Notes: a model not told the origin generated them from the letters alone. A DNA stretch of 64,000 bases from Candidatus Gallacutalibacter stercoravium (GCA_018716975.1 DVJE01000018.1:1-64000); one strand, 5' to 3'; counted from the first letter of the stretch, positions 1 through 64,000 are shown. A program made the numbers and translations.

Positions 1-213
1 AATCCGACGACAGCCATATGTGCACATATACTTCCCACTGTTACGACATGCTTGAATCTGTCCCACCAAAAGGGTCTCGCGATTTGACTGCTTGCTTCGC
101 TTTCGGAAACTGTAATATCCGCTGCGTGATACATCAAAGAAACGGCACATAGAAACGACCGGATACTTGGTTGCATATCTTTGTATCACCGTATATTTGA
201 CTCGGGCTCTCAC
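1..213 (-). CDS. IS3-family transposase OrfB, N-terminal part (runs off window)
   Basis: This frame is not a complete ORF because it leaves the window. It translates from a GTG at 213 as VRARVKYTVIQRYATKYPVV and continues through SMCRFFDVSRSGYYSF and a CTYGCRRI stretch. This is the helix-turn-helix (HTH_21) region that precedes the DDE integrase core in IS3 OrfB proteins. The start overlaps the OrfA stop (GTGA), as in IS3 elements where OrfAB is made by -1 frameshifting. The catalytic DDE residues are outside the window, so activity cannot be judged. Confidence 0.75.
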   Translation of the reverse strand, partial: MRARVKYTVIQRYATKYPVVSMCRFFDVSRSGYYSFRKRSKQSNRETLLVGQIQACRNSGKYMCTYGCRRI

Positions 214-509
214 TTCCTTTCGGCTGCTTTGAGAAAATCCCGCAGCAATTCATTTTCCATTCGAAGCTGTTTTACTTCTTTTTCTAATGCTGATAGTGTG
301 GTTGGTATTTGCTTTGCTGGCCTCCCTCGTCGTTTTGGAATACGTTCCTGTTCTTTCCGGGCTTTGCGTCTTGGCCTCCTCAAACATTCTTTGACCTGTT
401 CTTTTGTAAATCCAAACTTTTCTCCAATCTCTCGGCAGCTATGTCCTTCCTGATGCATCTGCTCCATTTCTTCATAGTACTGTTTGATATGGGTATAGCT
501 TCTTGCCAT
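210..509 (-). CDS. IS3-family transposase OrfA (helix-turn-helix)
   Basis: A short basic protein of about 99 residues with an HTH in its first half (QEGHSCREIGEKFGFTKEQV) and a C-terminal leucine-zipper-like segment (LEKEVKQLRMENELL). That is the standard layout of IS3 OrfA, which binds the element ends and multimerises with OrfAB. A basic linker (KRRGRPAKQ) sits between the two parts. I chose the ATG at 509; an in-frame GTG at 521 is possible but lies too close to the GGGGG ribosome-binding stretch. The C-terminus overlaps OrfB. Confidence 0.8.
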   Translation of the reverse strand: MARSYTHIKQYYEEMEQMHQEGHSCREIGEKFGFTKEQVKECLRRPRRKARKEQERIPKRRGRPAKQIPTTLSALEKEVKQLRMENELLRDFLKAAERK

Positions 510-624
510 ATTCAAATTCACCCCCGTTATAGTTCTATCCTACTCCGGGGGTGGTTTCTTTGCAACTGTCCTTTTGGGGCGGAATAGTTCAAAAGCTGGG
601 GGAATCCCGATTGTGCCGCCCGGG

Positions 625-1302
625 TTACATAGCGCGCGGCAGAGAAAGCTTTTGTAGAATCTCGCCGGGGGAGCGCGCGGGGTTGGATATGCCGTATTTT
701 TGCAGCTCCTCCGGCTGGCGGAACCCAAAACCGTAGGTTACGGCCAGAAATTTCACCCCGGCTTCTTTGGCGCCTTGAGCGTCAAACGCGCTGTCGCCCA
801 CCAGAACCGTTTCTTCTGCCAAAGCGCCTGCGGCCGCCATGCACCGGCGGATGAGCGCCGCTTTGGTGAGCCGGTCGTCTTGATCCATGCCGCACACAAT
901 GTCAAAATAGGGCGCAAGCCCCAGCTGTTGCAGTATCTCTTTGGCAAAGCCTTCATTTTTTAAGGTGGCGGCCCCCACAAAGCAACCGGCCTCTTTTAGC
1001 CGGCGCAGGGTTTCTTCCATGCCGGGGTAGGCTTTGGCCTGGCGCTTGCCCAACCGGGCGTAATAGGCCCGGTAATCCCCCACCGCTTGCCGGGCCTGCG
1101 CTTGATCCATGCCGCACAGCTGGGTCATCACCTGCATCAACGGCGCGCCAATGGCTTTTTTTACAAAGGCGTGGCCGCCAAAGGGCCGCCCGGCCTGCTC
1201 CATGGCCCAGCGGTAGGCGTTGTATATCCCCTCGTAGGAATCCACCAGGGTGCCGTCCATGTCAAACAAAATACATCTGTCGCACTTGCCCATGCTTTTC
1301 AC
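625..1302 (-). CDS. HAD-superfamily phosphatase (phosphoglycolate phosphatase-like)
   Basis: A 225-residue haloacid-dehalogenase hydrolase. Motif I is FDMDGTLVDS near residue 13, with the nucleophile Asp and general-acid Asp. Motif III lysine lies in the MDQDDRLTKAAL region and motif IV in LVGDSAFDAQGAKEAG. A helical cap follows motif I, as in Gph/PGP-type enzymes. It is the last gene of the surface-glycan operon and overlaps the aldolase gene by four bases, so it is probably translationally coupled to it. Beside a cytidylyltransferase and an aldolase it may play the KdsC-like role of removing phosphate from an ulosonic-acid phosphate; that is inference. GTG at 1302 is used; ATG at 1293 is an alternative. 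Confidence 0.85.
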   Translation of the reverse strand: MKSMGKCDRCILFDMDGTLVDSYEGIYNAYRWAMEQAGRPFGGHAFVKKAIGAPLMQVMTQLCGMDQAQARQAVGDYRAYYARLGKRQAKAYPGMEETLRRLKEAGCFVGAATLKNEGFAKEILQQLGLAPYFDIVCGMDQDDRLTKAALIRRCMAAAGALAEETVLVGDSAFDAQGAKEAGVKFLAVTYGFGFRQPEELQKYGISNPARSPGEILQKLSLPRAM

Positions 1303-2903
1303 CGGCTTTCATCTTCCTGTTGATACACCGAAGGGGTCAAAAAGCGAAGGTTCATACTTTGCGCCAACCGGCCCAGCTGGCGGCGGATGCGGCGCTGCTT
1401 TTCTTGCACCTGCTCTGTGTCTACGTCGCGATCCAGCTCCTTGCTGTAATAGTTGCCGTTGTGCTTGTGGTGGAACCCGTCGAACCCCGCCAGGTACACC
1501 TGCTGCGCGCCGCAGCGCTCCAGCAAGCGCAGCAGCATCAGCCCGGCGTTGTCTGAAATCATGCTGTCGCCGTTGATATAGCGGTCGTAGTTTACTCGCA
1601 GAGCCTGCACGCCGCCGGCGGGCAGGTTGGAGGTGAGAATAGCGCGCACCCCGCTCATGTGCTGCATGTCGCGCTCAATGGCGTCTATGCGCTTATGGTT
1701 GCTGACAAAGCAAGCGTTCATACGGTATTTGGGATCCACAAAATTAACCGATATCACATAGGGCTTTTCCTTTTCAACAAAGGCCATAATGTCGTCATAC
1801 GCCGTAACCAGCGTTTTGCCCGGCGCCAGCAGCAGCACGCTTTTGTTTTGGATGGTGCGGGTAATTTCGGCCACCGCGGCGCTGTCGTCGATTTTGTTGC
1901 TTTGGTATTGGGCGTAAAGCTGCTCGATGAGGGCTTGATCGTAAAGCACCCGGTATTTTTCGGGGATGGACTGGATGATCCGCTCGATATCCAGCATGGT
2001 GAGGGTTTGCTTGTTGAGCAGGTAAGAGGCGTAATTGGGGTGGCAGACGTGACTAGCAGCGATATGGTAGGGCACGGTGTAACCCCACTCGTGCTCCTTG
2101 CGGATAGAGGCGATGTATTCGTCGTAAATATCCATCACCATGGCCACATCATACCGGGAAGCAATGTTTTTGTTGATATATTGGGTGATAAGCTCGGTGG
2201 GCAGGTTGCCGGCGCCGCGGCCCATGCCGTAAACCGAAGAATCCAAAATCAGGGTGCGTTTGGTTTGTATTTTGCCCAGCACTTGGGCGTTGGAAAAGGC
2301 AAGCTGCAAATTGTTGTGGCCGTGAAAGCCCAGGTGGATGCCGGGATCCATGTTTTCATCGATTAAATAAAACCGGTGGGATACCTCGTTGCGGTACATG
2401 CTGCCCAGGGTGTCTACAATATAAAAAGCATAGGGGTTTAACCCGTTCATTTGTTCCACCAGGTGCAGCAATTCCATATCGCGGTAAAGCACCGTGCCCA
2501 CCGGCTGCATGAACACCTTGTAGCCCTTGCCCATGATAATGCCCGCCCACTGAATGGCCTGGCCGATTTCCTCTTTGTGAAAGGTTAGGCGGATGCCCTC
2601 GATGCTCTCGCCGTCGTAGGGGGTCAGTTCCGATGGGTGAAGCTCCTTTTCACCGATGGCAATCATAGCCACAAACATGGCCCGCCGCTGCCGCTTGGGC
2701 AGCACCTCTTTGATTTGGGCGATGCTGTTAAACAGGGAGCTGTTTTGATCTTTTACCATGCCGGTTAAAAAGCCGCATTCGATTATATCGATGTTGGCGC
2801 GCTCCAGCTTATCCAGAATGGACGAAATGGTTTTTTTGCCAAACTGCCAGTCGTTCACATAACCGCCGTCACGCAGGGTGCAATCCAATATCCGCATGCT
2901 CAT
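1299..2903 (-). CDS. HMGL-type aldolase fused to a C-terminal Rossmann-like domain
   Basis: Residues 1 to about 300 form an HMG-CoA-lyase/DRE-TIM-type aldolase barrel. It opens with ILDCTLRDGGYVNDW, has the metal-binding LGFHGHNNLQLAFSN, and the GMGRGAGNLPTE segment typical of this superfamily. Such enzymes join or split carbon skeletons around a 2-oxo acid. Residues about 350-530 are a separate domain beginning SVLLLAPGKTLVTAYDDI and ending near residue 530. It resembles the DUF115/MptE-like domain of motility accessory factors that add nonulosonic acids, but that match is from memory. The gene overlaps its upstream and downstream neighbours by four bases each. It lies between a CMP-sugar synthetase and a phosphatase, so the substrate is probably a sugar acid. 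RBS GGAGAG precedes the ATG. Confidence 0.8.
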   Translation of the reverse strand: MSMRILDCTLRDGGYVNDWQFGKKTISSILDKLERANIDIIECGFLTGMVKDQNSSLFNSIAQIKEVLPKRQRRAMFVAMIAIGEKELHPSELTPYDGESIEGIRLTFHKEEIGQAIQWAGIIMGKGYKVFMQPVGTVLYRDMELLHLVEQMNGLNPYAFYIVDTLGSMYRNEVSHRFYLIDENMDPGIHLGFHGHNNLQLAFSNAQVLGKIQTKRTLILDSSVYGMGRGAGNLPTELITQYINKNIASRYDVAMVMDIYDEYIASIRKEHEWGYTVPYHIAASHVCHPNYASYLLNKQTLTMLDIERIIQSIPEKYRVLYDQALIEQLYAQYQSNKIDDSAAVAEITRTIQNKSVLLLAPGKTLVTAYDDIMAFVEKEKPYVISVNFVDPKYRMNACFVSNHKRIDAIERDMQHMSGVRAILTSNLPAGGVQALRVNYDRYINGDSMISDNAGLMLLRLLERCGAQQVYLAGFDGFHHKHNGNYYSKELDRDVDTEQVQEKQRRIRRQLGRLAQSMNLRFLTPSVYQQEDESR

Positions 2904-3646
2904 AGCGTCAGCTCTCCTTTTTTCAGCTTATTTTGCACAATGCTTCGAACATATTCCAGATCCTTGGCGGTATCCACCGACAGGGTGTTGGCCTGCACCG
3001 GGATCATTTTGAGTTTTTTGCCGTGCTCCACAAAGCGCAGCTCGTTGATATCTTCAATTTCTTCCATGGGCCCTTTGGGCGTGCCGGCAAAAAAGGCCAG
3101 GGCCTGGGGGGAGTAAGCAAGCACGCCCAGGTGTTTGTAGTACGAAAAGGCCATGCTGGCCTTGGGGTGGGGGATGGGGCTGCGGGATAAAAACAAGGCG
3201 TTGCCATTGGGATCGGTTGCCACCTTAATGTTGGTATTGTCCACCACTTCTACAGGATTGTGGATTTCGGCCATTAGGTTGGCGGCGAAAAAGCCGCTCA
3301 TACTGCCGGGGATCACCTGCTCCACCAGACGGGGGTCAATCAAAGGTTCGTCGCCGTTGACGCACACATAGACGTCGGCGGGGGCGACGGCTTGGGCGGC
3401 CTCATACAACCGTTCGGTGCTGGTTTTGCAGTTTGGGGAGGTCATCAGGCAGGTGATGCCGTACCCATCGCAGGCGCGCCGGATTTCTTCGTTGTCGGTG
3501 GCCACGTATACCTCGTCGATACGCCTGCACTGTTTCACCTGGCGGTGCACCCACCAAATCATGGGCCTGCCGCAGATATCCATCAAGGGTTTGCCCGCCA
3601 GGCGGCTGGACTGGTACCGCGCCGGGATGATGGCGATTGTTCGCAT
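2900..3646 (-). CDS. kdsB: CMP-sugar (ulosonic acid) cytidylyltransferase, KdsB-like
   Basis: A 248-residue nucleotidyltransferase. It begins MRTIAIIPARYQSSRLAGKPL, the signature of 3-deoxy-manno-octulosonate cytidylyltransferase, followed by VYVCVNGDEPLIDP, the metal and nucleotide binding loop. KdsB activates an ulosonic acid as its CMP derivative. This organism appears Gram-positive, so lipid-A-type KDO use is unlikely and the real sugar may differ. I start at ATG 3646 (RBS AGGTGA) rather than an upstream in-frame start, because the family begins at the IPAR motif. It overlaps the aldolase gene by four bases and follows the GT2 gene by eight. Confidence 0.85.
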   Translation of the reverse strand: MRTIAIIPARYQSSRLAGKPLMDICGRPMIWWVHRQVKQCRRIDEVYVATDNEEIRRACDGYGITCLMTSPNCKTSTERLYEAAQAVAPADVYVCVNGDEPLIDPRLVEQVIPGSMSGFFAANLMAEIHNPVEVVDNTNIKVATDPNGNALFLSRSPIPHPKASMAFSYYKHLGVLAYSPQALAFFAGTPKGPMEEIEDINELRFVEHGKKLKMIPVQANTLSVDTAKDLEYVRSIVQNKLKKGELTL

Positions 3647-3654
3647 GTTGCTTT

Positions 3655-5397
3655 TCACCTTCCAAATAGTTTTGCTAAAAATTGCGACAGGGCCCGCAAA
3701 GGCTTCGTGATGCGCCAGCAGGTGGATTGCTCGTAGGTGTTTACCACCTCTTGCAGGCGGCGCTCCCACTGGGCGTCGGATAAACCCGCGCCGGGCGGTG
3801 CAGGGGGTTCGCCGGCGGGGCGGCCGTTTAGGGCCTGTTTATACAGGTTCCAGTTTTCCATCAGCCGGGTGGACCACATTTTTAAAACAGGGCGGCTCAC
3901 CAGCTCATAGCCTTCCGGGATGGGGATGGGAACCCGTTTGCAGCAATTTTCGCCGTCTTGCATGTCGTAAGCCAACACGCTGGGCAGGTAAAGCTGCACC
4001 TCTTTTTGCAGTAGCTGGTTGCGGCCGTTGGGCCGCAGGCCAAAGTGCAGCATGAAAAAGTCCCGCAGGCGTTCGCGCAGGGGCAAAAAGGCTTTGTTGT
4101 AGATGTTATCCTCCTTGTAGGAATCCAGCAGGGCTTGTATCACATAATGCCCCTTTAAGGCGCCGTAGCAGCCGGTGGAAAGGGCCTCGTCATCCTCAAA
4201 GCCGAAAAAGCACCGGTTGGTGCGCAGGCGGTTTAGGTTTAGGTTTGCCTGCATATCGGGATCCAACACAATGCCGCCCGCTTCATACAGGATCCGCAAG
4301 GCGTAGTATTCCCGGGCAAATCCGGCTTGCCCGTGCTCCATGGCCAAACGCACCGGCTGCGGCAGCTGATGGGCGGCAAAATAGGTTTCGTCTGCGTCAA
4401 CCACATCGCCGGCGGGAAAGCATTCCTCCAGCCGCCGGCGGTAGCCTTGCGGCAGCCCGGCGCCGAAGTGCACACAGATAAACCGCCGGGGGATAACCTC
4501 TTGGGGGATAAAGTCCAAAATTTTCTTTATCTTGGCGTCCTTTGCCACATAGGGGTTTAGCAAAAAGTCCTTTTTATACTGCTGCAACAGCTGAATAAAG
4601 TCCGGCAGGAACAGCGCCCGGGATTGGGTCATGTTCCAGTAAAGCTGCTTGGCGGCGCAGTAGATCACCTCTTCGCGGTAGGCGGGGTCGCTGGTTTCGA
4701 TAAAGGCGCGAAAGGCCCGCACAATATCCACCATAGCCCCGGTAAAGGTGGTGGAGATGGTGTTGGCCCGCCGGTAATAATGGTAAAAGGGCTGCTTCAC
4801 ATAGCCGATGTGGGGGTATTTGGTCACGAGGGCCGGAATGAGCGCGATATCCTCAAACAGCATTTTTTCGTACCGGTTTTGTTCCCAAATACTGCGGCGG
4901 AACAGCTTGTTGACGCTGTAGGTGATGTTGTTGCCGTTGGCGATATAGTCCGGCAGATCAATTTCTTCTCCAGGGTAGGTGGGCACGGTGGCGGTGCGGT
5001 TTTCCTCCACGTAGTGGATCTGTACGTCGCACATAACGATGTCGTAATCCGCCTCTTTTGCCTTTTGATACATCTGCTCATACATTTTGCAGTCTACTGC
5101 GTCGTCGGAATCCACAAAGGCCACATATTCCCCCACGGCGGCGTCCACGCCGCTGTTGCGCGCCAGGCCCAGCCCCTCGTTTTGCTTGTGGATGACCCGC
5201 ACGAGCTGGGGGTATTCCCGGGCGTACCGGTCGCAGATCTGGGGGCAGGCGTCGTCGCTGCCGTCGTCCACCAGGATGATTTCTTTTTCGGCCAGCGTTT
5301 GCGCCAGCACGGAGTCCACGGCCCGTTCCAAATAGTTTTCCACCCGGAACACCGGGATAATAACGGATACTTTAACAGGTTGAACAGGTTGGCTCAT
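3655..5397 (-). CDS. Two-domain glycosyltransferase (GT2 plus GT32-like)
   Basis: About 580 residues. The N-terminal third is a GT2 glycosyltransferase: VSVIIPVFRVENYLERAVDS, then ILVDDGSDD and the FVDSDDAVD metal-binding stretch. After about residue 310 a second catalytic region carries YEAGGIVLDPDMQ, the DXD-type motif of GT32/OCH1-like transferases. It probably adds two different sugars to the exported glycan at the cytoplasmic membrane. The start at 5397 has an ideal GGGAGGTGA site; upstream in-frame sequence inside the previous gene lacks a site. It overlaps the upstream gene by 26 bases. Acceptors and donors cannot be read from sequence. Confidence 0.85.
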   Translation of the reverse strand: MSQPVQPVKVSVIIPVFRVENYLERAVDSVLAQTLAEKEIILVDDGSDDACPQICDRYAREYPQLVRVIHKQNEGLGLARNSGVDAAVGEYVAFVDSDDAVDCKMYEQMYQKAKEADYDIVMCDVQIHYVEENRTATVPTYPGEEIDLPDYIANGNNITYSVNKLFRRSIWEQNRYEKMLFEDIALIPALVTKYPHIGYVKQPFYHYYRRANTISTTFTGAMVDIVRAFRAFIETSDPAYREEVIYCAAKQLYWNMTQSRALFLPDFIQLLQQYKKDFLLNPYVAKDAKIKKILDFIPQEVIPRRFICVHFGAGLPQGYRRRLEECFPAGDVVDADETYFAAHQLPQPVRLAMEHGQAGFAREYYALRILYEAGGIVLDPDMQANLNLNRLRTNRCFFGFEDDEALSTGCYGALKGHYVIQALLDSYKEDNIYNKAFLPLRERLRDFFMLHFGLRPNGRNQLLQKEVQLYLPSVLAYDMQDGENCCKRVPIPIPEGYELVSRPVLKMWSTRLMENWNLYKQALNGRPAGEPPAPPGAGLSDAQWERRLQEVVNTYEQSTCWRITKPLRALSQFLAKLFGR

Positions 5398-6484
5398 GGC
5401 GGCCTTCACCTCCCAGATAATGCAGGATATTGCGCAGCTCATATACTGTTTGCGGCACATAATAATTGCTCCCGGCAAACTGCCGACGGAATTTAAGCAG
5501 ATACCGCCAAAGAACAGCATCCTCTTTCCACAAAACCTTGCCTTGAAACAGCCGGTAGAGCATAACGGTGTTGAGATCCAGCCCGAAAACAATGCGCCCG
5601 GTCAACGCCGCGTTGGAGCATACGGTGATAAGGGTTTTATTTTGCACGTCTTCGTTCATCAGCGTCAGCTCCCACGGCGCGGCGCTGGCGTATTTGCGGC
5701 TGAGCCCCAACGCAAAAGGCCGGTTTTCGGGATTGCGGGGGTGAGGCTTTACCAGAAAACGCCCCGGCCCCACCGCTTGCTGGCACTCTTTCATCAAATC
5801 CAGATCGTTGCTTTTGATGCCGTCGGCGGCAAAGGACTGTTCTAAAAAAATAAAGTCTGCGCCCTCTTGTAGCGGCTTGTAATCAAAAACATAATTATAA
5901 AGCTCCCGCAGCCCCGGATCCCGGCGGGGGATTTTGGGCAGGGGTAAATTGGGCAGCCCGTCGCCCCGCATGGCCAGGCGGGGCTCGTAAAGCAGCATTT
6001 TATGCAGCTTTTCTTTTATTTTGATTCCGTCGGGATGGCGGTTGACAGGGGCCCTATCCTCGCGCAAGAAATTGATAACATAAGAAGAAAAGCCGTCTTC
6101 AAAGCCGGTAAACGCACAGTTCTCCCCCAACCGTGCGGCCAGCATGCGGGTGAACAGATCAAAGTTGGCAAAATACACCTGGGCGTATTCTGCCAGCTCG
6201 TCGCTAAGCGCCCAGCGCAGCAAGCTGCCGGCGTTTTGAAAGGCCTCGTTTATCTCTTCTATCTTAGCGCCGTATTGCCGGTTGATTTCTGCGGTTTGCC
6301 CGCGGATCACCCGGTGGAAAAGCCCGGTTTCCCTCAAACGGGGCAGGTAGCTTTGCAGCGCGGGGGTGGCGTCGGTTACAAGAATATCTGCCTCTTGGCC
6401 CGGCAGGAGGGCGTTTTTGATGTGTATGGCCGTCAGCAGCTGATAAACCGAGTTGGCGATTATCAGCGCTGTGTTATGGAACAT
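5372..6484 (-). CDS. Sialyltransferase-like glycosyltransferase (GT52/polysialyltransferase type)
   Basis: A 370-residue protein with the two hallmark motifs of bacterial sialyltransferases. One is an acidic D/E-D-G segment (TGFEDGFSS, around residue 130); the other is an HP motif (FLVKPHPRN, around residue 250), followed by a Ser/Asn element (VCSNAALTG). These enzymes use CMP-activated sugars, which agrees with the CMP-sugar synthetase three genes away. GT52 is the closest fit I recognise; the polysialyltransferase family is the alternative. RBS GGGAGGGATC precedes ATG 6484. The gene overlaps its upstream neighbour by 11 bases. Confidence 0.7.
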   Translation of the reverse strand: MFHNTALIIANSVYQLLTAIHIKNALLPGQEADILVTDATPALQSYLPRLRETGLFHRVIRGQTAEINRQYGAKIEEINEAFQNAGSLLRWALSDELAEYAQVYFANFDLFTRMLAARLGENCAFTGFEDGFSSYVINFLREDRAPVNRHPDGIKIKEKLHKMLLYEPRLAMRGDGLPNLPLPKIPRRDPGLRELYNYVFDYKPLQEGADFIFLEQSFAADGIKSNDLDLMKECQQAVGPGRFLVKPHPRNPENRPFALGLSRKYASAAPWELTLMNEDVQNKTLITVCSNAALTGRIVFGLDLNTVMLYRLFQGKVLWKEDAVLWRYLLKFRRQFAGSNYYVPQTVYELRNILHYLGGEGRHEPTCSTC

Positions 6485-7427
6485 ATAGATCCCTCCCTAG
6501 CTTTTCAATCATAAAATGCTTTTTCAGGTTTTCACAGCCGGTGGAATCGGCGGTGTAAATCACCCGGGGCCTGCGGTAAAACAGATAGGGCAGCAGCTCG
6601 GCCGGAAAGGGCCGGCGCATAATTTGGGCTTGGGGAAAGATATCCCGGTAATCCAATGTGTCGTCGGGGTGCACCTTAATGAAGAGGGGAACCCCCTTTA
6701 GGGGTCCGTCCCGCAGGTTTTCATACAGCTTTTTTTGCTCGCCCAGGCTCATTACGCCCAGGTTGGCCAGGTGCTGGGTGAGCAGGATCCCTTGCGCGTT
6801 GGTGCGTATCTTGGGCCGCAAGCCCCAGAAAAAGCGGAGCAGCCGGCGGCGGACGGGGGAGGGAAGGGCCAGCAGCGCTTCCTCCACCGAAAAGTTTTGA
6901 AATTTTGGCGCGGATACGTCGATGGATTGGGCGCTTTTTAGGCAAACCACGCGGCGCGCCAAGGGGTTTGTGCCGTCAAATAGGCCGTGCCGCAAGGCGA
7001 TTTGGGCGTGAAGGGGATATTTGGCCGCCAACGCCCGGTAAAGCTCACCGCCCCGGCTCAGGCAGCCCGCCGCGTCTTCAAAAAAGGTAAAAGGGATGCC
7101 CTTGTTGATAAGGTATAAAGAAAAATAGAAATGAGCCCCCGCCACGTAGACGCGCCCAAACTCTTCGATTTCGTAGGGCACAACCCTTCGGTAGCTGCGG
7201 TTGACCGCCAGCGCCACGCTGCTTTCTTCCCGATGGGGAATTTGCAGGTAGGGGAACAGGTAAACCTCGTTGAAAAACCGCCCGGTTTTCAGCCGCCGGT
7301 AGTGAGGGTATTTTTCTTTTATAAAATCCGGCAGGAGCAGCACCGCTTTTGCGTTGGGATGGTAGATTTGCCGGTGCAGCATTACCTCCAGCAGCTGATA
7401 AGTGCTGATTGCGTGGTATAAAACCAT
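6474..7427 (-). CDS. Second sialyltransferase-like protein
   Basis: About 317 residues, weakly similar in layout to the next gene downstream. It carries TFFEDAAGC (acidic-G motif) near residue 110, FIKVHPDDT (HP motif) near residue 250 and a late Ser/Thr element (YTADSTGCEN). These match the conserved elements of CMP-sugar-dependent transferases. Family assignment is by motif only; overall identity looks low. I prefer ATG 7427 (MVLYHAISTYQ), whose N-terminus aligns with the paralogue's (ALIIANSVYQ), over ATG 7454 inside the upstream gene. Two such enzymes side by side could build alternating linkages of an acidic sugar. Confidence 0.6.
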   Translation of the reverse strand: MVLYHAISTYQLLEVMLHRQIYHPNAKAVLLLPDFIKEKYPHYRRLKTGRFFNEVYLFPYLQIPHREESSVALAVNRSYRRVVPYEIEEFGRVYVAGAHFYFSLYLINKGIPFTFFEDAAGCLSRGGELYRALAAKYPLHAQIALRHGLFDGTNPLARRVVCLKSAQSIDVSAPKFQNFSVEEALLALPSPVRRRLLRFFWGLRPKIRTNAQGILLTQHLANLGVMSLGEQKKLYENLRDGPLKGVPLFIKVHPDDTLDYRDIFPQAQIMRRPFPAELLPYLFYRRPRVIYTADSTGCENLKKHFMIEKLGRDLYVP

Positions 7428-7434
7428 GGGCGCG

Positions 7435-9444
7435 CTACCCGATGTGGGCGTCATCCAGCATCCCCTCCAAATATTTTTGAAACTTTTTATTTACAGGGTT
7501 TTCTACGGCCAGCATGGGGGCGTAGGCGTCCCGCCCGCTGACGGGAACGGCAACCCCCAACCGGCGCTCGGTTTGCAGAAAAAGGCGCACAAAATCCAGA
7601 ATGCCCCGGTGGATTTCATCGATATGCCCGGCGCTGGGGGCGGGATCTTTGAACCGGACAGTATAGCCGCCCTTGCCGTTTGGGTAAAAACCCTTTAGGC
7701 TCCCCTGGGAGCACCCCAGAAGCAGCTCCCAATACAGGTTGTGATTGGACACTGGATCGTGGTATTTCCAAAGATCCCGGTTTTTCTGTTGGGAATACAG
7801 ATAGCTCACCAGCTGGCCGGAAAACAAAAAGGGCTCCCAATCGTCGCCCTCCGGCCCGGCGCAAGAGGCGCTCCCCGCCAAAATGCCGGTGATGGGGCAG
7901 CGCAGCTCCCACTCCCGGTTCACCAGGGTGTTTAGCATCACCGCCCCGCTGCCCGCCCAGCCGATATCCACAGCCGCCGCATGACGGCAGCCGCCCAGCA
8001 GCCCGGCAAAATACAGCCGCGCCGCCTGCCGTTGGCCGGTATAGGCCGCCAGCACCTGATCCCAGTGGACTATCAGATAGTCTTCAATCTTACCGGCGTT
8101 TTTATGCGTCAGCGGCTCATCCGACCGGATCTTTTCCTCTTGGCACAAGGGCCTTAGCAGATGGTCAAGCTCCATGCCCTGCAAAATCTGCGCTATGGTG
8201 AAGCGGTGCCCGGCCTTATGGTGCACAAAGCGCTGCAAATATTCCCGGCGAAAATAGCCCGCCGCCAGCTTCACAGCCGCTTGGCGCGACCAATAGGCGT
8301 AAACGGTTTTTTCTGCTTCGCCGGGATACAGCAGCCGGTAGGCTTGCAAAAGCACAGCGCCGTCCCGGGCCAAAAAAAGAATTTTATCTATGTGATGCGC
8401 GGCCGCATAACGATGGATAAAACGGCAATAGCCCATAACGAACAGCCCGCCGTAGACAAAGCCGTATTCGTATTCCCGGGAATAAAAGGAAAGACCGTTG
8501 TGTATGTGGGCGTTGACGATACCGCGGTACAGGCTGCCGGTAACGGCGGATAGATCAAACGGCCGGTAACGGTTGCCCGTTTGGTTGACGTTGGCATAGA
8601 GAAAAGGTTGAAAGCCATGGCGGGCGGCCTGCTGCCCATCGGCATACTTGTTATCCCCAATATGGGCAAAGCGTAAAGTTTCCCCCTCTTGCTGCCGCAC
8701 GGCGGCAAAAAGACCCCCGTCGTATTTGGAAACGCCGAAATCACAAGACACATAACAGGCGTCCGGCAAGCCGTAGCCGCAGTTTTTAAGCAGGGCGTTT
8801 AACCGCCCTTGGCCCAGGTACATGTCGGAGATAACAATCATCCGTTTGCCGCTTTTGCGCACCGCGGCCCACACCCGGTGAAAATAGGGGTTGGCAAAAC
8901 AGCAATCCCGTTCGCACTCCCACTCCGCCTGCATGCCGCTTTCTTTGGGAATGCCGGTTTGCTGTTCCACCAGGCGCCAAATTTCTTCTAGGGTGACCTC
9001 GCCGGCGCCCGACTGTTCCTTTTTGATTTGCCGCGCCTGGGCTTCGGCCTTCATGCGGATGGTTTGAAAGCCGGGGTATTGCAGCCGTTGCCCCAGCAGC
9101 AAAAACAGATCCTCCGGCCGGGAGAAGGGGCGCAGCAGTAAAGTGTCGAACACATCGAAGGATATCACGTCGTAACCCATGAGCGCCGCGGCAAATTCCT
9201 CCGGGCCTTGCCGGGCGCTGAGGGAAGATTCGCTGCCGCCGGTGTACAGCGCCTTTTCTTCGTAATAAGGAAAGCGGGCCGGCCGCCCCAGGCTGCGGCG
9301 GCGCAGCAGATGGTATTGAACGTTGAGCCAAATTAAATAAACCAGGGCGAAAACGCGCCCCGCGCCCTGCCGGCGTTTTTGCAAAAACCTATCCCGAATG
9401 CCGGGCACCCGGTTGACCAGCAGGCTGTATAATTGCTGCTTCAC
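7435..9444 (-). CDS. HAD-type hydrolase with long C-terminal domain (COG5610-like)
   Basis: 669 residues. Around residue 93 lies a HAD motif I (ISFDVFDTLLLRPF). Motif II is VISDMYLG and motif IV is FAHIGDNKYADG. The HAD part spans roughly residues 85-290. The C-terminal 370 residues include ILFLARDGAVLLQAY and AAAVDIGWAGSGAVM. Proteins with this arrangement (COG5610, predicted hydrolase) are common in capsule loci, but their reaction is not established. Start is a GTG at 9444 with GGAGGGG eight bases upstream. The C-terminal domain is also present, without a HAD domain, in the gene at 11080-12558. Confidence 0.8.
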   Translation of the reverse strand: MKQQLYSLLVNRVPGIRDRFLQKRRQGAGRVFALVYLIWLNVQYHLLRRRSLGRPARFPYYEEKALYTGGSESSLSARQGPEEFAAALMGYDVISFDVFDTLLLRPFSRPEDLFLLLGQRLQYPGFQTIRMKAEAQARQIKKEQSGAGEVTLEEIWRLVEQQTGIPKESGMQAEWECERDCCFANPYFHRVWAAVRKSGKRMIVISDMYLGQGRLNALLKNCGYGLPDACYVSCDFGVSKYDGGLFAAVRQQEGETLRFAHIGDNKYADGQQAARHGFQPFLYANVNQTGNRYRPFDLSAVTGSLYRGIVNAHIHNGLSFYSREYEYGFVYGGLFVMGYCRFIHRYAAAHHIDKILFLARDGAVLLQAYRLLYPGEAEKTVYAYWSRQAAVKLAAGYFRREYLQRFVHHKAGHRFTIAQILQGMELDHLLRPLCQEEKIRSDEPLTHKNAGKIEDYLIVHWDQVLAAYTGQRQAARLYFAGLLGGCRHAAAVDIGWAGSGAVMLNTLVNREWELRCPITGILAGSASCAGPEGDDWEPFLFSGQLVSYLYSQQKNRDLWKYHDPVSNHNLYWELLLGCSQGSLKGFYPNGKGGYTVRFKDPAPSAGHIDEIHRGILDFVRLFLQTERRLGVAVPVSGRDAYAPMLAVENPVNKKFQKYLEGMLDDAHIG

Positions 9445-9510
9445 TTCCCATTCCCCTCCGTTCGTTCACAAGCACCTTACCGTCAAGCGCCGCACCGTAA
9501 GCGGTTGGTT

Positions 9511-10302
9511 TTAAGCCTTGCCCATTTTTTCATAGGCGTCGCACACCTCTTTGGGGTTGCCTATGCGGCGCAGCTTGCCCTTTTCAATCCATACCGCCGT
9601 GGTGCAGTTGTTGCGTATGACCGAAGTGGAGTGAGACACAATGAGCACGGTGGAGCCGCCGTGGATCATCTCGCGGATACGGGCCTCGCTTTTTTTACGA
9701 AAAAACATGTCGCCTACGCTGAGCACTTCGTCGAGGATGAGGATCTCGGGCGATTCCCGGGCGGTGGCGATGGCAAAGCCCAGGCGGGACACCATGCCCG
9801 AGGAATAATTGCGCACCTTTTCCTCCATAAACCCTTCCAGCTCGGCAAATTGTACGATGGAGCGGTATTTTTGATCGATATACTGCTTGGTGTAGCCGAT
9901 GATTGCCCCGTTTAAATAGACGTTTTCCCGCCCGGTGAGCTCGGGATCAAAGCCGGTGCCCAGGGTGAGCAGCTGCACCTTAGAGCGATCCACCCACACC
10001 TTGCCGCTGGTGGGGGCCAGCGCGCCGGAGATGATCTTGAGCAGCGTGCTTTTGCCTGAACCATTGGTGCCGATAATGCCGGCAATCTCCCCTTTGCCTA
10101 GGGAAAAGCTTACGTTATCCAAGGCTGTAAACAGCTCGTAGCTGTGCTGGCGGCGCAGCTTGCGCACCAGCAGCTCTTTGATGCTGGTGGCTTCATCCTT
10201 GGCGCGCTTAAACTGCATGGTGACGTTTTGCACAATAATCTCGGTTGGTTGCCCCTCTGGGCCCGGCGCTTGGGGGAGCGCTTGCGTTTCGCCTGTATTC
10301 AT
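9511..10302 (-). CDS. Polysaccharide export ABC transporter ATPase (TagH/Wzt/KpsT type)
   Basis: 263 residues. Walker A is GTNGSGKST, the signature is NYSSGMVSRLGFA and Walker B is PEILILDEVLSVGD. The LTLGTGFDPELTGRENVYLNG segment is characteristic of ATPases that drive export of capsule, O-antigen or teichoic acid through a TagG/Wzm partner. It has no C-terminal glycan-binding extension of the long Wzt type. ATG 10302 follows a GGAGG site by six bases. The permease gene lies 11 bases upstream, so the two form a transporter that moves the lipid-linked glycan across the membrane. Confidence 0.93.
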   Translation of the reverse strand: MNTGETQALPQAPGPEGQPTEIIVQNVTMQFKRAKDEATSIKELLVRKLRRQHSYELFTALDNVSFSLGKGEIAGIIGTNGSGKSTLLKIISGALAPTSGKVWVDRSKVQLLTLGTGFDPELTGRENVYLNGAIIGYTKQYIDQKYRSIVQFAELEGFMEEKVRNYSSGMVSRLGFAIATARESPEILILDEVLSVGDMFFRKKSEARIREMIHGGSTVLIVSHSTSVIRNNCTTAVWIEKGKLRRIGNPKEVCDAYEKMGKA

Positions 10303-10313
10303 AACCGCCTCCG

Positions 10314-11087
10314 CTAAATCCGCTGCATAATCGTATTTTTGTGTTTTTGAAAAACCAGGTAGCCTATCAGCAGAACGCCCAGGCTCCAAAGGGCCATTTG
10401 CAGCCATTGCGCGCCGGTGGGCAGTTGGGCGTACATAACCGCGTTGCGCATACAGTGGATGTAGGCGTAAATCGGGTTGAGCTCTATGACGGTGCGGATA
10501 AAGCCCTGCAACTGTTCCACCGGGTAGAAGATGGCCGAGCAGTACATCCAAAGGGCCAGCACCACCGAGTAAAGATGCTTAACGTCGCCGAAAAATACAT
10601 AAGCCGTCGCCAGTATATACGAAATCCCCAGGGAAAACAGCAGCAAAAAAAGGATGATAACCGGCGCCGCCAGCACGGTGGCGTGCAGCCGCACCTGAAA
10701 GACCAACAGCATCACGGCATAGGCTGCCAGCGAATAGGCAAGGTTTACCAAAGCCGTATACACGCGGGTGAGGATAAAAAGATCCATGGGGAACTTCACC
10801 TTGATGAGCAGCTGCTTGTTGTCCGCCAGCGTGGTCATGGCGGCGTTGGTGGCGCCGGTAAAGGTTTGCCAAAGGATATAGCCGGTTAAATAATAGATGG
10901 GGTAATTTTCAATGGAACGCCGGAACAGCTGAGAAAAAATCAGCGAAAGCACCGCCATAGAGAGCAGCGGGTTGAGCACGCTCCACACAATGCCCAGGTA
11001 AGATCGGGCGTATTTGCGCTTGATCTCCCGGGCGGTTAGCTGCTTGATAACAAAGGCGTATTGCCGGCGTTTTTGTGTTTCATCCAT
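10314..11087 (-). CDS. Polysaccharide export ABC transporter permease (TagG/Wzm type)
   Basis: 257 residues of the ABC-2 family. It starts MDETQKRRQYAFVIKQLTAREIK-like and contains KRKYARSYLGIVWSVLNPL, the conserved amphipathic entry before the first membrane span. Six hydrophobic segments can be picked out. The AIFYPVEQLQGFIRTVIELNP stretch near the end is typical of TagG/KpsM-type permeases. ATG 11087 is preceded by GGGAGGC. It overlaps the upstream gene by eight bases and pairs with the ATPase just downstream. Confidence 0.93.
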   Translation of the reverse strand: MDETQKRRQYAFVIKQLTAREIKRKYARSYLGIVWSVLNPLLSMAVLSLIFSQLFRRSIENYPIYYLTGYILWQTFTGATNAAMTTLADNKQLLIKVKFPMDLFILTRVYTALVNLAYSLAAYAVMLLVFQVRLHATVLAAPVIILFLLLFSLGISYILATAYVFFGDVKHLYSVVLALWMYCSAIFYPVEQLQGFIRTVIELNPIYAYIHCMRNAVMYAQLPTGAQWLQMALWSLGVLLIGYLVFQKHKNTIMQRI

Positions 11088-12558
11088 GTTTTTTTGCCTC
11101 CCGCCTTTTGCGAATATACCGGTAACGGCCCGCACCGTGGCGCAGGTATTGGTAAAGCCCGTGCTGCCAAAGGTGATAGCGCGCCTTTCGGCCGCGCCGC
11201 ACAGCGCTGCCCTCATACCAGGCGCTTGCCCGCATTCCTGCGCCCGGCGGGGAAAGCAGCCTGCGCAACGGATGGCCTGCTTTTAGCTCTTCTTCGGTGA
11301 GCAAAGGGGCCAGCACCGAATGGGGATCCTCCACCACGTCGTCGGAAAATGGAAGGCTGCCCAGCGCCTGCGCCTCCTCCGGCGTGGGCCTGGCCGAAAG
11401 AAGAAAGAAAAGCCGCTGTATGGCCGCCCGGTCCCGGGCAAAATCCTGTTCCTGGGGCAAAGACAGGGGGCCTTCGTGCTGCCTCCCTTGGGCGGCCAAC
11501 AGGCGGATGTAGCGCATAAGATATGCCCCGATGGTTTGCACCGCCTTTTGTTTTGCCCCGCTGATGGGCCCGTAATACGGCGCAAAGCGCCCGTTTTGCA
11601 AAACGTAAGAAAGGGTCATGCCGTGGGGGGCGGTGAAAACGGCTTCAAACAGGCAGTTGTTAAAGCGCGCCTTGGCCCGCAGCGGGCCCTGGGGAGAGAA
11701 AAAATAGTAGTGATAGCCGCCGGGATCCGCCTGGGCGGGCAAATCGTACAGCCCCCAATAGTATCCCTCTAGTTTCTGCTTGCGGCCCAGCAGGGCCAGG
11801 GCTTGATTGAGCGTTTGCTGCATGGAGCCCAGCCAGCCGCTGTCTACAATGGCGGCGGATTCCTCTTGCAGCAGTCCCTCTTGGCGCAAATAGCCCGCAA
11901 GGCCGGGCAGGGCTTCTTTTGATCGGCGGTTCATATCGGCTAAAAACAGCGGGCAGGCGGCCAACAGGCGGCGGATTTCAGGCAAATACTGCTGAGAAAG
12001 GGGGGCGCCGCTGTTGAGCGCCGGGGCGAGCTTGGGCGCCAACCGGTCTTGCACCTGCCGCACCTCTTCCTCTTGCAACCCGGCCCGCCGCAGGATCCGT
12101 TCCAAGGTAACCTCTGTGCCGCCGCGGCAAATATCGCTTAAAGCCTCCTGGGGATCCAGGTGATACAGCGGCAATCGCAGGGCGTAGCGAGAGCAGCTGA
12201 GGTACCGGCAGTCCAGCGGCAAACCGTGGGATTTGCAAAGGATCAGGGCCGCCTGATAAAAAAAGTACCCATCCCGCGCTAAAAAATACAGCCGCTTTTT
12301 GCCGCTGCGCACCGCCCTATCCAGCAGCCACTGCACAAATCCCGCCAGGGCGGGCGCCAAGGCGTAGGAACAGGCGGTTTCCAGCGCGCCGCGCGAGGCG
12401 GGCAAGGCCAGGGCGGCCCGGTGCAGACGGGGGCTTTTTTGCAAGGCCCTCAGATATTGCGCTTTGCGTTTTTCATTGGCCGCTGGAGCCGCCGAAGCCG
12501 CGAGAGCCGCCGGGGTGGTCGAGGCGGCCCCAAAACTAACGCCGGTGTGGTTTTTCAT
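11080..12558 (-). CDS. Capsule-locus protein resembling the C-terminal domain of COG5610, no HAD domain
   Basis: 492 residues. The segments RLYFLARDGYFFYQAALILC and AAIVDSGWLGSMQQTLNQAL correspond to ILFLARDGAVLLQAYRLLYP and AAAVDIGWAGSGAVMLNTL in the 7435-9444 gene. No HAD motif I is present, so this looks like a stand-alone version of the second domain. N-terminal residues 1-35 are Ala-rich and probably disordered. Role unknown; position between GT genes and the transporter suggests a step in glycan assembly. ATG 12558 has AGGAGA upstream and overlaps the GT2 stop by four bases. Confidence 0.6.
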   Translation of the reverse strand: MKNHTGVSFGAASTTPAALAASAAPAANEKRKAQYLRALQKSPRLHRAALALPASRGALETACSYALAPALAGFVQWLLDRAVRSGKKRLYFLARDGYFFYQAALILCKSHGLPLDCRYLSCSRYALRLPLYHLDPQEALSDICRGGTEVTLERILRRAGLQEEEVRQVQDRLAPKLAPALNSGAPLSQQYLPEIRRLLAACPLFLADMNRRSKEALPGLAGYLRQEGLLQEESAAIVDSGWLGSMQQTLNQALALLGRKQKLEGYYWGLYDLPAQADPGGYHYYFFSPQGPLRAKARFNNCLFEAVFTAPHGMTLSYVLQNGRFAPYYGPISGAKQKAVQTIGAYLMRYIRLLAAQGRQHEGPLSLPQEQDFARDRAAIQRLFFLLSARPTPEEAQALGSLPFSDDVVEDPHSVLAPLLTEEELKAGHPLRRLLSPPGAGMRASAWYEGSAVRRGRKARYHLWQHGLYQYLRHGAGRYRYIRKRREAKKHG

Positions 12559-13397
12559 GCCGGTTCTCCTTTGCTTGGCGCTTGCGCCGCAACGCGCCGT
12601 TGTTTTAGCAAGTGCAAAGCCCGCCCGGGCAAAACGCCTGCCAGCAAGGGCCGCAGCGCCCAAGCCAGCGCCGCCGCCTGGGGTACGCCCAGCCGCTGCA
12701 GCCCATGGTAGCGCAGTTTGGCCTCCCGCACCCGGCGGGGCCAGCCCCGCCTGCGGTAAGAGCAGGCGTCCTCCCGGTATTGCAGCAGGGGCTGTTGCAG
12801 GTTATAGCCCCGGCAGCCGTTGCGGTGCAGCCGCAGGAACAGCTCGTAATCCTCGCAAAGCGCAAAATCCGGCGATTCGCAGTAGCCGTGGTTTTGCACC
12901 AACACTTCTTTACGAAACAGCACAGAGGGATGGATGTAGGGCGAATATTTGCAAAAGTCTGTTTTTTGCGGCTGGGGCGGCATGGTGAGCTGCCCCCAGG
13001 GGCCTTGGGCGTTTATCAGCGTGGCGTTGCTGCCCACCCATTGGTATTGGGGGTGGCTTTCTAAAAAGGCGAGCTGAAGGCTGAACCGGCGGGGGGCGGA
13101 GAGATCGTCGGCGTCCATCCGGGCGATATACCGCCCCGAAGCGCAGGCGATGCAGGCGTTTAGCGCATGGGCAAGCCCCCGGTTGCTCTCCCCCCGCAGG
13201 TAGCGGATCCGGCCGTCCATCCGGGCGGCGCGGCGAATCATTTGGGCGCTTTCCGGCGGCGAACCGTCGTCGTAAAGCAGCAGTTCCCAATCCGAAAAGG
13301 TTTGCCCCATAATGGAACCCACCGCCTGAAGCAGCTGCGCTTCGCTTTGGGGGTTATATACGCCCATCGCTACGCTGATGGCTGGTAAAGCCTTCAT
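12555..13397 (-). CDS. GT2 family glycosyltransferase
   Basis: 280 residues. It begins with ISVAMGVYNPQSEAQLLQAV, has the LLLYDDGSPPESA motif at about residue 40 and the metal-binding ARMDADDLSAPRRF motif at about residue 95. This is the GT-A fold of inverting GT2 enzymes in capsule loci. A basic, Cys-containing tail (DACSYRRRGWPRRVREAKL) follows and may be membrane-peripheral. The start lies 44 bases inside the end of the GT4 gene, so translational coupling is likely. Donor and acceptor are not predictable. Confidence 0.88.
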   Translation of the reverse strand: MKALPAISVAMGVYNPQSEAQLLQAVGSIMGQTFSDWELLLYDDGSPPESAQMIRRAARMDGRIRYLRGESNRGLAHALNACIACASGRYIARMDADDLSAPRRFSLQLAFLESHPQYQWVGSNATLINAQGPWGQLTMPPQPQKTDFCKYSPYIHPSVLFRKEVLVQNHGYCESPDFALCEDYELFLRLHRNGCRGYNLQQPLLQYREDACSYRRRGWPRRVREAKLRYHGLQRLGVPQAAALAWALRPLLAGVLPGRALHLLKQRRVAAQAPSKGEPA

Positions 13398-14571
13398 AAG
13401 CCCGCCCTCCTATTTGTTGATCCGCGTGTTGATAAATACGGCGCATAGCCGCGCCGGCGTGGGCCTTGTCAAAGGGTTGGGCGCTGCTGCGGCAGAAAAG
13501 CGCCATCCGGCTGCGCCTCGCGGCGTCCATACCCTGCAAGGCGGCAATCCCCCGGGCAAATGCCGGCGCGTCAAACCAAGAGCAAACAAACCCGTTTTCC
13601 CCATGGCGCATATATTCCCGGGTGCCCCGGTTGTCGGAAGCCAGCACCGGAATGCCCATGGCCAAAGATTCCAACCCCGCCATGCCCAGCCCTTCTCGAA
13701 TAGAGGGGAAGGCAGAAGCGTCCGCTCCGCCCAAAAAGGGCAGCACATCGGGGCAATAGCCAAACAAAGTAACGGCGCCGGATAGGCCCAGCCTCTCTAT
13801 TTGCTGTTCCAGTTCCCGGCGGCAGAAGCCGTCGCCGCATATGCCGTACCGGATAGGGGGCGCACCCTGCTGCCTGAGCAGGGCCATGGCCCGCAGCACC
13901 ACTTGATGGTTTTTGTTTTTGTTGAGTTCCCCCGCCGACACTAAAAAAAATTCCTCCGGCCCAATGCCCAACCGGGCCCGTAAGACCGCGCGCCTTTGCT
14001 GAGAAAGGGGGCGAAACCGGTTCGTATCAAGCCCCACTCCAGGAATTTGGTATACCCGTCCGCCTTTTTTGAGAGGCAGGCGCAAGGCGTTTTGGTAATC
14101 CTCCCGGTTGATGGTTATCAGCACGTCGGTGTAACGGGCCAGCCATTGCTCTACCCGGTAGTAGGCCAGCCGGTTAACAAGCGGCGCGCCGCGGTAAAAA
14201 TGAAAGCCGTGGGCTGTATAAACCACCAGGGGGCGCGGGCTGCTGCGGTGAGCGGCCAGGCGGCCCAGCACGCCGCCCACCGGCGTGTGGCAGTGAATCA
14301 GGCGGATGTTCAGCCGTTTGATAAGCCGCAGCAGCTGATCATACGCCGTGCGGTTGCTGCTTATCTGATAAGGGGAACGGGCCGCTTCGATATGGTGCAT
14401 GCGCACGCCTTCGGGCACCCGCCAATCCTCTTCCGATAGATAAGCGGGCTCGTTTAAATTGGCGGCAAAGTGCACAGTATAGCCCATTTGCTGCAGCAGT
14501 TTTACATTTTCCGCCTCAAACTTCCACAAAAAGTCGGCGGTGGTGGCTAAAATAAGCGCCTGCTTTTCCAC
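13354..14571 (-). CDS. GT4 family glycosyltransferase, first gene of the glycan operon
   Basis: About 405 residues. The N-terminal GT-B half has ALILATTADFLWKFEAENV, IHCHTPVGGVLGRLAAHR and YTAHGFHFYRGAP, typical of EpsD/CapM-like GT4 enzymes. The C-terminal half has FPSIREGLGMAGLESLAMG, the E-x7-E donor-binding motif. I place the start at the GTG at 14571, which has GGAGG upstream and an N-terminus matching the family. The only in-frame ATG (14760) would add a non-conserved hydrophobic and charged stretch that overlaps the leader hairpins. It probably makes the first or second sugar transfer onto the lipid carrier. Confidence 0.85.
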   Translation of the reverse strand: MEKQALILATTADFLWKFEAENVKLLQQMGYTVHFAANLNEPAYLSEEDWRVPEGVRMHHIEAARSPYQISSNRTAYDQLLRLIKRLNIRLIHCHTPVGGVLGRLAAHRSSPRPLVVYTAHGFHFYRGAPLVNRLAYYRVEQWLARYTDVLITINREDYQNALRLPLKKGGRVYQIPGVGLDTNRFRPLSQQRRAVLRARLGIGPEEFFLVSAGELNKNKNHQVVLRAMALLRQQGAPPIRYGICGDGFCRRELEQQIERLGLSGAVTLFGYCPDVLPFLGGADASAFPSIREGLGMAGLESLAMGIPVLASDNRGTREYMRHGENGFVCSWFDAPAFARGIAALQGMDAARRSRMALFCRSSAQPFDKAHAGAAMRRIYQHADQQIGGRAYEGFTSHQRSDGRI

Positions 14572-14606
14572 GCCCGGCTGTGCCTCCGTTCTTGCGCGCA
14601 AGAGTG

Positions 14607-14626
14607 GGCCGGGCGAACCGCCCGGC
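14607..14626. other. Strong hairpin in the glycan-operon leader
   Basis: GCCGGGCG, a three-base loop and CGCCCGGC form a perfect eight-base stem about 35-55 bases upstream of the GTG start of the GT4 gene. No U-tract follows in the minus direction, so it is not an intrinsic terminator. It may be a processing or antitermination structure, or simply a GC-rich inverted repeat. Confidence 0.5.
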
Positions 14627-14724
14627 GCCAGCGTTTTGCTATCAGTTTCACCCTGAGCGGCGGGATTTATACGCCTTTCGCCCTTCTTTACCGCTTTGCC
14701 GCTCTGGCAAAAAGAACCAAACAA

Positions 14725-14772
14725 CAAATAAAAAAGCAAAGCCGCCGAAGGGCTGGACAAAACCTAGGCGGC
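14725..14772 (-). terminator. Terminator-like hairpin directly downstream of the glycan-operon promoter
   Basis: On the minus strand GCCGCC (14772-14767) pairs with GGCGGC (14746-14741), with additional CC/GG pairing inside, and is followed by TTTGCTTTTTTATTTG. No minus-strand gene ends just upstream (the nearest, rpsI, has its own terminators at 15693-15820). The hairpin therefore sits in the leader of the polysaccharide operon and could attenuate it. Confidence 0.5.
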
Positions 14773-14777
14773 ATATT

Positions 14778-14805
14778 ATCATAGAAAATAACAAATGGAC
14801 ATCAA
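14778..14805 (-). promoter_or_regulatory. Probable promoter of the glycan operon
   Basis: Minus strand: -35 TTGATG (14805-14800), 16-base spacer, -10 TATGAT (14783-14778). Predicted start near 14771. The region 14572-14876 between the divergent GT4 and GH25 genes otherwise holds only the two hairpins listed separately. Confidence 0.5.
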
Positions 14806-14876
14806 AGCCTATGCTTACCGGTCGGTGGTTTGCAATTTTTTGCTTGCTGTAGCGAAGCGGTGGGGGTGTAGAAGAA

Positions 14877-15674
14877 ATGGCGTCTATTTTTAAAAACCGG
14901 TTTCAGCGTGCAAGATTATTTTTGCGCCTCACGGTTCGGCTTTTGCTGTTTGCCGCCGTAACGATATTGCTGGTGGGCGGTTTGTTCTATTGCAGCCGCC
15001 CCCGCTGGAACGAGCCGGATCAGTGGCAGTTTCCGGTGCGGGGCATAGACGTTTCGGAATATCAAGGGGAAATTAACTGGCCGATGCTGTCTGCGCAGGA
15101 TATCGAATTTGCGTTTATCAAGGCCACCGAGGGCAGCGGCTATACCGATCCGTACTTTACAGAGAATTGGGAAAACGCCAAGCAAAGCGGCTTGGATGTG
15201 GGGGCTTACCATTTTTTTAGTTTTGAATCCTCCGGCGCCAGCCAAGCCCGGCATTTTTTAGAAGTGACCGGCATGCGGTGGGAGGAGGGATGCCTGCCGC
15301 CCGTGATTGACGTGGAGCTGTACGGGGATTTTGAAAAGAACCCGCCGGACGCTAAAAAGGTAAGGATGCAGCTGCTCGGTATGGTTCATCGGATAGAAGA
15401 TGCCTGCGGCACGGCGCCTATTCTTTACGCCACACGGCAGGCCTACCGGCTGTATTTACAGGAAGGATTTGAGCAATGCGACGTTTGGATAAGGGACGTC
15501 TGGTTTTATCCTGAACTGGAAGACGGCCGGCAGTGGAAGTTTTGGCAGTTTTCTGATAAAGGGCTGTTGGCAGGCTACGGCGGGGTGGAACCTTACATCG
15601 ATTTGAATCTGTTTTACGGCAGCGCCGACGAATACGCCGCCTACAAACAGGAGCGGTGTATCCCCGAGAGGTAG
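14877..15674 (+). CDS. Membrane-anchored GH25 lysozyme (muramidase)
   Basis: 265 residues. An N-terminal membrane anchor (residues about 18-40, LTVRLLLFAAVTILLVGGLF) is followed by a GH25 catalytic domain. Key elements are GIDVSEYQGEINWP (first catalytic Asp), FAFIKATEGSGYTDPYF, VGAYHFFSF and PPVIDVELYG (Asp/Glu pair). GH25 enzymes cleave the MurNAc-GlcNAc bond of peptidoglycan. No cell-wall-binding repeats follow, so the anchor alone holds it outside the membrane. It is transcribed away from the polysaccharide operon and may help remodel the wall. The ATG has a weak G-rich site (GGGGGTG) upstream. Confidence 0.92.
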   Translation: MASIFKNRFQRARLFLRLTVRLLLFAAVTILLVGGLFYCSRPRWNEPDQWQFPVRGIDVSEYQGEINWPMLSAQDIEFAFIKATEGSGYTDPYFTENWENAKQSGLDVGAYHFFSFESSGASQARHFLEVTGMRWEEGCLPPVIDVELYGDFEKNPPDAKKVRMQLLGMVHRIEDACGTAPILYATRQAYRLYLQEGFEQCDVWIRDVWFYPELEDGRQWKFWQFSDKGLLAGYGGVEPYIDLNLFYGSADEYAAYKQERCIPER

Positions 15675-15692
15675 CGCTTGCGGCATAAAAAA

Positions 15693-15729
15693 CAGGACGC
15701 ACCACAGAAAAAAACTGCGGTGCGTCCTG
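15693..15729 (-). terminator. Intrinsic terminator (second of a tandem pair)
   Basis: CAGGACGCACC and GGTGCGTCCTG form a long stem. On the minus strand the stem is followed by TTTTTT, so it acts on transcripts coming from rplM-rpsI, although it also lies just after the convergent GH25 gene. Confidence 0.7.
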
Positions 15730-15790
15730 CTGCGTTTATAGGGGCAAGGCGAGGCGGGGCCAGCCAGTGGGCCCCAATCATACGCGCAAA

Positions 15791-15820
15791 AAGAGGCCGG
15801 TTGGTAAAAACCGGCCTCTT
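15791..15820 (-). terminator. Intrinsic terminator after rpsI
   Basis: AAGAGGCCGGTT pairs with AACCGGCCTCTT; on the minus strand a T-run follows (CTCTTTTTGCG). It closes the rplM-rpsI operon. Confidence 0.8.
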
Positions 15821-15865
15821 GCAATTGCTGGTAAATAAAACTGCCAATACCTGGATAGAAGAAAT

Positions 15866-16267
15866 TTAGCGCTTGGAGAACTGGGGCGCGCGGCGCGCAG
15901 CCTTCAAGCCGTACTTCTTGCGTTCCTTCATTCTGGGGTCGCGGGTAAGGAACCCGGCCTTTTTCAGGGGGGAGCGCAGATTTTCAGAATCGTATTGCAG
16001 CAACGCACGGGCGATACCGTGACGGATGGCGCCGGCTTGGCCGGTTACGCCGCCGCCGGCAACGCGGCAAACCACGTCAAAACGGCCGTCGGTTTCGGTG
16101 AGGGCCAAGGGCTGGCGGACAATGAGCTTCAAAGTCTCCAAACCAAAATAATCGTCAATGTCGCGATCGTTGATGGTTACCTTGCCGGTACCCTGATACA
16201 AGCGAACGCGGGCAACGCTGCTCTTTCTTCTGCCGGTCCCGTAAAAATAGGGTGCTTTCTCGTACAT
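15866..16267 (-). CDS. rpsI: 30S ribosomal protein S9
   Basis: 133 residues, normal length for S9. It has the N-terminal [17 protein letters not shown] motif, the central [19 protein letters not shown] segment and the conserved C-terminal tail [14 protein letters not shown] ending in SKR, which reaches the P-site tRNA. It lies 18 bases downstream of rplM, the usual L13-S9 operon. ATG 16267 is preceded by AAGGAGG. Confidence 0.98.
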
Positions 16268-16285
16268 AATGATTGTCCTCCTTCC

Positions 16286-16714
16286 TTACAGCTCGTACGC
16301 TTCGGGCTTTTGAGCCGCATGCGTGTGTTCCTCGCCGGCAAACAAGCGCAGACGCTGCATGGCGGCGCGGCCGATGGTGGTAGAGGGAATCATACCCTTT
16401 ACGGCAAGCTCCATGGCTTTTTCGGGCTTTTGGGCCATCAGGGTATCATACCGCACAGCCTTCAGGCCACCGATATAACCGGTGTGGCGGTAATAATACT
16501 TTTGGCTGGCTTTAGAGCCGGTGAGAATGGCCTTGGCGCAGTTGATGATGATCACGTGATCGCCGCAATCAACATGGGGGGCGTAAATCGGCTTATCTTT
16601 ACCGCGCAGCAGCACGGCAGCTTTGGCGGCGACACGGCCCAGCGGTTTGCCGGCAGCGTCCAGCACATACCATTTGCGTTCGACCTGGCCGGCCTTGGGC
16701 ATATAAGTGGACAT
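16286..16714 (-). CDS. rplM: 50S ribosomal protein L13
   Basis: 142 residues of the expected length. It contains RKWYVLDAAGKPLGRVAA, the central GDHVIIINCAKAILTGSK and the HTGYIGGLK motif of L13. I start at ATG 16714, preceded by AGGAGG, because an upstream in-frame ATG lies in the leader and would give a non-conserved extension. L13 binds 23S rRNA early in large-subunit assembly. A near-perfect promoter and about 100-base leader precede it. Confidence 0.98.
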   Translation of the reverse strand: MSTYMPKAGQVERKWYVLDAAGKPLGRVAAKAAVLLRGKDKPIYAPHVDCGDHVIIINCAKAILTGSKASQKYYYRHTGYIGGLKAVRYDTLMAQKPEKAMELAVKGMIPSTTIGRAAMQRLRLFAGEEHTHAAQKPEAYEL

Positions 16715-16812
16715 AGCTTTTTCCTCCTGTATCAATTTGGCAGCCGGCCGGCGCAAAGCGCGGCGGCAAGCCCATACTGTATGACACATTCTGCCTAGAA
16801 CGTTTCATTGCG
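16715..16812 (-). promoter_or_regulatory. rplM leader, candidate L13 autoregulatory RNA
   Basis: The leader between the predicted start (about 16812) and rplM contains a GC-rich fold (GCCGCCGCGC ... GCGCCGGCC) just before the ribosome-binding site. Bacillota L13 operons commonly carry an autoregulatory leader at this position. I recognise it by position and structure only. Confidence 0.35.
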
Positions 16813-16818
16813 CAGATA

Positions 16819-16847
16819 ATCATATCACAGGGATGCGGGGCTGTCAA
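16819..16847 (-). promoter_or_regulatory. rplM-rpsI promoter
   Basis: Minus strand: consensus -35 TTGACA (16847-16842), exactly 17 bases, -10 TATGAT (16824-16819). This is one of the strongest promoters in the window, as expected for ribosomal protein genes. Confidence 0.85.
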
Positions 16848-16992
16848 CCTCTTTGGCCTGATTTTTTAATTTATCTCGCGGTAAACTTCTGATATCTCGT
16901 TTTTTCGCGCCAAATAGTGCCTGTAGCTAAGCCGCCATTTTTATTTTGCACGGTTTGTGCAGCTTGTGCTGCGGCACGCCGGCGGGGCAAAG

Positions 16993-17021
16993 TTGACAAG
17001 CAGGCCTGGGCATGATACCCT
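16993..17021 (+). promoter_or_regulatory. Candidate promoter for the small membrane protein and TtcA-like gene
   Basis: TTGACA at 16993-16998, 17-base spacer, weak -10 TACCCT at 17016-17021. The rest of the 16848-17126 gap shows no gene I can support. Confidence 0.4.
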
Positions 17022-17126
17022 GATAAAAGGTTTTTGCGGCATGCCGGCCGCAAAACGGTGTTTATGTCTGTTTTTTTATATAGAAAGGCGTGTCTGCTTT
17101 TGCACCATGCGAAAGGGGCTGTTGAT

Positions 17127-17219
17127 ATGATAAAAGTTTTGCTGGGGATTTTGATTGTTTTGGCGTTGATTGTTATCATTGCCAAGATTATCTTTTGGCG
17201 GCAAAACCGGCCCTCGTAA
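17127..17219 (+). CDS. 30-residue single-span membrane peptide
   Basis: An ORF of 30 residues starting MIKVLLGILIVLALIVIIAK and ending in the charged tail FWRQNRPS. Almost the entire length is one transmembrane helix with an inside-positive end. It has a plausible site (AAAGGGG, nine bases before the ATG) and lies 22 bases before the TtcA-like gene, so it probably shares its transcript. No family is recognised and function is unknown. The alternative is a longer ORF from 17034, whose N-terminus looks random. Confidence 0.5.
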   Translation: MIKVLLGILIVLALIVIIAKIIFWRQNRPS

Positions 17220-17241
17220 GGGCCGAAAATTAGGAGGGACC

Positions 17242-17976
17242 ATGCAACAGATGATGGGCCGCATGCGCGCGGCGATGCAGCGCTATGAAATGATTCAACC
17301 CGGCGAGCGGGTGGCAGTAGGGGTAAGCGGCGGCAAAGATTCCCTGGCGCTGCTGTGCGCTTTGGCCGGGTTGAGGGAATATTACCCCACGCCGTTTGAG
17401 CTGGTGGCGCTGACGGTGGATCCCCAGTTTGGCGGCGCGCCCGCCGATTACAGCCAGATAAGGGAGCTTTGCCGCAGGCTGGGCGTGCCCTTTGTGGTGC
17501 GGCGCAGCGGCCTTGGCCAGCTGATCTTTGAGCAAAGAAAGGAGCCCAACCCCTGTAGCTTGTGCGCCAGGATGCGCCGGGGGATGCTGCACAATATGGC
17601 CTTGGAGCACCACTGCGGCGCCATCGCCCTGGGCCACCATTTAGACGACGCGGTGCACACCTTTTTTATGAATTTGTTCCAGGGGGGATCCATCGGCTGC
17701 TTTTCGCCCAAAAGTTACCTTTCGCGCAAGGGGCTTTGGCTCATCCGGCCCATGATATTTTGTGAAGAAAAAGAGGTGGCTTCGGTGGCCCGGCGGTACC
17801 GCTTGCCGGTGGTAAAAAGCGCTTGCCCGGCCGACGGCTGCACTGCCCGCCAACGCACCAAGGAGCTGACGGCGCGGCTGGAGCAAGAATACCCGGATCT
17901 AAAAGCCAAGGTAATCGGGGCTATGCAAAGAGCTGATGTGGACGGTTGGGGCGGTTGCCCCGGCTGCCCTGGCTGA
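17242..17976 (+). CDS. TtcA-like PP-loop ATPase (tRNA 2-thiocytidine synthesis family)
   Basis: 244 residues. The PP-loop is GVSGGKDSLALLCAL near residue 33. It is followed by NPCSLCARMRRGML, the C-x-x-C pair that holds an iron-sulfur cluster in TtcA, and by GHHLDDAVHTFFMNLFQGG. Late Cys residues (SACPADGCTARQRTKEL and CPGCPG at the C-terminus) are further possible metal or sulfur ligands. TtcA thiolates C32 of certain tRNAs. Clostridial homologues may modify other positions, so I give the family rather than the exact reaction. ATG 17242 has AGGAGGG six bases upstream. Confidence 0.85.
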   Translation: MQQMMGRMRAAMQRYEMIQPGERVAVGVSGGKDSLALLCALAGLREYYPTPFELVALTVDPQFGGAPADYSQIRELCRRLGVPFVVRRSGLGQLIFEQRKEPNPCSLCARMRRGMLHNMALEHHCGAIALGHHLDDAVHTFFMNLFQGGSIGCFSPKSYLSRKGLWLIRPMIFCEEKEVASVARRYRLPVVKSACPADGCTARQRTKELTARLEQEYPDLKAKVIGAMQRADVDGWGGCPGCPG

Positions 17977-18053
17977 TCGCTTCGATGCGGCAACTGCCCG
18001 ATGCCGCTCGATGCTGCTCGATACTTTTCATTTGAAAATCATATCATAATACC

Positions 18054-18088
18054 AAAAGGCAGGTTGGGAGTTTCCCAGCCTACCTTTT
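18054..18088. terminator. Bidirectional intrinsic terminator
   Basis: AAAAGGCAGGTTGGG pairs with CCCAGCCTACCTTTT across a short loop. A and T runs on both sides let it serve the convergent TtcA-like and DUF1846 genes. Confidence 0.75.
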
Positions 18089-18103
18089 CACATGCGGTGC
18101 TTT

Positions 18104-19663
18104 TTATTTATGATAGAGCTTTTTGGTTTGGTATTTGGGCTCACAGGTTAAATTGATGCCCAGCTTGCGGAAGATGGAATCATCCACCTGCGACAAAATA
18201 ACCGTAGAGTGGGCCTCGCACCCGCGCAGCTTGGGCAGCTGCTTAAGCGCTTGCTCGGCGGTGGGGTTGGTGGCCGCGCTGATAGAAAGGGCAATAAGAA
18301 TTTCATCGGTGTGCAGCCGCGGGTTGTGGTTGCCTAGGTGCCGGGTTTTCAGGTTTTGGATAGGCTCGATGACGATGGGGGAGATGAGCTTCATCCGGTG
18401 CCCGATGCCTGCCAGCTTTTTCAGGGCGTTGAGCAGCACAGCTGCCGAAGCCCCCAGCAGGGAGGAGGTTTTACCGGTGACCACCGTGCCGTCGGCCAAT
18501 TGAATGGCGGCGGCGGGCATGCCGGTTTCTTCCGCCCGGGCCAGGGCCGGGGCCACCACGGGGCGGTCGGCGGTGGAAACGCCCGCTTTGCTCATAAGCA
18601 GCTCCGCTTTATATACCGCTTCTTCATCCAACCTGCCTTGGCGCTGATCGCACAGGGCGTGATAATAGCGGCGGATGATCTCTTGTTTCGAGGCCTCGCG
18701 GCACACCTCGTCATCAATGATGCAATATCCAGCCATGTTTACCCCCATATCCGTGGGCGATTTGTATGGGCTACGGCCCAAGATCTTTTCAAAAATAGCG
18801 TTGAGTACCGGAAAAACTTCCACATCCCGGTTGTAATTCACCGTGGTTTTGCCGTAGGCCTCTAGGTGGAAGGGATCGATCATGTTTACGTCGTTGAGAT
18901 CCACCGTGGCGGCCTCATAGGCTAGATTGACCGGGTGTTTGAGGGGCAGGTTCCAAATGGGAAAAGTTTCAAATTTGGCGTAGCCCGCCTGTATGCCGCG
19001 CTTGTGCTCATGATACAGCTGCGACAGGCAGGTGGCCATTTTGCCGCTGCCGGGGCCGGGGGCGGTTACCACCACCAGGGGCCGGGTGGTTTCTACATAT
19101 TCGTTTTTGCCGTAACCTTCGTCGCTGACAATCAGCGGCAGGTTGTTGGGGTAGCCCGCAATGGGGTAGTGCAGATAGGCCTTAATACCCAGCTGGTTGA
19201 GCCTGTTTTTAAACACATCCACCGACGCTTGGCCGGAATATTGGGCGATGACCACGCTGCCCACATACAGCCCGATGCCGCGAAAAGCGTCGATAAGCCG
19301 CAGCACGTCGGCGTCATAGGTGATGCCCAAATCGCCGCGCACCTTGTTTTTTTCAATATCGGTGGCGTTTATTACCACAACGATCTCCACCTGATCGGCC
19401 AGCTGTAGCAGCATTTTTACCTTGCTATCCGGCGCAAAGCCGGGCAGCACCCGGGAGGCGTGGTAATCGTCAAACAGCTTGCCGCCCATCTCTAAATAGA
19501 GCTTGTCGCCAAACTGGGCGATGCGCTCCCGGATATGGGCCGACTGGGTTTTCAGGTACTTTTCGTTGTCAAAGCCGATAGGCCGGTTGTTTGTATTGTT
19601 CGCCTCCGGCCGTTTCTCTGTGCCTGCCGTGTTGGAAGCGTTTGCTGTATTTGCCGCACACAT
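18104..19663 (-). CDS. DUF1846 domain-containing protein
   Basis: 519 residues. After an Asn/Thr/Ala-rich N-terminal stretch (about 25 residues) the conserved DUF1846 start [20 protein letters not shown] appears. It is followed by [20 protein letters not shown] and [20 protein letters not shown], the last resembling a nucleotide-binding loop. The family is widespread in Firmicutes and has solved structures, but its reaction is not established. The start at 19663 has GGGGG upstream; ATG 19678 has no good site. A strong promoter lies upstream, so the gene seems to be monocistronic. Confidence 0.92.
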
Positions 19664-19790
19664 TCTGGTTTCCCCCATCCTTACATCCACTATTTTGCGA
19701 ACATAGAAAAAAGCGGCTTTCGCTTTTTTGCAGTGTGCAATCGCCGCTTTTTCAGTTACATCCATGCGCCTTTGTTAATTCCATTTATTT

Positions 19791-19819
19791 ATTATATTAA
19801 AATTCGGCAATTTTTACAA
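19791..19819 (-). promoter_or_regulatory. Promoter of the DUF1846 gene
   Basis: Minus strand: -35 TTGTAA (19819-19814), 17 bases, perfect -10 TATAAT (19796-19791). The leader is about 120 bases. Confidence 0.75.
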
Positions 19820-19903
19820 GCGCCGCCTCGCACAAAGAAAGGGTGCAAAACGGCACGTTTTTTACCTAGCCTTTACAGCCTAAGCGCCGCGGCGCGAAAA
19901 CCG

Positions 19904-21184
19904 TTAGGGCAAAAGAGGGATCCCCGCGGCCGGCAGATCCAAACAATCGGTGATGCGCAGCAGGGTGAGCCTGGGGCGCACGTAGCGGCCGAATTGCAGC
20001 CCCTCCAGAGCCAGAGCGGGATCGATGCCCAGCTGATCCGGCGAGGTGGGGCCGCCCAGCAGAGTGATGAGCGACGCAATGCGCTCTGGTGCGGGGAGGC
20101 GCGATAGAATGGCCTGTACTTGGGGCCAGCGCTGGGCCAAAGCGTCAAACGAGAAACCGGCCAGGGGATCGGGCGTGTTGTCTTTGATAACGTCGGCGGT
20201 CAAGGGGCCGAAGGCGGGGGCTAAAAATTCCTCATTGAGCACGGGCGGCGCTTTGCGGTAGGGGACAACGCTGCCCAACGCCGCCAGCCGGCGATAAAGG
20301 CCGCTGACCGCCACCGAGGCCACGCCGACCTTGGTGCCGTGAAAAACCTGCTTGCGCCCTTGGGCCAAAAAACGCATCTCCCAAAAGTGAGAGAGATGGT
20401 GCTCTGCGCCCGAAGCCGGCCGGGAATTGCCGCACAGCGCCATGGCTACGCCGGAAAGGCACAGCGCTTTCATCAGCAGCAGCGCAGCGCCCGGCGCGCC
20501 CGACGCGATTTGAGGCGCGCCGGCCACCGCATCGTCCACCGCTTGGCGCACCATGCCGGCAATGCCGGGGCAGTAATATTCCCCGGTGAGCAGGTGCGAG
20601 ATCTCCCAATCGGCCAGGCAGGTGTATTTACCCAGCAAATCTCCCAACCCGGCGGCCTTTAGGGGCATGGGGGAAGCGTCCAGCACTTCGGCGTCGCCGA
20701 TAACCGCCCGGGGGAGAACGGCATTGTAGGTACGTTTAAAACCGTGCTCCACCAGCGGAGCTACCCCGGAGCAAAAGCCGTCCATAGAAGGGGCGGTGGC
20801 GGCAACGGCGTAGGGCTTGCCGGTTAAAAAGGACGCATACCGGCAGAGATCGTTTATCGTGCCGGTGCCCACAGCCAGAATCCCCTGCACATCCGCCGCC
20901 AGGCGGGCCAAAAGCTGGGCGTCCTCCATGCTGGCGCAATCCAGTTGGCTGAAAACGTGGCGTTTAACGGTAAAGCCGTTTTGCACCAACGCCTGCTCCG
21001 CCCGGCTTCCGGCGGCGGCCCAGGTGTTGCCGTCGGCCACCAACAGCACGCAGCCGCGGGCAAAATCGGGGTGGCAACGCCGCAGGGTGGCGGCAATACG
21101 GGTTAGCGCGCCAAAATCTAAATCAAACACAATGGGCGGTGAAGTGTGCTGTCTGGAGCAGCAGCCGGAAGGAATTTTAAACAT
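19904..21184 (-). CDS. sn-glycerol-1-phosphate dehydrogenase (AraM/EgsA-like)
   Basis: 426 residues of the iron/zinc-dependent alcohol dehydrogenase type. Seen: GILAVGTGTINDLCRYASF (NAD-binding Gly-rich loop), ATAPSMDGFCSGVAPL, and later SGAEHHLSHFWEM and FHGTKVGVASVA, which carry the metal-binding His residues. G1PDH reduces dihydroxyacetone phosphate to glycerol-1-phosphate, the stereoisomer used in archaeal lipids. In Bacillus the AraM product feeds heptaprenylglyceryl phosphate. No PcrB-like partner is in the window. ATG 21184 has only a modest site (AGAGG). The protein has about 50 residues at the C-terminus beyond the core fold. Confidence 0.85.
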   Translation of the reverse strand: MFKIPSGCCSRQHTSPPIVFDLDFGALTRIAATLRRCHPDFARGCVLLVADGNTWAAAGSRAEQALVQNGFTVKRHVFSQLDCASMEDAQLLARLAADVQGILAVGTGTINDLCRYASFLTGKPYAVAATAPSMDGFCSGVAPLVEHGFKRTYNAVLPRAVIGDAEVLDASPMPLKAAGLGDLLGKYTCLADWEISHLLTGEYYCPGIAGMVRQAVDDAVAGAPQIASGAPGAALLLMKALCLSGVAMALCGNSRPASGAEHHLSHFWEMRFLAQGRKQVFHGTKVGVASVAVSGLYRRLAALGSVVPYRKAPPVLNEEFLAPAFGPLTADVIKDNTPDPLAGFSFDALAQRWPQVQAILSRLPAPERIASLITLLGGPTSPDQLGIDPALALEGLQFGRYVRPRLTLLRITDCLDLPAAGIPLLP

Positions 21185-21275
21185 GGTGCAGCGCCTCTTT
21201 TCTATTCATATCACAATCAAAGAATAAAGTTGACAATCTGTTTTTGCGGTGGTTGTATGCAACTGAAAAGGACTA

Positions 21276-22151
21276 TCAGGCCGGTTCGGCGCCGGTGAAT
21301 ATGCCGGGATGCATACGGCTGTAGTGAAACAAATACTGCTGGGCGATGCCAGCATAGGGGCCAAAGCGTTCCGCGGTTTCGCCCGGATAAAGGTGCGCCA
21401 TGGCGCGCTTGATCCACACATCCATGGGGAAGGCATCCAGCCGGTGCATGCCGTAAAGCAGCACGCAGTCGGCCACCTTGTTGCCCACGCCCTTTATTTC
21501 CATCAAGCGCCGCCGGGCGTCCTCTAGGGGCAGCGCGGCGGTTTTTGCTAAATCAAGCCGCCCGCCGGCCACCTGTTGGGCGGCGTCTAACAAATAAGCG
21601 GCGCGGTAGCCGCAGCGAAGGGGCGAGAGCTCTTCTACGCTGGCGCCGGCCAGGCGCTGCGGTGTGGGAAAGGCGTACGCCCCGGGCGTATTGGGCAGCG
21701 ATTCCAGCGGCTCTAGCGGTTCCCCAAGCAGGGCGCATAGGCGGCTGATAATGGCCTTAATGCGGGGAATGCGGTTGTTTTGCGAGAGGATGAAAGAGCA
21801 TAGCGCCTCAAAGGGCTCTTGCCGCAGTAGGCGTAGCCCCGGCGCATAAGCGCAAGCCTGCCGCATGATGGGATCGCCCCGCCCCAGCCTGCGGCGGATC
21901 CGGGCGTAATCCCGATCCAAATCGAAATACGGGCGCCAAAGGGTGTTAAATTCCTCCCAGGTGCAGCCCTTGAGCAATACGCCTGCCTCTTGCCTGGCTA
22001 CCAGTAAGCAGCGCCCCATGGCGATACCTTGGTAGGCGTTTTCTCCCACAGGTTCCCAGCGGAAGCATTGGCCGCAATCCAGCGTTTGCGCCAAGTCGAA
22101 CTCCCCTGCGTCTTCTATCAAAATGCCCTGCGGCGTTTGCCGGTACTGCAC
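21276..22151 (-). CDS. ogg: 8-oxoguanine DNA glycosylase (HhH-GPD family)
   Basis: 291 residues. An N-terminal OGG-type domain (GEFDLAQTLDCGQCFRWEP) is followed by the helical HhH-GPD region: FEALCSFILSQNNRIPRIKAI, then the hairpin LMEIKGVGNKVADCVLLYG with the catalytic Lys, and LDAFPMDVWIKRAM with the catalytic Asp. It removes oxidised guanine and nicks the abasic site. I place the start at a GTG at 22151, preceded by AAAGGGAGGA at ideal distance. ATG 22175 would put the ribosome-binding site inside the coding sequence. Confidence 0.9.
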   Translation of the reverse strand: MQYRQTPQGILIEDAGEFDLAQTLDCGQCFRWEPVGENAYQGIAMGRCLLVARQEAGVLLKGCTWEEFNTLWRPYFDLDRDYARIRRRLGRGDPIMRQACAYAPGLRLLRQEPFEALCSFILSQNNRIPRIKAIISRLCALLGEPLEPLESLPNTPGAYAFPTPQRLAGASVEELSPLRCGYRAAYLLDAAQQVAGGRLDLAKTAALPLEDARRRLMEIKGVGNKVADCVLLYGMHRLDAFPMDVWIKRAMAHLYPGETAERFGPYAGIAQQYLFHYSRMHPGIFTGAEPA

Positions 22152-22227
22152 ACAGATTCCTCCCTTTAGCGGCATTTGGCGGTTTCGGCGGCTTATGCCG
22201 TCTTTTGCGTGCGTTTCTCTTTCTTTC

Positions 22228-22256
22228 AGTATAGCAAGAGGCCGCCGGATTGTCAT
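22228..22256 (-). promoter_or_regulatory. Promoter of the ogg gene
   Basis: Minus strand: -35 ATGACA (22256-22251), 17 bases, -10 TATACT (22233-22228) with an extended TGC. Confidence 0.65.
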
Positions 22257-22516
22257 GCCCTCTTTTTGGAAAATTTGGGAGGATAAGCGGATAGGCGGGC
22301 GGCCGGAAACGATGTAAGTAGATGCGGGCAGGTATGAAGAACATATCCAAAAAATGCTAAGGTAAAAGCACGCTTTGTTTTGCCCCGGTTGTTCGCAAGA
22401 GCGGCAAGGGCGACACACTTGTTGGCGGCGCGGGTAGCCCATTTATCTGAAACGTTGCGCGATTGCTTTGCTGCGTAAAAAGTAGAGAAACGATAGAAAA
22501 TTTCATATCCGAATGC

Positions 22517-22522
22517 TATAAT
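22517..22522 (+). promoter_or_regulatory. Extended -10 promoter for the DUF6062-HD operon
   Basis: TGCTATAAT (TATAAT at 22517-22522) with no clear -35. It would give a leader of about 220 bases to the gene at 22752. The 22257-22751 gap holds this promoter, a perfect inverted repeat at 22590-22606, and no supportable gene. Confidence 0.5.
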
Positions 22523-22589
22523 GTGACCGCGAAGATATCCCTTCATCCGATTGATAAGCAAAGGGTTTCGTTGCCGGTTTGCCAAAAGA

Positions 22590-22606
22590 TTTTCATCTGA
22601 TGAAAA
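22590..22606. repeat. Perfect inverted repeat in the DUF6062 leader
   Basis: TTTTCATC, one base, GATGAAAA. It is nested within a larger CCGGTTT ... AAACCGG pairing. It could be a regulator binding site or a leader hairpin. No gene lies on either strand here. Confidence 0.45.
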
Positions 22607-22751
22607 ACCGGTGGCTGTTTTGACCGGGCGCAATGAATAGCCATAACCCCGGTGAAATGCAGCGCGGTAAAGCCGGTTGCGCTGGTTGAACTGATGAAGC
22701 CGGTGGATCTGTTTCGTTTTCAATAGATAGAGAAAGGGAGGCGTTGTTCAT

Positions 22752-23474
22752 ATGAAGGAAGATATTTGCACCATACCGATAAACGAGGTGTTTGAGCCGC
22801 GAGAGGGTTGCCCCATTTGCCGCATGCGCGACATGCTGGAAAACCGTATTACCGAATATATCACCGGCTCCGCCATGATGGAGCCCGACGTGCGCATCGT
22901 TACCAACCGCACTGGTTTTTGCTACGATCATTTCGCCATGATGCTCACCAAGGGGAGCCGCCTTTCCAACGCGTTGATTTTAGAAAGCCATCTAAAAGAG
23001 ATTCAAAAGAATATCTTGCGGGCCGGGCAGAAGGGCGCTCCCGGCAAAAAGGAGCTGCAAGCAGCGCAAGAACTGGATAAAAGCTGCTTTGTGTGCGAGC
23101 AGGTGCAGTGGGGTATGCAGCACATGTTCGGCACCATCTACAGTTTGTGGCAAAGCGAGGCGGAATTTCGCGATTTATACAACCAGCAGCCCTGCTTGTG
23201 CCTGCCCCACTACACGGCGCTGTTAAGCGGAGCGGTAAAAGGGGTGCACCGGCGCAACTATGAGGCCTTTGCCCAGGCGACCACCGATATTGTGCTGCGC
23301 TACGCCCAGCCGTTGGAAAAAGATGTGACCTATTTTTGCTCTATGTTCGATTACCGCAGCAAGGGCAAGGATTGGGGCACCTCAAAGGACGCGATAGAGC
23401 GGGCTATCCACTTTTTAACCTCCCGCAAGGTGGGGTGGAATAAGCAGGAGGATAACAAGCTGGGCATCCTGTGA
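22752..23474 (+). CDS. DUF6062 family protein with paired CxxC/CxxH motifs
   Basis: 240 residues. Two copies of a Cys/His unit can be seen. The first is REGCPICRMRD (residues about 18-27) with later GFCYDHFAMM. The second is KSCFVCEQVQWG (near 115) with LCLPHYTALL (near 155). Each CxxC/CxxH pair could bind one metal ion, giving a duplicated zinc-ribbon-like protein. I recognise the family as DUF6062, which has no established function. AAAGGGAGG precedes ATG 22752. The HD-hydrolase gene follows after 36 bases and is probably co-transcribed. Confidence 0.75.
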   Translation: MKEDICTIPINEVFEPREGCPICRMRDMLENRITEYITGSAMMEPDVRIVTNRTGFCYDHFAMMLTKGSRLSNALILESHLKEIQKNILRAGQKGAPGKKELQAAQELDKSCFVCEQVQWGMQHMFGTIYSLWQSEAEFRDLYNQQPCLCLPHYTALLSGAVKGVHRRNYEAFAQATTDIVLRYAQPLEKDVTYFCSMFDYRSKGKDWGTSKDAIERAIHFLTSRKVGWNKQEDNKLGIL

Positions 23475-23510
23475 GTGAGAAGGTATCCAACCGGCAACGG
23501 AGGAAAAACG

Positions 23511-24035
23511 ATGGAATATAAAAATAAAAAGGATATCGGTTCCTTGGTGCAGGCCATGATAGCCTATGACCAGGGAGATCCCGGCCGTGTGCAGCATTTT
23601 ATGAAGGTTTACGCCTTTGCCAAAGCCATCGGCGAGCAAGAAGGCCTGCCGGAGCGCACCCAGCAGATTTTAGAGGCGGCGGCTGTGGTGCATGATATCG
23701 GCATCCGGCTCAGCGAAGAAAAATATCACGCTTCGTCAGGCCGTTACCAAGAGCTGGAGGGTCCCCCAGAGGCGAAAAAGCTGCTGGAGGGTCTGGGATA
23801 CGATGCGGAATTTATCCGGCGGGTGTGCTTTTTGGTGGGCCATCACCATACTTACCACCAAATTGACGGCCCCGATTATCAAATTCTGGTTGAGGCGGAT
23901 TTTTTGGTTAACATCTATGAAGAACAGATGACGCCAAAGCAAATTGAAACAATTTGTGACACTTGTTTTGCAACAAAAACCGGCAAATCTTTTTTGGAGT
24001 GCATGTTTTTACACGACGCCACCAAAAAACAATAG
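23511..24035 (+). CDS. HD-domain phosphohydrolase
   Basis: 174 residues. It has QHFMKVYAFAKAIGEQEG, the metal-binding AAVVHDIGIRLSEEKY (HD doublet) and later VGHHHTYHQIDG with additional His ligands, then VEADFLVNIYEE. HD hydrolases cleave phosphate esters of nucleotides or signalling nucleotides; the substrate here is unknown. CGGAGGAAAAACG precedes the ATG. The operon partner is the DUF6062 protein. Confidence 0.88.
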   Translation: MEYKNKKDIGSLVQAMIAYDQGDPGRVQHFMKVYAFAKAIGEQEGLPERTQQILEAAAVVHDIGIRLSEEKYHASSGRYQELEGPPEAKKLLEGLGYDAEFIRRVCFLVGHHHTYHQIDGPDYQILVEADFLVNIYEEQMTPKQIETICDTCFATKTGKSFLECMFLHDATKKQ

Positions 24036-24368
24036 GTGTTTTTGCCAAAATCGGGCGAAAGATGGTTGACAAGGTACAATTTACAGGAAGTTATGTACTT
24101 TTTGTTAAAAGCCCGTTTCATTTTCTTTAAAAAAAGTTTGCCGCCGGGTTTTCCCCAAAACACAGTAAGGCACAGCGTGGGCTTGTGGAAACTTTTTAAC
24201 CTTTTCCACTGAGTTTTCAACATGCCGGGCCCGCATTGTGGAATTACAAAGGGTATAACTTGCTTTTTGATTGCCAAGAATTGTATAACCGGCCAGAGCA
24301 TTGCCTAAAATACCTAAGAACCAAGCGCCGGCATAAACAGCTAAGGCGAAAAAAGGGGAGGAACCGGT
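24036..24368. other. Intergenic region without a recognised feature
   Basis: 333 bases of moderately AT-rich sequence. A TTGACA occurs at 24066 but no good -10 lies at the right distance. I see no gene, repeat or terminator I can support. Confidence 0.4.
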
Positions 24369-24629
24369 GTGATTAAAGGCGTAAATAGGCAGGTTATTGA
24401 GATAACGGAAACCCAGAGCGCATATTATGAGCGGGCGCTGCTGGTGGTAAAGCCGGAATACGCGCAAGCGGAACGCGATTTATTGGAAAAAGAAGCCAGA
24501 CGGGTGCTGCGCGGCATGGGAGCGCCCTCCAGCATCAAACGCCGCAGCAGGGTGCTGTATTGGTCGGTGCGTTTGGGCGCGGCCGCCGCTGTGGGCGCAG
24601 GAGTTGCCGCCGCGGTTTTGCTGTTGTAA
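24369..24629 (+). CDS. Small C-terminally anchored membrane protein, unknown
   Basis: 86 residues from a GTG at 24369, with GGGGAGG seven bases upstream. The first 60 residues are charged and helical (YAQAERDLLEKEARRVLRGMG), and the last 20 form one hydrophobic Ala/Val-rich segment ending in LLL. This is a tail-anchored layout. No family is recognised. It precedes a DUF6512-like membrane protein by 80 bases. The strong ribosome-binding site and sensible composition support a real gene. Confidence 0.6.
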   Translation: MIKGVNRQVIEITETQSAYYERALLVVKPEYAQAERDLLEKEARRVLRGMGAPSSIKRRSRVLYWSVRLGAAAAVGAGVAAAVLLL

Positions 24630-24709
24630 CGTATTTTGCCGGGTTCTTTTTTGGCCCTGGGGGGCATATGCTGGTAAAAAGCCATCAGCATGGGGCGGGG
24701 GATGGAAAG

Positions 24710-25309
24710 ATGAAAAAAGCAAACGCAACCGATGCGGCGGCCTTTAGCGGGCTGGAGCGTTGGGGCCTTCCTTTTACGTTTGCAGCAGCGGTGCTGCTGT
24801 TATATTGCTACCCCCTTTCCGGCGGGGCGGTGTGGACGATCCTGGCGGGCGCGGTGAACGGCAGCGTGTGGGAATACCTAAAAACGCTGGCTTTGCCCTA
24901 CCTGTTTTGGAGCACAATTGAGCTGTGCGCCGTGCGGATGCCCCTGCGCCGCATGGTGGTGGCTAAAACAGCGGGGCTGTATTTTATGCTTGGCGGCGTG
25001 GCGGGCTGCGCGCTGCTGTACCGCTCGATGGTGGGCGCGCGGGTGGCGTGGGCCGACATGCTGCTTGCCTTTGTGTGGATAGCGGGCGCCCAGGCGCTTT
25101 CTTGGCGCCTGGCTTTATCCCCCCGGGCGGTGGAGCGCTTCTTTCCCGCAGCCGCTGCGGCATTGGCCTGCTTTTTAGGCATGTATCTGTTTTTTACAGC
25201 ACGGCCGCCGCGCTGCGCCCTGTTTTGGGATCCGGACGCTTTTTCCTATGGCCTGCCGGTGCGCCAGCAGGATTTAGAGGTGCTGTGCCCCGATGTGCGT
25301 GGGCTGTAG
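24710..25309 (+). CDS. DUF6512-like integral membrane protein
   Basis: 199 residues with about five hydrophobic segments, e.g. FTFAAAVLLLYCYPLSGG, AVWTILAGAVNGSVWEYLK, LYFMLGGVAGCALLY, FVWIAGAQALSWRLAL and AAAALACFLGMYLFF. The VNGSVWEYLKTLALPYLFWS segment matches my memory of DUF6512 proteins, whose function is unknown. I prefer ATG 24710 to ATG 24668, since the conserved part starts soon after. Cytoplasmic and external loops are short, and no catalytic motif is seen. Confidence 0.6.
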   Translation: MKKANATDAAAFSGLERWGLPFTFAAAVLLLYCYPLSGGAVWTILAGAVNGSVWEYLKTLALPYLFWSTIELCAVRMPLRRMVVAKTAGLYFMLGGVAGCALLYRSMVGARVAWADMLLAFVWIAGAQALSWRLALSPRAVERFFPAAAAALACFLGMYLFFTARPPRCALFWDPDAFSYGLPVRQQDLEVLCPDVRGL

Positions 25310-25368
25310 CAAGGGGCGCAATTTGCAGAAATTTACAGAATTATGACAGTTTAGAAAAGGGTTATCCC

Positions 25369-25397
25369 TTCAAAAATATAGCCTCATATGCTATACT
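25369..25397 (+). promoter_or_regulatory. rlmB promoter
   Basis: -35 TTCAAA (25369-25374), 17 bases, -10 TATACT (25392-25397) with an extended TGC immediately before it. Confidence 0.6.
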
Positions 25398-25518
25398 GTC
25401 TGGGTAAGCGGGTAAAAAGCCCGCGCCCGGCGGTATGGCTTTTTTGTTTTGCGGCAAAGGCGCAGCAAAGCTCCAAAACAGCGCCGGGCGGAATTTGTTT
25501 TGGAAGGATGGCGGCGCA

Positions 25519-26301
25519 ATGGAACAGAAAAAACAGCAAAGCGCGCAGGCTCGCGATCAGCACGAGCTGATCATTGGGCGCAACGCCGTGCAAGAGGCGT
25601 TGCGGGCGGGCCGCGCTATCGATAGTTTGTTGGTGGCAAAAGGAGAACGATCGGGCGCGGTGGCCGCCCTAGCGGCAAAAGCCCGGCAGATGGGCATTGT
25701 GATAAAAGAAACGGATTCGCGCCGGTTGGACGCTTTATGCGGCGGAGGGGCGCACCAGGGGGTGGCGGCTATGGCTGCCGCCCACGAGTATGCTACGCTG
25801 GAGGATCTGTTCCGTCTGGCGGAACAGCGTAAAGAGCCGCCCTTTTTGATCGTAGCCGACGGGCTGGAGGATCCCCACAATTTGGGGGCCATTTTGCGCA
25901 CGGCGGAATGCGCCGGGGCCCATGGGGTTATTGTGCCCAAGCGGCGGGCAACGGGGCTAACCTATGCGGTGGGCAAGGCCTCTGCCGGGGCGGTGGAGTA
26001 TGTTCCGGTGGCCCGGGTAACCAATATTGCCGCCACGCTGGAAGAGCTCAAGCAGCGCGGCCTATGGGTTTACGGGGCCGATATGCACGGTGAAAACTGG
26101 TGCAACTGCGACTTAACGGGCCCCATCGCCCTGGTAGTGGGCGGAGAAGGCAGCGGCATCAGCCGCCTGGTAAAAGAAAAGTGCGACGGGTTGCTCACCC
26201 TGCCCATGCAGGGCAAAATTAATTCGCTCAACGCCTCGGTGGCAGCGAGTATACTGATGTATGAGGCAGCCCGCCAAAGGCTGGGCATCCGGGCGCGTTA
26301 G
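25519..26301 (+). CDS. rlmB: 23S rRNA (guanosine-2'-O-)-methyltransferase, TrmH/RlmB family
   Basis: 260 residues. The substrate-binding N-terminal domain starts LIIGRNAVQEALRAGRAID and includes GGGAHQGVAAMAA. The SPOUT catalytic domain has the three family motifs: VADGLEDPHNLGAILRTAE, ALVVGGEGSGISRLVKEKC and LTLPMQGKINSLNASVAASI. This knotted fold methylates the ribose of G2251 in E. coli; the target here is inferred. The ATG has GGAAGG 11 bases upstream. The pseudo-P-type ATPase gene starts 70 bases downstream. Confidence 0.93.
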   Translation: MEQKKQQSAQARDQHELIIGRNAVQEALRAGRAIDSLLVAKGERSGAVAALAAKARQMGIVIKETDSRRLDALCGGGAHQGVAAMAAAHEYATLEDLFRLAEQRKEPPFLIVADGLEDPHNLGAILRTAECAGAHGVIVPKRRATGLTYAVGKASAGAVEYVPVARVTNIAATLEELKQRGLWVYGADMHGENWCNCDLTGPIALVVGGEGSGISRLVKEKCDGLLTLPMQGKINSLNASVAASILMYEAARQRLGIRAR

Positions 26302-26371
26302 CCGATGAAAGCAACACAACAGAAAGCAGCGCTGGCTTTAAGCGTTTTGCCATTGCGCAGGAGATTGTTTG

Positions 26372-29300
26372 ATGATGAGTGAACAGCAAAAAAAACAAGA
26401 GAAAGAAAATGCGGCCGCTTCTTTGCAAGAACTGCTGGAGCAGACAAGGGCTCTGCGCCAAAAAGTGGATGATCTTGTAGATCAGCCCCAACCTCAGTTG
26501 CCGAAAGAGAACCTGCCCGAGGAAGCGCAAAAGCAGCCAAAAGAAGCTTCGGCCATCGCGGGGGAGGAACAGCAAGAACCGCCCAAACAGCTGTCCAAAC
26601 GGCTGTCTAAACAGCAGCCTCCCGCTGTTTTGGAAAAAGAAGAAACCCAAACAGGGCCGCTGTACCCGCAGCAACCACAGCAGGAGCCATCCTTAAAGGG
26701 TTCTGAACAGTATCTTGAACAGCGCTCTGAACAGCGCCCTGAACAGCACCCCGAGCGGCTGGATGAACAGATGACCGGGCATACTCCCCAACAGCAGCCC
26801 GACCAGCAGCCCGACGGCCAAGCGGAACATACGCACGACGCCGGGGACGGGGCGCAAAACCAGGATACGCCGGCGCTTTCAACATCGCAGCCCGCGCAAC
26901 AAGGGGCGGGCGTAAAGGGGGTGCGCTCCCTGTTGGGCCGCCTACGTCAAAGAAGGGCCGCCCGCCGCCAAGAGCGGGACGAGGACGCGCCCGATGAAAT
27001 GATGCTCAAATACGGCGATTTGGGCTTGCTGTCGCATCATGCGCCCGAGGGGGGAGCACAAGAACCGGTAAATGCGGATTTGCCGGAGGACGGCGAAGAC
27101 GATGCGTTGCCGCAGAACTTTTCCAGCATCATAGAAAAGATTCAGTGGCAGCGCCGGCAAGACGACGCACGCCGGGCCCGAGAGTTGGAAGAAAGGCTGG
27201 AGGATCAGCTGCCCAAACAGCCACAAAAACAGCTGCCCAAGACGTCCCAACGGCCGGACGAGCAGCCGTTGGAGCAGACACTTGAGCAGGCTGTTGAACA
27301 GACGTTTGAACAGACGTTTGAACAGACGGGCCCATCGCCGCAGCAAGAGAGCGTTACGCAAACCCAGCCGGCCGCGCAAGAGCACGATCAAGAAACCATG
27401 GGGCGCGCAGAAGAAAAGCCGGTTGCGAATGAGGAAGCGCCCGCCTCTGCGCCGGCGGGGCGCAAAGACGGGGAAGGGGACGCGTTGGTCGCCGCCGTGG
27501 ATCGCCTGCTTGCACAAACCCAAGAAGAGCAGCGGCGCCTGCAAGAGAAAGCGGCGGCGCAGCAATCGGAGGAAGTGCCTGCGGCGCAAAACGATGCGGT
27601 GACGCCAGTGACGTCAGCAACGCCAGCAAGGCCAGCGCCGCCGGAACAGAAGGAGCCGCCGGAGCCTTTGGAAGAAAAGCTGCAGCCAGAGGCAGACACT
27701 GCGCCCAGCGAGGCAGCGTTGCAGTCCGAAAAGACGCAGGAAGAACAGCTGGAGCAGTTGGAGGAGCCGGAACAATTGGAGGTTACCATCCAAGAGTTGC
27801 TAAAAGAAGCCGGACGGATGGAGCAAAAAGATCCGCAGCCAGGCCGGCAATCGGTTCAGCAGGCGATTCAGCCGGTGCAAGAGGACGAGCAGGCGACCCG
27901 AGCGGCCGCTGTTATGCCCGCAGAAGATACGGCGCGGGAAGAAGAGTCATCTGTTGATGAGCAAGCAGCCCAAGACGTCGCCCTAGAGCGGGAAGAGGAA
28001 GCGCCAGCAACGACAGCGCCGCCGGAACAGACGGAGCAAACAAAGCGGACGGAGCCTTTGGAAGAAAAGCCGCCGCAGCCGCAGCCGGAATCAACCTCTG
28101 CGCCCGGAGAGGTAGCATGGCAGCCTGAGAAAGCGCAGGAGGAGCAGCTGGGGCAATCGGAGCAGCTGGAACAGTCGGAACAATCGGAGCTTACCATCCA
28201 AGAGCTGTTAAAAGAAGCCGGGCGGATGCAGGAGCAGGCTGAGCAGCAAGAGAGCCAAGAAGATGGGGAACCGGAGCCGCCGGAGCCATCTCTCGCCCCC
28301 ATGGACGAACCTGGGCAGCCGCCTATCCCGCAGGAGCAGGAGAAGCCCCTTGCCGCAGAAAATATGCAGAACACCCGGGAGTTTCGGCTGCTTACGCCGG
28401 AAAACCGGTATGAAAAGCATTTTGGCAAGCTGCCTCCCGCCCGCGCAGGGCAGACGGAACCAGACGAAGAACAAGAAGATCCGCAAGGGCAACAAGAGCA
28501 ACCGTCCGCTGACGAGGCGGCGGAGCGCCACGGCCGCATCGGCGGCAGGATAACCGGAAAAAGGCGGGAGCAGCTCCCGCCGGACGGGGAGGCGCAGCAG
28601 GCGGATATCCCCGTGGTGCCGCTGGAGGGAGAGAGCTTTTTACATGCCCTGCGGCAGGAATACACAGCATATGAGCAATATGAAAGCCGATTCCGGCGCA
28701 GCCGGATAAAAGAAGAAACCGGCCGCGCTGAACAGGAAGACGAATGGGAAACCGGTTCTGCCCCCGGCGGAAAGAAGAAAAAACGTTTTGCCATTTTCGG
28801 CAGCACCGAAGAGGACAACGACCCAGGAGAGGAACCCAGGCCGGAGGAACAGCCCCCGGAGCTGGAAGATTACAACGGCCCGCAAGACGCCATGTTGATA
28901 AAGGGTAACCTGGTGGGCGGCGTGCGGCGCAGCTTTGTGCGCCTGCTGTTGATGGGCGCGGCGTTGCTGCTGCTTTTAGCGGCGACGGTGCTGCAGCGCT
29001 TGCCTGTGCCTGCCTTGCAGGAATTTAGCGCGCAGCTACCCATGTTTTATTTGGTTTTTGATTTTGTACTGCTGGTGGGGGCGTGCGCTGCAGGCTATCC
29101 TATTTTGCGCAGCGGCCTTTCCGCCCTAGTGCGTTTAAAGGGCACCAGCGACAGCGCCCTTTCGTTTGCCGCGCTGGCGGCGTTGGTTCAGCAGGCGGCG
29201 GCCTTCACCGCGCCGTGGCGTTTTTCGGTTGAAAGCGGGCTGAATGTTTATGCGGTGTTGGTGGTGCTGGGCCTTTTCCTCAGCAGCTGGGGTAAATTCG

Positions 29301-30595
29301 TTATGGTGCGCCGGGTGCAAGAGAACTTTAAATTTGTATCGTCGCCCGATGCAAAGTATGCTGCCCGCATCTATACCGACGAAGCCCAGGCCACCAAAAT
29401 GTGTAAAGGCCTGGTGGTCGGTTCCCCGGTGATGGCTTACCAACAGCCAACCGATCTGCTCAGCCACTTTTTGCAGCTTTCTTACGAGCCGGATCCCAGC
29501 GAAAAGCTGGCGGGCAAGGCTTCGGTATTTAGCACCTTGGCTTGCCTTATTTTAGCAGGGGCCTACTTTGCCTTTAGCAGAGATATTTTAGCGGCGTTGT
29601 CTGTGTTGGCGGTGGCAGCGTGCGTGTGCACGCCGCTGTGCGCGGCCTTGGCTGTGAATTTGCCCATAAAGAGCCTGTGCAAAAAAGCTGCGGGCATGGG
29701 GGCTATGCTGTCGGGTTATCCCGCAGTGCGCCAGTTTTGCGACGTTAACGCCGTTGTGTTGGATGCGCAGGAGCTTTACCCGGCGGGCTCGGTGGTGCTG
29801 CACGGCATTAAGGGCTTTAGCGGCCAGCGGATAGACGAGGCCATTTTGCAGGCCTCCGCCGTGATGCAGCAGGTGGGCGGCCCAATGAGCAGTACCTTTG
29901 ATCAGATCATCAAAGGAAAAAGCGAAATGCTGCCTAAGGTAGAAAGCGTGGTTTATGAGGATGAAATGGGCTTGGTAGCCTGGGTGGGCGGCCAACGGGT
30001 GCTGCTAGGCAACCGCCGCCTTTTAGAGGAGCACGGCATCATGCCCCCCTCCCGCGATTATGAGCGCCAATATAAAAAGGACGGCAGGCAGCTAACCTAT
30101 CTTGCCACGGCGGGCGAGTTAGTGGCCATGTTTGTGCTTTCTTATACCCCCAATGAAGAAATGGCCGCCCAAATGCGGGCGCTGGAGGATCACGGCGTTA
30201 GTTTTTTGGTGCGCACGGTGGATCCCAACGTCACGGCAAAAATGGTATGCGAACACTTCGGCGTATTCTTCCGTTCTGTGAAGATCATGCAAGAGGAGCA
30301 CGCCCAACTTTATGCAGAGGCTACCCAGCCCACCGCGCCCCGTGTGCGCGCCTATCTTGCTACCAAAGGGGCGTGCCGGCCCTTCTTGCGGATGCTGGCG
30401 GCCTGCATGCGCATTCGCAGCAACGCCTCTCTTTCCCTTGTGCTGCAAGCGGTGGGCGTTGTGTTGGGCATTTTGCTGGTGCTGCTGCTGGTGGCCTTTT
30501 CGGGCCTGGGCCAGCTGGGCGCCTTAGAGATGGCCATTTACGAGCTGTTTTGGGTGTTGGCGGTGCTAATTGTGCCCTCCTTGCGCCGGCCCTAA
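26372..30595 (+). CDS. Giant Gln/Glu/Pro-rich protein with a degenerate P-type-ATPase-like membrane region
   Basis: 1407 residues. Residues 1 to about 840 are low-complexity and very rich in Gln, Glu and Pro. Eight hydrophobic spans then follow, in the order of a P1B metal ATPase: four, a short cytoplasmic insert, two, a large cytoplasmic loop, two. The sixth span has VCTPLCAALAVNLPI (Cys1086, Pro1088, Cys1090), in the place of the CPC motif. After it, NAVVLDAQELYPAG aligns with the phosphorylation site: Asp1131 is kept but KTGT is replaced by AQEL. A P1B-like VLLGNRRLLEEHGI (around 1210) and MRALEDHGVSFLVRTVDPNV (TGDN lost) follow. No TGE or GDGxND is seen. Catalysis is therefore unlikely. 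I infer a pseudo-enzyme with a scaffold or sensor role. AGGAG lies eight bases before ATG 26372. Confidence 0.8.
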   Translation: MMSEQQKKQEKENAAASLQELLEQTRALRQKVDDLVDQPQPQLPKENLPEEAQKQPKEASAIAGEEQQEPPKQLSKRLSKQQPPAVLEKEETQTGPLYPQQPQQEPSLKGSEQYLEQRSEQRPEQHPERLDEQMTGHTPQQQPDQQPDGQAEHTHDAGDGAQNQDTPALSTSQPAQQGAGVKGVRSLLGRLRQRRAARRQERDEDAPDEMMLKYGDLGLLSHHAPEGGAQEPVNADLPEDGEDDALPQNFSSIIEKIQWQRRQDDARRARELEERLEDQLPKQPQKQLPKTSQRPDEQPLEQTLEQAVEQTFEQTFEQTGPSPQQESVTQTQPAAQEHDQETMGRAEEKPVANEEAPASAPAGRKDGEGDALVAAVDRLLAQTQEEQRRLQEKAAAQQSEEVPAAQNDAVTPVTSATPARPAPPEQKEPPEPLEEKLQPEADTAPSEAALQSEKTQEEQLEQLEEPEQLEVTIQELLKEAGRMEQKDPQPGRQSVQQAIQPVQEDEQATRAAAVMPAEDTAREEESSVDEQAAQDVALEREEEAPATTAPPEQTEQTKRTEPLEEKPPQPQPESTSAPGEVAWQPEKAQEEQLGQSEQLEQSEQSELTIQELLKEAGRMQEQAEQQESQEDGEPEPPEPSLAPMDEPGQPPIPQEQEKPLAAENMQNTREFRLLTPENRYEKHFGKLPPARAGQTEPDEEQEDPQGQQEQPSADEAAERHGRIGGRITGKRREQLPPDGEAQQADIPVVPLEGESFLHALRQEYTAYEQYESRFRRSRIKEETGRAEQEDEWETGSAPGGKKKKRFAIFGSTEEDNDPGEEPRPEEQPPELEDYNGPQDAMLIKGNLVGGVRRSFVRLLLMGAALLLLLAATVLQRLPVPALQEFSAQLPMFYLVFDFVLLVGACAAGYPILRSGLSALVRLKGTSDSALSFAALAALVQQAAAFTAPWRFSVESGLNVYAVLVVLGLFLSSWGKFVMVRRVQENFKFVSSPDAKYAARIYTDEAQATKMCKGLVVGSPVMAYQQPTDLLSHFLQLSYEPDPSEKLAGKASVFSTLACLILAGAYFAFSRDILAALSVLAVAACVCTPLCAALAVNLPIKSLCKKAAGMGAMLSGYPAVRQFCDVNAVVLDAQELYPAGSVVLHGIKGFSGQRIDEAILQASAVMQQVGGPMSSTFDQIIKGKSEMLPKVESVVYEDEMGLVAWVGGQRVLLGNRRLLEEHGIMPPSRDYERQYKKDGRQLTYLATAGELVAMFVLSYTPNEEMAAQMRALEDHGVSFLVRTVDPNVTAKMVCEHFGVFFRSVKIMQEEHAQLYAEATQPTAPRVRAYLATKGACRPFLRMLAACMRIRSNASLSLVLQAVGVVLGILLVLLLVAFSGLGQLGALEMAIYELFWVLAVLIVPSLRRP
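27297..27330 (+). repeat. 15-base tandem repeat in the disordered domain
   Basis: GAACAGACGTTT is repeated nearly perfectly three times, encoding repeated FEQT units. It is one of several short repeats in this Gln/Glu-rich coding stretch. Confidence 0.6.
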
Positions 30596-30655
30596 CCTGG
30601 CGGTACAGCCTTGCTTGTTAGAAAATAGTAAAAATGAAGCGATAAGCAAACAAAA

Positions 30656-30695
30656 CAACGCGCCTTTGAAAACCGATGTTTCAAAGGCGCGTTGC
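30656..30695. terminator. Long perfect hairpin after the pseudo-ATPase gene
   Basis: CAACGCGCCTTTGAAA pairs with TTTCAAAGGCGCGTTG across a short loop. No clear T-run follows on the plus strand, so it is a stem-loop of terminator size with weaker terminator evidence. The rest of the 30596-30920 gap shows no supportable gene. Confidence 0.5.
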
Positions 30696-30920
30696 TTATG
30701 CATAGCGGTATGAAAATAAAAAATTGCCCAAGTGTATTCGCCGCGTTCCTTGCTCACATTTACAAATGTTAAAATCCGCGAAAAGGCCCAAAATTGCGGC
30801 TTGCCATTTGTTCGTCACCGGTTCTTTTTGTAGAAAAGGACGCGAATACGGCAACGAGACCCTGACAGCCGCTTTTGAAAGCGATACAAGCAATGACAGC
30901 GCGGACGTTTGATACCAAAA

Positions 30921-30945
30921 GCGGGCCGCCAAAACGGCGGCCCGC
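30921..30945 (-). terminator. Intrinsic terminator of the EF-G-like gene
   Basis: GCGGGCCGCC and GGCGGCCCGC with an AAAAC loop, followed on the minus strand by TTTTGG. Confidence 0.7.
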
Positions 30946-31010
30946 ACAGGGAACATAAAGATTATCGTTTTACAGTTTTGCAACAAAGCGGCGAAACCAC
31001 AGCGGGCGCT

Positions 31011-33083
31011 TTATTCCACGTCGCCGCGCTCCTTGGCTTCGGCAATCACCTTTTGCGCCACCGGGGCGGGAGCCTCTTCGTAGCGCGCAAAGTTAAACTC
31101 ATAGGAGCCGCGCCCTTGGGTGGTTTGCCGGATGAAGGTGGAAAAGTCAGACATTTCTGCCATGGGCACTTCGGCCTCAATCACCTGGGTGCCTTGCTCG
31201 CCGGGCTCCATGCCCAACACACGGCCGCGGCGCTTGTTAACTTCGCCCAGCACGTCGCCCATGTTGGCGTCCGGCACGGTGGCCTTCAGGCTGCCGAAGG
31301 GTTCCAGCAGCACGGGGCCGGCCTGGGGCATACCGTTTTTGTAAGCGATAGCGGCGGCCATTTTAAAGGCCATTTCAGAAGAGTCCACCGGGTGATAGGA
31401 ACCGTCGTACAGTGTGGCGCGCAGGCCCACCACAGGGTAACCGGCCAGCGGGCCTTTGGCGATGCACTCCCGCAGGCCTTTTTCCACGGCGGGGAAGAAG
31501 CCCTTGGGCACCGCGCCGCCCACCACGCGCTCGCCAAACTCCAAAGAGTCGCTGTCGCAAGGCTCAAACTCGATCCACACGTCGCCGTATTGGCCGTGGC
31601 CGCCGGTTTGCTTTTTGTGGCGGCCCTGCACCTGCACCTTTTTACGGATGGTTTCGCGGTAGGGCACGCGGGGCTGTTGCAGCACCACGTCTACGCCGAA
31701 CTTGCTCTTGAGTTTGGAAACGACCACATCCAAATGCTGCTCGCCCAGGCCGGAGACAATCATCTCATGGGTTTCGTTATTGGTTTCAAAACGGATGGTG
31801 GGATCCTCTTCCGCTAAGCGCATAACGCCCTGTGCCACCTTATCCTCTTCCCCTTTGTTTTTGGGGAAGATGGCCATAGAAAGCGACGGATTGGGGTAGT
31901 TGACCCCTTCCAATGTAACCTTGCGCACAGGGGAGCACAAAGTGTCGCCGGTGTTGGTGCCCTGCAACTTGGGCGCGGCGCCGATATCGCCCGCGCCGAT
32001 GTAAGAAGCGTCCTCTTGCTTTTTGCCCCGCATAATCAGCACCTTGCCGATGCGCTCGGGGTTACCGGTGCGCATATTGATAAGCTGCGTATCGGAGGAA
32101 ATTTTGCCCGACACTACTTTAAAATAAGAGAGTTTGCCCACATAAGGGTCGGCAACGGTTTTAAACACAATGGCGGCGGGGGCGGCATCTTCGTTCATAG
32201 AAAGTTCCACAGGGTTGCCGTCGGGATCGGTGCCCAGCTCTTCGCCCTTATCGGCCGCGCTGGGCGCCAGCCAGTTAAGGCCGTTTAACAGCTGATCCAC
32301 GCCGTAGGTGGTTTGGGCGTCGCCGCAAAACACCGGGCTGATGGCGCCGCTTTTTACGCCCTTGCTTACGCCCACGATAACTTCTTCAGGGGTAAAGGGT
32401 TCGCCGGAGAAGTATTTTTCAAACAGCTCGTCGTCGGTTTCGGCCACGGCTTCATAAATAGCGGTGCGCAGGCCTTCCAGGCGATCCCCCATGTCGGGCA
32501 TGGGAACCTCGCTGACCTTGCCGCCGTCGTAAGAATAGGCCTTGTAATCCAGCAGGTTGATGTAGCAGTTGGCTTGCCCGTCTACAATAAAGGGCACCAC
32601 AACCGGGCACACCGAGGGGCCGAAACTGGCCTTTAAGTTTTCAAACACCCGATAGAAGCGAGCGCTTTCATCGCACAGGCCGTTTACAAAAAACACCTTA
32701 GCAAGCCCCTGCTTATCGGCGGCTTTTACCGCTTTTTCGGTGCCCACTGCCACGCCGGCTTTACCAGAAACGGTAATCAGCACGGTTTCTGCGGCGCGCA
32801 TGCCTTCGCACACGCCGCCCTCAAAATCGAACAGGCCGGGAGTGTCGATTAGGTTTATCTTTTTATTTTTCCATTCCAAAGGAGCCACAGCTGTCATAAC
32901 CGAGGTTTGGCGGCGGATCTCTTCGGCGTCGAAATCGCATATGGTATTGCCCTCGCTGATCTTGCCCAGTCTATCGGAAGCCCCTGCCAGAAACAACATG
33001 GACTCTGCCAGGGAGGTCTTCCCCGCCCCGCTATGGCCCGCCAGGGCGATATTGAGCACATTTTTCGCGTTGTACTGTTTCAC
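31011..33083 (-). CDS. Elongation factor G paralogue with altered GTPase motifs
   Basis: 690 residues with the EF-G domain order. G1 is GHSGAGKTSLAES and G3 is NLIDTPGLFDFEGG (the DTPGH histidine replaced by Leu). G4 is FVNGLCDESARF, where EF-G has NKMD. Domain II onwards is EF-G like, with RFETNNETHEMIVSGLGEQHL and the domain IV segment RHKKQTGGHGQYGDVWIEF. It resembles the second EF-G copy of many Firmicutes, whose job is unsettled. Loss of the Asp of NKxD suggests altered guanine recognition. Start is a GTG at 33083 with AAAGGAG. It is monocistronic, with its own promoter and terminator. Confidence 0.85.
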   Translation of the reverse strand: MKQYNAKNVLNIALAGHSGAGKTSLAESMLFLAGASDRLGKISEGNTICDFDAEEIRRQTSVMTAVAPLEWKNKKINLIDTPGLFDFEGGVCEGMRAAETVLITVSGKAGVAVGTEKAVKAADKQGLAKVFFVNGLCDESARFYRVFENLKASFGPSVCPVVVPFIVDGQANCYINLLDYKAYSYDGGKVSEVPMPDMGDRLEGLRTAIYEAVAETDDELFEKYFSGEPFTPEEVIVGVSKGVKSGAISPVFCGDAQTTYGVDQLLNGLNWLAPSAADKGEELGTDPDGNPVELSMNEDAAPAAIVFKTVADPYVGKLSYFKVVSGKISSDTQLINMRTGNPERIGKVLIMRGKKQEDASYIGAGDIGAAPKLQGTNTGDTLCSPVRKVTLEGVNYPNPSLSMAIFPKNKGEEDKVAQGVMRLAEEDPTIRFETNNETHEMIVSGLGEQHLDVVVSKLKSKFGVDVVLQQPRVPYRETIRKKVQVQGRHKKQTGGHGQYGDVWIEFEPCDSDSLEFGERVVGGAVPKGFFPAVEKGLRECIAKGPLAGYPVVGLRATLYDGSYHPVDSSEMAFKMAAAIAYKNGMPQAGPVLLEPFGSLKATVPDANMGDVLGEVNKRRGRVLGMEPGEQGTQVIEAEVPMAEMSDFSTFIRQTTQGRGSYEFNFARYEEAPAPVAQKVIAEAKERGDVE

Positions 33084-33176
33084 TAGTTAAGCTCCTTTCC
33101 TATATGCCTGCGGTCAACCGCAAAATCCGGCATCTGTTGCAACAAAATTAACAATTGGGCACAAATAATCGCAATA

Positions 33177-33205
33177 ATTATAGCGCAATTATACAGCAGT
33201 TTCAA
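33177..33205 (-). promoter_or_regulatory. Promoter of the EF-G-like gene
   Basis: Minus strand: -35 TTGAAA (33205-33200), 17 bases, -10 TATAAT (33182-33177). Confidence 0.75.
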
Positions 33206-33377
33206 CTAAAATCTGCGGGTTTTAAAAATTCGCTTCTACCGCCAATTTCTATCGGGCAAAATTGTGAAAATTAACCAGAGCTTTCGGCGTTTTGCCGGTT
33301 TTCTTTGCTGTTTCGGCAAAAATAGCCCGGGTTACTGCAGCTTAGCGCCTTGGATCAAAGAAGAAACCAATAAAAAA

Positions 33378-33421
33378 CAAGACGAGAAAAGGAACGCAGC
33401 AGTTCTTTTTCTCGTCTTGTA
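33378..33421 (-). terminator. Intrinsic terminator after the UroD-family gene
   Basis: ACAAGACGAGAAAA pairs with TTTTCTCGTCTTGT; the minus strand continues with TTTTTTATT. Confidence 0.75.
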
Positions 33422-33464
33422 CATCTTACATAAATTGCATGATAGCAAAAACGGTTACCGGCTT

Positions 33465-33504
33465 CAGCGCCACAGCGCCACAGTGCCTCAGCGCTACAGC
33501 GCAG
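33465..33504 (+). repeat. Five 8-base tandem repeats
   Basis: Five consecutive units of the form CAGCGCCA (CAGCGCCA twice, then CAGTGCCT, CAGCGCTA, CAGCGCAG), just downstream of the UroD-family gene stop. They are noncoding. Confidence 0.7.
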
Positions 33505-33519
33505 AAAAGGCAACTGTGG

Positions 33520-34545
33520 TTAAGCTTGGGCGTAAAATTCGTCTACCGCCTCAAAGAAAGCGTCGATATTCTCCCAAGGAGAAAGGGGCGGAATATCGCA
33601 GCCGGAGGAGATAACAAAGTTGGGGTGAGAGCAGCACTGGGCCATAATCTCTTTGGTGGCCGCCTTAATGGATTCGGGCGTGCCGTTGCGGAACTCGCCG
33701 GCAGGATCCACATTGCCCATCACGATGGTGTCGGCAGGCACCTTGGTAAGCATTTCGGCCATGCTGATGGCGTTGCCGAAATGATAAGCCGCAGCATTGA
33801 CCGCCAGGATGGAATCGATCATCTGGATGGTATTGTTGCCGCAGTTGTGGTAGATAACGATAAAGTTTTCATCCTGCACTGCCTCGATGATCTGGCGCAC
33901 ATAGGGCTCAGAAAATTCCGCCGCCAAGTCGGGTGAGAGCAGCCCGGTGAGAGGTTCGGCCATTACAACGCCGTTGGTGCCCGCCTCTTTGTAGCCCTTG
34001 ACATATTCAATGAGGAACTGGGTGGCTTTTTTCATCACCTCATGCACCATTTCCGGCTCGGTGTAGCAGTTGACCATGGTTTCGGTTACGTCCATCAACC
34101 GCCCGGCCAGAGAGAAGGGGCCGATAACGCCGGCCAGCACAGGGCGATCGGTGATAAGCTGGCAGGCCTTATGCATGGCTTCAATATAAAGCCCAGTGCG
34201 CCCGGCGCCCACGGCGGGCACCTGCAGCGCCTCGGCCGCCTCGAGATCGGGCACGATGCTACCCACTACAGTGGGCACTTCGTCGGGAGAAACGCGGATG
34301 GTGGAACCAAAGGCCTCTGCCTCCACCGAAAGATCCATCATGCTGACGGCCGCAGCGGAATCGACGCGGTCGGCCACCAGTTTCATGCCCTGGGCCTGGC
34401 GATCGCTGTCAGAAATCAGCTCTTCCACCGTAATTCCCATTAATTGTATCGTGGGGAAGGAAAGCACCGGCAAAGCCTTCTTTCTAGGCGCGCGTTTCAT
34501 ATCCTCCAGCCACTGTATCATGTTTCTTTTTACCGCAGTTGCCAT
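33520..34545 (-). CDS. Uroporphyrinogen-decarboxylase-family methyltransferase (MtaA/MtbA-like)
   Basis: 341 residues of the UroD/MtaA superfamily. Seen: VIGPFSLAGRLMD near residue 140, FIVIYHNCGNNTIQMID and HFGNAISMAEMLTKV, then VMGNVDPAGEFRNGTPESIK and NFVISSGCDIPPLSPWENI. Zn-binding His and Cys residues of methylcobamide-dependent methyltransferases occur in the HNCG and SSGCDIP segments. Such enzymes move methyl groups between corrinoid proteins and a thiol acceptor. No corrinoid protein partner is adjacent, so the substrate is unknown. ATG 34545 has AAAGGA at a somewhat long distance. Confidence 0.8.
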   Translation of the reverse strand: MATAVKRNMIQWLEDMKRAPRKKALPVLSFPTIQLMGITVEELISDSDRQAQGMKLVADRVDSAAAVSMMDLSVEAEAFGSTIRVSPDEVPTVVGSIVPDLEAAEALQVPAVGAGRTGLYIEAMHKACQLITDRPVLAGVIGPFSLAGRLMDVTETMVNCYTEPEMVHEVMKKATQFLIEYVKGYKEAGTNGVVMAEPLTGLLSPDLAAEFSEPYVRQIIEAVQDENFIVIYHNCGNNTIQMIDSILAVNAAAYHFGNAISMAEMLTKVPADTIVMGNVDPAGEFRNGTPESIKAATKEIMAQCCSHPNFVISSGCDIPPLSPWENIDAFFEAVDEFYAQA

Positions 34546-34780
34546 GGCTTACAACATCCTTTCTGAAAAACCGGCCGCGCAACCAGCGGCCGTATTGCTT
34601 TTTGTTCTGCTGCTTTTCAGTATAAAGCCGGACGGGTGGTTGGATCTAGGAGAATCCGACGATTTATAGTAAAATCTCACGCACTTGCGCGGGTATGGTT
34701 CTTCCTGCGGCGGGGGACGCATATCCTTTACCGAAGGGAAATAGCCCGGCCGGCTGTACCGGCTGAAGGGAGAGTGCTTT

Positions 34781-35413
34781 ATGTTCGTGTGGTCGATGAA
34801 GACGTCTAAAAAGAAAATTGCTTTGGCGGCCGGAGCGGTGGTGCTTGTGATTGCGGCGTGTTTTTTGATATTCGGCAGAGGCGGCGGGGAGTCTTACGCC
34901 GTTTCTGCTATGGGGAAATATGCGCTGCAAGCCGGCACCAACGCCGAACGCATTCAGTTTTTAAATCAGTTCGGCTGGACCGCCCAGGAGGAACCCGTGG
35001 AAGTAAGCGATGTGATAATACCGGCGGAATTTAATGAAACCTACCAGCAGTACAACGCCTTGCAAAAGGAGCAGGGGCTGGATTTGATCCGTTACTGCGG
35101 CGCAACTTGCAAAAAGTGGAGCTATACCATTACCAATTATCCCGGCCAGCCCGAGGGGGTGCGGGCCAATTTGCTGGTGCTAGACGGCAAGGTAATAGGC
35201 GGAGATGTCAGCTCGGTGGAGCTGGACGGTTTTATGCAGGGGTTTGTGCCCCCGCAGGCCTTAACAGAAGCATCGCAGGGCCAGCAATCCCAAGCGCCGG
35301 CCGGCCAGGTGGTTTCGCAGCCGGAGGCGGCCAGCAGCGTGGCGCCGGAGAGCAGCACCGAGCGCGAAACTTTGGCGCCCGATCCCGCCATGCCCAACGC
35401 GCCCACCGATTGA
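34781..35413 (+). CDS. DUF4830 domain-containing membrane-anchored protein
   Basis: 210 residues. A basic start (MKTSKKK) precedes one transmembrane helix (IALAAGAVVLVIAACFLIFG). The DUF4830 region follows: RIQFLNQFGWTAQEEPVEV, IIPAEFNETYQQYNALQKEQG and GVRANLLVLDGKVIGGDVSS. The last 60 residues are Gln/Pro/Ser-rich, like a wall-spanning tail. It probably sits outside the membrane. The family has no established function. GGGAGAG precedes ATG 34781, and a terminator follows the gene. Confidence 0.85.
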   Translation: MFVWSMKTSKKKIALAAGAVVLVIAACFLIFGRGGGESYAVSAMGKYALQAGTNAERIQFLNQFGWTAQEEPVEVSDVIIPAEFNETYQQYNALQKEQGLDLIRYCGATCKKWSYTITNYPGQPEGVRANLLVLDGKVIGGDVSSVELDGFMQGFVPPQALTEASQGQQSQAPAGQVVSQPEAASSVAPESSTERETLAPDPAMPNAPTD

Positions 35414-35465
35414 CGGGCGCAGGCCGGTAAAAGCAAAAGGGCCGGGCGAAACTTAGGCTAAGCGC

Positions 35466-35508
35466 GCCCGTTTTGCCTGCGATATACGTAGGCAAAACGG
35501 GCATTTTT
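35466..35508 (+). terminator. Intrinsic terminator after DUF4830
   Basis: GCCCGTTTTGCCT pairs with AGGCAAAACGGGC and is followed by ATTTTTATG. Confidence 0.8.
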
Positions 35509-35666
35509 ATGATATACTGAAAAATAAACGACAAATTAGGCGGATCATACGCTTGCTTTTCACTATCATAAAAAATGCGAAGGGTTATAGATATTATTTA
35601 GGTAATAGATTTTAAATAGATGAAAAGAGGCGCCGGACGGCGGAAAACGGAAAGGAAGAAAAAGCA

Positions 35667-36383
35667 ATGCCCAAACTGCGGTTGGATAAGCTGTTGGCCT
35701 CTCAGGGCCTGGGCAGCAGAAAAGACGTACAAAAGCTCATTCGCGGCGGCGCGGTGGCGGTGAATGGGGAAATTGAGCGCTCTGTGGAACGCAAGGCAGA
35801 CCCGCAGGCCGATGTGATTACGGTGGAGGGGCAACCCCTTGCTTATAAAGAATATCTTTATTTAATGATGAACAAACCGGCGGGAGTTGTGTCGGCCAGC
35901 AACGACGCCAAAGAGCGCACAGTGGTAGATTTGGTGCCCCAGCCGCTGCGCCGGCGGGGGCTATTCCCAGCCGGTAGGCTGGATCGCGACACCACCGGGC
36001 TGCTGATCCTCACCGACGACGGCGATTTTGCCCACCGCATGCTGGCGCCCAAAAAGCACGTATATAAATTGTACCAAGCCGAGCTGGAGGGCAGCCTGCC
36101 GCCGGATGCAGAAAGCGCCTTTGCCGCGGGGATTACCTTAAACGACGGCACGCTGTGCTTACCCGCCCGGCTGGAAGTAGTTTCGCCTTTTCCGCCTGTG
36201 CGGGCCCGTGTTTGGATCCGCGAGGGGAAGTTCCACCAGGTAAAAAAGATGTTTTTATCCCAGGGGTGCCGGGTAACCGGGCTAAAAAGGCTGCAAATCG
36301 GAGGGCTTTGTTTGGATCCGGCCCTGGGACCTGGAGAGTGCCGTGAATTATCAGCGCAAGAAGTTGCTTCTATTTTCCACTAG
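35667..36383 (+). CDS. rsuA: Ribosomal small-subunit pseudouridine synthase (RsuA family)
   Basis: 238 residues. An N-terminal S4 RNA-binding domain (RLDKLLASQGLGSRKDVQKL) is followed by the catalytic domain: YLMMNKPAGVVSAS and PAGRLDRDTTGLLILTDDGDF, which carries the catalytic Asp in the RLDRDT motif, and KFHQVKKMFLSQGCRVTGLKR. RsuA converts U516 of 16S rRNA; RluB/E-type enzymes are the nearest alternatives, and the target is inferred. ATG 35667 follows GGAAAGG. Confidence 0.92.
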   Translation: MPKLRLDKLLASQGLGSRKDVQKLIRGGAVAVNGEIERSVERKADPQADVITVEGQPLAYKEYLYLMMNKPAGVVSASNDAKERTVVDLVPQPLRRRGLFPAGRLDRDTTGLLILTDDGDFAHRMLAPKKHVYKLYQAELEGSLPPDAESAFAAGITLNDGTLCLPARLEVVSPFPPVRARVWIREGKFHQVKKMFLSQGCRVTGLKRLQIGGLCLDPALGPGECRELSAQEVASIFH

Positions 36384-36487
36384 CACAATATACATAAATT
36401 TTGCGTTTCGTTTGTGTTCTGTGAGAAATACCTAAACTGGTTTCGAAATCTTTAGGCAAAACATGACTGTTTTTCAAATTACAAATC

Positions 36488-36496
36488 TGTTATGAT
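36488..36496 (+). promoter_or_regulatory. Extended -10 promoter of the MsmK/UgpC ATPase gene
   Basis: TGTTATGAT: an extended TG-N before -10 TATGAT (36491-36496), with a TTTTCA -35-like element about 15 bases upstream. Confidence 0.55.
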
Positions 36497-36552
36497 ATTG
36501 TGCGTAGGGATAAAGCCAACGGGTTTTATCATAATGAAGCAGGAGGTTTATT

Positions 36553-37665
36553 ATGGCAAAAGTAACATTAAAGGGCGTTTACAAGGTCTATGCAGGCGGT
36601 GTAACTGCAGTTACGGATTTCAACCTGGATATTGCTGATAAAGAATTTATCATTCTGGTTGGTCCTTCTGGTTGCGGTAAGTCCACCACCCTGCGTATGA
36701 TCGCCGGCTTGGAAGAGATCAGTGAAGGCGAGCTGTACATAGGCGATACCCTTTCCAACACCATCCCGCCCAAGGATCGCGATATCGCGATGGTGTTCCA
36801 GAACTATGCATTGTATCCGCACATGACGGTATATGATAACATGGCGTTCGGCTTAAAGTTGCGCAAGACCCCCAAGGATGAAATCAAACGGCGTGTGGAA
36901 GAGGCCGCCCGCATTTTGGATATCTCTCACCTGCTGGATCGTAAGCCGAAGGCTCTTTCCGGTGGTCAGAGACAGCGTGTTGCCCTGGGCCGTGCTATCG
37001 TGCGTGACCCCAAGGTGTTCTTGCTCGACGAACCGCTTTCCAACTTGGATGCTAAGCTGCGTGCTCAGATGAGAACCGAGATTGCCAAGCTGCATAAGAG
37101 ACTGGGTACCACCTTTATTTATGTTACCCACGACCAGACCGAGGCTATGACCATGGGCGACCGCATCGTGGTTATGAGAGACGGCTTTATCCAGCAAGTG
37201 GATACCCCGCAAAACCTGTATGAGTTCCCCGCCAACGAGTTCGTGGCCGGCTTTATGGGTTCGCCGCAAATGAACTTTATTAGCGCTGTGGTAGAGAAGA
37301 AGGGCAACGATTATTACCTGAAGTTTGGCAATGCCAATGTTAAGGTTCCTGCTCATAAGAATAAAGACGACGTGCTGGCCGGCTATGTGGATAAAGAAGT
37401 TACCTTCGGTATCCGCCCCGAGGATGTGCACGACGAGCCTGATGTTATCGCCAAGAACCCCGATTCTTTGGTTGACGCGTCGGTAGAAGTTACTGAGCTG
37501 ATGGGCGCTGAGATTTATCTGTACCTCAATGTTGAGGGCAGCCAGGTTACCGCCCGCGTTGAGCCCACCTCTAAGGCCAAGGCCAACGATAAGATTCAGG
37601 TAGCTTTGGATATGAACAAGATGCATTTGTTCGATAAAGAGACCGAAAAGGCTATCTTGAACTAA
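36553..37665 (+). CDS. Orphan multi-sugar ABC transporter ATPase (MsmK/UgpC type)
   Basis: 370 residues. Walker A is GPSGCGKST, signature [15 protein letters not shown], Walker [17 protein letters not shown], followed by [16 protein letters not shown]. After residue about 240 lies the regulatory MalK-type OB domain ([14 protein letters not shown]). In Firmicutes one such ATPase often powers several carbohydrate importers, and no permease or binding-protein genes are nearby here, which fits that shared role. Its codons favour GTT, GGT and GCT compared with the GC-ending codons of neighbours, a sign of high expression. AGGAGG precedes the ATG. Confidence 0.92.
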
Positions 37666-37690
37666 TAGGTATATATCTTTTGGACTGTTG

Positions 37691-37716
37691 GGCCGCCCAT
37701 AACTGGGCGGCCTTTT
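37691..37716 (+). terminator. Intrinsic terminator after the ABC ATPase
   Basis: GGCCGCCC, six-base loop, GGGCGGCC, then TTTTCTATTT. Confidence 0.85.
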
Positions 37717-37877
37717 CTATTTAGTATGTGCAATTGATGTGTTGTATTGTCTCAAAATGGGGCTACAGCGCGGCGTGCAAAAGGGATTATTACCGGTAAA
37801 TTTGAAACTAAGATGTTAAAATTTTGTAAAAAACAGCGGATTTTTTCTTCCATTTTCAAGTTTTGCGGCCAATAAGG

Positions 37878-37906
37878 TTGCAAAATTGTAACTATTTAGG
37901 TATCAT
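37878..37906 (+). promoter_or_regulatory. Promoter of the PucR/CdaR-type regulator
   Basis: -35 TTGCAA (37878-37883), 17 bases, -10 TATCAT (37901-37906). The transcript would have a leader of about 110 bases with several purine/pyrimidine-rich complementary patches (TTCCTCC at 37942, GGAGGAA at 37995). Confidence 0.6.
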
Positions 37907-38026
37907 ATAAGGTATGATAGCTCCGCTAAAGGTTCCGAAAATTCCTCCCGCTGCCAGGGTGCTGTCAGGATTACGGGTGGGCAGGAGGCTCACCGGAGGA
38001 AAATTTAAAAGAAGCGAGGGACGATT

Positions 38027-39112
38027 ATGTCAAATAGACTCTTTCAAGGTGTCATTCATCAAATGTGTGATGCTATCGACAGAACCATCGGTGTTATTGA
38101 TGAAACCTCGGTTGTAATAGCCTGCAGCGAATTGGGTAAAATTGGCGAGGTAAATGAAAATGTTACGGCGGAGACGATGGCAAGCCCAGCGCCTTTTGTG
38201 GTAAACGGCTACACCTATAAATCCTTTGGCAACCATCCCCGCCCGGAGTATGCTGTGTTTGTGGCGGGCAACGACGAAGCGGCGCAAAAGTACGCCAATT
38301 TGCTGGCTGTGTCGCTGAGCAGCATTAAGCAATACTATGATGAAAAGTATGATAGGGGTAACTTTATTAAAAATGTTATCCTCGACAACATCCTGCCCGG
38401 CGATATCTATTTAAAGGCGAGGGAGCTGCGCTTTAATTCTGATGTAAGCCGTGTTTGCATGTTGATCAAAATTACCACCAAAACCGATATTTCGGCCTTT
38501 GATGTGGTGCAAAATCTCTTCCCCGATAAGAGCAAGGATTTTGTTATCAACATCAACGAGTCTGATATCGCTTTGGTTAAAGAAATTCGCCCCGGCATAG
38601 AGAGCAAAGATTTAGAAAAGCTGGCGGGCTCTATTGTTGATACCCTTTCCGGCGAATTTTACACCCACTGCGTTATCGGCATCGGCACCACAGTTAGCGG
38701 CATCAAGGAGCTGGCCCGCTCTTTTAAAGAGGCCCAGGTGGCGCTGGAGGTCGGCAAGGTGTTCGACACCGAGCGCACCATCATCAGTTACGACAATTTG
38801 GGCATCGCCCGTTTGATTTATCAGTTGCCCACCACTTTGTGCGAAATGTTTTTAAAAGAAGTGTTTAAGCGCGGCTCTATTGAGTCGCTGGATCAAGAAA
38901 CGCTTTTCACCATCCAGCGCTTCTTTGAAAACAACCTGAATGTTTCTGAAACCTCCCGCAAGCTGTTTGTGCACCGTAACACCCTAGTATATCGTTTGGA
39001 AAAGATTAAAAAATTGACCGGCTTGGATTTGCGCGAATTTGAAGATGCCATTGTGTTCAAAGTGGCCTTGATGGTGAAAAAATATCTGTCTGCCAATCCG
39101 GTGAAGTATTAA
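38027..39112 (+). CDS. PucR/CdaR-type transcriptional regulator
   Basis: 361 residues. The C-terminal 60 residues are an HTH_30 domain: FFENNLNVSETSRKLFVHRNT, followed by LVYRLEKIKKLTGLDLREFED. This is the hallmark of CdaR/PucR regulators, which often act on sugar-acid or purine genes. The N-terminal 270 residues are an unidentified effector domain (MSNRLFQGVIHQMCDAIDR and following). No metabolic operon is adjacent, so the regulon is unknown. GAGGG lies six bases before ATG 38027. Confidence 0.85.
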   Translation: MSNRLFQGVIHQMCDAIDRTIGVIDETSVVIACSELGKIGEVNENVTAETMASPAPFVVNGYTYKSFGNHPRPEYAVFVAGNDEAAQKYANLLAVSLSSIKQYYDEKYDRGNFIKNVILDNILPGDIYLKARELRFNSDVSRVCMLIKITTKTDISAFDVVQNLFPDKSKDFVININESDIALVKEIRPGIESKDLEKLAGSIVDTLSGEFYTHCVIGIGTTVSGIKELARSFKEAQVALEVGKVFDTERTIISYDNLGIARLIYQLPTTLCEMFLKEVFKRGSIESLDQETLFTIQRFFENNLNVSETSRKLFVHRNTLVYRLEKIKKLTGLDLREFEDAIVFKVALMVKKYLSANPVKY

Positions 39113-39115
39113 AAC

Positions 39116-39150
39116 AACACGGGCAGGCAGCAGTGTCTGCCCGTTGCTTT
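39116..39150 (+). terminator. Intrinsic terminator after the regulator
   Basis: CGGGCAG and CTGCCCG with flanking AAC/GTT pairing, followed by TGCTTTTGG. Confidence 0.65.
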
Positions 39151-39492
39151 TGGAAATATTTGTTATATTGCTTTTGTAATTTGTAGCATTCATCCAGCAA
39201 TCATCCCAACAATCCTGAAAGAATAGAAAAATTTGGCCGGGCGGCAGGCTAAAAAGGGCAAGGCCTGCCGGCTGGCTGTCTTACGGCCTAAAGGGCCGAA
39301 ATTTTTAGCCCCGCGGCGCGAAAAAAGAGGAAAAAAGACGTCTGCCCGGCGGCCTGTGATTTTGCCGGATTGCGGGCGGACGTATCATGATAGATAGGAA
39401 AGAAGAGGGACGCCGGATAACGCCGGCGCAGGATGACTCTAAAGAAAGGTGGTTGAGCAAGAGGCCGCGCAACGGCCGATGCAAGGTTGGTT
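39151..39492. other. Gap upstream of ftsE with GC-rich hairpins
   Basis: About 340 bases. It holds a GC-rich hairpin (GCCGGGCGGCAGGC ... GCCTGCCGGCTGGC, 39236-39276) and a shorter one (CGGCC-TAAA-GGGCCG, then ATTTTT, around 39284-39306) that resembles a weak terminator. A convincing promoter for ftsE was not found. No gene is supportable. Confidence 0.4.
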
Positions 39493-40176
39493 ATGATTGA
39501 ATTTAAAAATGTTTCTAAAACCTATGACAACGGTACGCAGGCGCTTAAAGATGTTAGCCTGAAGATAGACAAAGGGGAATTTGTGTTTATTGTGGGCTCC
39601 TCTGGGGCGGGCAAAAGCACCTTCCTCAAGCTTATCATGCACGAAGAAACCCCCAACGACGGCGAAATTGTGGTAAACGGCAGAAAGCTTTCGTCGGTGC
39701 GCCATAGGGACGTGCCCTATTTAAGAAGAACGATGGGTATCGTTTTTCAGGATTTTCGCCTGATTGATAAAATGACGGTATATGAAAATGTGGCGTTCGC
39801 CATGTATGTTACAGGGGCCTCTACCCGGGAGGTGCGCAAACGCGTGCCTTACATTTTAGGGTTGGTGGGCCTTCAGGCCAAGGCGGATTGCCGGCCCAAC
39901 GAGCTTTCGGGCGGCGAGCAGCAGCGCGTGGGTTTGGCCCGCGCATTGGTAAATAACCCCAGCATGATTATCGCCGACGAGCCTACGGGCAACGTAGACC
40001 CCAATTTATCTTATGAAATTGTGGATTTGTTAAGTGAAATTAACCGGCGAGGCACCACCGTGCTGATGGTGACGCATGAACATAACCTGGTTCGCAAGTT
40101 CCGGCGCCGCGTTATAGAGATACGCGACGGTGTAATTGTGGGCGACAGCGGTGCGGAGGGATATGATGAAGCTTAG
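39493..40176 (+). CDS. ftsE: Cell-division ATP-binding protein FtsE
   Basis: 227 residues. Walker A is GSSGAGKST, with [20 protein letters not shown], the signature [17 protein letters not shown] and Walker [14 protein letters not shown], all typical of FtsE. It binds ATP and works with FtsX to activate a septal peptidoglycan hydrolase. ATG 39493 has AAGG six bases upstream; an in-frame TTG at 39487 is less likely. It overlaps ftsX by 11 bases. Confidence 0.95.
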
Positions 40177-41068
40177 TTCAATGGGATATTTACTAAAAGA
40201 GGGCTTAAAAAACATATGGAACAACCGCACCATGTCGATTGCCTCTATTTGCGTGTTGGTTTCTTGCTTGGTGTTAACAGGCGCCGCGTTGCTGTTTTCG
40301 CAAAACGTTAACAGCATTATGGGGGATGTGCAAGACCGCAACACGGTGGAGGTATATCTAGACATGGATATTCCCACCCTGGAGGCGGTACGCATCGGCC
40401 CGGAAATTCAGAAGATTGACAATGTGGAAAGCTGCGAATTTATTCGCGGCGACGACCAGTTGGAGCAATACCGCGACGTGCTGGGCGATTTGGTAGACGG
40501 GTTGCAGGGCGACGAAAGGGTGCTGCCCGATTCTTACCGCATTACCATGACCGATCTTTCGCTGTATCAGCAGACGGTGGATCAGATTTTGCAGGTGGAA
40601 GGGGTAGACACCATAAGCGATCGCAGCCAAACGGCCGAAAAGCTTACCAGCTTAAACCGGCTGGTATCTACCATCGGTTTTTGGGTGGTGCTGGCGCTGG
40701 CAATTGTGTCGCTGTTTATTATTGTTAACACCATCCGGGTTACCATGTACTCCCGTCGGCTGGAAATCAGCATTATGAAATCGGTGGGGGCCACCGATTG
40801 GTTTATCCGCATCCCCTTTATTGTAGAAGGAATTATCATCGGGCTTATTTCAGCCCTGATTGCCACATTACTTCTAGATTTGCTTTACGATGCCCTGATG
40901 GGTGTTGTGCGCAATATACTGCCCTTTGTCAGCATCCCCTTTACCTCTATGCTTGGCCCCATTTTGCTGGGCTTTGCAGCGGCGGGCGTGGTGTTCGGCG
41001 CTTTGGGCGGCATTATTTCCATCAGCAAATATCTGCGCAAAGAAGGAGGAGAAATCTTTGGTTGGTAA
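40166..41068 (+). CDS. ftsX: Cell-division permease-like protein FtsX
   Basis: 300 residues. It has one N-terminal span (ICVLVSCLVLTGAALLF), a large extracellular domain containing VEVYLDMDIPTLEAV and FIRGDDQLEQY, and three C-terminal spans. The IMKSVGATDWFIRIPFIVEG motif is the FtsX/LolC coupling loop. In Gram-positive bacteria FtsX passes the FtsE ATPase signal to an extracellular hydrolase, here the M23 protein encoded next. Of two adjacent ATGs the second (40166) is best spaced from GGAGG. Confidence 0.94.
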   Translation: MKLSSMGYLLKEGLKNIWNNRTMSIASICVLVSCLVLTGAALLFSQNVNSIMGDVQDRNTVEVYLDMDIPTLEAVRIGPEIQKIDNVESCEFIRGDDQLEQYRDVLGDLVDGLQGDERVLPDSYRITMTDLSLYQQTVDQILQVEGVDTISDRSQTAEKLTSLNRLVSTIGFWVVLALAIVSLFIIVNTIRVTMYSRRLEISIMKSVGATDWFIRIPFIVEGIIIGLISALIATLLLDLLYDALMGVVRNILPFVSIPFTSMLGPILLGFAAAGVVFGALGGIISISKYLRKEGGEIFGW

Positions 41069-42239
41069 CTCTTTAAAACGCCGCTTGCTGGCAGCGGTGC
41101 TGGCCATGAGCCTGCTGATTTTGCCTGCGGCGGCAGTGCACGCGGATTCCCTTAGCGACAACCAGCAACGGCAGGAGGAGCTAAAGCAAAAAAGCCAAGA
41201 GCTGGATGCGCAGCTGGAGCAGGCCCGGCAAAAAACGGCGGATCAACAAGCCCAGCGGGATGCATTGGCGGCCAAAATTGAGGTGGTGCAGCAGCAAATC
41301 GATACCAGTAACGCCACCTTAAACGAGTTGGATACCCAAATATCTGCCAAGGAGGAAGAGATTGCCGGCAAGCAGGAGGAAATAGACGGCAATTTTGATC
41401 TGCTCAAAGAGCGCATACGCGCCATTTATATGGCAGGGGAAACCTCGACGTTGGATCTTCTTTTGGGCGCGGAAAGTTTTAACGATTTATTGGATAAGAC
41501 GCAGGTGCTCAAATCCATTACCGAGCATGATATGGAGCTCATCAACGGGTTAAAATCTTCTATGGCGGAGATTCAGGCCGAAAAAGATGAGATTGAAGCC
41601 CAGCGCACCGAAGCGGCGCAGGTGCGCAAGGACTTGGAGAGCCAGCAGCAGGAGCTGACCCAGCTGTTGGAAGAGAACGACGCTTTGTTGGCCCAGCTGG
41701 AAGGGGAAGAGCAGGCCATTAAAGACGAGTTGGATCAAAATGACGCCGAATTACAGCAGATTGAGGCGGAAATTCAGCAGTATTATCAGCAGTATCAGCA
41801 GCAGTCTTCTGGGCAAAGCACCCAAAACCAGGGGCAAGCCACTACGCCGGTTTATCAAGGCGGCCGTTATGTTTGGCCCACGCCCGGCTTTACCTCGCTT
41901 TCTTCCACTTGGGGCGATGGGCGTAACCACGGCGCCATCGACATTGCGGGTTCCGGCATTTACGGCACGCAGGTGGTGGCGGCGGCCTCCGGCACGGTGG
42001 TGCATGCAGAATCCGGCGGCTGGGGCGGCGGCTACGGCTCTTATATTATCATTGATCACGGTAGCGGCCGGGCCACCTTATACGCCCACCTGAGCGGCGT
42101 GGTGGTTACCACCGGGCAAACCGTGCAGCAGGGGCAGCTAATCGGCTATGTGGGCAATACCGGCAGATCCAGCGGCCCGCATTTGCACTTTGAAACCCGG
42201 CTAAACGGCGTGAAGTATGATCCGATGACAGAGTTTTAA
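41058..42239 (+). CDS. Secreted coiled-coil M23 peptidase, EnvC/PcsB-like
   Basis: 393 residues. A signal peptide (RRLLAAVLAMSLLILPAAA, cleavage after VHA) is followed by two long coiled-coil arms from about residue 30 to 240. A Gln/Ser-rich linker leads to the LytM/M23 domain: NHGAIDIAG (His and Asp zinc ligands), then HLHFE near the C-terminus with the last zinc His. M23 peptidases cut cell-wall cross-bridges. The gene overlaps ftsX by 11 bases and begins with a TTG at 41058, preceded by AAGGAGG. It is probably the FtsEX-activated septal hydrolase. Confidence 0.9.
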   Translation: MVGNSLKRRLLAAVLAMSLLILPAAAVHADSLSDNQQRQEELKQKSQELDAQLEQARQKTADQQAQRDALAAKIEVVQQQIDTSNATLNELDTQISAKEEEIAGKQEEIDGNFDLLKERIRAIYMAGETSTLDLLLGAESFNDLLDKTQVLKSITEHDMELINGLKSSMAEIQAEKDEIEAQRTEAAQVRKDLESQQQELTQLLEENDALLAQLEGEEQAIKDELDQNDAELQQIEAEIQQYYQQYQQQSSGQSTQNQGQATTPVYQGGRYVWPTPGFTSLSSTWGDGRNHGAIDIAGSGIYGTQVVAAASGTVVHAESGGWGGGYGSYIIIDHGSGRATLYAHLSGVVVTTGQTVQQGQLIGYVGNTGRSSGPHLHFETRLNGVKYDPMTEF

Positions 42240-42256
42240 TAGAATGCGATAAAGCA

Positions 42257-42296
42257 AAAAACAGCGGCGCCGCCTATGCGGGGACGCTGTTTTTTC
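42257..42296 (+). terminator. Intrinsic terminator after the ftsEX-M23 operon
   Basis: AAAAAACAGCG pairs with CGCTGTTTTTT around an internal GC-rich stem. Confidence 0.8.
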
Positions 42297-42479
42297 AAGG
42301 AGAGAAAGAGGCAGGGATCGAAAGAAAAAATGCCTGCCGGCGTTGCTCCAATTGCCATAAACTGGAGCGGCAGGCCGCTAAAACCAGGGTATAACCCGGC
42401 GGATTGGGGCATATACTGTGCCGGAGGTTGACGGCAAGCGCGCTGCGAATAAGCTGCGGGCAAGTTCATGATTCCTTGC

Positions 42480-42508
42480 TTGACATGGCGGTACGGTATG
42501 ATTATAAT
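42480..42508 (+). promoter_or_regulatory. greA promoter (perfect consensus)
   Basis: -35 TTGACA (42480-42485), 17-base spacer, -10 TATAAT (42503-42508): both hexamers match consensus exactly. The preceding part of the 42297-42479 gap holds no gene I can support. Confidence 0.9.
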
Positions 42509-42555
42509 ACATGTATTGTCTAAAAATATCTGCACTAAAGGTGGTAAATTGATAA

Positions 42556-43029
42556 ATGGCAAAACAGGTTATGGTGACGGAAAGCGGTTTAAAAAAGCTG
42601 GAGCAGGAGCTCGAAATGCTCAAAACCGTGAAACGGAAAGAAATTGCAGAGAAAATTAAGGTGGCCCTTTCTTTCGGCGATTTGTCTGAAAACAGCGAGT
42701 ATGACGAGGCGAAAAACGATCAGGCCCTGATGGAGGCCCGCATCGCTGAAATTGAGGCCACGCTCAAACACGTAAAACTGATTGATGAAGACGAATTGAC
42801 CACCGAGATTATTCATGTGGGCTCTAAGGTTAAGGTGCGCGACGAGGAGTTTGACGAGATTTGTGATTATCAAATTGTAGGTTCCAGCGAGGCGGATCCT
42901 ACAAATGGGCTGATCTCGGATGAATCGCCGGTGGGCCGCGGCCTGTTAGGGCACAAGGTGGGCGAACGGGTCGAAATTGAAACCCCTGCCGGTGTGATGG
43001 TGTATGAGGTGCTAGAAATCTCAAAATGA
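42556..43029 (+). CDS. greA: Transcription elongation factor GreA
   Basis: 157 residues, normal length. The N-terminal coiled coil has the acidic tip motif ([16 protein letters not shown]) that reaches RNA polymerase's active site. The C-terminal FKBP-like domain includes [20 protein letters not shown] and [13 protein letters not shown]. GreA rescues backtracked polymerase by stimulating transcript cleavage. It has a perfect-consensus promoter and a terminator before lysS. Confidence 0.97.
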
Positions 43030-43044
43030 CAGCGATCAGACATG

Positions 43045-43080
43045 CGGGTGGGGAGGATGCAAGTCCGCCCCGCCCGTTTT
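43045..43080 (+). terminator. Intrinsic terminator between greA and lysS
   Basis: CGGGTGGGG pairs with CCCCGCCCG, followed by TTTTGC. The short T-run may allow read-through into lysS, which lies 160 bases downstream of greA. Confidence 0.6.
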
Positions 43081-43189
43081 GCTGTGCAATCAGGCATTTG
43101 TAAAGAGGATTTAGGTAATTTTGTATCAATAGGGCGCGCGTCTGCTGTCCCATCGGGGCGCGGCAGCGCCGGGAAAGGATGTTTGGGCA

Positions 43190-44710
43190 ATGGATGAAAA
43201 CAGAAAGGAAACAGCTGCCGAGCAGGAGACGCAGGCCCCCGCACAAGAGGATCTCAGCGAGCTGCTGCAAATCCGGCGAGATAAGCTGACCGCGTTGCAG
43301 CAAGAGGGGAAGGATCCCTTTTTAGAAACTACCTGTGAGGTGACAGCCCACGCGGCGGAAATTGTAGAGAACTTTGAAGAAATGGAAGGCAAGGATGTGT
43401 GCATCGCCGGGCGCATTATGAGCTGGCGCGAAATGGGCAAGGCCAGCTTTATGGATTTGCACGACCGCACCGGCCGCATGCAGGTGTATCTGCGCATTAA
43501 CGATTTGGGCGAAGAAGTGTACCACGGTTTTGCCAAATGGGATATCGGCGATATCGCCTGGGTAAAGGGCTTTGTGTTTCGCACCCGCAGGGGCGAGATT
43601 TCGGTGCACGCCAAAGAGGTTAAGCTGCTGAGCAAATCGCTGCTGCCCTTGCCGGACAAGTTCCACGGTTTAAAGGATACCGATTTACGTTACCGCCAGC
43701 GGTATGTGGATTTAATTGTAAACCCCGAGGTGAAAGACACCTTTATTAAGCGCAGCCAAATTATCAGCTCTTTGCGCCACAACCTAGACAGCCGTGGGTT
43801 TATAGAGGTAGAGACCCCTGTGCTCAACACCATCCCCGGCGGCGCCGCGGCGCGCCCCTTTATCACCCACCACAACACCCTGGATATCGATCTATATTTG
43901 CGCATTGCCCCGGAGCTTTACTTAAAGCGGCTGATTGTCGGCGGCATGGAACGGGTGTATGAGATCGGCCGGCTGTTCCGCAACGAAGGCATGGATGTAA
44001 AGCACAACCCGGAGTTTACCTCGCTTGAGCTGTATCAGGCTTATACGGATTATCACGGCATGATGGAAATCACCGAGCAGCTGGTAAATACCGCGGCCAA
44101 AGAGGTTTGCGGCACGGAAAAGGTGGTCTACCAAGGGGAAGAGATCGACTTGTCGCTGCCCTTCCGCCGGGTTACCATGATCGACGCTGTTAAGGAAGTT
44201 ACCGGCGTGGACTTCGGCAGCTTTTTGGGCGACGGCGAACGTGCTCGCCAAGAAGTGGAAAAGTTGGGTCTAGAAGTGGGCAACAAAGCCACTTGGGGGG
44301 ATTTGCTCAACCTGGTGTTTGAAGAAAAGGTGGAGCAAACCCTGGTGCAGCCCACCTTTGTGTGCGATTACCCGGTAGAGATATCGCCCCTGACCAAGCG
44401 CAAGCCCGGCGTGCCCCAGCTGGTGGAGCGTTTTGAGCTGTTTATGACCCGCCGGGAATTTGCCAACGCCTACACCGAGCTCAACGATCCCATCGATCAA
44501 CGGGAGCGCTTTATGCAGCAGGCGGCGCTGCGCGCAGCGGGGGACGATGAGGCCAACATGCTAGACGAGGACTTTTTGACCGCGTTGGAGTATGGCATGG
44601 CGCCCACCGGCGGCATGGGGATAGGCGTGGATCGCTTGGTGATGTTGCTGACCGACAGCGCTTCCATTCGCGACGTGCTATTGTTCCCAACGATGAAGCC
44701 TAAGGAATAA
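43190..44710 (+). CDS. lysS: Lysyl-tRNA synthetase, class II
   Basis: 506 residues. The OB-fold anticodon-binding region starts [18 protein letters not shown]. The catalytic part has motif 1 ([18 protein letters not shown]), motif 2 ([22 protein letters not shown]) and motif 3 ([18 protein letters not shown]). The N-terminal 25 residues are an acidic extension. It charges tRNA-Lys. The start is the ATG at 43190. It is followed closely by two genes that may share its transcript. Confidence 0.97.
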
Positions 44711-44770
44711 AATGGGATACCGGCCGGGTGGATGTTATCATGAAAGCGGTGCGGCGGAATGGAGGTTATT

Positions 44771-45562
44771 ATGCCCAGGCAAGGATTATTGGTTAACAGT
44801 GGGGAAGATACCATTCACAAAAACAAAGTGACTGAAGAAAATATGACCCCCAAGCAAAAACGAAAGAATTTTTGGTTTTACCATAAAACCCACTTTATTG
44901 TGGGATTCATTGCCCTTGTTTTGGTGGCTTGGTTCGTATACGATTGGATAAACCGGGATAATCCCGACTACACCATTGACATGATAACGGTGGATTCTTA
45001 CCCTGTCGATTTATTGCACCAGCTGGAAGACGCCATCGCCCAGCAGGGAGACGATCTCAACGGCGACGGCAAGGTTGTGGTGCTAATTAACCAATATACG
45101 ATGAACCCCGGCGGAACAGGCACCAGCAATGCCAATTTAGAAATGGCCAATTATACAAGAATCGCCGCGGATTTAGAGTCGAAAGAAGTTGTTTTGTTTT
45201 TCTTGGATGATACCAATTTGGCTTATTACCAGAGCGTAGAGGATCAAGAGCCGCTTTTTGCTTATGAAGATGGCACCACCCCGGTCTCGGGAGCCACCGA
45301 TTATGAAAACATGGGCTATTCCTGGGATGAAATGGAAGCCTTAAACAGCGTTAATTATACGGTGAATATGTTGAACGAAAGCGGCGACGATTTAGAAACA
45401 GTAGACGCTGAGCCTTATTTGGAAAAGCTACGCCTGTGTGTGCGTACCTTTGGCGAGGCCGATATGGAAAATCCGGATATCCAACAGAGGTTGGAACAAA
45501 GCAAGGCGCTGCAGCAACGCCTTGTGTCTGCCCAAGCAGAGCAGGCAGAGCAGGGGCAATAA
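44771..45562 (+). CDS. Membrane-anchored extracellular protein of unknown function
   Basis: 263 residues. A basic stretch (MTPKQKRKNFWFYHKTH) precedes one membrane span (FIVGFIALVLVAWFVYDWI). The rest appears to be extracellular. It contains GDDLNGDGKVVVLIN, a Ca-binding DxNxDG-like loop, and a Gln-rich C-terminus (QQRLVSAQAEQAEQ). No enzyme motif is visible. I recall similar proteins in related Clostridia but no named family. ATG 44771 has GGAGG five bases upstream; an earlier in-frame ATG (44759) contains that site. Confidence 0.7.
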   Translation: MPRQGLLVNSGEDTIHKNKVTEENMTPKQKRKNFWFYHKTHFIVGFIALVLVAWFVYDWINRDNPDYTIDMITVDSYPVDLLHQLEDAIAQQGDDLNGDGKVVVLINQYTMNPGGTGTSNANLEMANYTRIAADLESKEVVLFFLDDTNLAYYQSVEDQEPLFAYEDGTTPVSGATDYENMGYSWDEMEALNSVNYTVNMLNESGDDLETVDAEPYLEKLRLCVRTFGEADMENPDIQQRLEQSKALQQRLVSAQAEQAEQGQ

Positions 45563-45571
45563 AATGTTTCG

Positions 45572-45605
45572 GGAGCCGGAGGCGTGTGCCGCCGGTTCCT
45601 TTTTT
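45572..45605 (+). terminator. Intrinsic terminator
   Basis: GGAGCCGGAGGC pairs with GCCGCCGGTTCC and is followed by TTTTTT. Confidence 0.75.
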
Positions 45606-45678
45606 ACAAAGCGATATAGAAAAAGTAGGCAGGTGGCATGTTCTAATGGAAAGCCGCCCGCTGGACGGAGGAGATTGG

Positions 45679-46410
45679 ATGAAAGAGAACCGATACGACG
45701 ACCAGGTCTTTTTTCAAAAATATAGCCAAATGAGCCGCTCTCAGCAAGGGTTGGAGGGAGCGGGAGAATGGCAAACGCTGCGCCGCCTCTTGCCGGATTT
45801 CAACGGCAAAAGGGTGTTGGATTTAGGCTGTGGCTACGGCTGGCACTGCATTTATGCTGCCGAGCATGGGGCCAGCAGCGTAACGGGTCTGGATATTTCA
45901 GAAAAAATGCTGGCGGTGGCGCACAAGAAAACCCATTATCCGCAGGTGCAATACCTGCATATGGCGGTGGAGGATTTTGATTACCCAGCAGAACGCTACG
46001 ATGTTGTGCTAAGTTCTCTTGCGTTGCACTATGTGGCTTCTTTTGAAGAGGTGGCTCGCCGGGTTTACCGCTGTTTAACCCCCGGCGGCGTGTTTGTTTT
46101 TTCGGTAGAACACCCGGTGTTTACCGCCTATGGTTCGCAGGATTGGTATTACGACGGGCAAGGGAACATTTTGCATTTCCCGGTGGATCACTACTTTTTG
46201 GAAGGGCAGCGCGAAGCGGTCTTTTTGGGAGAAAAGGTGTTAAAATATCATAAAACCCTTACAACCTATTTAGAGGGTTTGCTTTCTACGGGATTTGTCA
46301 TCAACCATGTGGTGGAACCGCAGCCTCCCGCCGAAATGTTGGATACTGTGGCAGGCATGCGTGACGAATTACGCCGGCCCATGATGCTACTGGTTCGCGC
46401 GCAAAAGTAG
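45679..46410 (+). CDS. Class I SAM-dependent methyltransferase
   Basis: 243 residues. The SAM-binding motif I is RVLDLGCGYGWHCIYAAEHG, followed by VTGLDISEKML (motif post I), YDVVLSSLALHYV (motif II) and LTPGGVFVFSVEHP (motif III). The C-terminal part (ILHFPVDHYFLEGQREAVFL) is the substrate side and is not recognised. It methylates an unknown small molecule. GGAGGAG lies eight bases before ATG 45679, and terminators flank the gene, so it may be monocistronic. Confidence 0.92.
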   Translation: MKENRYDDQVFFQKYSQMSRSQQGLEGAGEWQTLRRLLPDFNGKRVLDLGCGYGWHCIYAAEHGASSVTGLDISEKMLAVAHKKTHYPQVQYLHMAVEDFDYPAERYDVVLSSLALHYVASFEEVARRVYRCLTPGGVFVFSVEHPVFTAYGSQDWYYDGQGNILHFPVDHYFLEGQREAVFLGEKVLKYHKTLTTYLEGLLSTGFVINHVVEPQPPAEMLDTVAGMRDELRRPMMLLVRAQK

Positions 46411-46477
46411 GATGAAGTGCCAGACAGGCGGCTAGGCGGTTATAAAAAATAATAAGCAGCAATAGGCAAAATAAAAA

Positions 46478-46508
46478 GGATTGGGAGAAGTGTCCCAATC
46501 CTTTTTTA
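46478..46508 (+). terminator. Intrinsic terminator after the methyltransferase
   Basis: GGATTGGG, eight-base loop, CCCAATCC, then TTTTTTAC. Confidence 0.85.
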
Positions 46509-46589
46509 CAGCTTTTACAGGGCCGGCAGCCACTCACCGGCTCTGTATTTATACAAATAAAAAGCCCGCCCAGCCGTATCGCGCGAATA

Positions 46590-46757
46590 ATAACCTGCCT
46601 ACCAAAAGACAGGTGGGTGCCTGCCCACCGGGTTCATGCTCCCTTCTTCCAGCACAAGGCCGGGAGGTCTGCAGTCCACCGGCGGAGCTAAGCTCCCGAA
46701 AAATACGTTGTAGGGTTATATAAGCGCAGTCCACGCACTGGGCAGGAAAGCTTTGCT
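46590..46757 (-). ncRNA. ssrS: 6S RNA candidate
   Basis: Minus-strand RNA of about 168 bases from a TATAAT promoter. Terminal stem: CCTGCC near the 5' end pairs with GGCAGG near the 3' end. Inside lie ACCCTACAACGTATTTTTCG, then GCCTTGTGCTGGAA, which resembles the GCCTTGTGTTGGAA block I remember from Bacillus 6S-1. A large asymmetric internal bulge between two arms is consistent with the open-promoter mimic that binds sigma-70 RNA polymerase. Exact ends are estimates; no terminator hairpin was seen, so the 3' end may be processed. Confidence 0.6.
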
Positions 46758-46763
46758 ACCTTC

Positions 46764-46792
46764 ATTATAGCATGTTTTGCGGTATTTATGAA
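46764..46792 (-). promoter_or_regulatory. Promoter of the 6S RNA candidate
   Basis: Minus strand: -10 TATAAT (46769-46764), -35 TTCATA 17 bases upstream. It fires towards the 6S candidate, away from the DUF1292 stop. Confidence 0.55.
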
Positions 46793-46839
46793 GGGTTTTG
46801 TAAGGAAATTATAGGCATCTTTCGCTAGACGAAAAGGTG

Positions 46840-47160
46840 TTAATTTTGGCTGCCCTCATCGTCTTCATCATCGGCGGATTCAAACATCTCTTCAAAACGG
46901 CTTTCAAACTGCTCGGCCAGCTGATCCAAAAGCTCTTCATCCTCCACCTCGGCCAGCTGCTGCTCGCCGTCTTCTTCGATGGCCTCAAAAATATAATAGG
47001 AACCGTCGGATTCCACCGACTCCTCAGGATCGTCGAATGTGGGCAGCAGGGCGTAAAAGCAACCATCGTCGTTTTCAATTACGTCAAGAATCTCGAATTC
47101 ATGCTCGTTCCCGTCATCGTCGATCAAGGTGATCAGATCCGCGGCAAATTCATTATCCAT
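46840..47160 (-). CDS. DUF1292 domain-containing protein
   Basis: 106 residues, strongly acidic. It has DLITLIDDDGNEHEFEILDV and YYIFEAIEEDGEQQLAEVED, the DUF1292 signature, and a very acidic C-terminus (SADDEDDEGSQN). Firmicute homologues are small cytoplasmic proteins of unknown function, often near ruvX and mltG. I start at ATG 47160; the upstream ATG 47169 would overlap the GGAG site. It has its own promoter. Confidence 0.9.
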   Translation of the reverse strand: MDNEFAADLITLIDDDGNEHEFEILDVIENDDGCFYALLPTFDDPEESVESDGSYYIFEAIEEDGEQQLAEVEDEELLDQLAEQFESRFEEMFESADDEDDEGSQN

Positions 47161-47210
47161 GTGTTTCATCTCCTTTTTGACCCTTAACAGGTGAAAGGGT
47201 AACTGCCCCT

Positions 47211-47239
47211 ATTGTACCGTTTTGCCCGGCGATAGTCAA
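47211..47239 (-). promoter_or_regulatory. Promoter of the DUF1292 gene
   Basis: Minus strand: -35 TTGACT (47239-47234), 17 bases, -10 TACAAT (47216-47211). A short leader hairpin (ACCCTT ... AAGGGT) precedes the ribosome-binding site. Confidence 0.7.
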
Positions 47240-47321
47240 CCGCTATTTGCAGCTTTTATTGAATTTTCCAGAGCCTGATCGCGATAATAACATAAAAAAA
47301 TAAAACTTTTTAAAAAAAGTA

Positions 47322-47349
47322 TTGACAAAATACATAAGCGTGCTATAAT
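47322..47349 (+). promoter_or_regulatory. Strong promoter of the large ncRNA candidate
   Basis: -35 TTGACA (47322-47327), 16 bases, extended -10 TGC-TATAAT (TATAAT at 47344-47349). It directs transcription into a gene-free AT-rich region. Confidence 0.85.
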
Positions 47350-47392
47350 AAAGACGTACTCAAGAAAAGGTACAAAAAATGACGAGATGATA

Positions 47393-47418
47393 GAGAAAGG
47401 GGCGAGTCCAATGGACAG
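47393..47418 (+). repeat. GAGTCC motif, copy 1
   Basis: AAAGGGGCGAGTCCAATGGA: purine run, GAGTCC, then AATG. It sits 40-60 bases after the predicted start of the ncRNA. Confidence 0.55.
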
Positions 47419-47956
47419 TATAGAAACGCAGCATCTGTGCTTCGGCTGTGCAGGTCGGAGCGCCCGGATTTTCGCTAATAAATAAAAATTGTTTGGGTTG
47501 CCTTTGATAGGGTGCAAGTTCCATTCAAAGAAATGGCTCCCGCACCGGGAACCCCGCTTAGAACCGGATCAGCGGTTAAAAAGCGATTTATCTGGTTTTA
47601 AAGATGCGAGCGAAGGATGAAAGAGCTACCATAAAGAAAAGGTAGCAAGGCAAAGCTAAGTGGCTTGCAAAACAATTTAATACCAGATGCCTCTTACTTT
47701 TTGGCTGTTGCTCAAAGACTTGCATGGATAGCAGCGTTAGTTGTATCAATACATGCCGGATAAAGAGCAAGATTGGCTACAGTAATCGGTTGTTTCATAT
47801 GGGGAAATATGGAATATAACGTGGTTAGGGCTGCGGCTATGATAGAAGAAGCTAGAGGGTGGTTCGAAAAACGAATCGCTGTAGGTTATAATCAGGCCAA
47901 GAAGAAAAGAAGTGGCAAAAACGAATGTAGAGACCTTGTTATAAAAAATTTTAAAA

Positions 47957-47981
47957 AGAAAGAGGTGAGTCCAAAGTACAG
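47957..47981 (+). repeat. GAGTCC motif, copy 2
   Basis: AGAAAGAGGTGAGTCCAAAG. Same core as copy 1; a related GAGCCCAAAG follows at 47985-47994. Confidence 0.55.
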
Positions 47982-48063
47982 GATTGAGCCCAAAGGGCTG
48001 TAGCGATTATGTGTTGTAAGAGCTAATAAAAGAGATATTTTATTCTCATTCCTTATTTCTATT

Positions 48064-48085
48064 GAAAAGGTGAGTCCAATGTTCT
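48064..48085 (+). repeat. GAGTCC motif, copy 3
   Basis: GAAAAGGTGAGTCCAATGTT. The AATG is followed by TTCTAG, so if read as a start codon it gives a two-codon ORF. Confidence 0.55.
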
Positions 48086-48278
48086 AGGATAATTACCTCC
48101 TCAAAAGAGGTTGTCGATTTCTATAAGTTTTTCTTCGCGATAAGGTTCACTAGAAAGGCCATGCATATCTGAAGAGGCAAATGCCTAAACGGGCTGGAAT
48201 GCAAGGGTATAGTTTCGTTGGTTTACCAAAAAGCGAGAAAGCAGGCAACTTATAGAATAGATGACAAAAATCGTAAAA

Positions 48279-48304
48279 GATAAGGATTGAGTCCCATGTG
48301 GTAA
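48279..48304 (+). repeat. GAGTCC motif, copy 4
   Basis: GATAAGGATTGAGTCCCATG. The ATG is followed by TGGTAA, again a two-codon ORF. Confidence 0.5.
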
Positions 48305-48449
48305 ATAGATAGCAGGAGAGAAGAAACCGAAATAAGCTTTTGTGACGAGAAAGCAAAAGTGGCTTTTAATTTGAATTTTATCAATATAGTTATAAGACCG
48401 GTATTTCGGGGAAAAGAACTCCTATCTTACAAATCTTATTAAACAATTG

Positions 48450-48484
48450 GCCCCCGGCAGTGGTGTAAGCTGCCGGGGGCTTTT
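48450..48484 (+). terminator. Intrinsic terminator of the large ncRNA candidate
   Basis: GCCCCCGGCAG, nine-base loop, CTGCCGGGGGC, then TTTTCTATCT: a perfect eleven-base stem with no nearby gene upstream that it could serve other than the RNA. Confidence 0.9.
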
Positions 48485-48710
48485 CTATCTGTTAAACAAA
48501 AGATGGCGAGATTGCGCAGGTAAGGGCCGTTGCTATCTGATTGCCACTTTAGCAGGCAAAGGGGACGATAGAGCGGTGATGTTTTGCGTTGTTTCAGGGT
48601 AAGCTGGTGCCGGGAGAGACGCACACAGATCGATGAGCCTAAGATTGTGTAGCCAGCGTTGCCGCAAAGCGGCTTTAAAAAATAGAATGGCCGCGATGGC
48701 CGCGCGGCCG

Positions 48711-49187
48711 TTAGGTGGTAAGGTGGGCGGTTTGCGCCCCCAAAAGCGTTATCAGCCCTTGGGGCTCCGCTTCAATTTGTGTGCCGATGCGCCCACCGCT
48801 AACAAAAATGGTGGGCTGGGTGAGGGCCGCACTGTCAAAGACGGTGCGATAGGCTTTTTTCATACCGATGGGGGAGCAGCCGCCCCGAATGTAGCCGGTG
48901 ACCCGGTTGATATCCTTTACCGGAATGAGATCCACGGCCTTTTCCCCCACGCTGCGGGCCGCCGCTTTGCGATCCAGCTCGGCTGCAACAGGGATGACGA
49001 AAACAAAATAGTTGCCGCTGGATCCTTTGGTAACCAAGGTTTTAAATACCTGCTGTAGATTTTGACCCATTTTTTGTGCTACGGATACGCCGTCTATATG
49101 GCCGTCGGCCGCATCGTAATTGTGATGGCGGTAAGCCAAGCCCGCCTTATCTAAAACGCGCATAGCGTTGGTTTTTACTTCTGGCAT
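48711..49187 (-). CDS. ybaK: YbaK/EbsC-type aminoacyl-tRNA deacylase
   Basis: 158 residues of the YbaK/ProX editing fold. It has TNAMRVLDKAGLAYRHHNYD, the VFKTLVTKG segment with the functional Lys, FVFVIPVAAELDRKAAA and GYIRGGCSPIGMKK (conserved Gly-Cys-Ser-Pro). YbaK hydrolyses Cys-tRNA-Pro produced by mischarging. ATG 49187 has GGAGGG seven bases upstream. It lies downstream of nagB, but a terminator separates the two. Confidence 0.92.
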   Translation of the reverse strand: MPEVKTNAMRVLDKAGLAYRHHNYDAADGHIDGVSVAQKMGQNLQQVFKTLVTKGSSGNYFVFVIPVAAELDRKAAARSVGEKAVDLIPVKDINRVTGYIRGGCSPIGMKKAYRTVFDSAALTQPTIFVSGGRIGTQIEAEPQGLITLLGAQTAHLTT

Positions 49188-49220
49188 GGTTGTGCCCTCC
49201 TGATCCATAATAAAAAGCAA

Positions 49221-49243
49221 AAGCGCCGGGCGTATCACCCGGC
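49221..49243 (-). terminator. Intrinsic terminator after nagB
   Basis: GCGCCGGG, seven-base loop, CCCGGCGC; on the minus strand TTTTGCTTTTT follows. Confidence 0.8.
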
Positions 49244-49250
49244 GCGGTGG

Positions 49251-49976
49251 TTATAGTAGGGCAGCGGCGTCAGGGTCGGCAAATACGGTTACGCAGGGGT
49301 GCAGCTGCAAAATAGAGGCGGGGCAGCGGGGGGTGATATCCCCCTTTACCATGCCCAAAACCGCCTCGGCCTTGGCTTTGCCGGTGGCGATCAAAATAAT
49401 TTGCCGGGCGCGCATAATAGAGCCGATGCCCATGCTCACAGCAAACCGGGGCACCTGATCTGCGCTGTCGAAAAAGCGCGCGTTGGCTGCAATGGTGCTT
49501 TCGCTCAACTGTACCTTGTGTGTGCCGTCGGGAAAGCAGTCGCAAGGTTCGTTAAAAGCGATATGGCCGTTGTTACCAATGCCCAGAATTTGTAGATCAA
49601 TCCCGCCGCAGGCGGCAATGCTGGCGTCGTATGCTTTGGCGGATTGCTCCACGTCGCTTTCTGTGCCGCTGGGAATATGAATATTCTCCTGGGGCAGATT
49701 AATTTTTGAAAAAAGGTTTTGCTGCATAAAAGCATGGTAGCTGGCCGGATGGTCGCGGTCAAGGCCCACATATTCGTCCAAGTTAAAGGATACCGCTTTA
49801 GAAAAATCCAGCAGACCCTGATCGTAAAGGGCCGTTAGGCTTTCATAAACGGGCAGCGGGGAGGAGCCGGTGGCGAAGCCCAGCACGCTGCGGGGGTTTT
49901 TCAAAAGCTGCGCGGCAAACATCATAGCCGCAGCTTGTCCGATTTGCCGCTTTTCGGGATATACCACAAGATTCAT
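49251..49976 (-). CDS. nagB: Glucosamine-6-phosphate deaminase
   Basis: 241 residues, normal for NagB. Seen: GFATGSSPLPVYESL, SFNLDEYVGLDRDHPASYHAFM (active-site Asp and acidic loop), and ILGIGNNGHIAFNEPCDCF (catalytic Asn-Gly-His-Ile loop). It converts glucosamine-6-phosphate to fructose-6-phosphate and ammonia, feeding amino sugars into glycolysis. No nagA or nag regulator is beside it. The C-terminus is shorter than in E. coli NagB, which has an allosteric site, so this form is probably unregulated. Confidence 0.95.
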   Translation of the reverse strand: MNLVVYPEKRQIGQAAAMMFAAQLLKNPRSVLGFATGSSPLPVYESLTALYDQGLLDFSKAVSFNLDEYVGLDRDHPASYHAFMQQNLFSKINLPQENIHIPSGTESDVEQSAKAYDASIAACGGIDLQILGIGNNGHIAFNEPCDCFPDGTHKVQLSESTIAANARFFDSADQVPRFAVSMGIGSIMRARQIILIATGKAKAEAVLGMVKGDITPRCPASILQLHPCVTVFADPDAAALL

Positions 49977-50151
49977 GTCGTTCCACTCCTTGCCTCTCCG
50001 GCGCCGTCTGCCGGAGGTTTTCTATATTCACTATTGTACCATACCTGTGGTTTTACGCAAGCCCTATTGCGGATAGCCGCGGCGCAAACCGGTACTTACT
50101 CACGATTTGGATCTGGTTTTTTATTTAAGATAGAAGATTGTGGCAAAGGTG

Positions 50152-50160
50152 TGGTATAAT
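50152..50160 (+). promoter_or_regulatory. Extended -10 promoter with structured leader
   Basis: TGGTATAAT (TATAAT at 50155-50160). The predicted leader to the gene at 50478 is about 310 bases. Near its 5' end GCACAACC (50165-50172) can pair with GGTTGTGC (50228-50235), and AACCAAG with CTTGGTT (50218-50224), which are mutually exclusive. The 49977-50477 gap holds no supportable gene. Confidence 0.45.
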
Positions 50161-50477
50161 GTGTGCACAACCAAGTTGCGCGCACAGAAAGAAACCAGCA
50201 CACGCTTGATTGGCGCTCTTGGTTTGCGGTTGTGCGCATGGCTTGTTTAGTGCTGCTTTAGAGCAGATTGAGAACAGCAGTTAAAAACAACGAAAACAAC
50301 AGCCGGATTGTGCTTGCGCGAAAACTAGCGTATGCGATACGGGAAACAGCTGGGCTGCGTTGGCTCCGGCGGTCAAGGGAGAACGACTCAACAGGTATCA
50401 TTGGCTGTTATGCGGTTGTGAAAATAGTTTGTCCTTTCGCGCTTTCCTTATCAGTTTTCAGCAAAGGAGCATGTGTA

Positions 50478-51578
50478 ATGACGGTAGATAAACTGGTTCA
50501 GGAGTTTTGTTGGCTGGATACGGAAGAAATAGACGATACCAACGCCGGCGCCGAACAATATCAGCAGCTAGTTGCCTGGGCAGGCAGGGCGAGAGGGAAA
50601 AATCCTTTGGCCTTTGATGCGCTGACCGGCTGGCTGCTGGATGATGCGCAGTGGAGCGAAGACAGGCTTGCGGAGAACCAGCGCATCTTGATGCAGGGCG
50701 TGCTGGCGCGTTTTCAACAGCAGAATGCTTTGCTCAGAGAGCGGCTGCTGCGGCTGAAGCCAACGGGCGTGGTAAACGAGGCGCTGTTTCCGGCGTTGGA
50801 TCGGTTTGACAGCGAGTTAAAGGGAAAAACGCAAGACGGTTTGCTGCAAAACGCGGTGGGGCAACTGTTTGCCAACTTTTCCGTTATGAGCGATAGCGGC
50901 GTTAGAAAACAGATAGCGGGGGATAAAACGGGGCCTGCCGGCACCGACCATGCGGATGTTTACGGCTATATCAATTGTCTGAAAGACTGTGATGCGGCGG
51001 TGCAATGGGCGCTTTTTATGCCCGAAACCGTTGCAAACCAGCAAAAGGGCTTTCGGGTAAGCTCTTTTTCCTATCAGAAAATGCCCGCCATGCGCTTTAT
51101 CGGGCGGGAAGGCGGCGATCTTGGCGATGCACAGGCGCGTCGGGAACTCTTTTGCAGGTTGGATGCCCTGCACGGTTACCGCTCTGGTTTTGACTATGAT
51201 ATTTTGTTGCTGCACCACAACGGTTTGTGTGTTGATGTGAGCCCCTGCCATGCGGTTTGGGGGCGGTTTATGAAACCGGATACCCCCGTGCCGGAAGGAT
51301 TTCTCTCTTTGGAGTTTGTGCCGTACGACGACGGCAAAGAGGGCCCGCCCTATCTATCGCAATTCGCGTTCGCGGTTTTCTCCGGCGATAGCGCGGCTAT
51401 GCACAGCTGCGAGGGCTATGACAGCGACGCCATGTACGACGTTACCAGAAATATTATGCTGGGGCAGGGGGTTCCGATCCCTTACCCTCATAAATATTGG
51501 GCTGCGGAGGTTTACATAGACGGATGGCATCAACCAAGCACCGGATATCTGTTCAGTGCGCAGCGGCAAACGGATTGA
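50478..51578 (+). CDS. Protein with a GyrI-like/AraC effector-type C-terminal domain, no HTH
   Basis: 366 residues. The last 170 residues (FRVSSFSYQKMPAMRFIGREG, then YDILLLHHNGLCVD and SQFAFAVFSGDSAAMH, ending SAEVYIDG-like) resemble the GyrI-like effector domain attached to many AraC or MerR regulators. The first 190 residues are mostly helical, with no HTH I can recognise. It may bind a small molecule without binding DNA. AAAGGAG lies ten bases before ATG 50478. The cobO gene starts 22 bases downstream, so the two are probably co-transcribed. Role unknown. Confidence 0.65.
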   Translation: MTVDKLVQEFCWLDTEEIDDTNAGAEQYQQLVAWAGRARGKNPLAFDALTGWLLDDAQWSEDRLAENQRILMQGVLARFQQQNALLRERLLRLKPTGVVNEALFPALDRFDSELKGKTQDGLLQNAVGQLFANFSVMSDSGVRKQIAGDKTGPAGTDHADVYGYINCLKDCDAAVQWALFMPETVANQQKGFRVSSFSYQKMPAMRFIGREGGDLGDAQARRELFCRLDALHGYRSGFDYDILLLHHNGLCVDVSPCHAVWGRFMKPDTPVPEGFLSLEFVPYDDGKEGPPYLSQFAFAVFSGDSAAMHSCEGYDSDAMYDVTRNIMLGQGVPIPYPHKYWAAEVYIDGWHQPSTGYLFSAQRQTD

Positions 51579-51600
51579 TTTTTAGGAAGGGGCGTTATTC

Positions 51601-52134
51601 ATGGCCGAAATACAAGGGCTGATCCATATTTATTGCGGGGATGGCAAAGGAAAAACCACGGCCACCGTGGGGCTGTGCGTTCGGGCTGCGGGGCACGGCA
51701 GGCGCGTGCTTTTCGTGCAGTTTTTAAAGGGGGATACTTCCGGCGAGCGGGCGGCGCTGAGCGCGTTGCCCGGCGTTACGGTGGCGCCCTGCCCGCATGA
51801 GATTAAGTTTACCTTTCAGATGAACCCGCAAGAAAAGCAAGAGGCCGGCCGGTTGTGGAGCGATCAGCTGCGCCGGGCCGTTCAGGCTTGCCGGGAGGAA
51901 CCATACGATCTGCTGGTGCTGGATGAGATTTTTGACGCGGTGGCCACCGGGATGGTGCAAGAGGAGGAGCTGCTTGCCTTTTTGCGCGGCAAGCCCCGGG
52001 GGTTAGAGGTGGCACTCACCGGGCGCGCGCCGGGCCAAGCGTTTTTGCAGCTGGCCGATTATGTTTCGCAGGTGCAAATGGTAAAGCATCCATATGAGCG
52101 CGGGGTGCCCGCCCGGGAGGGGATTGAGTATTAA
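51601..52134 (+). CDS. cobO: Cob(I)yrinic acid a,c-diamide adenosyltransferase, CobO/CobA type
   Basis: 177 residues. The P-loop IYCGDGKGKTTATVGLCVRAAG is at the N-terminus, then VLFVQFLKG and YDLLVLDEIFDAVATG (Walker B-like). The family uses ATP to add the adenosyl group to the corrinoid cobalt. It is an enzyme of coenzyme B12 maturation or salvage. No other cobalamin genes are in the window. GGAAGG lies upstream of ATG 51601. Confidence 0.93.
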   Translation: MAEIQGLIHIYCGDGKGKTTATVGLCVRAAGHGRRVLFVQFLKGDTSGERAALSALPGVTVAPCPHEIKFTFQMNPQEKQEAGRLWSDQLRRAVQACREEPYDLLVLDEIFDAVATGMVQEEELLAFLRGKPRGLEVALTGRAPGQAFLQLADYVSQVQMVKHPYERGVPAREGIEY

Positions 52135-52283
52135 CCCCGCCGCCTAAAACAAAGCCTAAAGTGAAATGCGGCAGGGTGGCGCCTGGAACGCGCAGGATTG
52201 CGCGAGGAGGCTTATTTACCAAATTTGCCGTAAAGCCCCTGCCTTTGGCATGGGGCGTGTCAATTGATACGATGCAGGGCAAA

Positions 52284-52326
52284 AAACGCCCGGCGCTCCG
52301 GCTGACGGCCGGAATGCCGGGCGTTT
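52284..52326 (-). terminator. Bidirectional terminator between cobO and trpB2
   Basis: AACGCCCGGC pairs with GCCGGGCGTT around an inner CCGG hairpin. The minus strand has a TTTTTT run after it, so it mainly ends the trpB2 transcript. Confidence 0.75.
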
Positions 52327-52346
52327 CCCTTACCGCTGGGGCAAGG

Positions 52347-53729
52347 TTACTCCTGCGCGCCGGGGACGTTGGGCAGGGCGTCAAAGCCGCGCTGCAAGTC
52401 CTCGTCGGTGGGGATATAGTCGGTCATGCGGTGCTCATGGTAAGCGGCGTAGGCGGTCATATCAAAATAGCCTGTGCCGGTTAACCCGAAGAGAATGGTC
52501 TTTTGCTCGCCGGTTTCTTTGCACTTGAGCGCCTCGTCGATGGCCACGCGGATAGCGTGGGACGATTCGGGGGCGGGCAGGATGGTTTCCACCCGAGAGA
52601 ACAGGGTGGCGGCCTCAAACACCTTGGTTTGCTCCACTGCGCGGGCTTCATCCAAATAACCGTCGTGATACAGCTTAGAAACGATGGGCGACATGCCGTG
52701 ATACCGCAAACCGCCTGCGTGGTTGGCCGAGGGGATAAAGCCGCTGCCCAGGGTATACATGCGGGCCATGGGGGTAACCTTGCCGGTGTCGCAGTAATCG
52801 TAGGCGTAGCGCCCGCGGGTCATAGAGGGGCAAGAGGCGGGTTCCACCGCGATAAAGTAGGGGTTGGCCTTGCCCAGCAGTTTATCCTGCATAAAGGGGG
52901 CAATCAGGCCACCTAAGTTGGAGCCGCCGCCCGCGCAGCCGATGATGATGTCGGGGTATTCATCCAGCAGCTCCATAGCGGTTTTGCTTTCCAGCCCGAT
53001 GATGGATTGGTGCAGCAGCACCTGGTTGAGCACGCTGCCCAGCACATAGCGGTACCCATCGGAGCTTACGGCCCGCTCGATGGCCTCTGAAATGGCGCAG
53101 CCCAGGCTGCCGGTGGTGTTGGGATCGTTGGCCAAGATGGCGCGGCCCACCTGGGTTTGGTTGCTGGGGCTGGCGATGACCTCGGCGCCGAAGGTTTGCA
53201 TCACCGCTTTGCGGTAGGGCTTTTGCTCGTAGGAGGCCTTTACCATAAATACGGTCAAGGGCAGGTTAAAGTAGGCGCAGGCTTCTGACAAAGCGGTGCC
53301 CCACTGCCCGGCCCCTGTTTCGGTGGTGAGGCCCTTCATGCCCTCTTTTTTGGCATAGTAGGCCTGGGCAATGGCCGAGTTGAGCTTGTGGCTGCCCGAG
53401 GTGTTGTTGCCCTCGAATTTATAGTAGATTTTGGCGGGCGTGCCCAGTTCTTTTTCTAAGTTATAGGCCCGAATGAGGGGGGAGGGGCGGTACACCCGGT
53501 ACATCTGGCGGATTTCTTCGGGAATATCCACATAGCGTGTTTCGGCGTCCAGCTCCTGATGGGCCAGCTCCCGGCAGAAAATGGGATAAAGCTCCTCCTT
53601 GCAAATGGGCTTGAGCGTGGCGGGATTGAGCATGGGATCCGGCTGCTCCTTCATATCAGCGCGCAGGTTATACCATTGCTTGGGCATTTGTTCCTCTGTT
53701 AAATAAAGCCGGTAAGGCACATTTTTCAT
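52347..53729 (-). CDS. trpB: Tryptophan synthase beta-like protein, TrpB2 type
   Basis: 460 residues. YRPSPLIRAYNLEKELG precedes the PLP site NTSGSHKLNSAIAQAYYA (catalytic Lys). Later come TETGAGQWGTALSEA, IIIGCAGGGSNLGGLIAPF and the C-terminal FGLTGTGYFDM. The long N-terminus and the ETRYVDIPEEIRQMYR segment mark the TrpB2 group, which does not need TrpA and can make tryptophan from indole and serine. No other trp gene is present. It is expressed from a Trp-type T-box leader. I start at ATG 53729, preceded by GGGAG; the upstream ATG 53765 lies inside the T-box terminator. Confidence 0.93.
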   Translation of the reverse strand: MKNVPYRLYLTEEQMPKQWYNLRADMKEQPDPMLNPATLKPICKEELYPIFCRELAHQELDAETRYVDIPEEIRQMYRVYRPSPLIRAYNLEKELGTPAKIYYKFEGNNTSGSHKLNSAIAQAYYAKKEGMKGLTTETGAGQWGTALSEACAYFNLPLTVFMVKASYEQKPYRKAVMQTFGAEVIASPSNQTQVGRAILANDPNTTGSLGCAISEAIERAVSSDGYRYVLGSVLNQVLLHQSIIGLESKTAMELLDEYPDIIIGCAGGGSNLGGLIAPFMQDKLLGKANPYFIAVEPASCPSMTRGRYAYDYCDTGKVTPMARMYTLGSGFIPSANHAGGLRYHGMSPIVSKLYHDGYLDEARAVEQTKVFEAATLFSRVETILPAPESSHAIRVAIDEALKCKETGEQKTILFGLTGTGYFDMTAYAAYHEHRMTDYIPTDEDLQRGFDALPNVPGAQE

Positions 53730-53762
53730 AGCGATAGCTCCCTTCAAAATGAAAATAAAATA

Positions 53763-54066
53763 CAAAAAAGCCCTTGCCCCAGTTTACACTGGGACAAGAG
53801 CTTATCAAACAAAACTCCTGCGGTACCACCCACATTGGCGCTATAGCGCCCGCTCAGCCGCATACCAACATATGCGCTCCCTTGGTAACGGGGGGAGAAC
53901 CCGTCATCAGCTAATGGGCCTGTGTTATCAAGCCGTTCGCCCTGCCCTCGTAAGCCCATTCAACAGGCAACCCCATACCGCAATCCCACCACCTGCGGCT
54001 CTCTAGGATAAGGAAGACCCCGCCTACTACTCTTACTCAACGGTTTATTTGGCTATTGGTTTGTAT
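53763..54066 (-). promoter_or_regulatory. Tryptophan T-box leader of trpB2
   Basis: Minus-strand leader with the conserved T-box sequence TGGGTGGTACCGC (53832-53820), which pairs with the CCA end of uncharged tRNA. It is followed by an intrinsic terminator whose stem is GCTCTTGTCCCAGT / ACTGGGGCAAGGGC (53802-53769) with a T-run. Stem I is in the far part of the leader (AGAGTAGTAGG and AGAGAGCCGC). The specifier codon in the GAATGGGC loop reads TGG (53958-53956), matching tryptophan. Under low charged tRNA-Trp the antiterminator should form and trpB2 be expressed. Confidence 0.9.
53769..53802 (-). terminator. T-box-controlled terminator
   Basis: AGCTCTTGTCCCAGT pairs with ACTGGGGCAAGGGCT and is followed by TTTTTTG. 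It ends just before the trpB2 ribosome-binding site. Confidence 0.85.
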
Positions 54067-54072
54067 GTTTGG

Positions 54073-54102
54073 ATTATAAAGCACCCGCCGGCGCGTTGTC
54101 AA
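54073..54102 (-). promoter_or_regulatory. Promoter of the T-box-trpB2 unit
   Basis: Minus strand: perfect -35 TTGACA (54102-54097), 18 bases, perfect -10 TATAAT (54078-54073). Confidence 0.85.
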
Positions 54103-54191
54103 GTGAGTGCACAAAAAATTTTTGTTCCCGTTACGCCGGCAGTTCCGCCTTCTCCAACGGAAAGCGGCTCCCGACATGCGCGCAGGTTTCT

Positions 54192-54791
54192 TTATTTTGG
54201 CGCATGCAAACGATCCTGGGGCGACAGGGGGCGCAGCACCCGGCAGGGATTGCCCGCAGCCAGCGAGTTGGCGGGCAGATCCTTTGTTACCACGCTGCCC
54301 GCCCCCACAACGGTGTTTTCGCCGACGGTAACGCCGGGGCAAACCCGCACGCCGCCGCCCAGCCAAACATGATCCCCCAGCGCAATGGGGGCCGCTGTGC
54401 ACAGGCCGCCGGCCCGCTGCTGGGGATCCAGCGAGTGGCTCACGGTATACAGCCCCACTTGGGGTCCCAGCAGCACATGGTTGCCTATGGTTACAGGGGC
54501 GCTGTCTAAAATCACGCAGTCAAAGTTGGCGTAAAAATAATCCCCCACCGTAATGTTGCGCCCAAATTCACAGCGAAACCCCGCCTCCACCAGGGGCGTG
54601 GCGCCGTGGCCGCCCAGCAGCTCGTGCAGCAGCGCCGCACGCTGCTGGATATCATCTTCGCCGGTTTGCTCCAAACGGCGCAACAGCTTTTTCGCGCGGC
54701 TGCGCAGGGCCACCAAATCGGGATCCAGCACATCAAAGGGCCTGCCCTCCCGCATGGCGCGCCAGGCGGGGGAGGCGGGATTGCAATCCAT
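54192..54791 (-). CDS. Sugar O-acetyltransferase (maltose/galactoside acetyltransferase type), copy A
   Basis: 199 residues. The N-terminal segment is a Mac-type region (RAMREGRPFDVLDPDL). It is followed by the left-handed beta-helix of hexapeptide repeats from about residue 75: NITVGDYFYANFDCVILD, LGPQVGLYTVSHSLDPQQR (catalytic His) and GGGVRVCPGVTVGENTVVG. Family members acetylate sugars using acetyl-CoA; substrate unknown. AGGAGG lies seven bases before the ATG. It has a paralogue 150 bases upstream. Confidence 0.9.
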   Translation of the reverse strand: MDCNPASPAWRAMREGRPFDVLDPDLVALRSRAKKLLRRLEQTGEDDIQQRAALLHELLGGHGATPLVEAGFRCEFGRNITVGDYFYANFDCVILDSAPVTIGNHVLLGPQVGLYTVSHSLDPQQRAGGLCTAAPIALGDHVWLGGGVRVCPGVTVGENTVVGAGSVVTKDLPANSLAAGNPCRVLRPLSPQDRLHAPK

Positions 54792-54940
54792 GGCAAAACC
54801 TCCTTATTTTCGGCTTGTTTTTAGCTTGTTTCCAGCTTTCCCGGCTTGCGGCCGGGAGAGCGGCGATATCTTTTCGCGTGTTGAAACGGCTTTCGGCCAT
54901 TTTAGCCGTTTCGGCATTTTCCTTTTTGTCCCTCTTATCC

Positions 54941-55528
54941 TTACTCCTCCCGGATAAAGCGCCGTTTATCTTCCGGCGTAATTTCGCGGATTACCCGGCA
55001 GGGGTTGCCTGCAGCGATAACGCCGGAGGGGATATCGTGGGTTACCACGCTGCCTGCGCCGATGATGGTGTCGTCGCCGATGGTGACCCCGGGCACCACT
55101 ACCACGTTGCCGCCTACCCACACATTGTTGCCGATGGTGATGGGCAGCGCATATTCCAACCCAGCGTTGCGTTGCTGCACATCATAGGGGTGGCCGGCGG
55201 TATACAGGCTCACGCTGGGGGCCAACAGCACATTGTCGCCAATGGTGACCTTTGCCCCGTCTAAAATCGTGCAGTTGAAGTTGGCGTAAAAGTTCTTGCC
55301 CACGTGGATATTGTAGCCGTAATCGCAGTAAAAGGGCTGCTCTACCCAAGCGCCTTCGCCGCAAGAGCCAAACAGCTCCCGCAGCACACGGGCGCGCTGG
55401 GTCGTATCCTGGGCAGGCAGGGCGTTGTATTGGGTGTTGAGCTGCCGTGCGCGCATGCGCTCTTGGGTGAGCTGTTCCTCTGCGGATAAATAGAGCTGGC
55501 CCGCCGCCATCCGTTCCTTTTCCGTCAT
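54941..55528 (-). CDS. Sugar O-acetyltransferase (maltose/galactoside acetyltransferase type), copy B
   Basis: 195 residues, paralogous to the gene at 54192-54791. N-terminal MTEKERMAAGQLYLSAEEQL, then YNIHVGKNFYANFNCTILDG, the active-site region SLYTAGHPYDVQQRNAG, and GGNVVVVPGVTIGDDTIIG. It keeps the canonical Maa N-terminus better than copy A does. The two genes point the same way and probably arose by tandem duplication. The start is ATG 55528, with AAAGG upstream. Confidence 0.9.
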   Translation of the reverse strand: MTEKERMAAGQLYLSAEEQLTQERMRARQLNTQYNALPAQDTTQRARVLRELFGSCGEGAWVEQPFYCDYGYNIHVGKNFYANFNCTILDGAKVTIGDNVLLAPSVSLYTAGHPYDVQQRNAGLEYALPITIGNNVWVGGNVVVVPGVTIGDDTIIGAGSVVTHDIPSGVIAAGNPCRVIREITPEDKRRFIREE

Positions 55529-55764
55529 CTGTTTTCCAACCTTTCTGTGCCGTATGAAAAATCATTGCTGTGTTTCGCGGCCAAACCGCCGCCATGGTGA
55601 TTATAACGAAAAGTTTGCGGCGGGGCAAGCCCCCAAACCCAAGCGCTAAAATCCAGATATACCGGGCGGCCCCGGGCGCTTTTTCGCACAAAACGGCGCG
55701 GGCAAAACAGGGCGGCAAAGGGCAGCTTGCGCAACGCCTGGCGCAGCCAGAAGCACTGCTACAA

Positions 55765-55797
55765 AAAGCGGGCCGGGAACCCAGAGGCTCCCGGCCC
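55765..55797 (-). terminator. Intrinsic terminator after the GH38 gene
   Basis: GGGCCGGGA pairs with TCCCGGCCC; on the minus strand GCTTTTTG follows. Confidence 0.75.
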
Positions 55798-55853
55798 AAA
55801 AATCATGAAAAAGGATAGTGAAAGGGCGCAAATTTATAAACGGCGGCGCTGCG

Positions 55854-58703
55854 TTACGAAATTTTAACGCAGGCCAGGCTGTTGGCCGCCAGCTCAAAGC
55901 AAACGGTGTTGCCCTCTGCCTTGGCTTCGCCGGTAACGCGCTCGCTGAGATCCACAAGCTGGGCCTCTTTGGCGTTAAAGCCCAAGGTAACCTTGGCGCA
56001 GCCGGGCTTGCCGCAGGTTTCATAGGCGCGCACCAGCAAGGAGCCGTCTTTGGCCAAGCTGACGCTGGAGAGCACCGCTGTGTCGCTTTCAAAGCGCAGC
56101 AACGCGCTTTCGGCGGGCAAGGTGCCCTTGTGGGCCACTACCGGCTGGTAGCTCATGCCGTGGTTGATGTCGGTGGCCAGCTCTTCCATTGCTTTGGGGC
56201 AGGCGTCTTCCACCGCCACCGACAGGGTGATTTTATGAATGCCGCGCTCCGGATAGGGATCCGGATTGTGGGTGGCGTTGATGAGGGTGGCGGTCAGAGT
56301 GTTGTCGGCGCCGCGGTAGCCGTATTTGCAGTTGGTTACCAACGCCAGCGACTTGCCGCCCGCTTTAACGGCGGAAGCATATTGCAGGGCGGGCACGTCG
56401 ATGCGCTGGGATTTGCGGTACAGCGCGCCGGCGGGCACGTCGTAAAGATATTGTTCCGCCTCATAGCCCAAGGGGGCCACATAGGCCAGCACCGGCACCG
56501 GCGTGGTGCGCAGGCCCACTTCGTGCCAATCGATTTCGTAATGGTAGGTGACGGCCTTGGCGTGCTTATCCAGCGTTACGGTGGCCTTTACGGTGGAGTT
56601 TTTGATTTTTTGCTCCATCTCAAAGCCCTGACGCAGGTCGCCAGCAGGCAGCGCGTGGATGCGCACCATCTGCTCCATGGGTTCGATGTGGGTGTAGCGG
56701 CCGATGTTCCAGGCGCTGGAGGAATCGGACTCGGTTTCAATATATCGCAAGCCCGCGCCGCACTTGCACAGCAGTTCGCTGCCGCTGCTCTTATCGATAA
56801 AGGAGATCATCTCGCCGTTTTTGTAGTCAAACTCGGCGCGCAGATGCTCGTTTTCCAACACAAAGTTGGCGGTTTCTTTGTTGGTGCGCTCGCTGCCTTG
56901 GTAGTAAATGCGGTACTCCTCGGGGTCGGTTTCACGCAGCACCACCGTAGTGTAGCCCAAGGCGGGCACAGTGGCGTCCACCAAGAAGCGGAAATATTTG
57001 TGATCCCAATATTGTTGCAGCGAGGAATCCAACAGCTGGAAGGAAAGCTCCTCGCCCTTGCTGTCTTCCAAACGGATGTAGCGCATATCGCCCACCCAGT
57101 CCCACACCGTGATTTCCACGGGCTCGGTGCGGTCGTGGGCGCTGGGGTTAAAGATATGGAAGATACGGGTGCGGCCCGCGCCCCGCTCCGGACTGGGCAC
57201 GCCGGTAAAGCTGGAAAGGCCGTAGCCTACGCCCGCGCCCTCCGACTGGGAATCGGCGGGGATGCCGTCGGTTACGATAAAGGAGGTGTCGATCTGCTCT
57301 GCCAAGCGGCGGGTGGCGTTGGCATGCTGGGTATTGGCCACCGCCATGGCTTCAGCAAACAGGCCCATGGCGTGCTCGCGGCTGTCTTGCACGCAAGAGC
57401 CGGTGAGAATATCGTGGAAGTGGGTAAACAGCACCTTTTGCCAGGCAGACTCAAACTGCCTGGGAGCAAAGGTGGCGCCCGTAGTCTTGTTGGCCAGGGC
57501 GGAGATGTTCTCGGCGTCCACCAGTTGGGCTTCGCAGCGGCGGTTGGCCAGCTTTAGCCTGCTTTGGGTGGTGTAGCAGCCGGGGAAGGTGAAGTTCATC
57601 TCGTGATCCACCACAGGCAGCTTCTCGCGCACCGATTCGGCAATGTGGAAGAACTCGCGCACCGTGCCGAAGCGCAACGCCGGGAATACGGGCCACTGCA
57701 TCATTTCCATGGCGCGTTCCACGTCCCGCCGGCTGGGGCCGCCGCCGTGGTCGCCCACGCCGTAGACGATGAGGCCGGTTTTCAACCCGCCGCTGCGCCG
57801 GGAGATATCGATAAGCCCAGCGCCGATTTTGGGGGTGATGCCGCTGTTATACCAATACTGCTCGCGGTACACCAGCACCTCTTTGCCGGAGGGGGCGCGC
57901 CAGCGGTACAGGGCGTTGTCGCCGTCTAGGCCGCGGCAGTGATAATAATATTTCACGTTGCCGTAGTTGTTAATTTCAGGCACAAAGGCACTGTGGCCGA
58001 AGGTGTCGGGGGAGAAATCCACCTCTAGGCTGTCGGGATCCACGCCCCACTTTTCCTGCATATAATCGCGGGTGTATTTGATGTGCCGCAGCAGGGATTC
58101 GGTGTTGGGCATGTTTTTATCGGTTTCCACCCAAGCGGTGGCGGTAACCTCCCAGCGGCCCTCTTGAATGCGCTGCTTAATACGCTCCATCAGCTCGGGA
58201 TCGTAATCCTCCACAATTTTGTACACCGAGGTTTGCGATTGCGAAAAGCAAAAATCAGGATATTCGTCCATCAGGTTGAGCATGGTGCGGAAGGTGGCCA
58301 GGGTGGCCGCAACCGTTTCTTGCCAGCCCCACATCCAGTTCATATCAATGTGGGCGTGGGCGGCCAGGATCAGGCTGTATTCCTTGGCGGCCGGCTGCAA
58401 GGGCAGCAACATTTCTTCTGCCTTTAGGCAAGCGGCCTTGGTGAGCACGCCGTCTTCCTGCATGCAATCCATCAGATAATCCAGCGCCGCGCCAATGGCA
58501 CCGTCAAACTGGCCCTCGTTGGCCCCGGAAAGGCGGATGGCAAACTCAATTTGGCCCAGGATCCGGCGTATCCACTTGTTAGGCATGGTGACGTACTGCG
58601 CCTCTTCTCGCGGCATGCCGAAGGTTTCTTCATACCCCATAACCTCGCGGTTGCCGCCCACCAGCTTTTTCAGCTTGGTGTATTTTGCTGCTAAATTAGA
58701 CAC
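55854..58703 (-). CDS. Alpha-mannosidase, GH38 family
   Basis: 949 residues. The catalytic domain has LAAHAHIDMNWMWGWQ (zinc-binding His and Asp, near residue 118), then FSQSQTSVYKIVEDYDPELM and VDFSPDTFGHSAFVPEI, in which the Asp is the catalytic nucleophile. The C-terminal beta-sandwich domains include GAGLRYIETESDSSSAWNIG. GH38 enzymes retain configuration and release mannose from glycans. No signal peptide is seen, so it acts in the cytoplasm on imported oligosaccharides. The start is a GTG at 58703; a TTG at 58712 lies only one base from AGGAGG and is less likely. It is a single gene with its own promoter. Confidence 0.94.
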   Translation of the reverse strand: MSNLAAKYTKLKKLVGGNREVMGYEETFGMPREEAQYVTMPNKWIRRILGQIEFAIRLSGANEGQFDGAIGAALDYLMDCMQEDGVLTKAACLKAEEMLLPLQPAAKEYSLILAAHAHIDMNWMWGWQETVAATLATFRTMLNLMDEYPDFCFSQSQTSVYKIVEDYDPELMERIKQRIQEGRWEVTATAWVETDKNMPNTESLLRHIKYTRDYMQEKWGVDPDSLEVDFSPDTFGHSAFVPEINNYGNVKYYYHCRGLDGDNALYRWRAPSGKEVLVYREQYWYNSGITPKIGAGLIDISRRSGGLKTGLIVYGVGDHGGGPSRRDVERAMEMMQWPVFPALRFGTVREFFHIAESVREKLPVVDHEMNFTFPGCYTTQSRLKLANRRCEAQLVDAENISALANKTTGATFAPRQFESAWQKVLFTHFHDILTGSCVQDSREHAMGLFAEAMAVANTQHANATRRLAEQIDTSFIVTDGIPADSQSEGAGVGYGLSSFTGVPSPERGAGRTRIFHIFNPSAHDRTEPVEITVWDWVGDMRYIRLEDSKGEELSFQLLDSSLQQYWDHKYFRFLVDATVPALGYTTVVLRETDPEEYRIYYQGSERTNKETANFVLENEHLRAEFDYKNGEMISFIDKSSGSELLCKCGAGLRYIETESDSSSAWNIGRYTHIEPMEQMVRIHALPAGDLRQGFEMEQKIKNSTVKATVTLDKHAKAVTYHYEIDWHEVGLRTTPVPVLAYVAPLGYEAEQYLYDVPAGALYRKSQRIDVPALQYASAVKAGGKSLALVTNCKYGYRGADNTLTATLINATHNPDPYPERGIHKITLSVAVEDACPKAMEELATDINHGMSYQPVVAHKGTLPAESALLRFESDTAVLSSVSLAKDGSLLVRAYETCGKPGCAKVTLGFNAKEAQLVDLSERVTGEAKAEGNTVCFELAANSLACVKIS

Positions 58704-58733
58704 GTTTATCAAACCTCCTGACGTTGATTGGTA

Positions 58734-58741
58734 AACCGGTT
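58734..58741. promoter_or_regulatory. Possible operator of the alpha-mannosidase gene
   Basis: AACCGGTT is a perfect palindrome just downstream of the predicted transcription start. LacI-family repressors often bind such CG-centred palindromes. No repressor gene is adjacent, so this is only suggestive. Confidence 0.3.
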
Positions 58742-58756
58742 CAAAGTTCTGGTTCC

Positions 58757-58785
58757 ATCATAATGTGATGTCAAGTCTTCGTCAA
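58757..58785 (-). promoter_or_regulatory. Promoter of the alpha-mannosidase gene
   Basis: Minus strand: -35 TTGACG (58785-58780), 17 bases, -10 TATGAT (58762-58757). Confidence 0.75.
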
Positions 58786-58913
58786 TAGAAGAAACTGCGT
58801 TTTTTTTAAGAATTCTGTGCTATTTGCCGGTTTGACAGAAAGATCCCCCTTCTCCCGCGCGGGGATTTGTGGTAAGCTAGGGCTAAAGCCGGCGAAGGGA
58901 GGAATAACAGCGA

Positions 58914-59495
58914 ATGGAGCGAATGAAACAAACGGAGCAAGCGGAGCAGATGGAAAAATGGGATGCTTATTATGAAGACGGAACCCCGGCAAACCGGGTG
59001 CTGGTGCGCGGGGAGGCGATTCCCCAGGGGCTTTACCACCTGGTGGCCGAAGTGCTGGTGCGGCACGAAGACGGCAGCTTTTTGCTGATGCGGCGCGACT
59101 TGCAAAAGCCCAACTACCCAGGTTATTGGGGCAGCGGCGCGGGCGGCAGCGTTTGCCTAGGGGAAAGCGCTGTGCAGGGCGCCGTGCGGGAGCTGTGGGA
59201 AGAAACCGGCCTGCAGGCGCAAGAGGGCCGGTTGCGCCCTATTTATTGGCTGGTAAACGGTAAGACCCAGGGGATTTATGCGGGCTACTGCTTTGACTAC
59301 CGGGGAGAGAAAGACGCCGTGCGCCTGCAAGAGGGAGAAACAGTGGATTACCGCTGGGTTCCGGCAAACACCTTCGCTGCGATCATCGCCGGGCAAGAGG
59401 TGCCGGGTTACCCATTTGTGCCCGCTTTGCAGCAACGGCTGCGGCGCGCACAGGAGCTAGGCGCGCTGCCGGATTTTAACGCAGACACACAATAA
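58914..59495 (+). CDS. Nudix hydrolase (isopentenyl-diphosphate isomerase-like group)
   Basis: 193 residues. The Nudix box GGSVCLGESAVQGAVRELWE followed by ETGL has the full GX5EX7REUXEEXGU pattern. Upstream is AEVLVRHEDGSFLLMRRD, the usual beta-strand entry of this fold. It resembles the group of nucleoside-diphosphate-linked hydrolases with an IPP-isomerase-like N-terminus (YYEDGTPANRVLVRGEAIPQG). The substrate is unknown. GGGAGG lies about 12 bases before ATG 58914. It is followed at 14 bases by the phosphohexomutase gene. Confidence 0.88.
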   Translation: MERMKQTEQAEQMEKWDAYYEDGTPANRVLVRGEAIPQGLYHLVAEVLVRHEDGSFLLMRRDLQKPNYPGYWGSGAGGSVCLGESAVQGAVRELWEETGLQAQEGRLRPIYWLVNGKTQGIYAGYCFDYRGEKDAVRLQEGETVDYRWVPANTFAAIIAGQEVPGYPFVPALQQRLRRAQELGALPDFNADTQ

Positions 59496-59509
59496 AAGGG
59501 AGGATAGTT

Positions 59510-60922
59510 ATGGTTCGGTTTGGCACAGGCGGCTGGAGGGCCGTGATTGGGGATGAATTTACCAAAAGCAACGTGCGGCTGCTGGCGGCGGCCTTGGCCC
59601 GGCGTATCCGGCAAGAGCGGCAGCAGGCCCGCGGGCTGGTGATAGGCTACGACAGACGTTTTCTCTCCCGCGAGGCGGCCCAATGGGCAGCCGAGGTAAT
59701 AGCGGGCGAAGGCGTGGCCTGCCGGGTGATCAACCGCGAGGCGCCCACGCCGCTGATTATGTTCGCCGTAAAATATATGGCGCTGCCCTACGGCATGGCG
59801 GTTACCGCCAGCCATAACCCCGCCGTTTACAACGGCATTAAGGTGTTTATGGAGGGCGGGCGCGACGCCGACGAGGTGCTCACTCACGAGCTGGAGCAGG
59901 CTATGGACGGGTTGGATCCCGCTGCCATTGCCAGCGTGCCCTATGCAGAGGGGGTGCGCCAGGGGCTCATCCTAGAGGTGAACCCCATGAACGATTATAT
60001 CGACAGCATCATCCGATCGGTGAATATGGACGCCATCCGCGGGCGCAACCTGAAGATTGTGCTGGATCCCATGTACGGCGTGAGCAAAACGGCGCTGCAA
60101 ACCATTTTGCTCACCGCCCGGTGCGATGTGGATGTGATACATGAGCGGCACGACGCCTTGTTCGGCGGGCGGCTGCCTGCGCCCAATTTAAAAACCATGG
60201 GCGGCCTGATGGCCTTTGTAGAAGAGAACGGCTGCGACCTGGGCATTGCCACCGACGGCGACGCCGACCGGCTGGGCGTTGTGGACGACGAGGCCCATTT
60301 TTTGCACCCCAATCAGATTTTGGTGCTGCTGTATTATTACCTGCTGCACTATAAAGGCTGGCGCGGCCCGGCGGTGCGCAACCTGGCCACCACCCACTTG
60401 TTGGATCGCATCGCCGCCGACCACGGGGAGCAGTGCTATGAGGTGCCGGTGGGCTTTAAACATATTTCGGCCAAAATGCTGCAAACCGGCGCCGTAATCG
60501 GGGGCGAATCCTCCGGCGGCCTTACTGTGCGCGGGCATATCCAGGGCAAAGACGGCATCTACGCCGCCGCGCTGCTGGTGGAGATGATAGCCACCACCGG
60601 GCGCAGGCTTTCGCAGCTGTACCGCGAGATTGTGCAGCGCTACGGCAGCTTGGAGATGACCGAGGAGGATTTTCGTTTTACCGCCGGGAAAAAAGCCGAA
60701 ATTCAGCAAAAGCTGCTGCATAACAAAGAACTGCCTACCTTTGATTTGCCGGTGGAGCGGGTGTCTTATCAAGACGGCTGCAAGGTTTACTTTGAAAACG
60801 GCGGCTGGGTGGTGGCCCGTTTTTCGGGCACCGAGCCGCTGCTGCGCATTTTTTGCGAAATGCCCAACCGGCAGCTGGCGGCCCAAACAGCCGCCACCCT
60901 GCGCCAGTTTTTGGGGGTGTAA
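59510..60922 (+). CDS. Phosphoglucomutase/phosphomannomutase
   Basis: 470 residues of the alpha-D-phosphohexomutase family. The four motifs are present: the phosphoserine loop VTASHNPAVYNGIK, the magnesium-binding GIATDGDADRLGVVDD, the sugar-binding VIGGESSGGLTVRGHI, and the C-terminal phosphate-binding VARFSGTEPLLRIF. It interconverts hexose-1- and hexose-6-phosphates, feeding nucleotide-sugar synthesis. GGGAGG precedes the ATG. It probably shares a transcript with the Nudix gene. Confidence 0.94.
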   Translation: MVRFGTGGWRAVIGDEFTKSNVRLLAAALARRIRQERQQARGLVIGYDRRFLSREAAQWAAEVIAGEGVACRVINREAPTPLIMFAVKYMALPYGMAVTASHNPAVYNGIKVFMEGGRDADEVLTHELEQAMDGLDPAAIASVPYAEGVRQGLILEVNPMNDYIDSIIRSVNMDAIRGRNLKIVLDPMYGVSKTALQTILLTARCDVDVIHERHDALFGGRLPAPNLKTMGGLMAFVEENGCDLGIATDGDADRLGVVDDEAHFLHPNQILVLLYYYLLHYKGWRGPAVRNLATTHLLDRIAADHGEQCYEVPVGFKHISAKMLQTGAVIGGESSGGLTVRGHIQGKDGIYAAALLVEMIATTGRRLSQLYREIVQRYGSLEMTEEDFRFTAGKKAEIQQKLLHNKELPTFDLPVERVSYQDGCKVYFENGGWVVARFSGTEPLLRIFCEMPNRQLAAQTAATLRQFLGV

Positions 60923-60944
60923 GGCCATAGGGCAGCTTTGCCTC

Positions 60945-60973
60945 TTGCAATCGCCGGGCGGTTGTGCTACACT
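60945..60973 (+). promoter_or_regulatory. Promoter of the FAD-oxidoreductase operon
   Basis: -35 TTGCAA (60945-60950), 17 bases, -10 TACACT (60968-60973) with an extended TGC. Confidence 0.55.
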
Positions 60974-60999
60974 GGTGCGCGGATAAAACAAAACAAGCT

Positions 61000-61080
61000 T
61001 GCCAAAGAGAGAAAGAGAAGGCGGGCGGCTTTCCTCCGGTTTACCGGCCGGGGGCAGCTGCTGCTTTCTCTTTTTGCGTT
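61000..61080 (+). other. Stem-loop-rich leader upstream of the FAD-oxidoreductase genes
   Basis: AGAGAAAG (around 61005) can pair with CTTTCTCT (around 61066) followed by TTTTGCG, enclosing a CCGG hairpin. It resembles an intrinsic terminator. It lies about 30 bases downstream of the promoter at 60945, so it could end the phosphohexomutase transcript or attenuate the next operon. Confidence 0.4.
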
Positions 61081-61207
61081 TTGCCCGGCGCCTTGGCGGG
61101 CAAAGGCAAACGGAGAAGCGTGGAGAGTTGGAGAATCGGAGGGAGAATGGTGAAACAGATAAAACGGGTTGCAGGTCAACCCCGAAACAGAAAAGGAGGG
61201 TGCGGGC

Positions 61208-62668
61208 ATGGCAGGCATGTATGACGTGGCGATTGTGGGCTGCGGGATCACCGGCGCGGCCCTGGCCTATGAACTATCCAAATATCAGGTGAAAACGGTG
61301 GTGCTGGAGCGGGGCAACGACGTGGCCTACGCCACCACCCGGGCCAACAGCGCCATTGTGCACGCTGGTTACGACCCCGAGCCCGGCACTATGATGGCCC
61401 GGCTCAATGTGCGGGGCAACGCCCTAATCGAGCAGCTGGCGCAAACGTTGGACGTGCCCTATCAAAAAATAGGATCTTTTGTGCTGGCTTTACAGCCGGA
61501 GGATCAAGAAACCTTGCGCGCCTTGTACAACCGGGGCGTACAAAACGGCGTGCCGGAGCTGCGGCTGCTTAGCCGGGAAGAAGCCCTGGCCATGGAGCCC
61601 GCTTTAAGCCCCGACGTGTTAGGGGCGCTATATGCGCCCAGCGCGGGCATTGTAAGCCCCTGGGAGCTGTGCTTGGCCCTGATGGAGGCGGCGGTGCAAA
61701 ACGGCGCCGAGCTCAGGCTGATGCACGAGGTAACCGGGGTGGAAAAAACCGAAGAAGGCTACGCCTTGCAAACCCCTCAAGGTCCGGTGCACAGCCGCTT
61801 TGTGGTAAACGCCGCAGGGGTGGACGCCGCCAAGGTGCACGCCATGGCGGCCCCGGCCGATTTTACCATTGCGCCCAGCCGCGGGGAATATTACCTGCTG
61901 GATAAAAACCAGGGGCAGTTGGTAAGCCGGGTAATCTTTCAGTGCCCCAGCAAGGTGGGCAAAGGCGTGCTGGTGGCCCCCACGGTGCACGGCAACCTAA
62001 TCGTGGGCCCCAACGCCGAGCCGGTGGGGCAGGGGCACGACACCGCCACCACCGGCCAAGGGCTGGATTTTGTGCGCCAGCAGGCGTTAAAATCGGTGCC
62101 TGGCGTTAACTTCCGGGAGTCCATCCGCAATTTTGCGGGGGTGCGCGCCAACTCCGATTGCGACGATTTCATCATCCGCGAGGCCCCCGGCGCTCCCGGC
62201 TTTATCGATTTGGCGGGCATCAAGTCGCCGGGATTGACCTCGGCGCCGGCCATCGCCGAAGAGGCGGTAGCCTTGCTGCAAGGGTGCGGCCTTGCCCTTT
62301 TGCCCAACGAGGAATTCCGCGCTTACCGGCGCAAAATCCGCTTTAAAGAGCTGCCTGTGGAAGAAAAGCAGGCCCTCATCCGGCGGGATCCCCGGTTTGG
62401 CCGGGTGATTTGCCGGTGTGAAACCATAACCGAGGGCGAAATTGTGGCGGCGCTGCACAGCCCTATCCCGCCCACTACGTTAGATGGGGTGAAACGCCGC
62501 TGCAACGCCGGGATGGGCCGCTGCCAAGGCGGCTTCTGCTCCCCCCGGGTGCAAGAGATTATTTCGCGGGAGCTGGGCCTGCCCATGGAACAGGTGCTGC
62601 TGGGCGACTTGGGCACCGTGATATTAACGGGGCGCACAAAATCCGATAAGCAGGGAGGGCTTGCCTAA
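61208..62668 (+). CDS. FAD-dependent glycerol-3-phosphate dehydrogenase-like protein with BFD-type iron-sulfur domain
   Basis: 486 residues. The N-terminus is a FAD-binding Rossmann fold (YDVAIVGCGITGAALAYEL), followed by TTRANSAIVHAGYDPEPGTM, which is typical of the GlpA/GlpO group. The C-terminal part from about residue 400 has CRCETITEGEI and CNAGMGRCQGGFC, a BFD-like domain with four Cys that holds a [2Fe-2S] cluster. It probably oxidises glycerol-3-phosphate or a related hydroxy acid, passing electrons to the next protein. AGGAGG lies eight bases before ATG 61208. The stop overlaps the next start by one base. Confidence 0.88.
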   Translation: MAGMYDVAIVGCGITGAALAYELSKYQVKTVVLERGNDVAYATTRANSAIVHAGYDPEPGTMMARLNVRGNALIEQLAQTLDVPYQKIGSFVLALQPEDQETLRALYNRGVQNGVPELRLLSREEALAMEPALSPDVLGALYAPSAGIVSPWELCLALMEAAVQNGAELRLMHEVTGVEKTEEGYALQTPQGPVHSRFVVNAAGVDAAKVHAMAAPADFTIAPSRGEYYLLDKNQGQLVSRVIFQCPSKVGKGVLVAPTVHGNLIVGPNAEPVGQGHDTATTGQGLDFVRQQALKSVPGVNFRESIRNFAGVRANSDCDDFIIREAPGAPGFIDLAGIKSPGLTSAPAIAEEAVALLQGCGLALLPNEEFRAYRRKIRFKELPVEEKQALIRRDPRFGRVICRCETITEGEIVAALHSPIPPTTLDGVKRRCNAGMGRCQGGFCSPRVQEIISRELGLPMEQVLLGDLGTVILTGRTKSDKQGGLA

Positions 62669-64000
62669 TGGAAAAGTACGATATCATCGTCATAGGCGGC
62701 GGCCCCGCCGGCCTGGCGGCCGCCTGCAAGGCCTGGGAGGAAGGCGCGCGCAGCATCCTAATCCTAGAGCGGGATAAGGAGCTGGGCGGTATTTTAAACC
62801 AGTGCATTCACAACGGCTTCGGCCTGCATTATTTTAAAGAGGAATTAACCGGCCCGGAGTACGCGGGGCGCTTTATCGCCATGCTGCAAAGCACCGGCGT
62901 GCAGGTAAAGCTGGATACCATGGTGCTGCACATCACCCAAGATCGCGTGGTGCACGCGGTAAACAGCAAAGACGGCTACATGCAGCTGCAGGCTGGGGCC
63001 ATTGTGCTGGCGATGGGCTGCCGGGAGCGCACCCGCGGCGCCATCGCCATCCCCGGCGACCGCCCGGCGGGTATCTTCACTGCGGGAACCGCCCAGCGCT
63101 ATGTGAATATGGAAGGCTACATGGTGGGCCGCCGGGTAGTGATTTTGGGATCGGGCGACATCGGCCTCATTATGGCCCGCCGCATGACCCTGGAGGGGGC
63201 CAAGGTGCTGGCCTGCGTGGAGCTGATGCCTTACTCCAACGGGCTAAACCGCAACATTGTGCAGTGTTTAAACGACTACAACATCCCGCTGTACTTGTCG
63301 CACACCATTACCGATATCAAGGGCCAGGGGCGCGTGCAAAGCGTAACCGTCAGCAGGGTGGATGAAAACCGCCGCCCGGTGCCCGGCAGCGAAATGGTGT
63401 TTGATTGCGACACCGTGCTGCTTTCGGTGGGCCTCATCCCCGAAAACGAGCTTACCCGAGAGGCGCAAATCCCCATGGATAGGCGCACCAACGGCGCGCT
63501 GGTGTATGAGAATATGGAAACCATGGTTCCCGGTATTTTTGCCTGCGGCAACGTGGTGCACGTGCACGACTTAGTGGATTTTGTCACGGCAGAAAGCCAG
63601 CGGGCAGGGGCTGCCGCCGCCCGGTTTGTAAAGAATAGAGAAACGGCCCAAGAGCAAGAGGGCGAGCAAGATTCCGGCCCGGTGCTGCAAGTACAAAACG
63701 GCAGCTGCGTTAACTATACGGTGCCGCAAAGCATCCGGGTGGAACAGGTGGAAAAACGAGTGGAAATTTTCTTTCGGGTCAACCAGGTGTACCGCGATAG
63801 GGTGATTCGGGTGATGGACGGCGAAAACCAGCTGGCCAGCTACCCCAGGGAGCACATGGCCCCGGGCGAAATGGAGCGCATCGCCCTGCCCCGTGCACTG
63901 CTGGATAAGGTGCAAAGCGGCGCTATTACCGTAATGGTGGCGCCCAAAGAGCAGGCGGAGAAGCCGGAGCAGCCGGAGAAGGCGGAACAGGAGGCGGCAA
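62668..64000 (+). CDS. FAD-dependent oxidoreductase, partial (runs off the window)
   Basis: At least 444 residues; the stop lies beyond the window. The N-terminus YDIIVIGGGPAGLAAACKA is a FAD-binding motif. An internal NAD-binding segment RVVILGSGDIGLIMARRM and the late GIFACGNVVHVHDLVDFV are typical of pyridine-nucleotide-disulfide-type oxidoreductases. From about residue 320 a C-terminal part begins (PVLQVQNGSCVNYTVPQ), ending in a Glu/Gln/Pro-rich tail at the edge. In other Clostridia the GlpA-like protein, an FAD oxidoreductase and a DUF1667 protein occur together; the third may follow outside. The ATG at 62668 overlaps the previous stop (TAATG). Confidence 0.88.
   Translation, partial: MEKYDIIVIGGGPAGLAAACKAWEEGARSILILERDKELGGILNQCIHNGFGLHYFKEELTGPEYAGRFIAMLQSTGVQVKLDTMVLHITQDRVVHAVNSKDGYMQLQAGAIVLAMGCRERTRGAIAIPGDRPAGIFTAGTAQRYVNMEGYMVGRRVVILGSGDIGLIMARRMTLEGAKVLACVELMPYSNGLNRNIVQCLNDYNIPLYLSHTITDIKGQGRVQSVTVSRVDENRRPVPGSEMVFDCDTVLLSVGLIPENELTREAQIPMDRRTNGALVYENMETMVPGIFACGNVVHVHDLVDFVTAESQRAGAAAARFVKNRETAQEQEGEQDSGPVLQVQNGSCVNYTVPQSIRVEQVEKRVEIFFRVNQVYRDRVIRVMDGENQLASYPREHMAPGEMERIALPRALLDKVQSGAITVMVAPKEQAEKPEQPEKAEQEAA

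Follow-up and report, generated by a model that had tools for sequence, protein, structure and literature searches.

A catalytically dead relative of the CopA copper pump as a core membrane protein encoded beside rlmB in a clostridial order

Introduction

The P-type ATPases of bacteria are known for pumping. What, then, is the role of a bacterial protein that has the membrane layout of a metal-transporting P1B ATPase and lacks the motifs by which such an enzyme works? The question is raised by a gene in a 64,000-nucleotide stretch of DNA from Candidatus Gallacutalibacter stercoravium (GCA_018716975.1 DVJE01000018.1:1-64000), referred to here as the window, whose product is without DKTG, TGE, TGDN and GDGxND. 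An original prediction, made from this stretch of DNA, described a pseudo-P-type ATPase fused to a large disordered domain. Here, the protein and its homologues are considered in terms of architecture, descent, conservation, gene neighborhood and distribution.

Architecture of the gene product

The reading frame begins on the plus strand with a TTG at 26369 or an ATG at 26372, ends at 30595 (stop included) and is open for 1,407-1,408 codons. The resulting protein of 1,407-1,408 residues, numbered here from the TTG at 26369, is composed of an acidic, disordered N-terminus of ~840 residues and a membrane domain of 567 residues. The N-terminal arm (residues 1-841; 26369-28891, plus strand) is rich in Glu (17%), Gln (14%) and Pro (11%), carries a net charge of -95, is of low complexity, contains no cysteine and has no Pfam match. 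Its composition and its position on the disordered side of the charge-hydropathy plot bear out the Gln/Glu/Pro domain of about this length that had been described.

The membrane domain, encoded throughout on the plus strand, opens with four spans that are homologous to MA, MB, M1 and M2 of CopA by profile match and hydropathy (28892-29308), followed by a shortened actuator-like insert of ~66 residues without TGE (29309-29506). Spans M3 and M4 (29507-29677) contain VCTPLC at the CPC site (residues 1086-1091; 29624-29641), including the helix-breaking proline (29633-29635). The P/N-like cytoplasmic region (29681-30403), the best conserved part of the protein, holds DAQEL at the position of DKTGT (29762-29776; LDAQELYP at residues 1131-1138), VLLGNRRLL of the N domain (29999-30025) and TVDPNVT at the position of TGD (30215-30235), and is followed by two C-terminal spans equivalent to M5 and M6 (30419-30586). 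By hydropathy the spans lie at residues ~857-875, 890-908, 930-948, 953-980, 1047-1071, 1073-1103, 1351-1378 and 1382-1406. These eight peaks fall in the P1B order, with a short insert after the fourth span and a cytoplasmic region between the sixth and the seventh, as had been proposed for the C-terminal part; the VCTPLC and VLLGNRRL motifs are likewise as first described.

Descent from CopA-type pumps

The window sequence on its own matches Legionella CopA (PDB 3rfu) with an E value of 3e-14, and the NCBIfam CopA model finds the protein at 51 bits (E 7e-14), far under its cut-off; the curated cut-offs of the P-type family models (346-1316) are not reached, and no Pfam P-type model scores above threshold. 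The same CopA model matches 31 of 37 family members, all far under cut-off. Because no Pfam, NCBIfam or PADLOC model gives the family a fitting name, it escapes annotation. A profile built from the 37 homologues aligns M3, M4 and the P/N region to 3rfu at E 4e-40; the four spans before and the two after match weakly but collinearly. When used alone, the profile of the first four spans recovers ATPases of CopA length at E ~1e-20 over profile positions ~5-165, a match that stops where the actuator domain starts. Comparison of the family profile with the P1B pumps of the host genome itself by hhalign gave 99.5% and E 1e-22, and across profile comparisons the fit to CopA-type models was better than that to ZntA-type models. 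In a tree with true pumps, the pseudo-ATPases form one clade with a support of 100/100.

P-type homology, which the original prediction had asked to check, is established by these profile comparisons with CopA and with the genome's own pumps. Chance resemblance is excluded by the E values of 3e-14 for the single sequence and 4e-40 for the family profile, together with the spread of the gene across the order (193 of 198 genomes). From these profile matches, we infer a CopA-like P1B ATPase as the ancestor of the 567-residue membrane domain. An AlphaFold model of this domain from a two-sequence input (the window protein and one homologue, L008) had a pLDDT of 36 and a pTM of 0.27, too low to give the fold with confidence, and was set aside. 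A search of viral contigs for further family sequences found none.

Loss of the catalytic motifs

DKTG is absent from all 37 homologues first collected and from 40 further ones (0/77 in all), as is GDGxND (0/77); homologues that retain the canonical motifs, which by the original prediction would have refuted it, did not turn up. The position of DKTGT reads [D/S]xx[DE][LI][FY]P across the family. Replacement of the motif by LDAQEL had been claimed, and this stands for the Lys, Thr, Gly and Thr; the Asp itself is kept, as D1132 in the window protein and as Asp in 19 of 37 homologues. The actuator insert is short and without TGE in the window protein, as predicted, and the stray TGE tripeptides of homologues do not fall at any single conserved place. 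At the metal-binding CPC/CPx site of M4 the proline alone is conserved (31/37). In the N domain of the homologues the His of the HP motif is replaced, most often by Gly or Ser, and GxG has lost one of its two Gly.

TGDN and GDGxND had also been reported as absent. Neither is present, although the description requires correction: the TGD position reads TVDPN with a nearly invariant Asp (D1285, 36/37), and GDGxND is missing through a deletion in the P domain rather than a substitution, as the segment between the TGD-like position and M5 is ~30 residues shorter than in CopA (~11 profile columns vs ~42 CopA residues). In place of the old motifs, the family carries new signatures, namely D1285-x-N1287-[IV]-T (D in 36/37, N in 33/37), Y1259, G1214 and G1201.

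The joint loss of DKTGT, TGE and GDGxND excludes the Post-Albers cycle of P-type catalysis. That members of this family would be unable to pump is well supported.

Conserved positions and possible ligands

If not a pump, what does the protein do? On balance, we consider it probable that this CopA-derived pseudo-ATPase acts at the membrane as a receptor or scaffold, neither pumping nor hydrolysing; the role itself is the conjectural part. The most conserved stretch is that of the N domain, where Y1259 and G1214 (each 37/37) and G1201 (36/37) are near-invariant. Such conservation could also befit a nucleotide or ligand sensor, one that putatively binds ATP or a small molecule without hydrolysis and passes a conformational signal through the spans. 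There is a precedent in human TMEM94, a P-type-like protein reported to be without a catalytic cycle, which binds AMPPCP at micromolar affinity (PMC12134183). The loss of the HP histidine and the single Gly left of GxG speak against nucleotide binding of this kind, and we regard the sensor as an unlikely, if still credible, alternative.

Somewhat less likely again is a passive channel, lipid binder or divergent transporter, in which the membrane part would move or hold a substrate without an ATPase cycle. All eight spans are kept, along with the helix-breaking proline of M4 in 31 of 37 homologues, and a phosphatidic-acid-shaped lipid lies among the spans of TMEM94 (PMC12134183), but conservation in the spans is low and few polar residues are conserved there, which counts against such a role.

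Linkage to rlmB

Directly upstream of the gene lies rlmB (25519-26301, plus strand; frame open from 25435), which encodes a TrmH/SpoU family 23S rRNA 2'-O-methyltransferase and is separated from it by 67 nt. The original prediction had called for an examination of the gene neighborhood, and rlmB emerges as its constant member, a link that the prediction had not seen. Of the first 39 loci, 34 have it upstream within the same cluster; three apparent exceptions (L045, L055 and L057) have rlmB upstream as well, ~4.2 kb away in L055, and the further loci without it are contig ends. Of 40 additional loci, 38 have it adjacent. Between the two genes lie mostly 3-70 nt, with an occasional 4-nt overlap, and no other neighbor recurs in more than six of the first 39 loci. 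Such spacing suggests that expression would be coupled to rlmB through a shared transcript, and a strong 19-pair hairpin at 30653-30697, between the pseudo-ATPase gene and a convergent EF-G-like gene, is the probable terminator of this unit. Farther upstream, 22752-23474 and 24560-25309 encode a Cys-containing protein of ~240 aa and a small membrane protein of ~200-250 aa; the same two genes are also found ahead of rlmB in several close relatives (clusters c6 and c7: L039, L040 and L049).

The linkage invites the proposal that the protein is a functional partner of RlmB, one that would bring this enzyme, or pre-50S particles, to the membrane or couple the state of the ribosome to the envelope. 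In its favor, rlmB stands beside the gene at almost every locus, whereas all other neighbors vary. Additionally, all five genomes of at least 95% completeness that lack the gene (G812, G821, G325, G827 and G919) have no rlmB match either (E <= 1e-20), and since G812 and G821 belong to one genus, a mere assembly gap is argued against there. Adjacent genes may nevertheless vanish jointly or share one assembly gap, and the loss of neighbors together does not prove a joint function. RlmB functions in other bacteria that have no pseudo-ATPase, and the pseudo-ATPase gene is missing from one genome of the order (G005, 92% complete) whose rlmB is intact. A broken rlmB in G005 was considered and rejected, as the reported TAG stop lies upstream of the start. 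A partnership with RlmB is improbable as the primary explanation. A wider version, in which the dead copper pump is a near-universal core membrane hub of the order with physical and functional ties to both RlmB and the large subunit of the ribosome, the pair being kept or lost as a unit, is also doubtful, by a shade less so.

Distribution and selection

For the host's order, 198 genomes of at least 95% completeness were surveyed; 193 of them, spread over 113 of 115 genera, have exactly one match at E <= 1e-45. In a set of 393 genomes of the class, a full-length match of at least 294 bits is present in every in-order genome but one, and no full-length relative occurs in the 371 class genomes outside the order. 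The best matches outside the order score no more than 139 bits and are confined to positions 200-490; they were rejected as family members, those read being true pumps with DKTGT. A phylum-level genome sample gives the same picture, with the caveat that a far more distant relative outside the order could sit below the true pumps in the match lists. Within genera, dN/dS is 0.03-0.10 for closer pairs, a sign of strong purifying selection, and reaches up to 0.2 for distant pairs, for which dS is saturated.

These values, the single copy in 193 of 198 genomes and the absence of the motifs from all homologues read agree with the original prediction of selection for the fold and not the pump. They also dispose of the notion that the gene is the decaying, non-functional remnant of a copper pump: the catalytic motifs are indeed lost, but the low dN/dS, the near-universal single copy and a motif loss common to the whole clade leave this reading with next to no probability, and it is rejected. 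The gene is neither a lone oddity nor decaying. In two loci, L060 (G035) and L151 (G788), it is split or has one in-frame TGA, possibly through sequencing errors or recent decay.

Two more specific roles were discarded. Two small genomes of 96-97% completeness (G004 and G022) keep the gene without a Spo0A match, so that it is not a sporulation gene only, and a role in anti-phage defence is disfavored by its status as a single-copy core gene with no PADLOC match.

The disordered arm and its motif

Arm length varies from 0 to ~900 residues across the family, and all 36 family arms of at least 50 residues lie on the disordered side by charge-hydropathy. One family of the order, f10, has no arm, with only 0-10 residues at this place; its proteins of 544-554 aa (L064 (G033), L175 (G793), G804 and G814) offer a natural minimal version for structural work. 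The membrane pseudo-ATPase is thus the constant part of the protein.

A short motif, [FY]S[LV][DE][DE]IL.E, recurs in many arms, usually near the N-terminus, and is all but confined to this family. Its coded form, [FYWLIVH][ST][LIVMF][DE][DE][ILV][LIDV], is found in 13 of 37 arms against a shuffled expectation of 0.07 (200 shuffles, at most one arm in any) and in 10 of 40 further arms; the strict form occurs in only about a third of arms. Across 16 whole genomes, the coded DNA pattern gave nine hits, eight of them inside the pseudo-ATPase gene, compared with two for the reversed control. The window protein has the motif solely in the divergent form [VL]TIQELLKEAGRM, present twice within an internal duplication with an offset of ~130 residues: the first copy, VTIQELLKEAGRM, is encoded at 27782-27820 and the second, LTIQELLKEAGRM, at 28190-28228, both on the plus strand. 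Another motif, approximately PG.I.K......TADL.PLPTII.A, occurs in the arms of a sub-group of relatives (L053, L051, L046, L041, L043, L047, L050 and L072), ahead of a juxtamembrane segment, L.GF...E...L...R..K...FKL.

The arm motif is a conserved, putative binding motif. The suggestion that the arm is a scaffold or sensor fares unevenly: the shared motif favors binding, but the variable length and the absence from f10 mean that recruitment through the arm is not the universal function.

Comparison with known systems

The closest known system is that of the CopA-type P1B-1 ATPases (Legionella CopA, PDB 3rfu; NCBIfam NF007952, TIGR01525). The family shares with CopA the span order MA, MB, M1, M2, insert, M3, M4, P/N, M5, M6, the M4 proline, the GNR.L of the N domain and sequence homology over nearly the whole membrane domain. 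Unlike CopA, it is without DKTGT, TGE, GDGxND, CPC and HP, its actuator and P domains are shortened, a disordered acidic arm takes the place of the metal-binding domains, and its genes, almost always beside rlmB, form a separate, long-branched clade.

The nearest analogue is human TMEM94/ERMA, a P-type-like protein of the ER with P-type architecture and degenerate catalysis. TMEM94 lacks TGES, no phosphorylation cycle was seen and its cryo-EM structure argues against a pump cycle (PMC12134183), although another paper calls it an ATPase (PMC13322241), so that whether it pumps is in dispute. In contrast to the present family, TMEM94 is eukaryotic, has ten spans, is structurally closest to a Ca2+ ATPase (SPCA) and has neither a disordered arm nor an rlmB linkage; the likeness drawn here is one of architecture. 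Pseudoenzyme scaffolds such as the obscurin PK1 pseudokinase (PMC10129394) similarly place a dead fold under selection alongside disordered sequence, an analogy only, given the different fold and kingdom. As the original prediction had supposed, no characterized system of this kind came to light: in openly accessible papers, no bacterial family was found that keeps the P-type fold and has lost every catalytic motif.

A model for the family and its significance

The family is a core membrane protein, spread across the order, that derives from CopA, is catalytically dead and is encoded in an rlmB unit. To account for a receptor or scaffold of this origin, a CopA-type copper ATPase gene would have been placed beside rlmB once, in the ancestor of the clostridial order. 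Catalysis would then have been lost, with destruction of the phosphorylation, dephosphorylation and Mg-binding loops and of the metal site, while the membrane body, with its eight spans, and the cytoplasmic N/P-like module were retained. The pseudo-N/P module, in which the G..GNR.L, Y and D.N[IV]T signatures are nearly invariant, may bind a ligand or partner, and the cytoplasmic arm, where present, may recruit a second partner via [FY]S[LV][DE][DE]IL.E.

Retention of the single-copy gene by ~97% of sampled genomes of the order points to an important non-pump role for the P-type fold in bacteria. The family would be a prokaryotic parallel to the dispute over TMEM94, and its linkage to rlmB provides a concrete, testable hypothesis.
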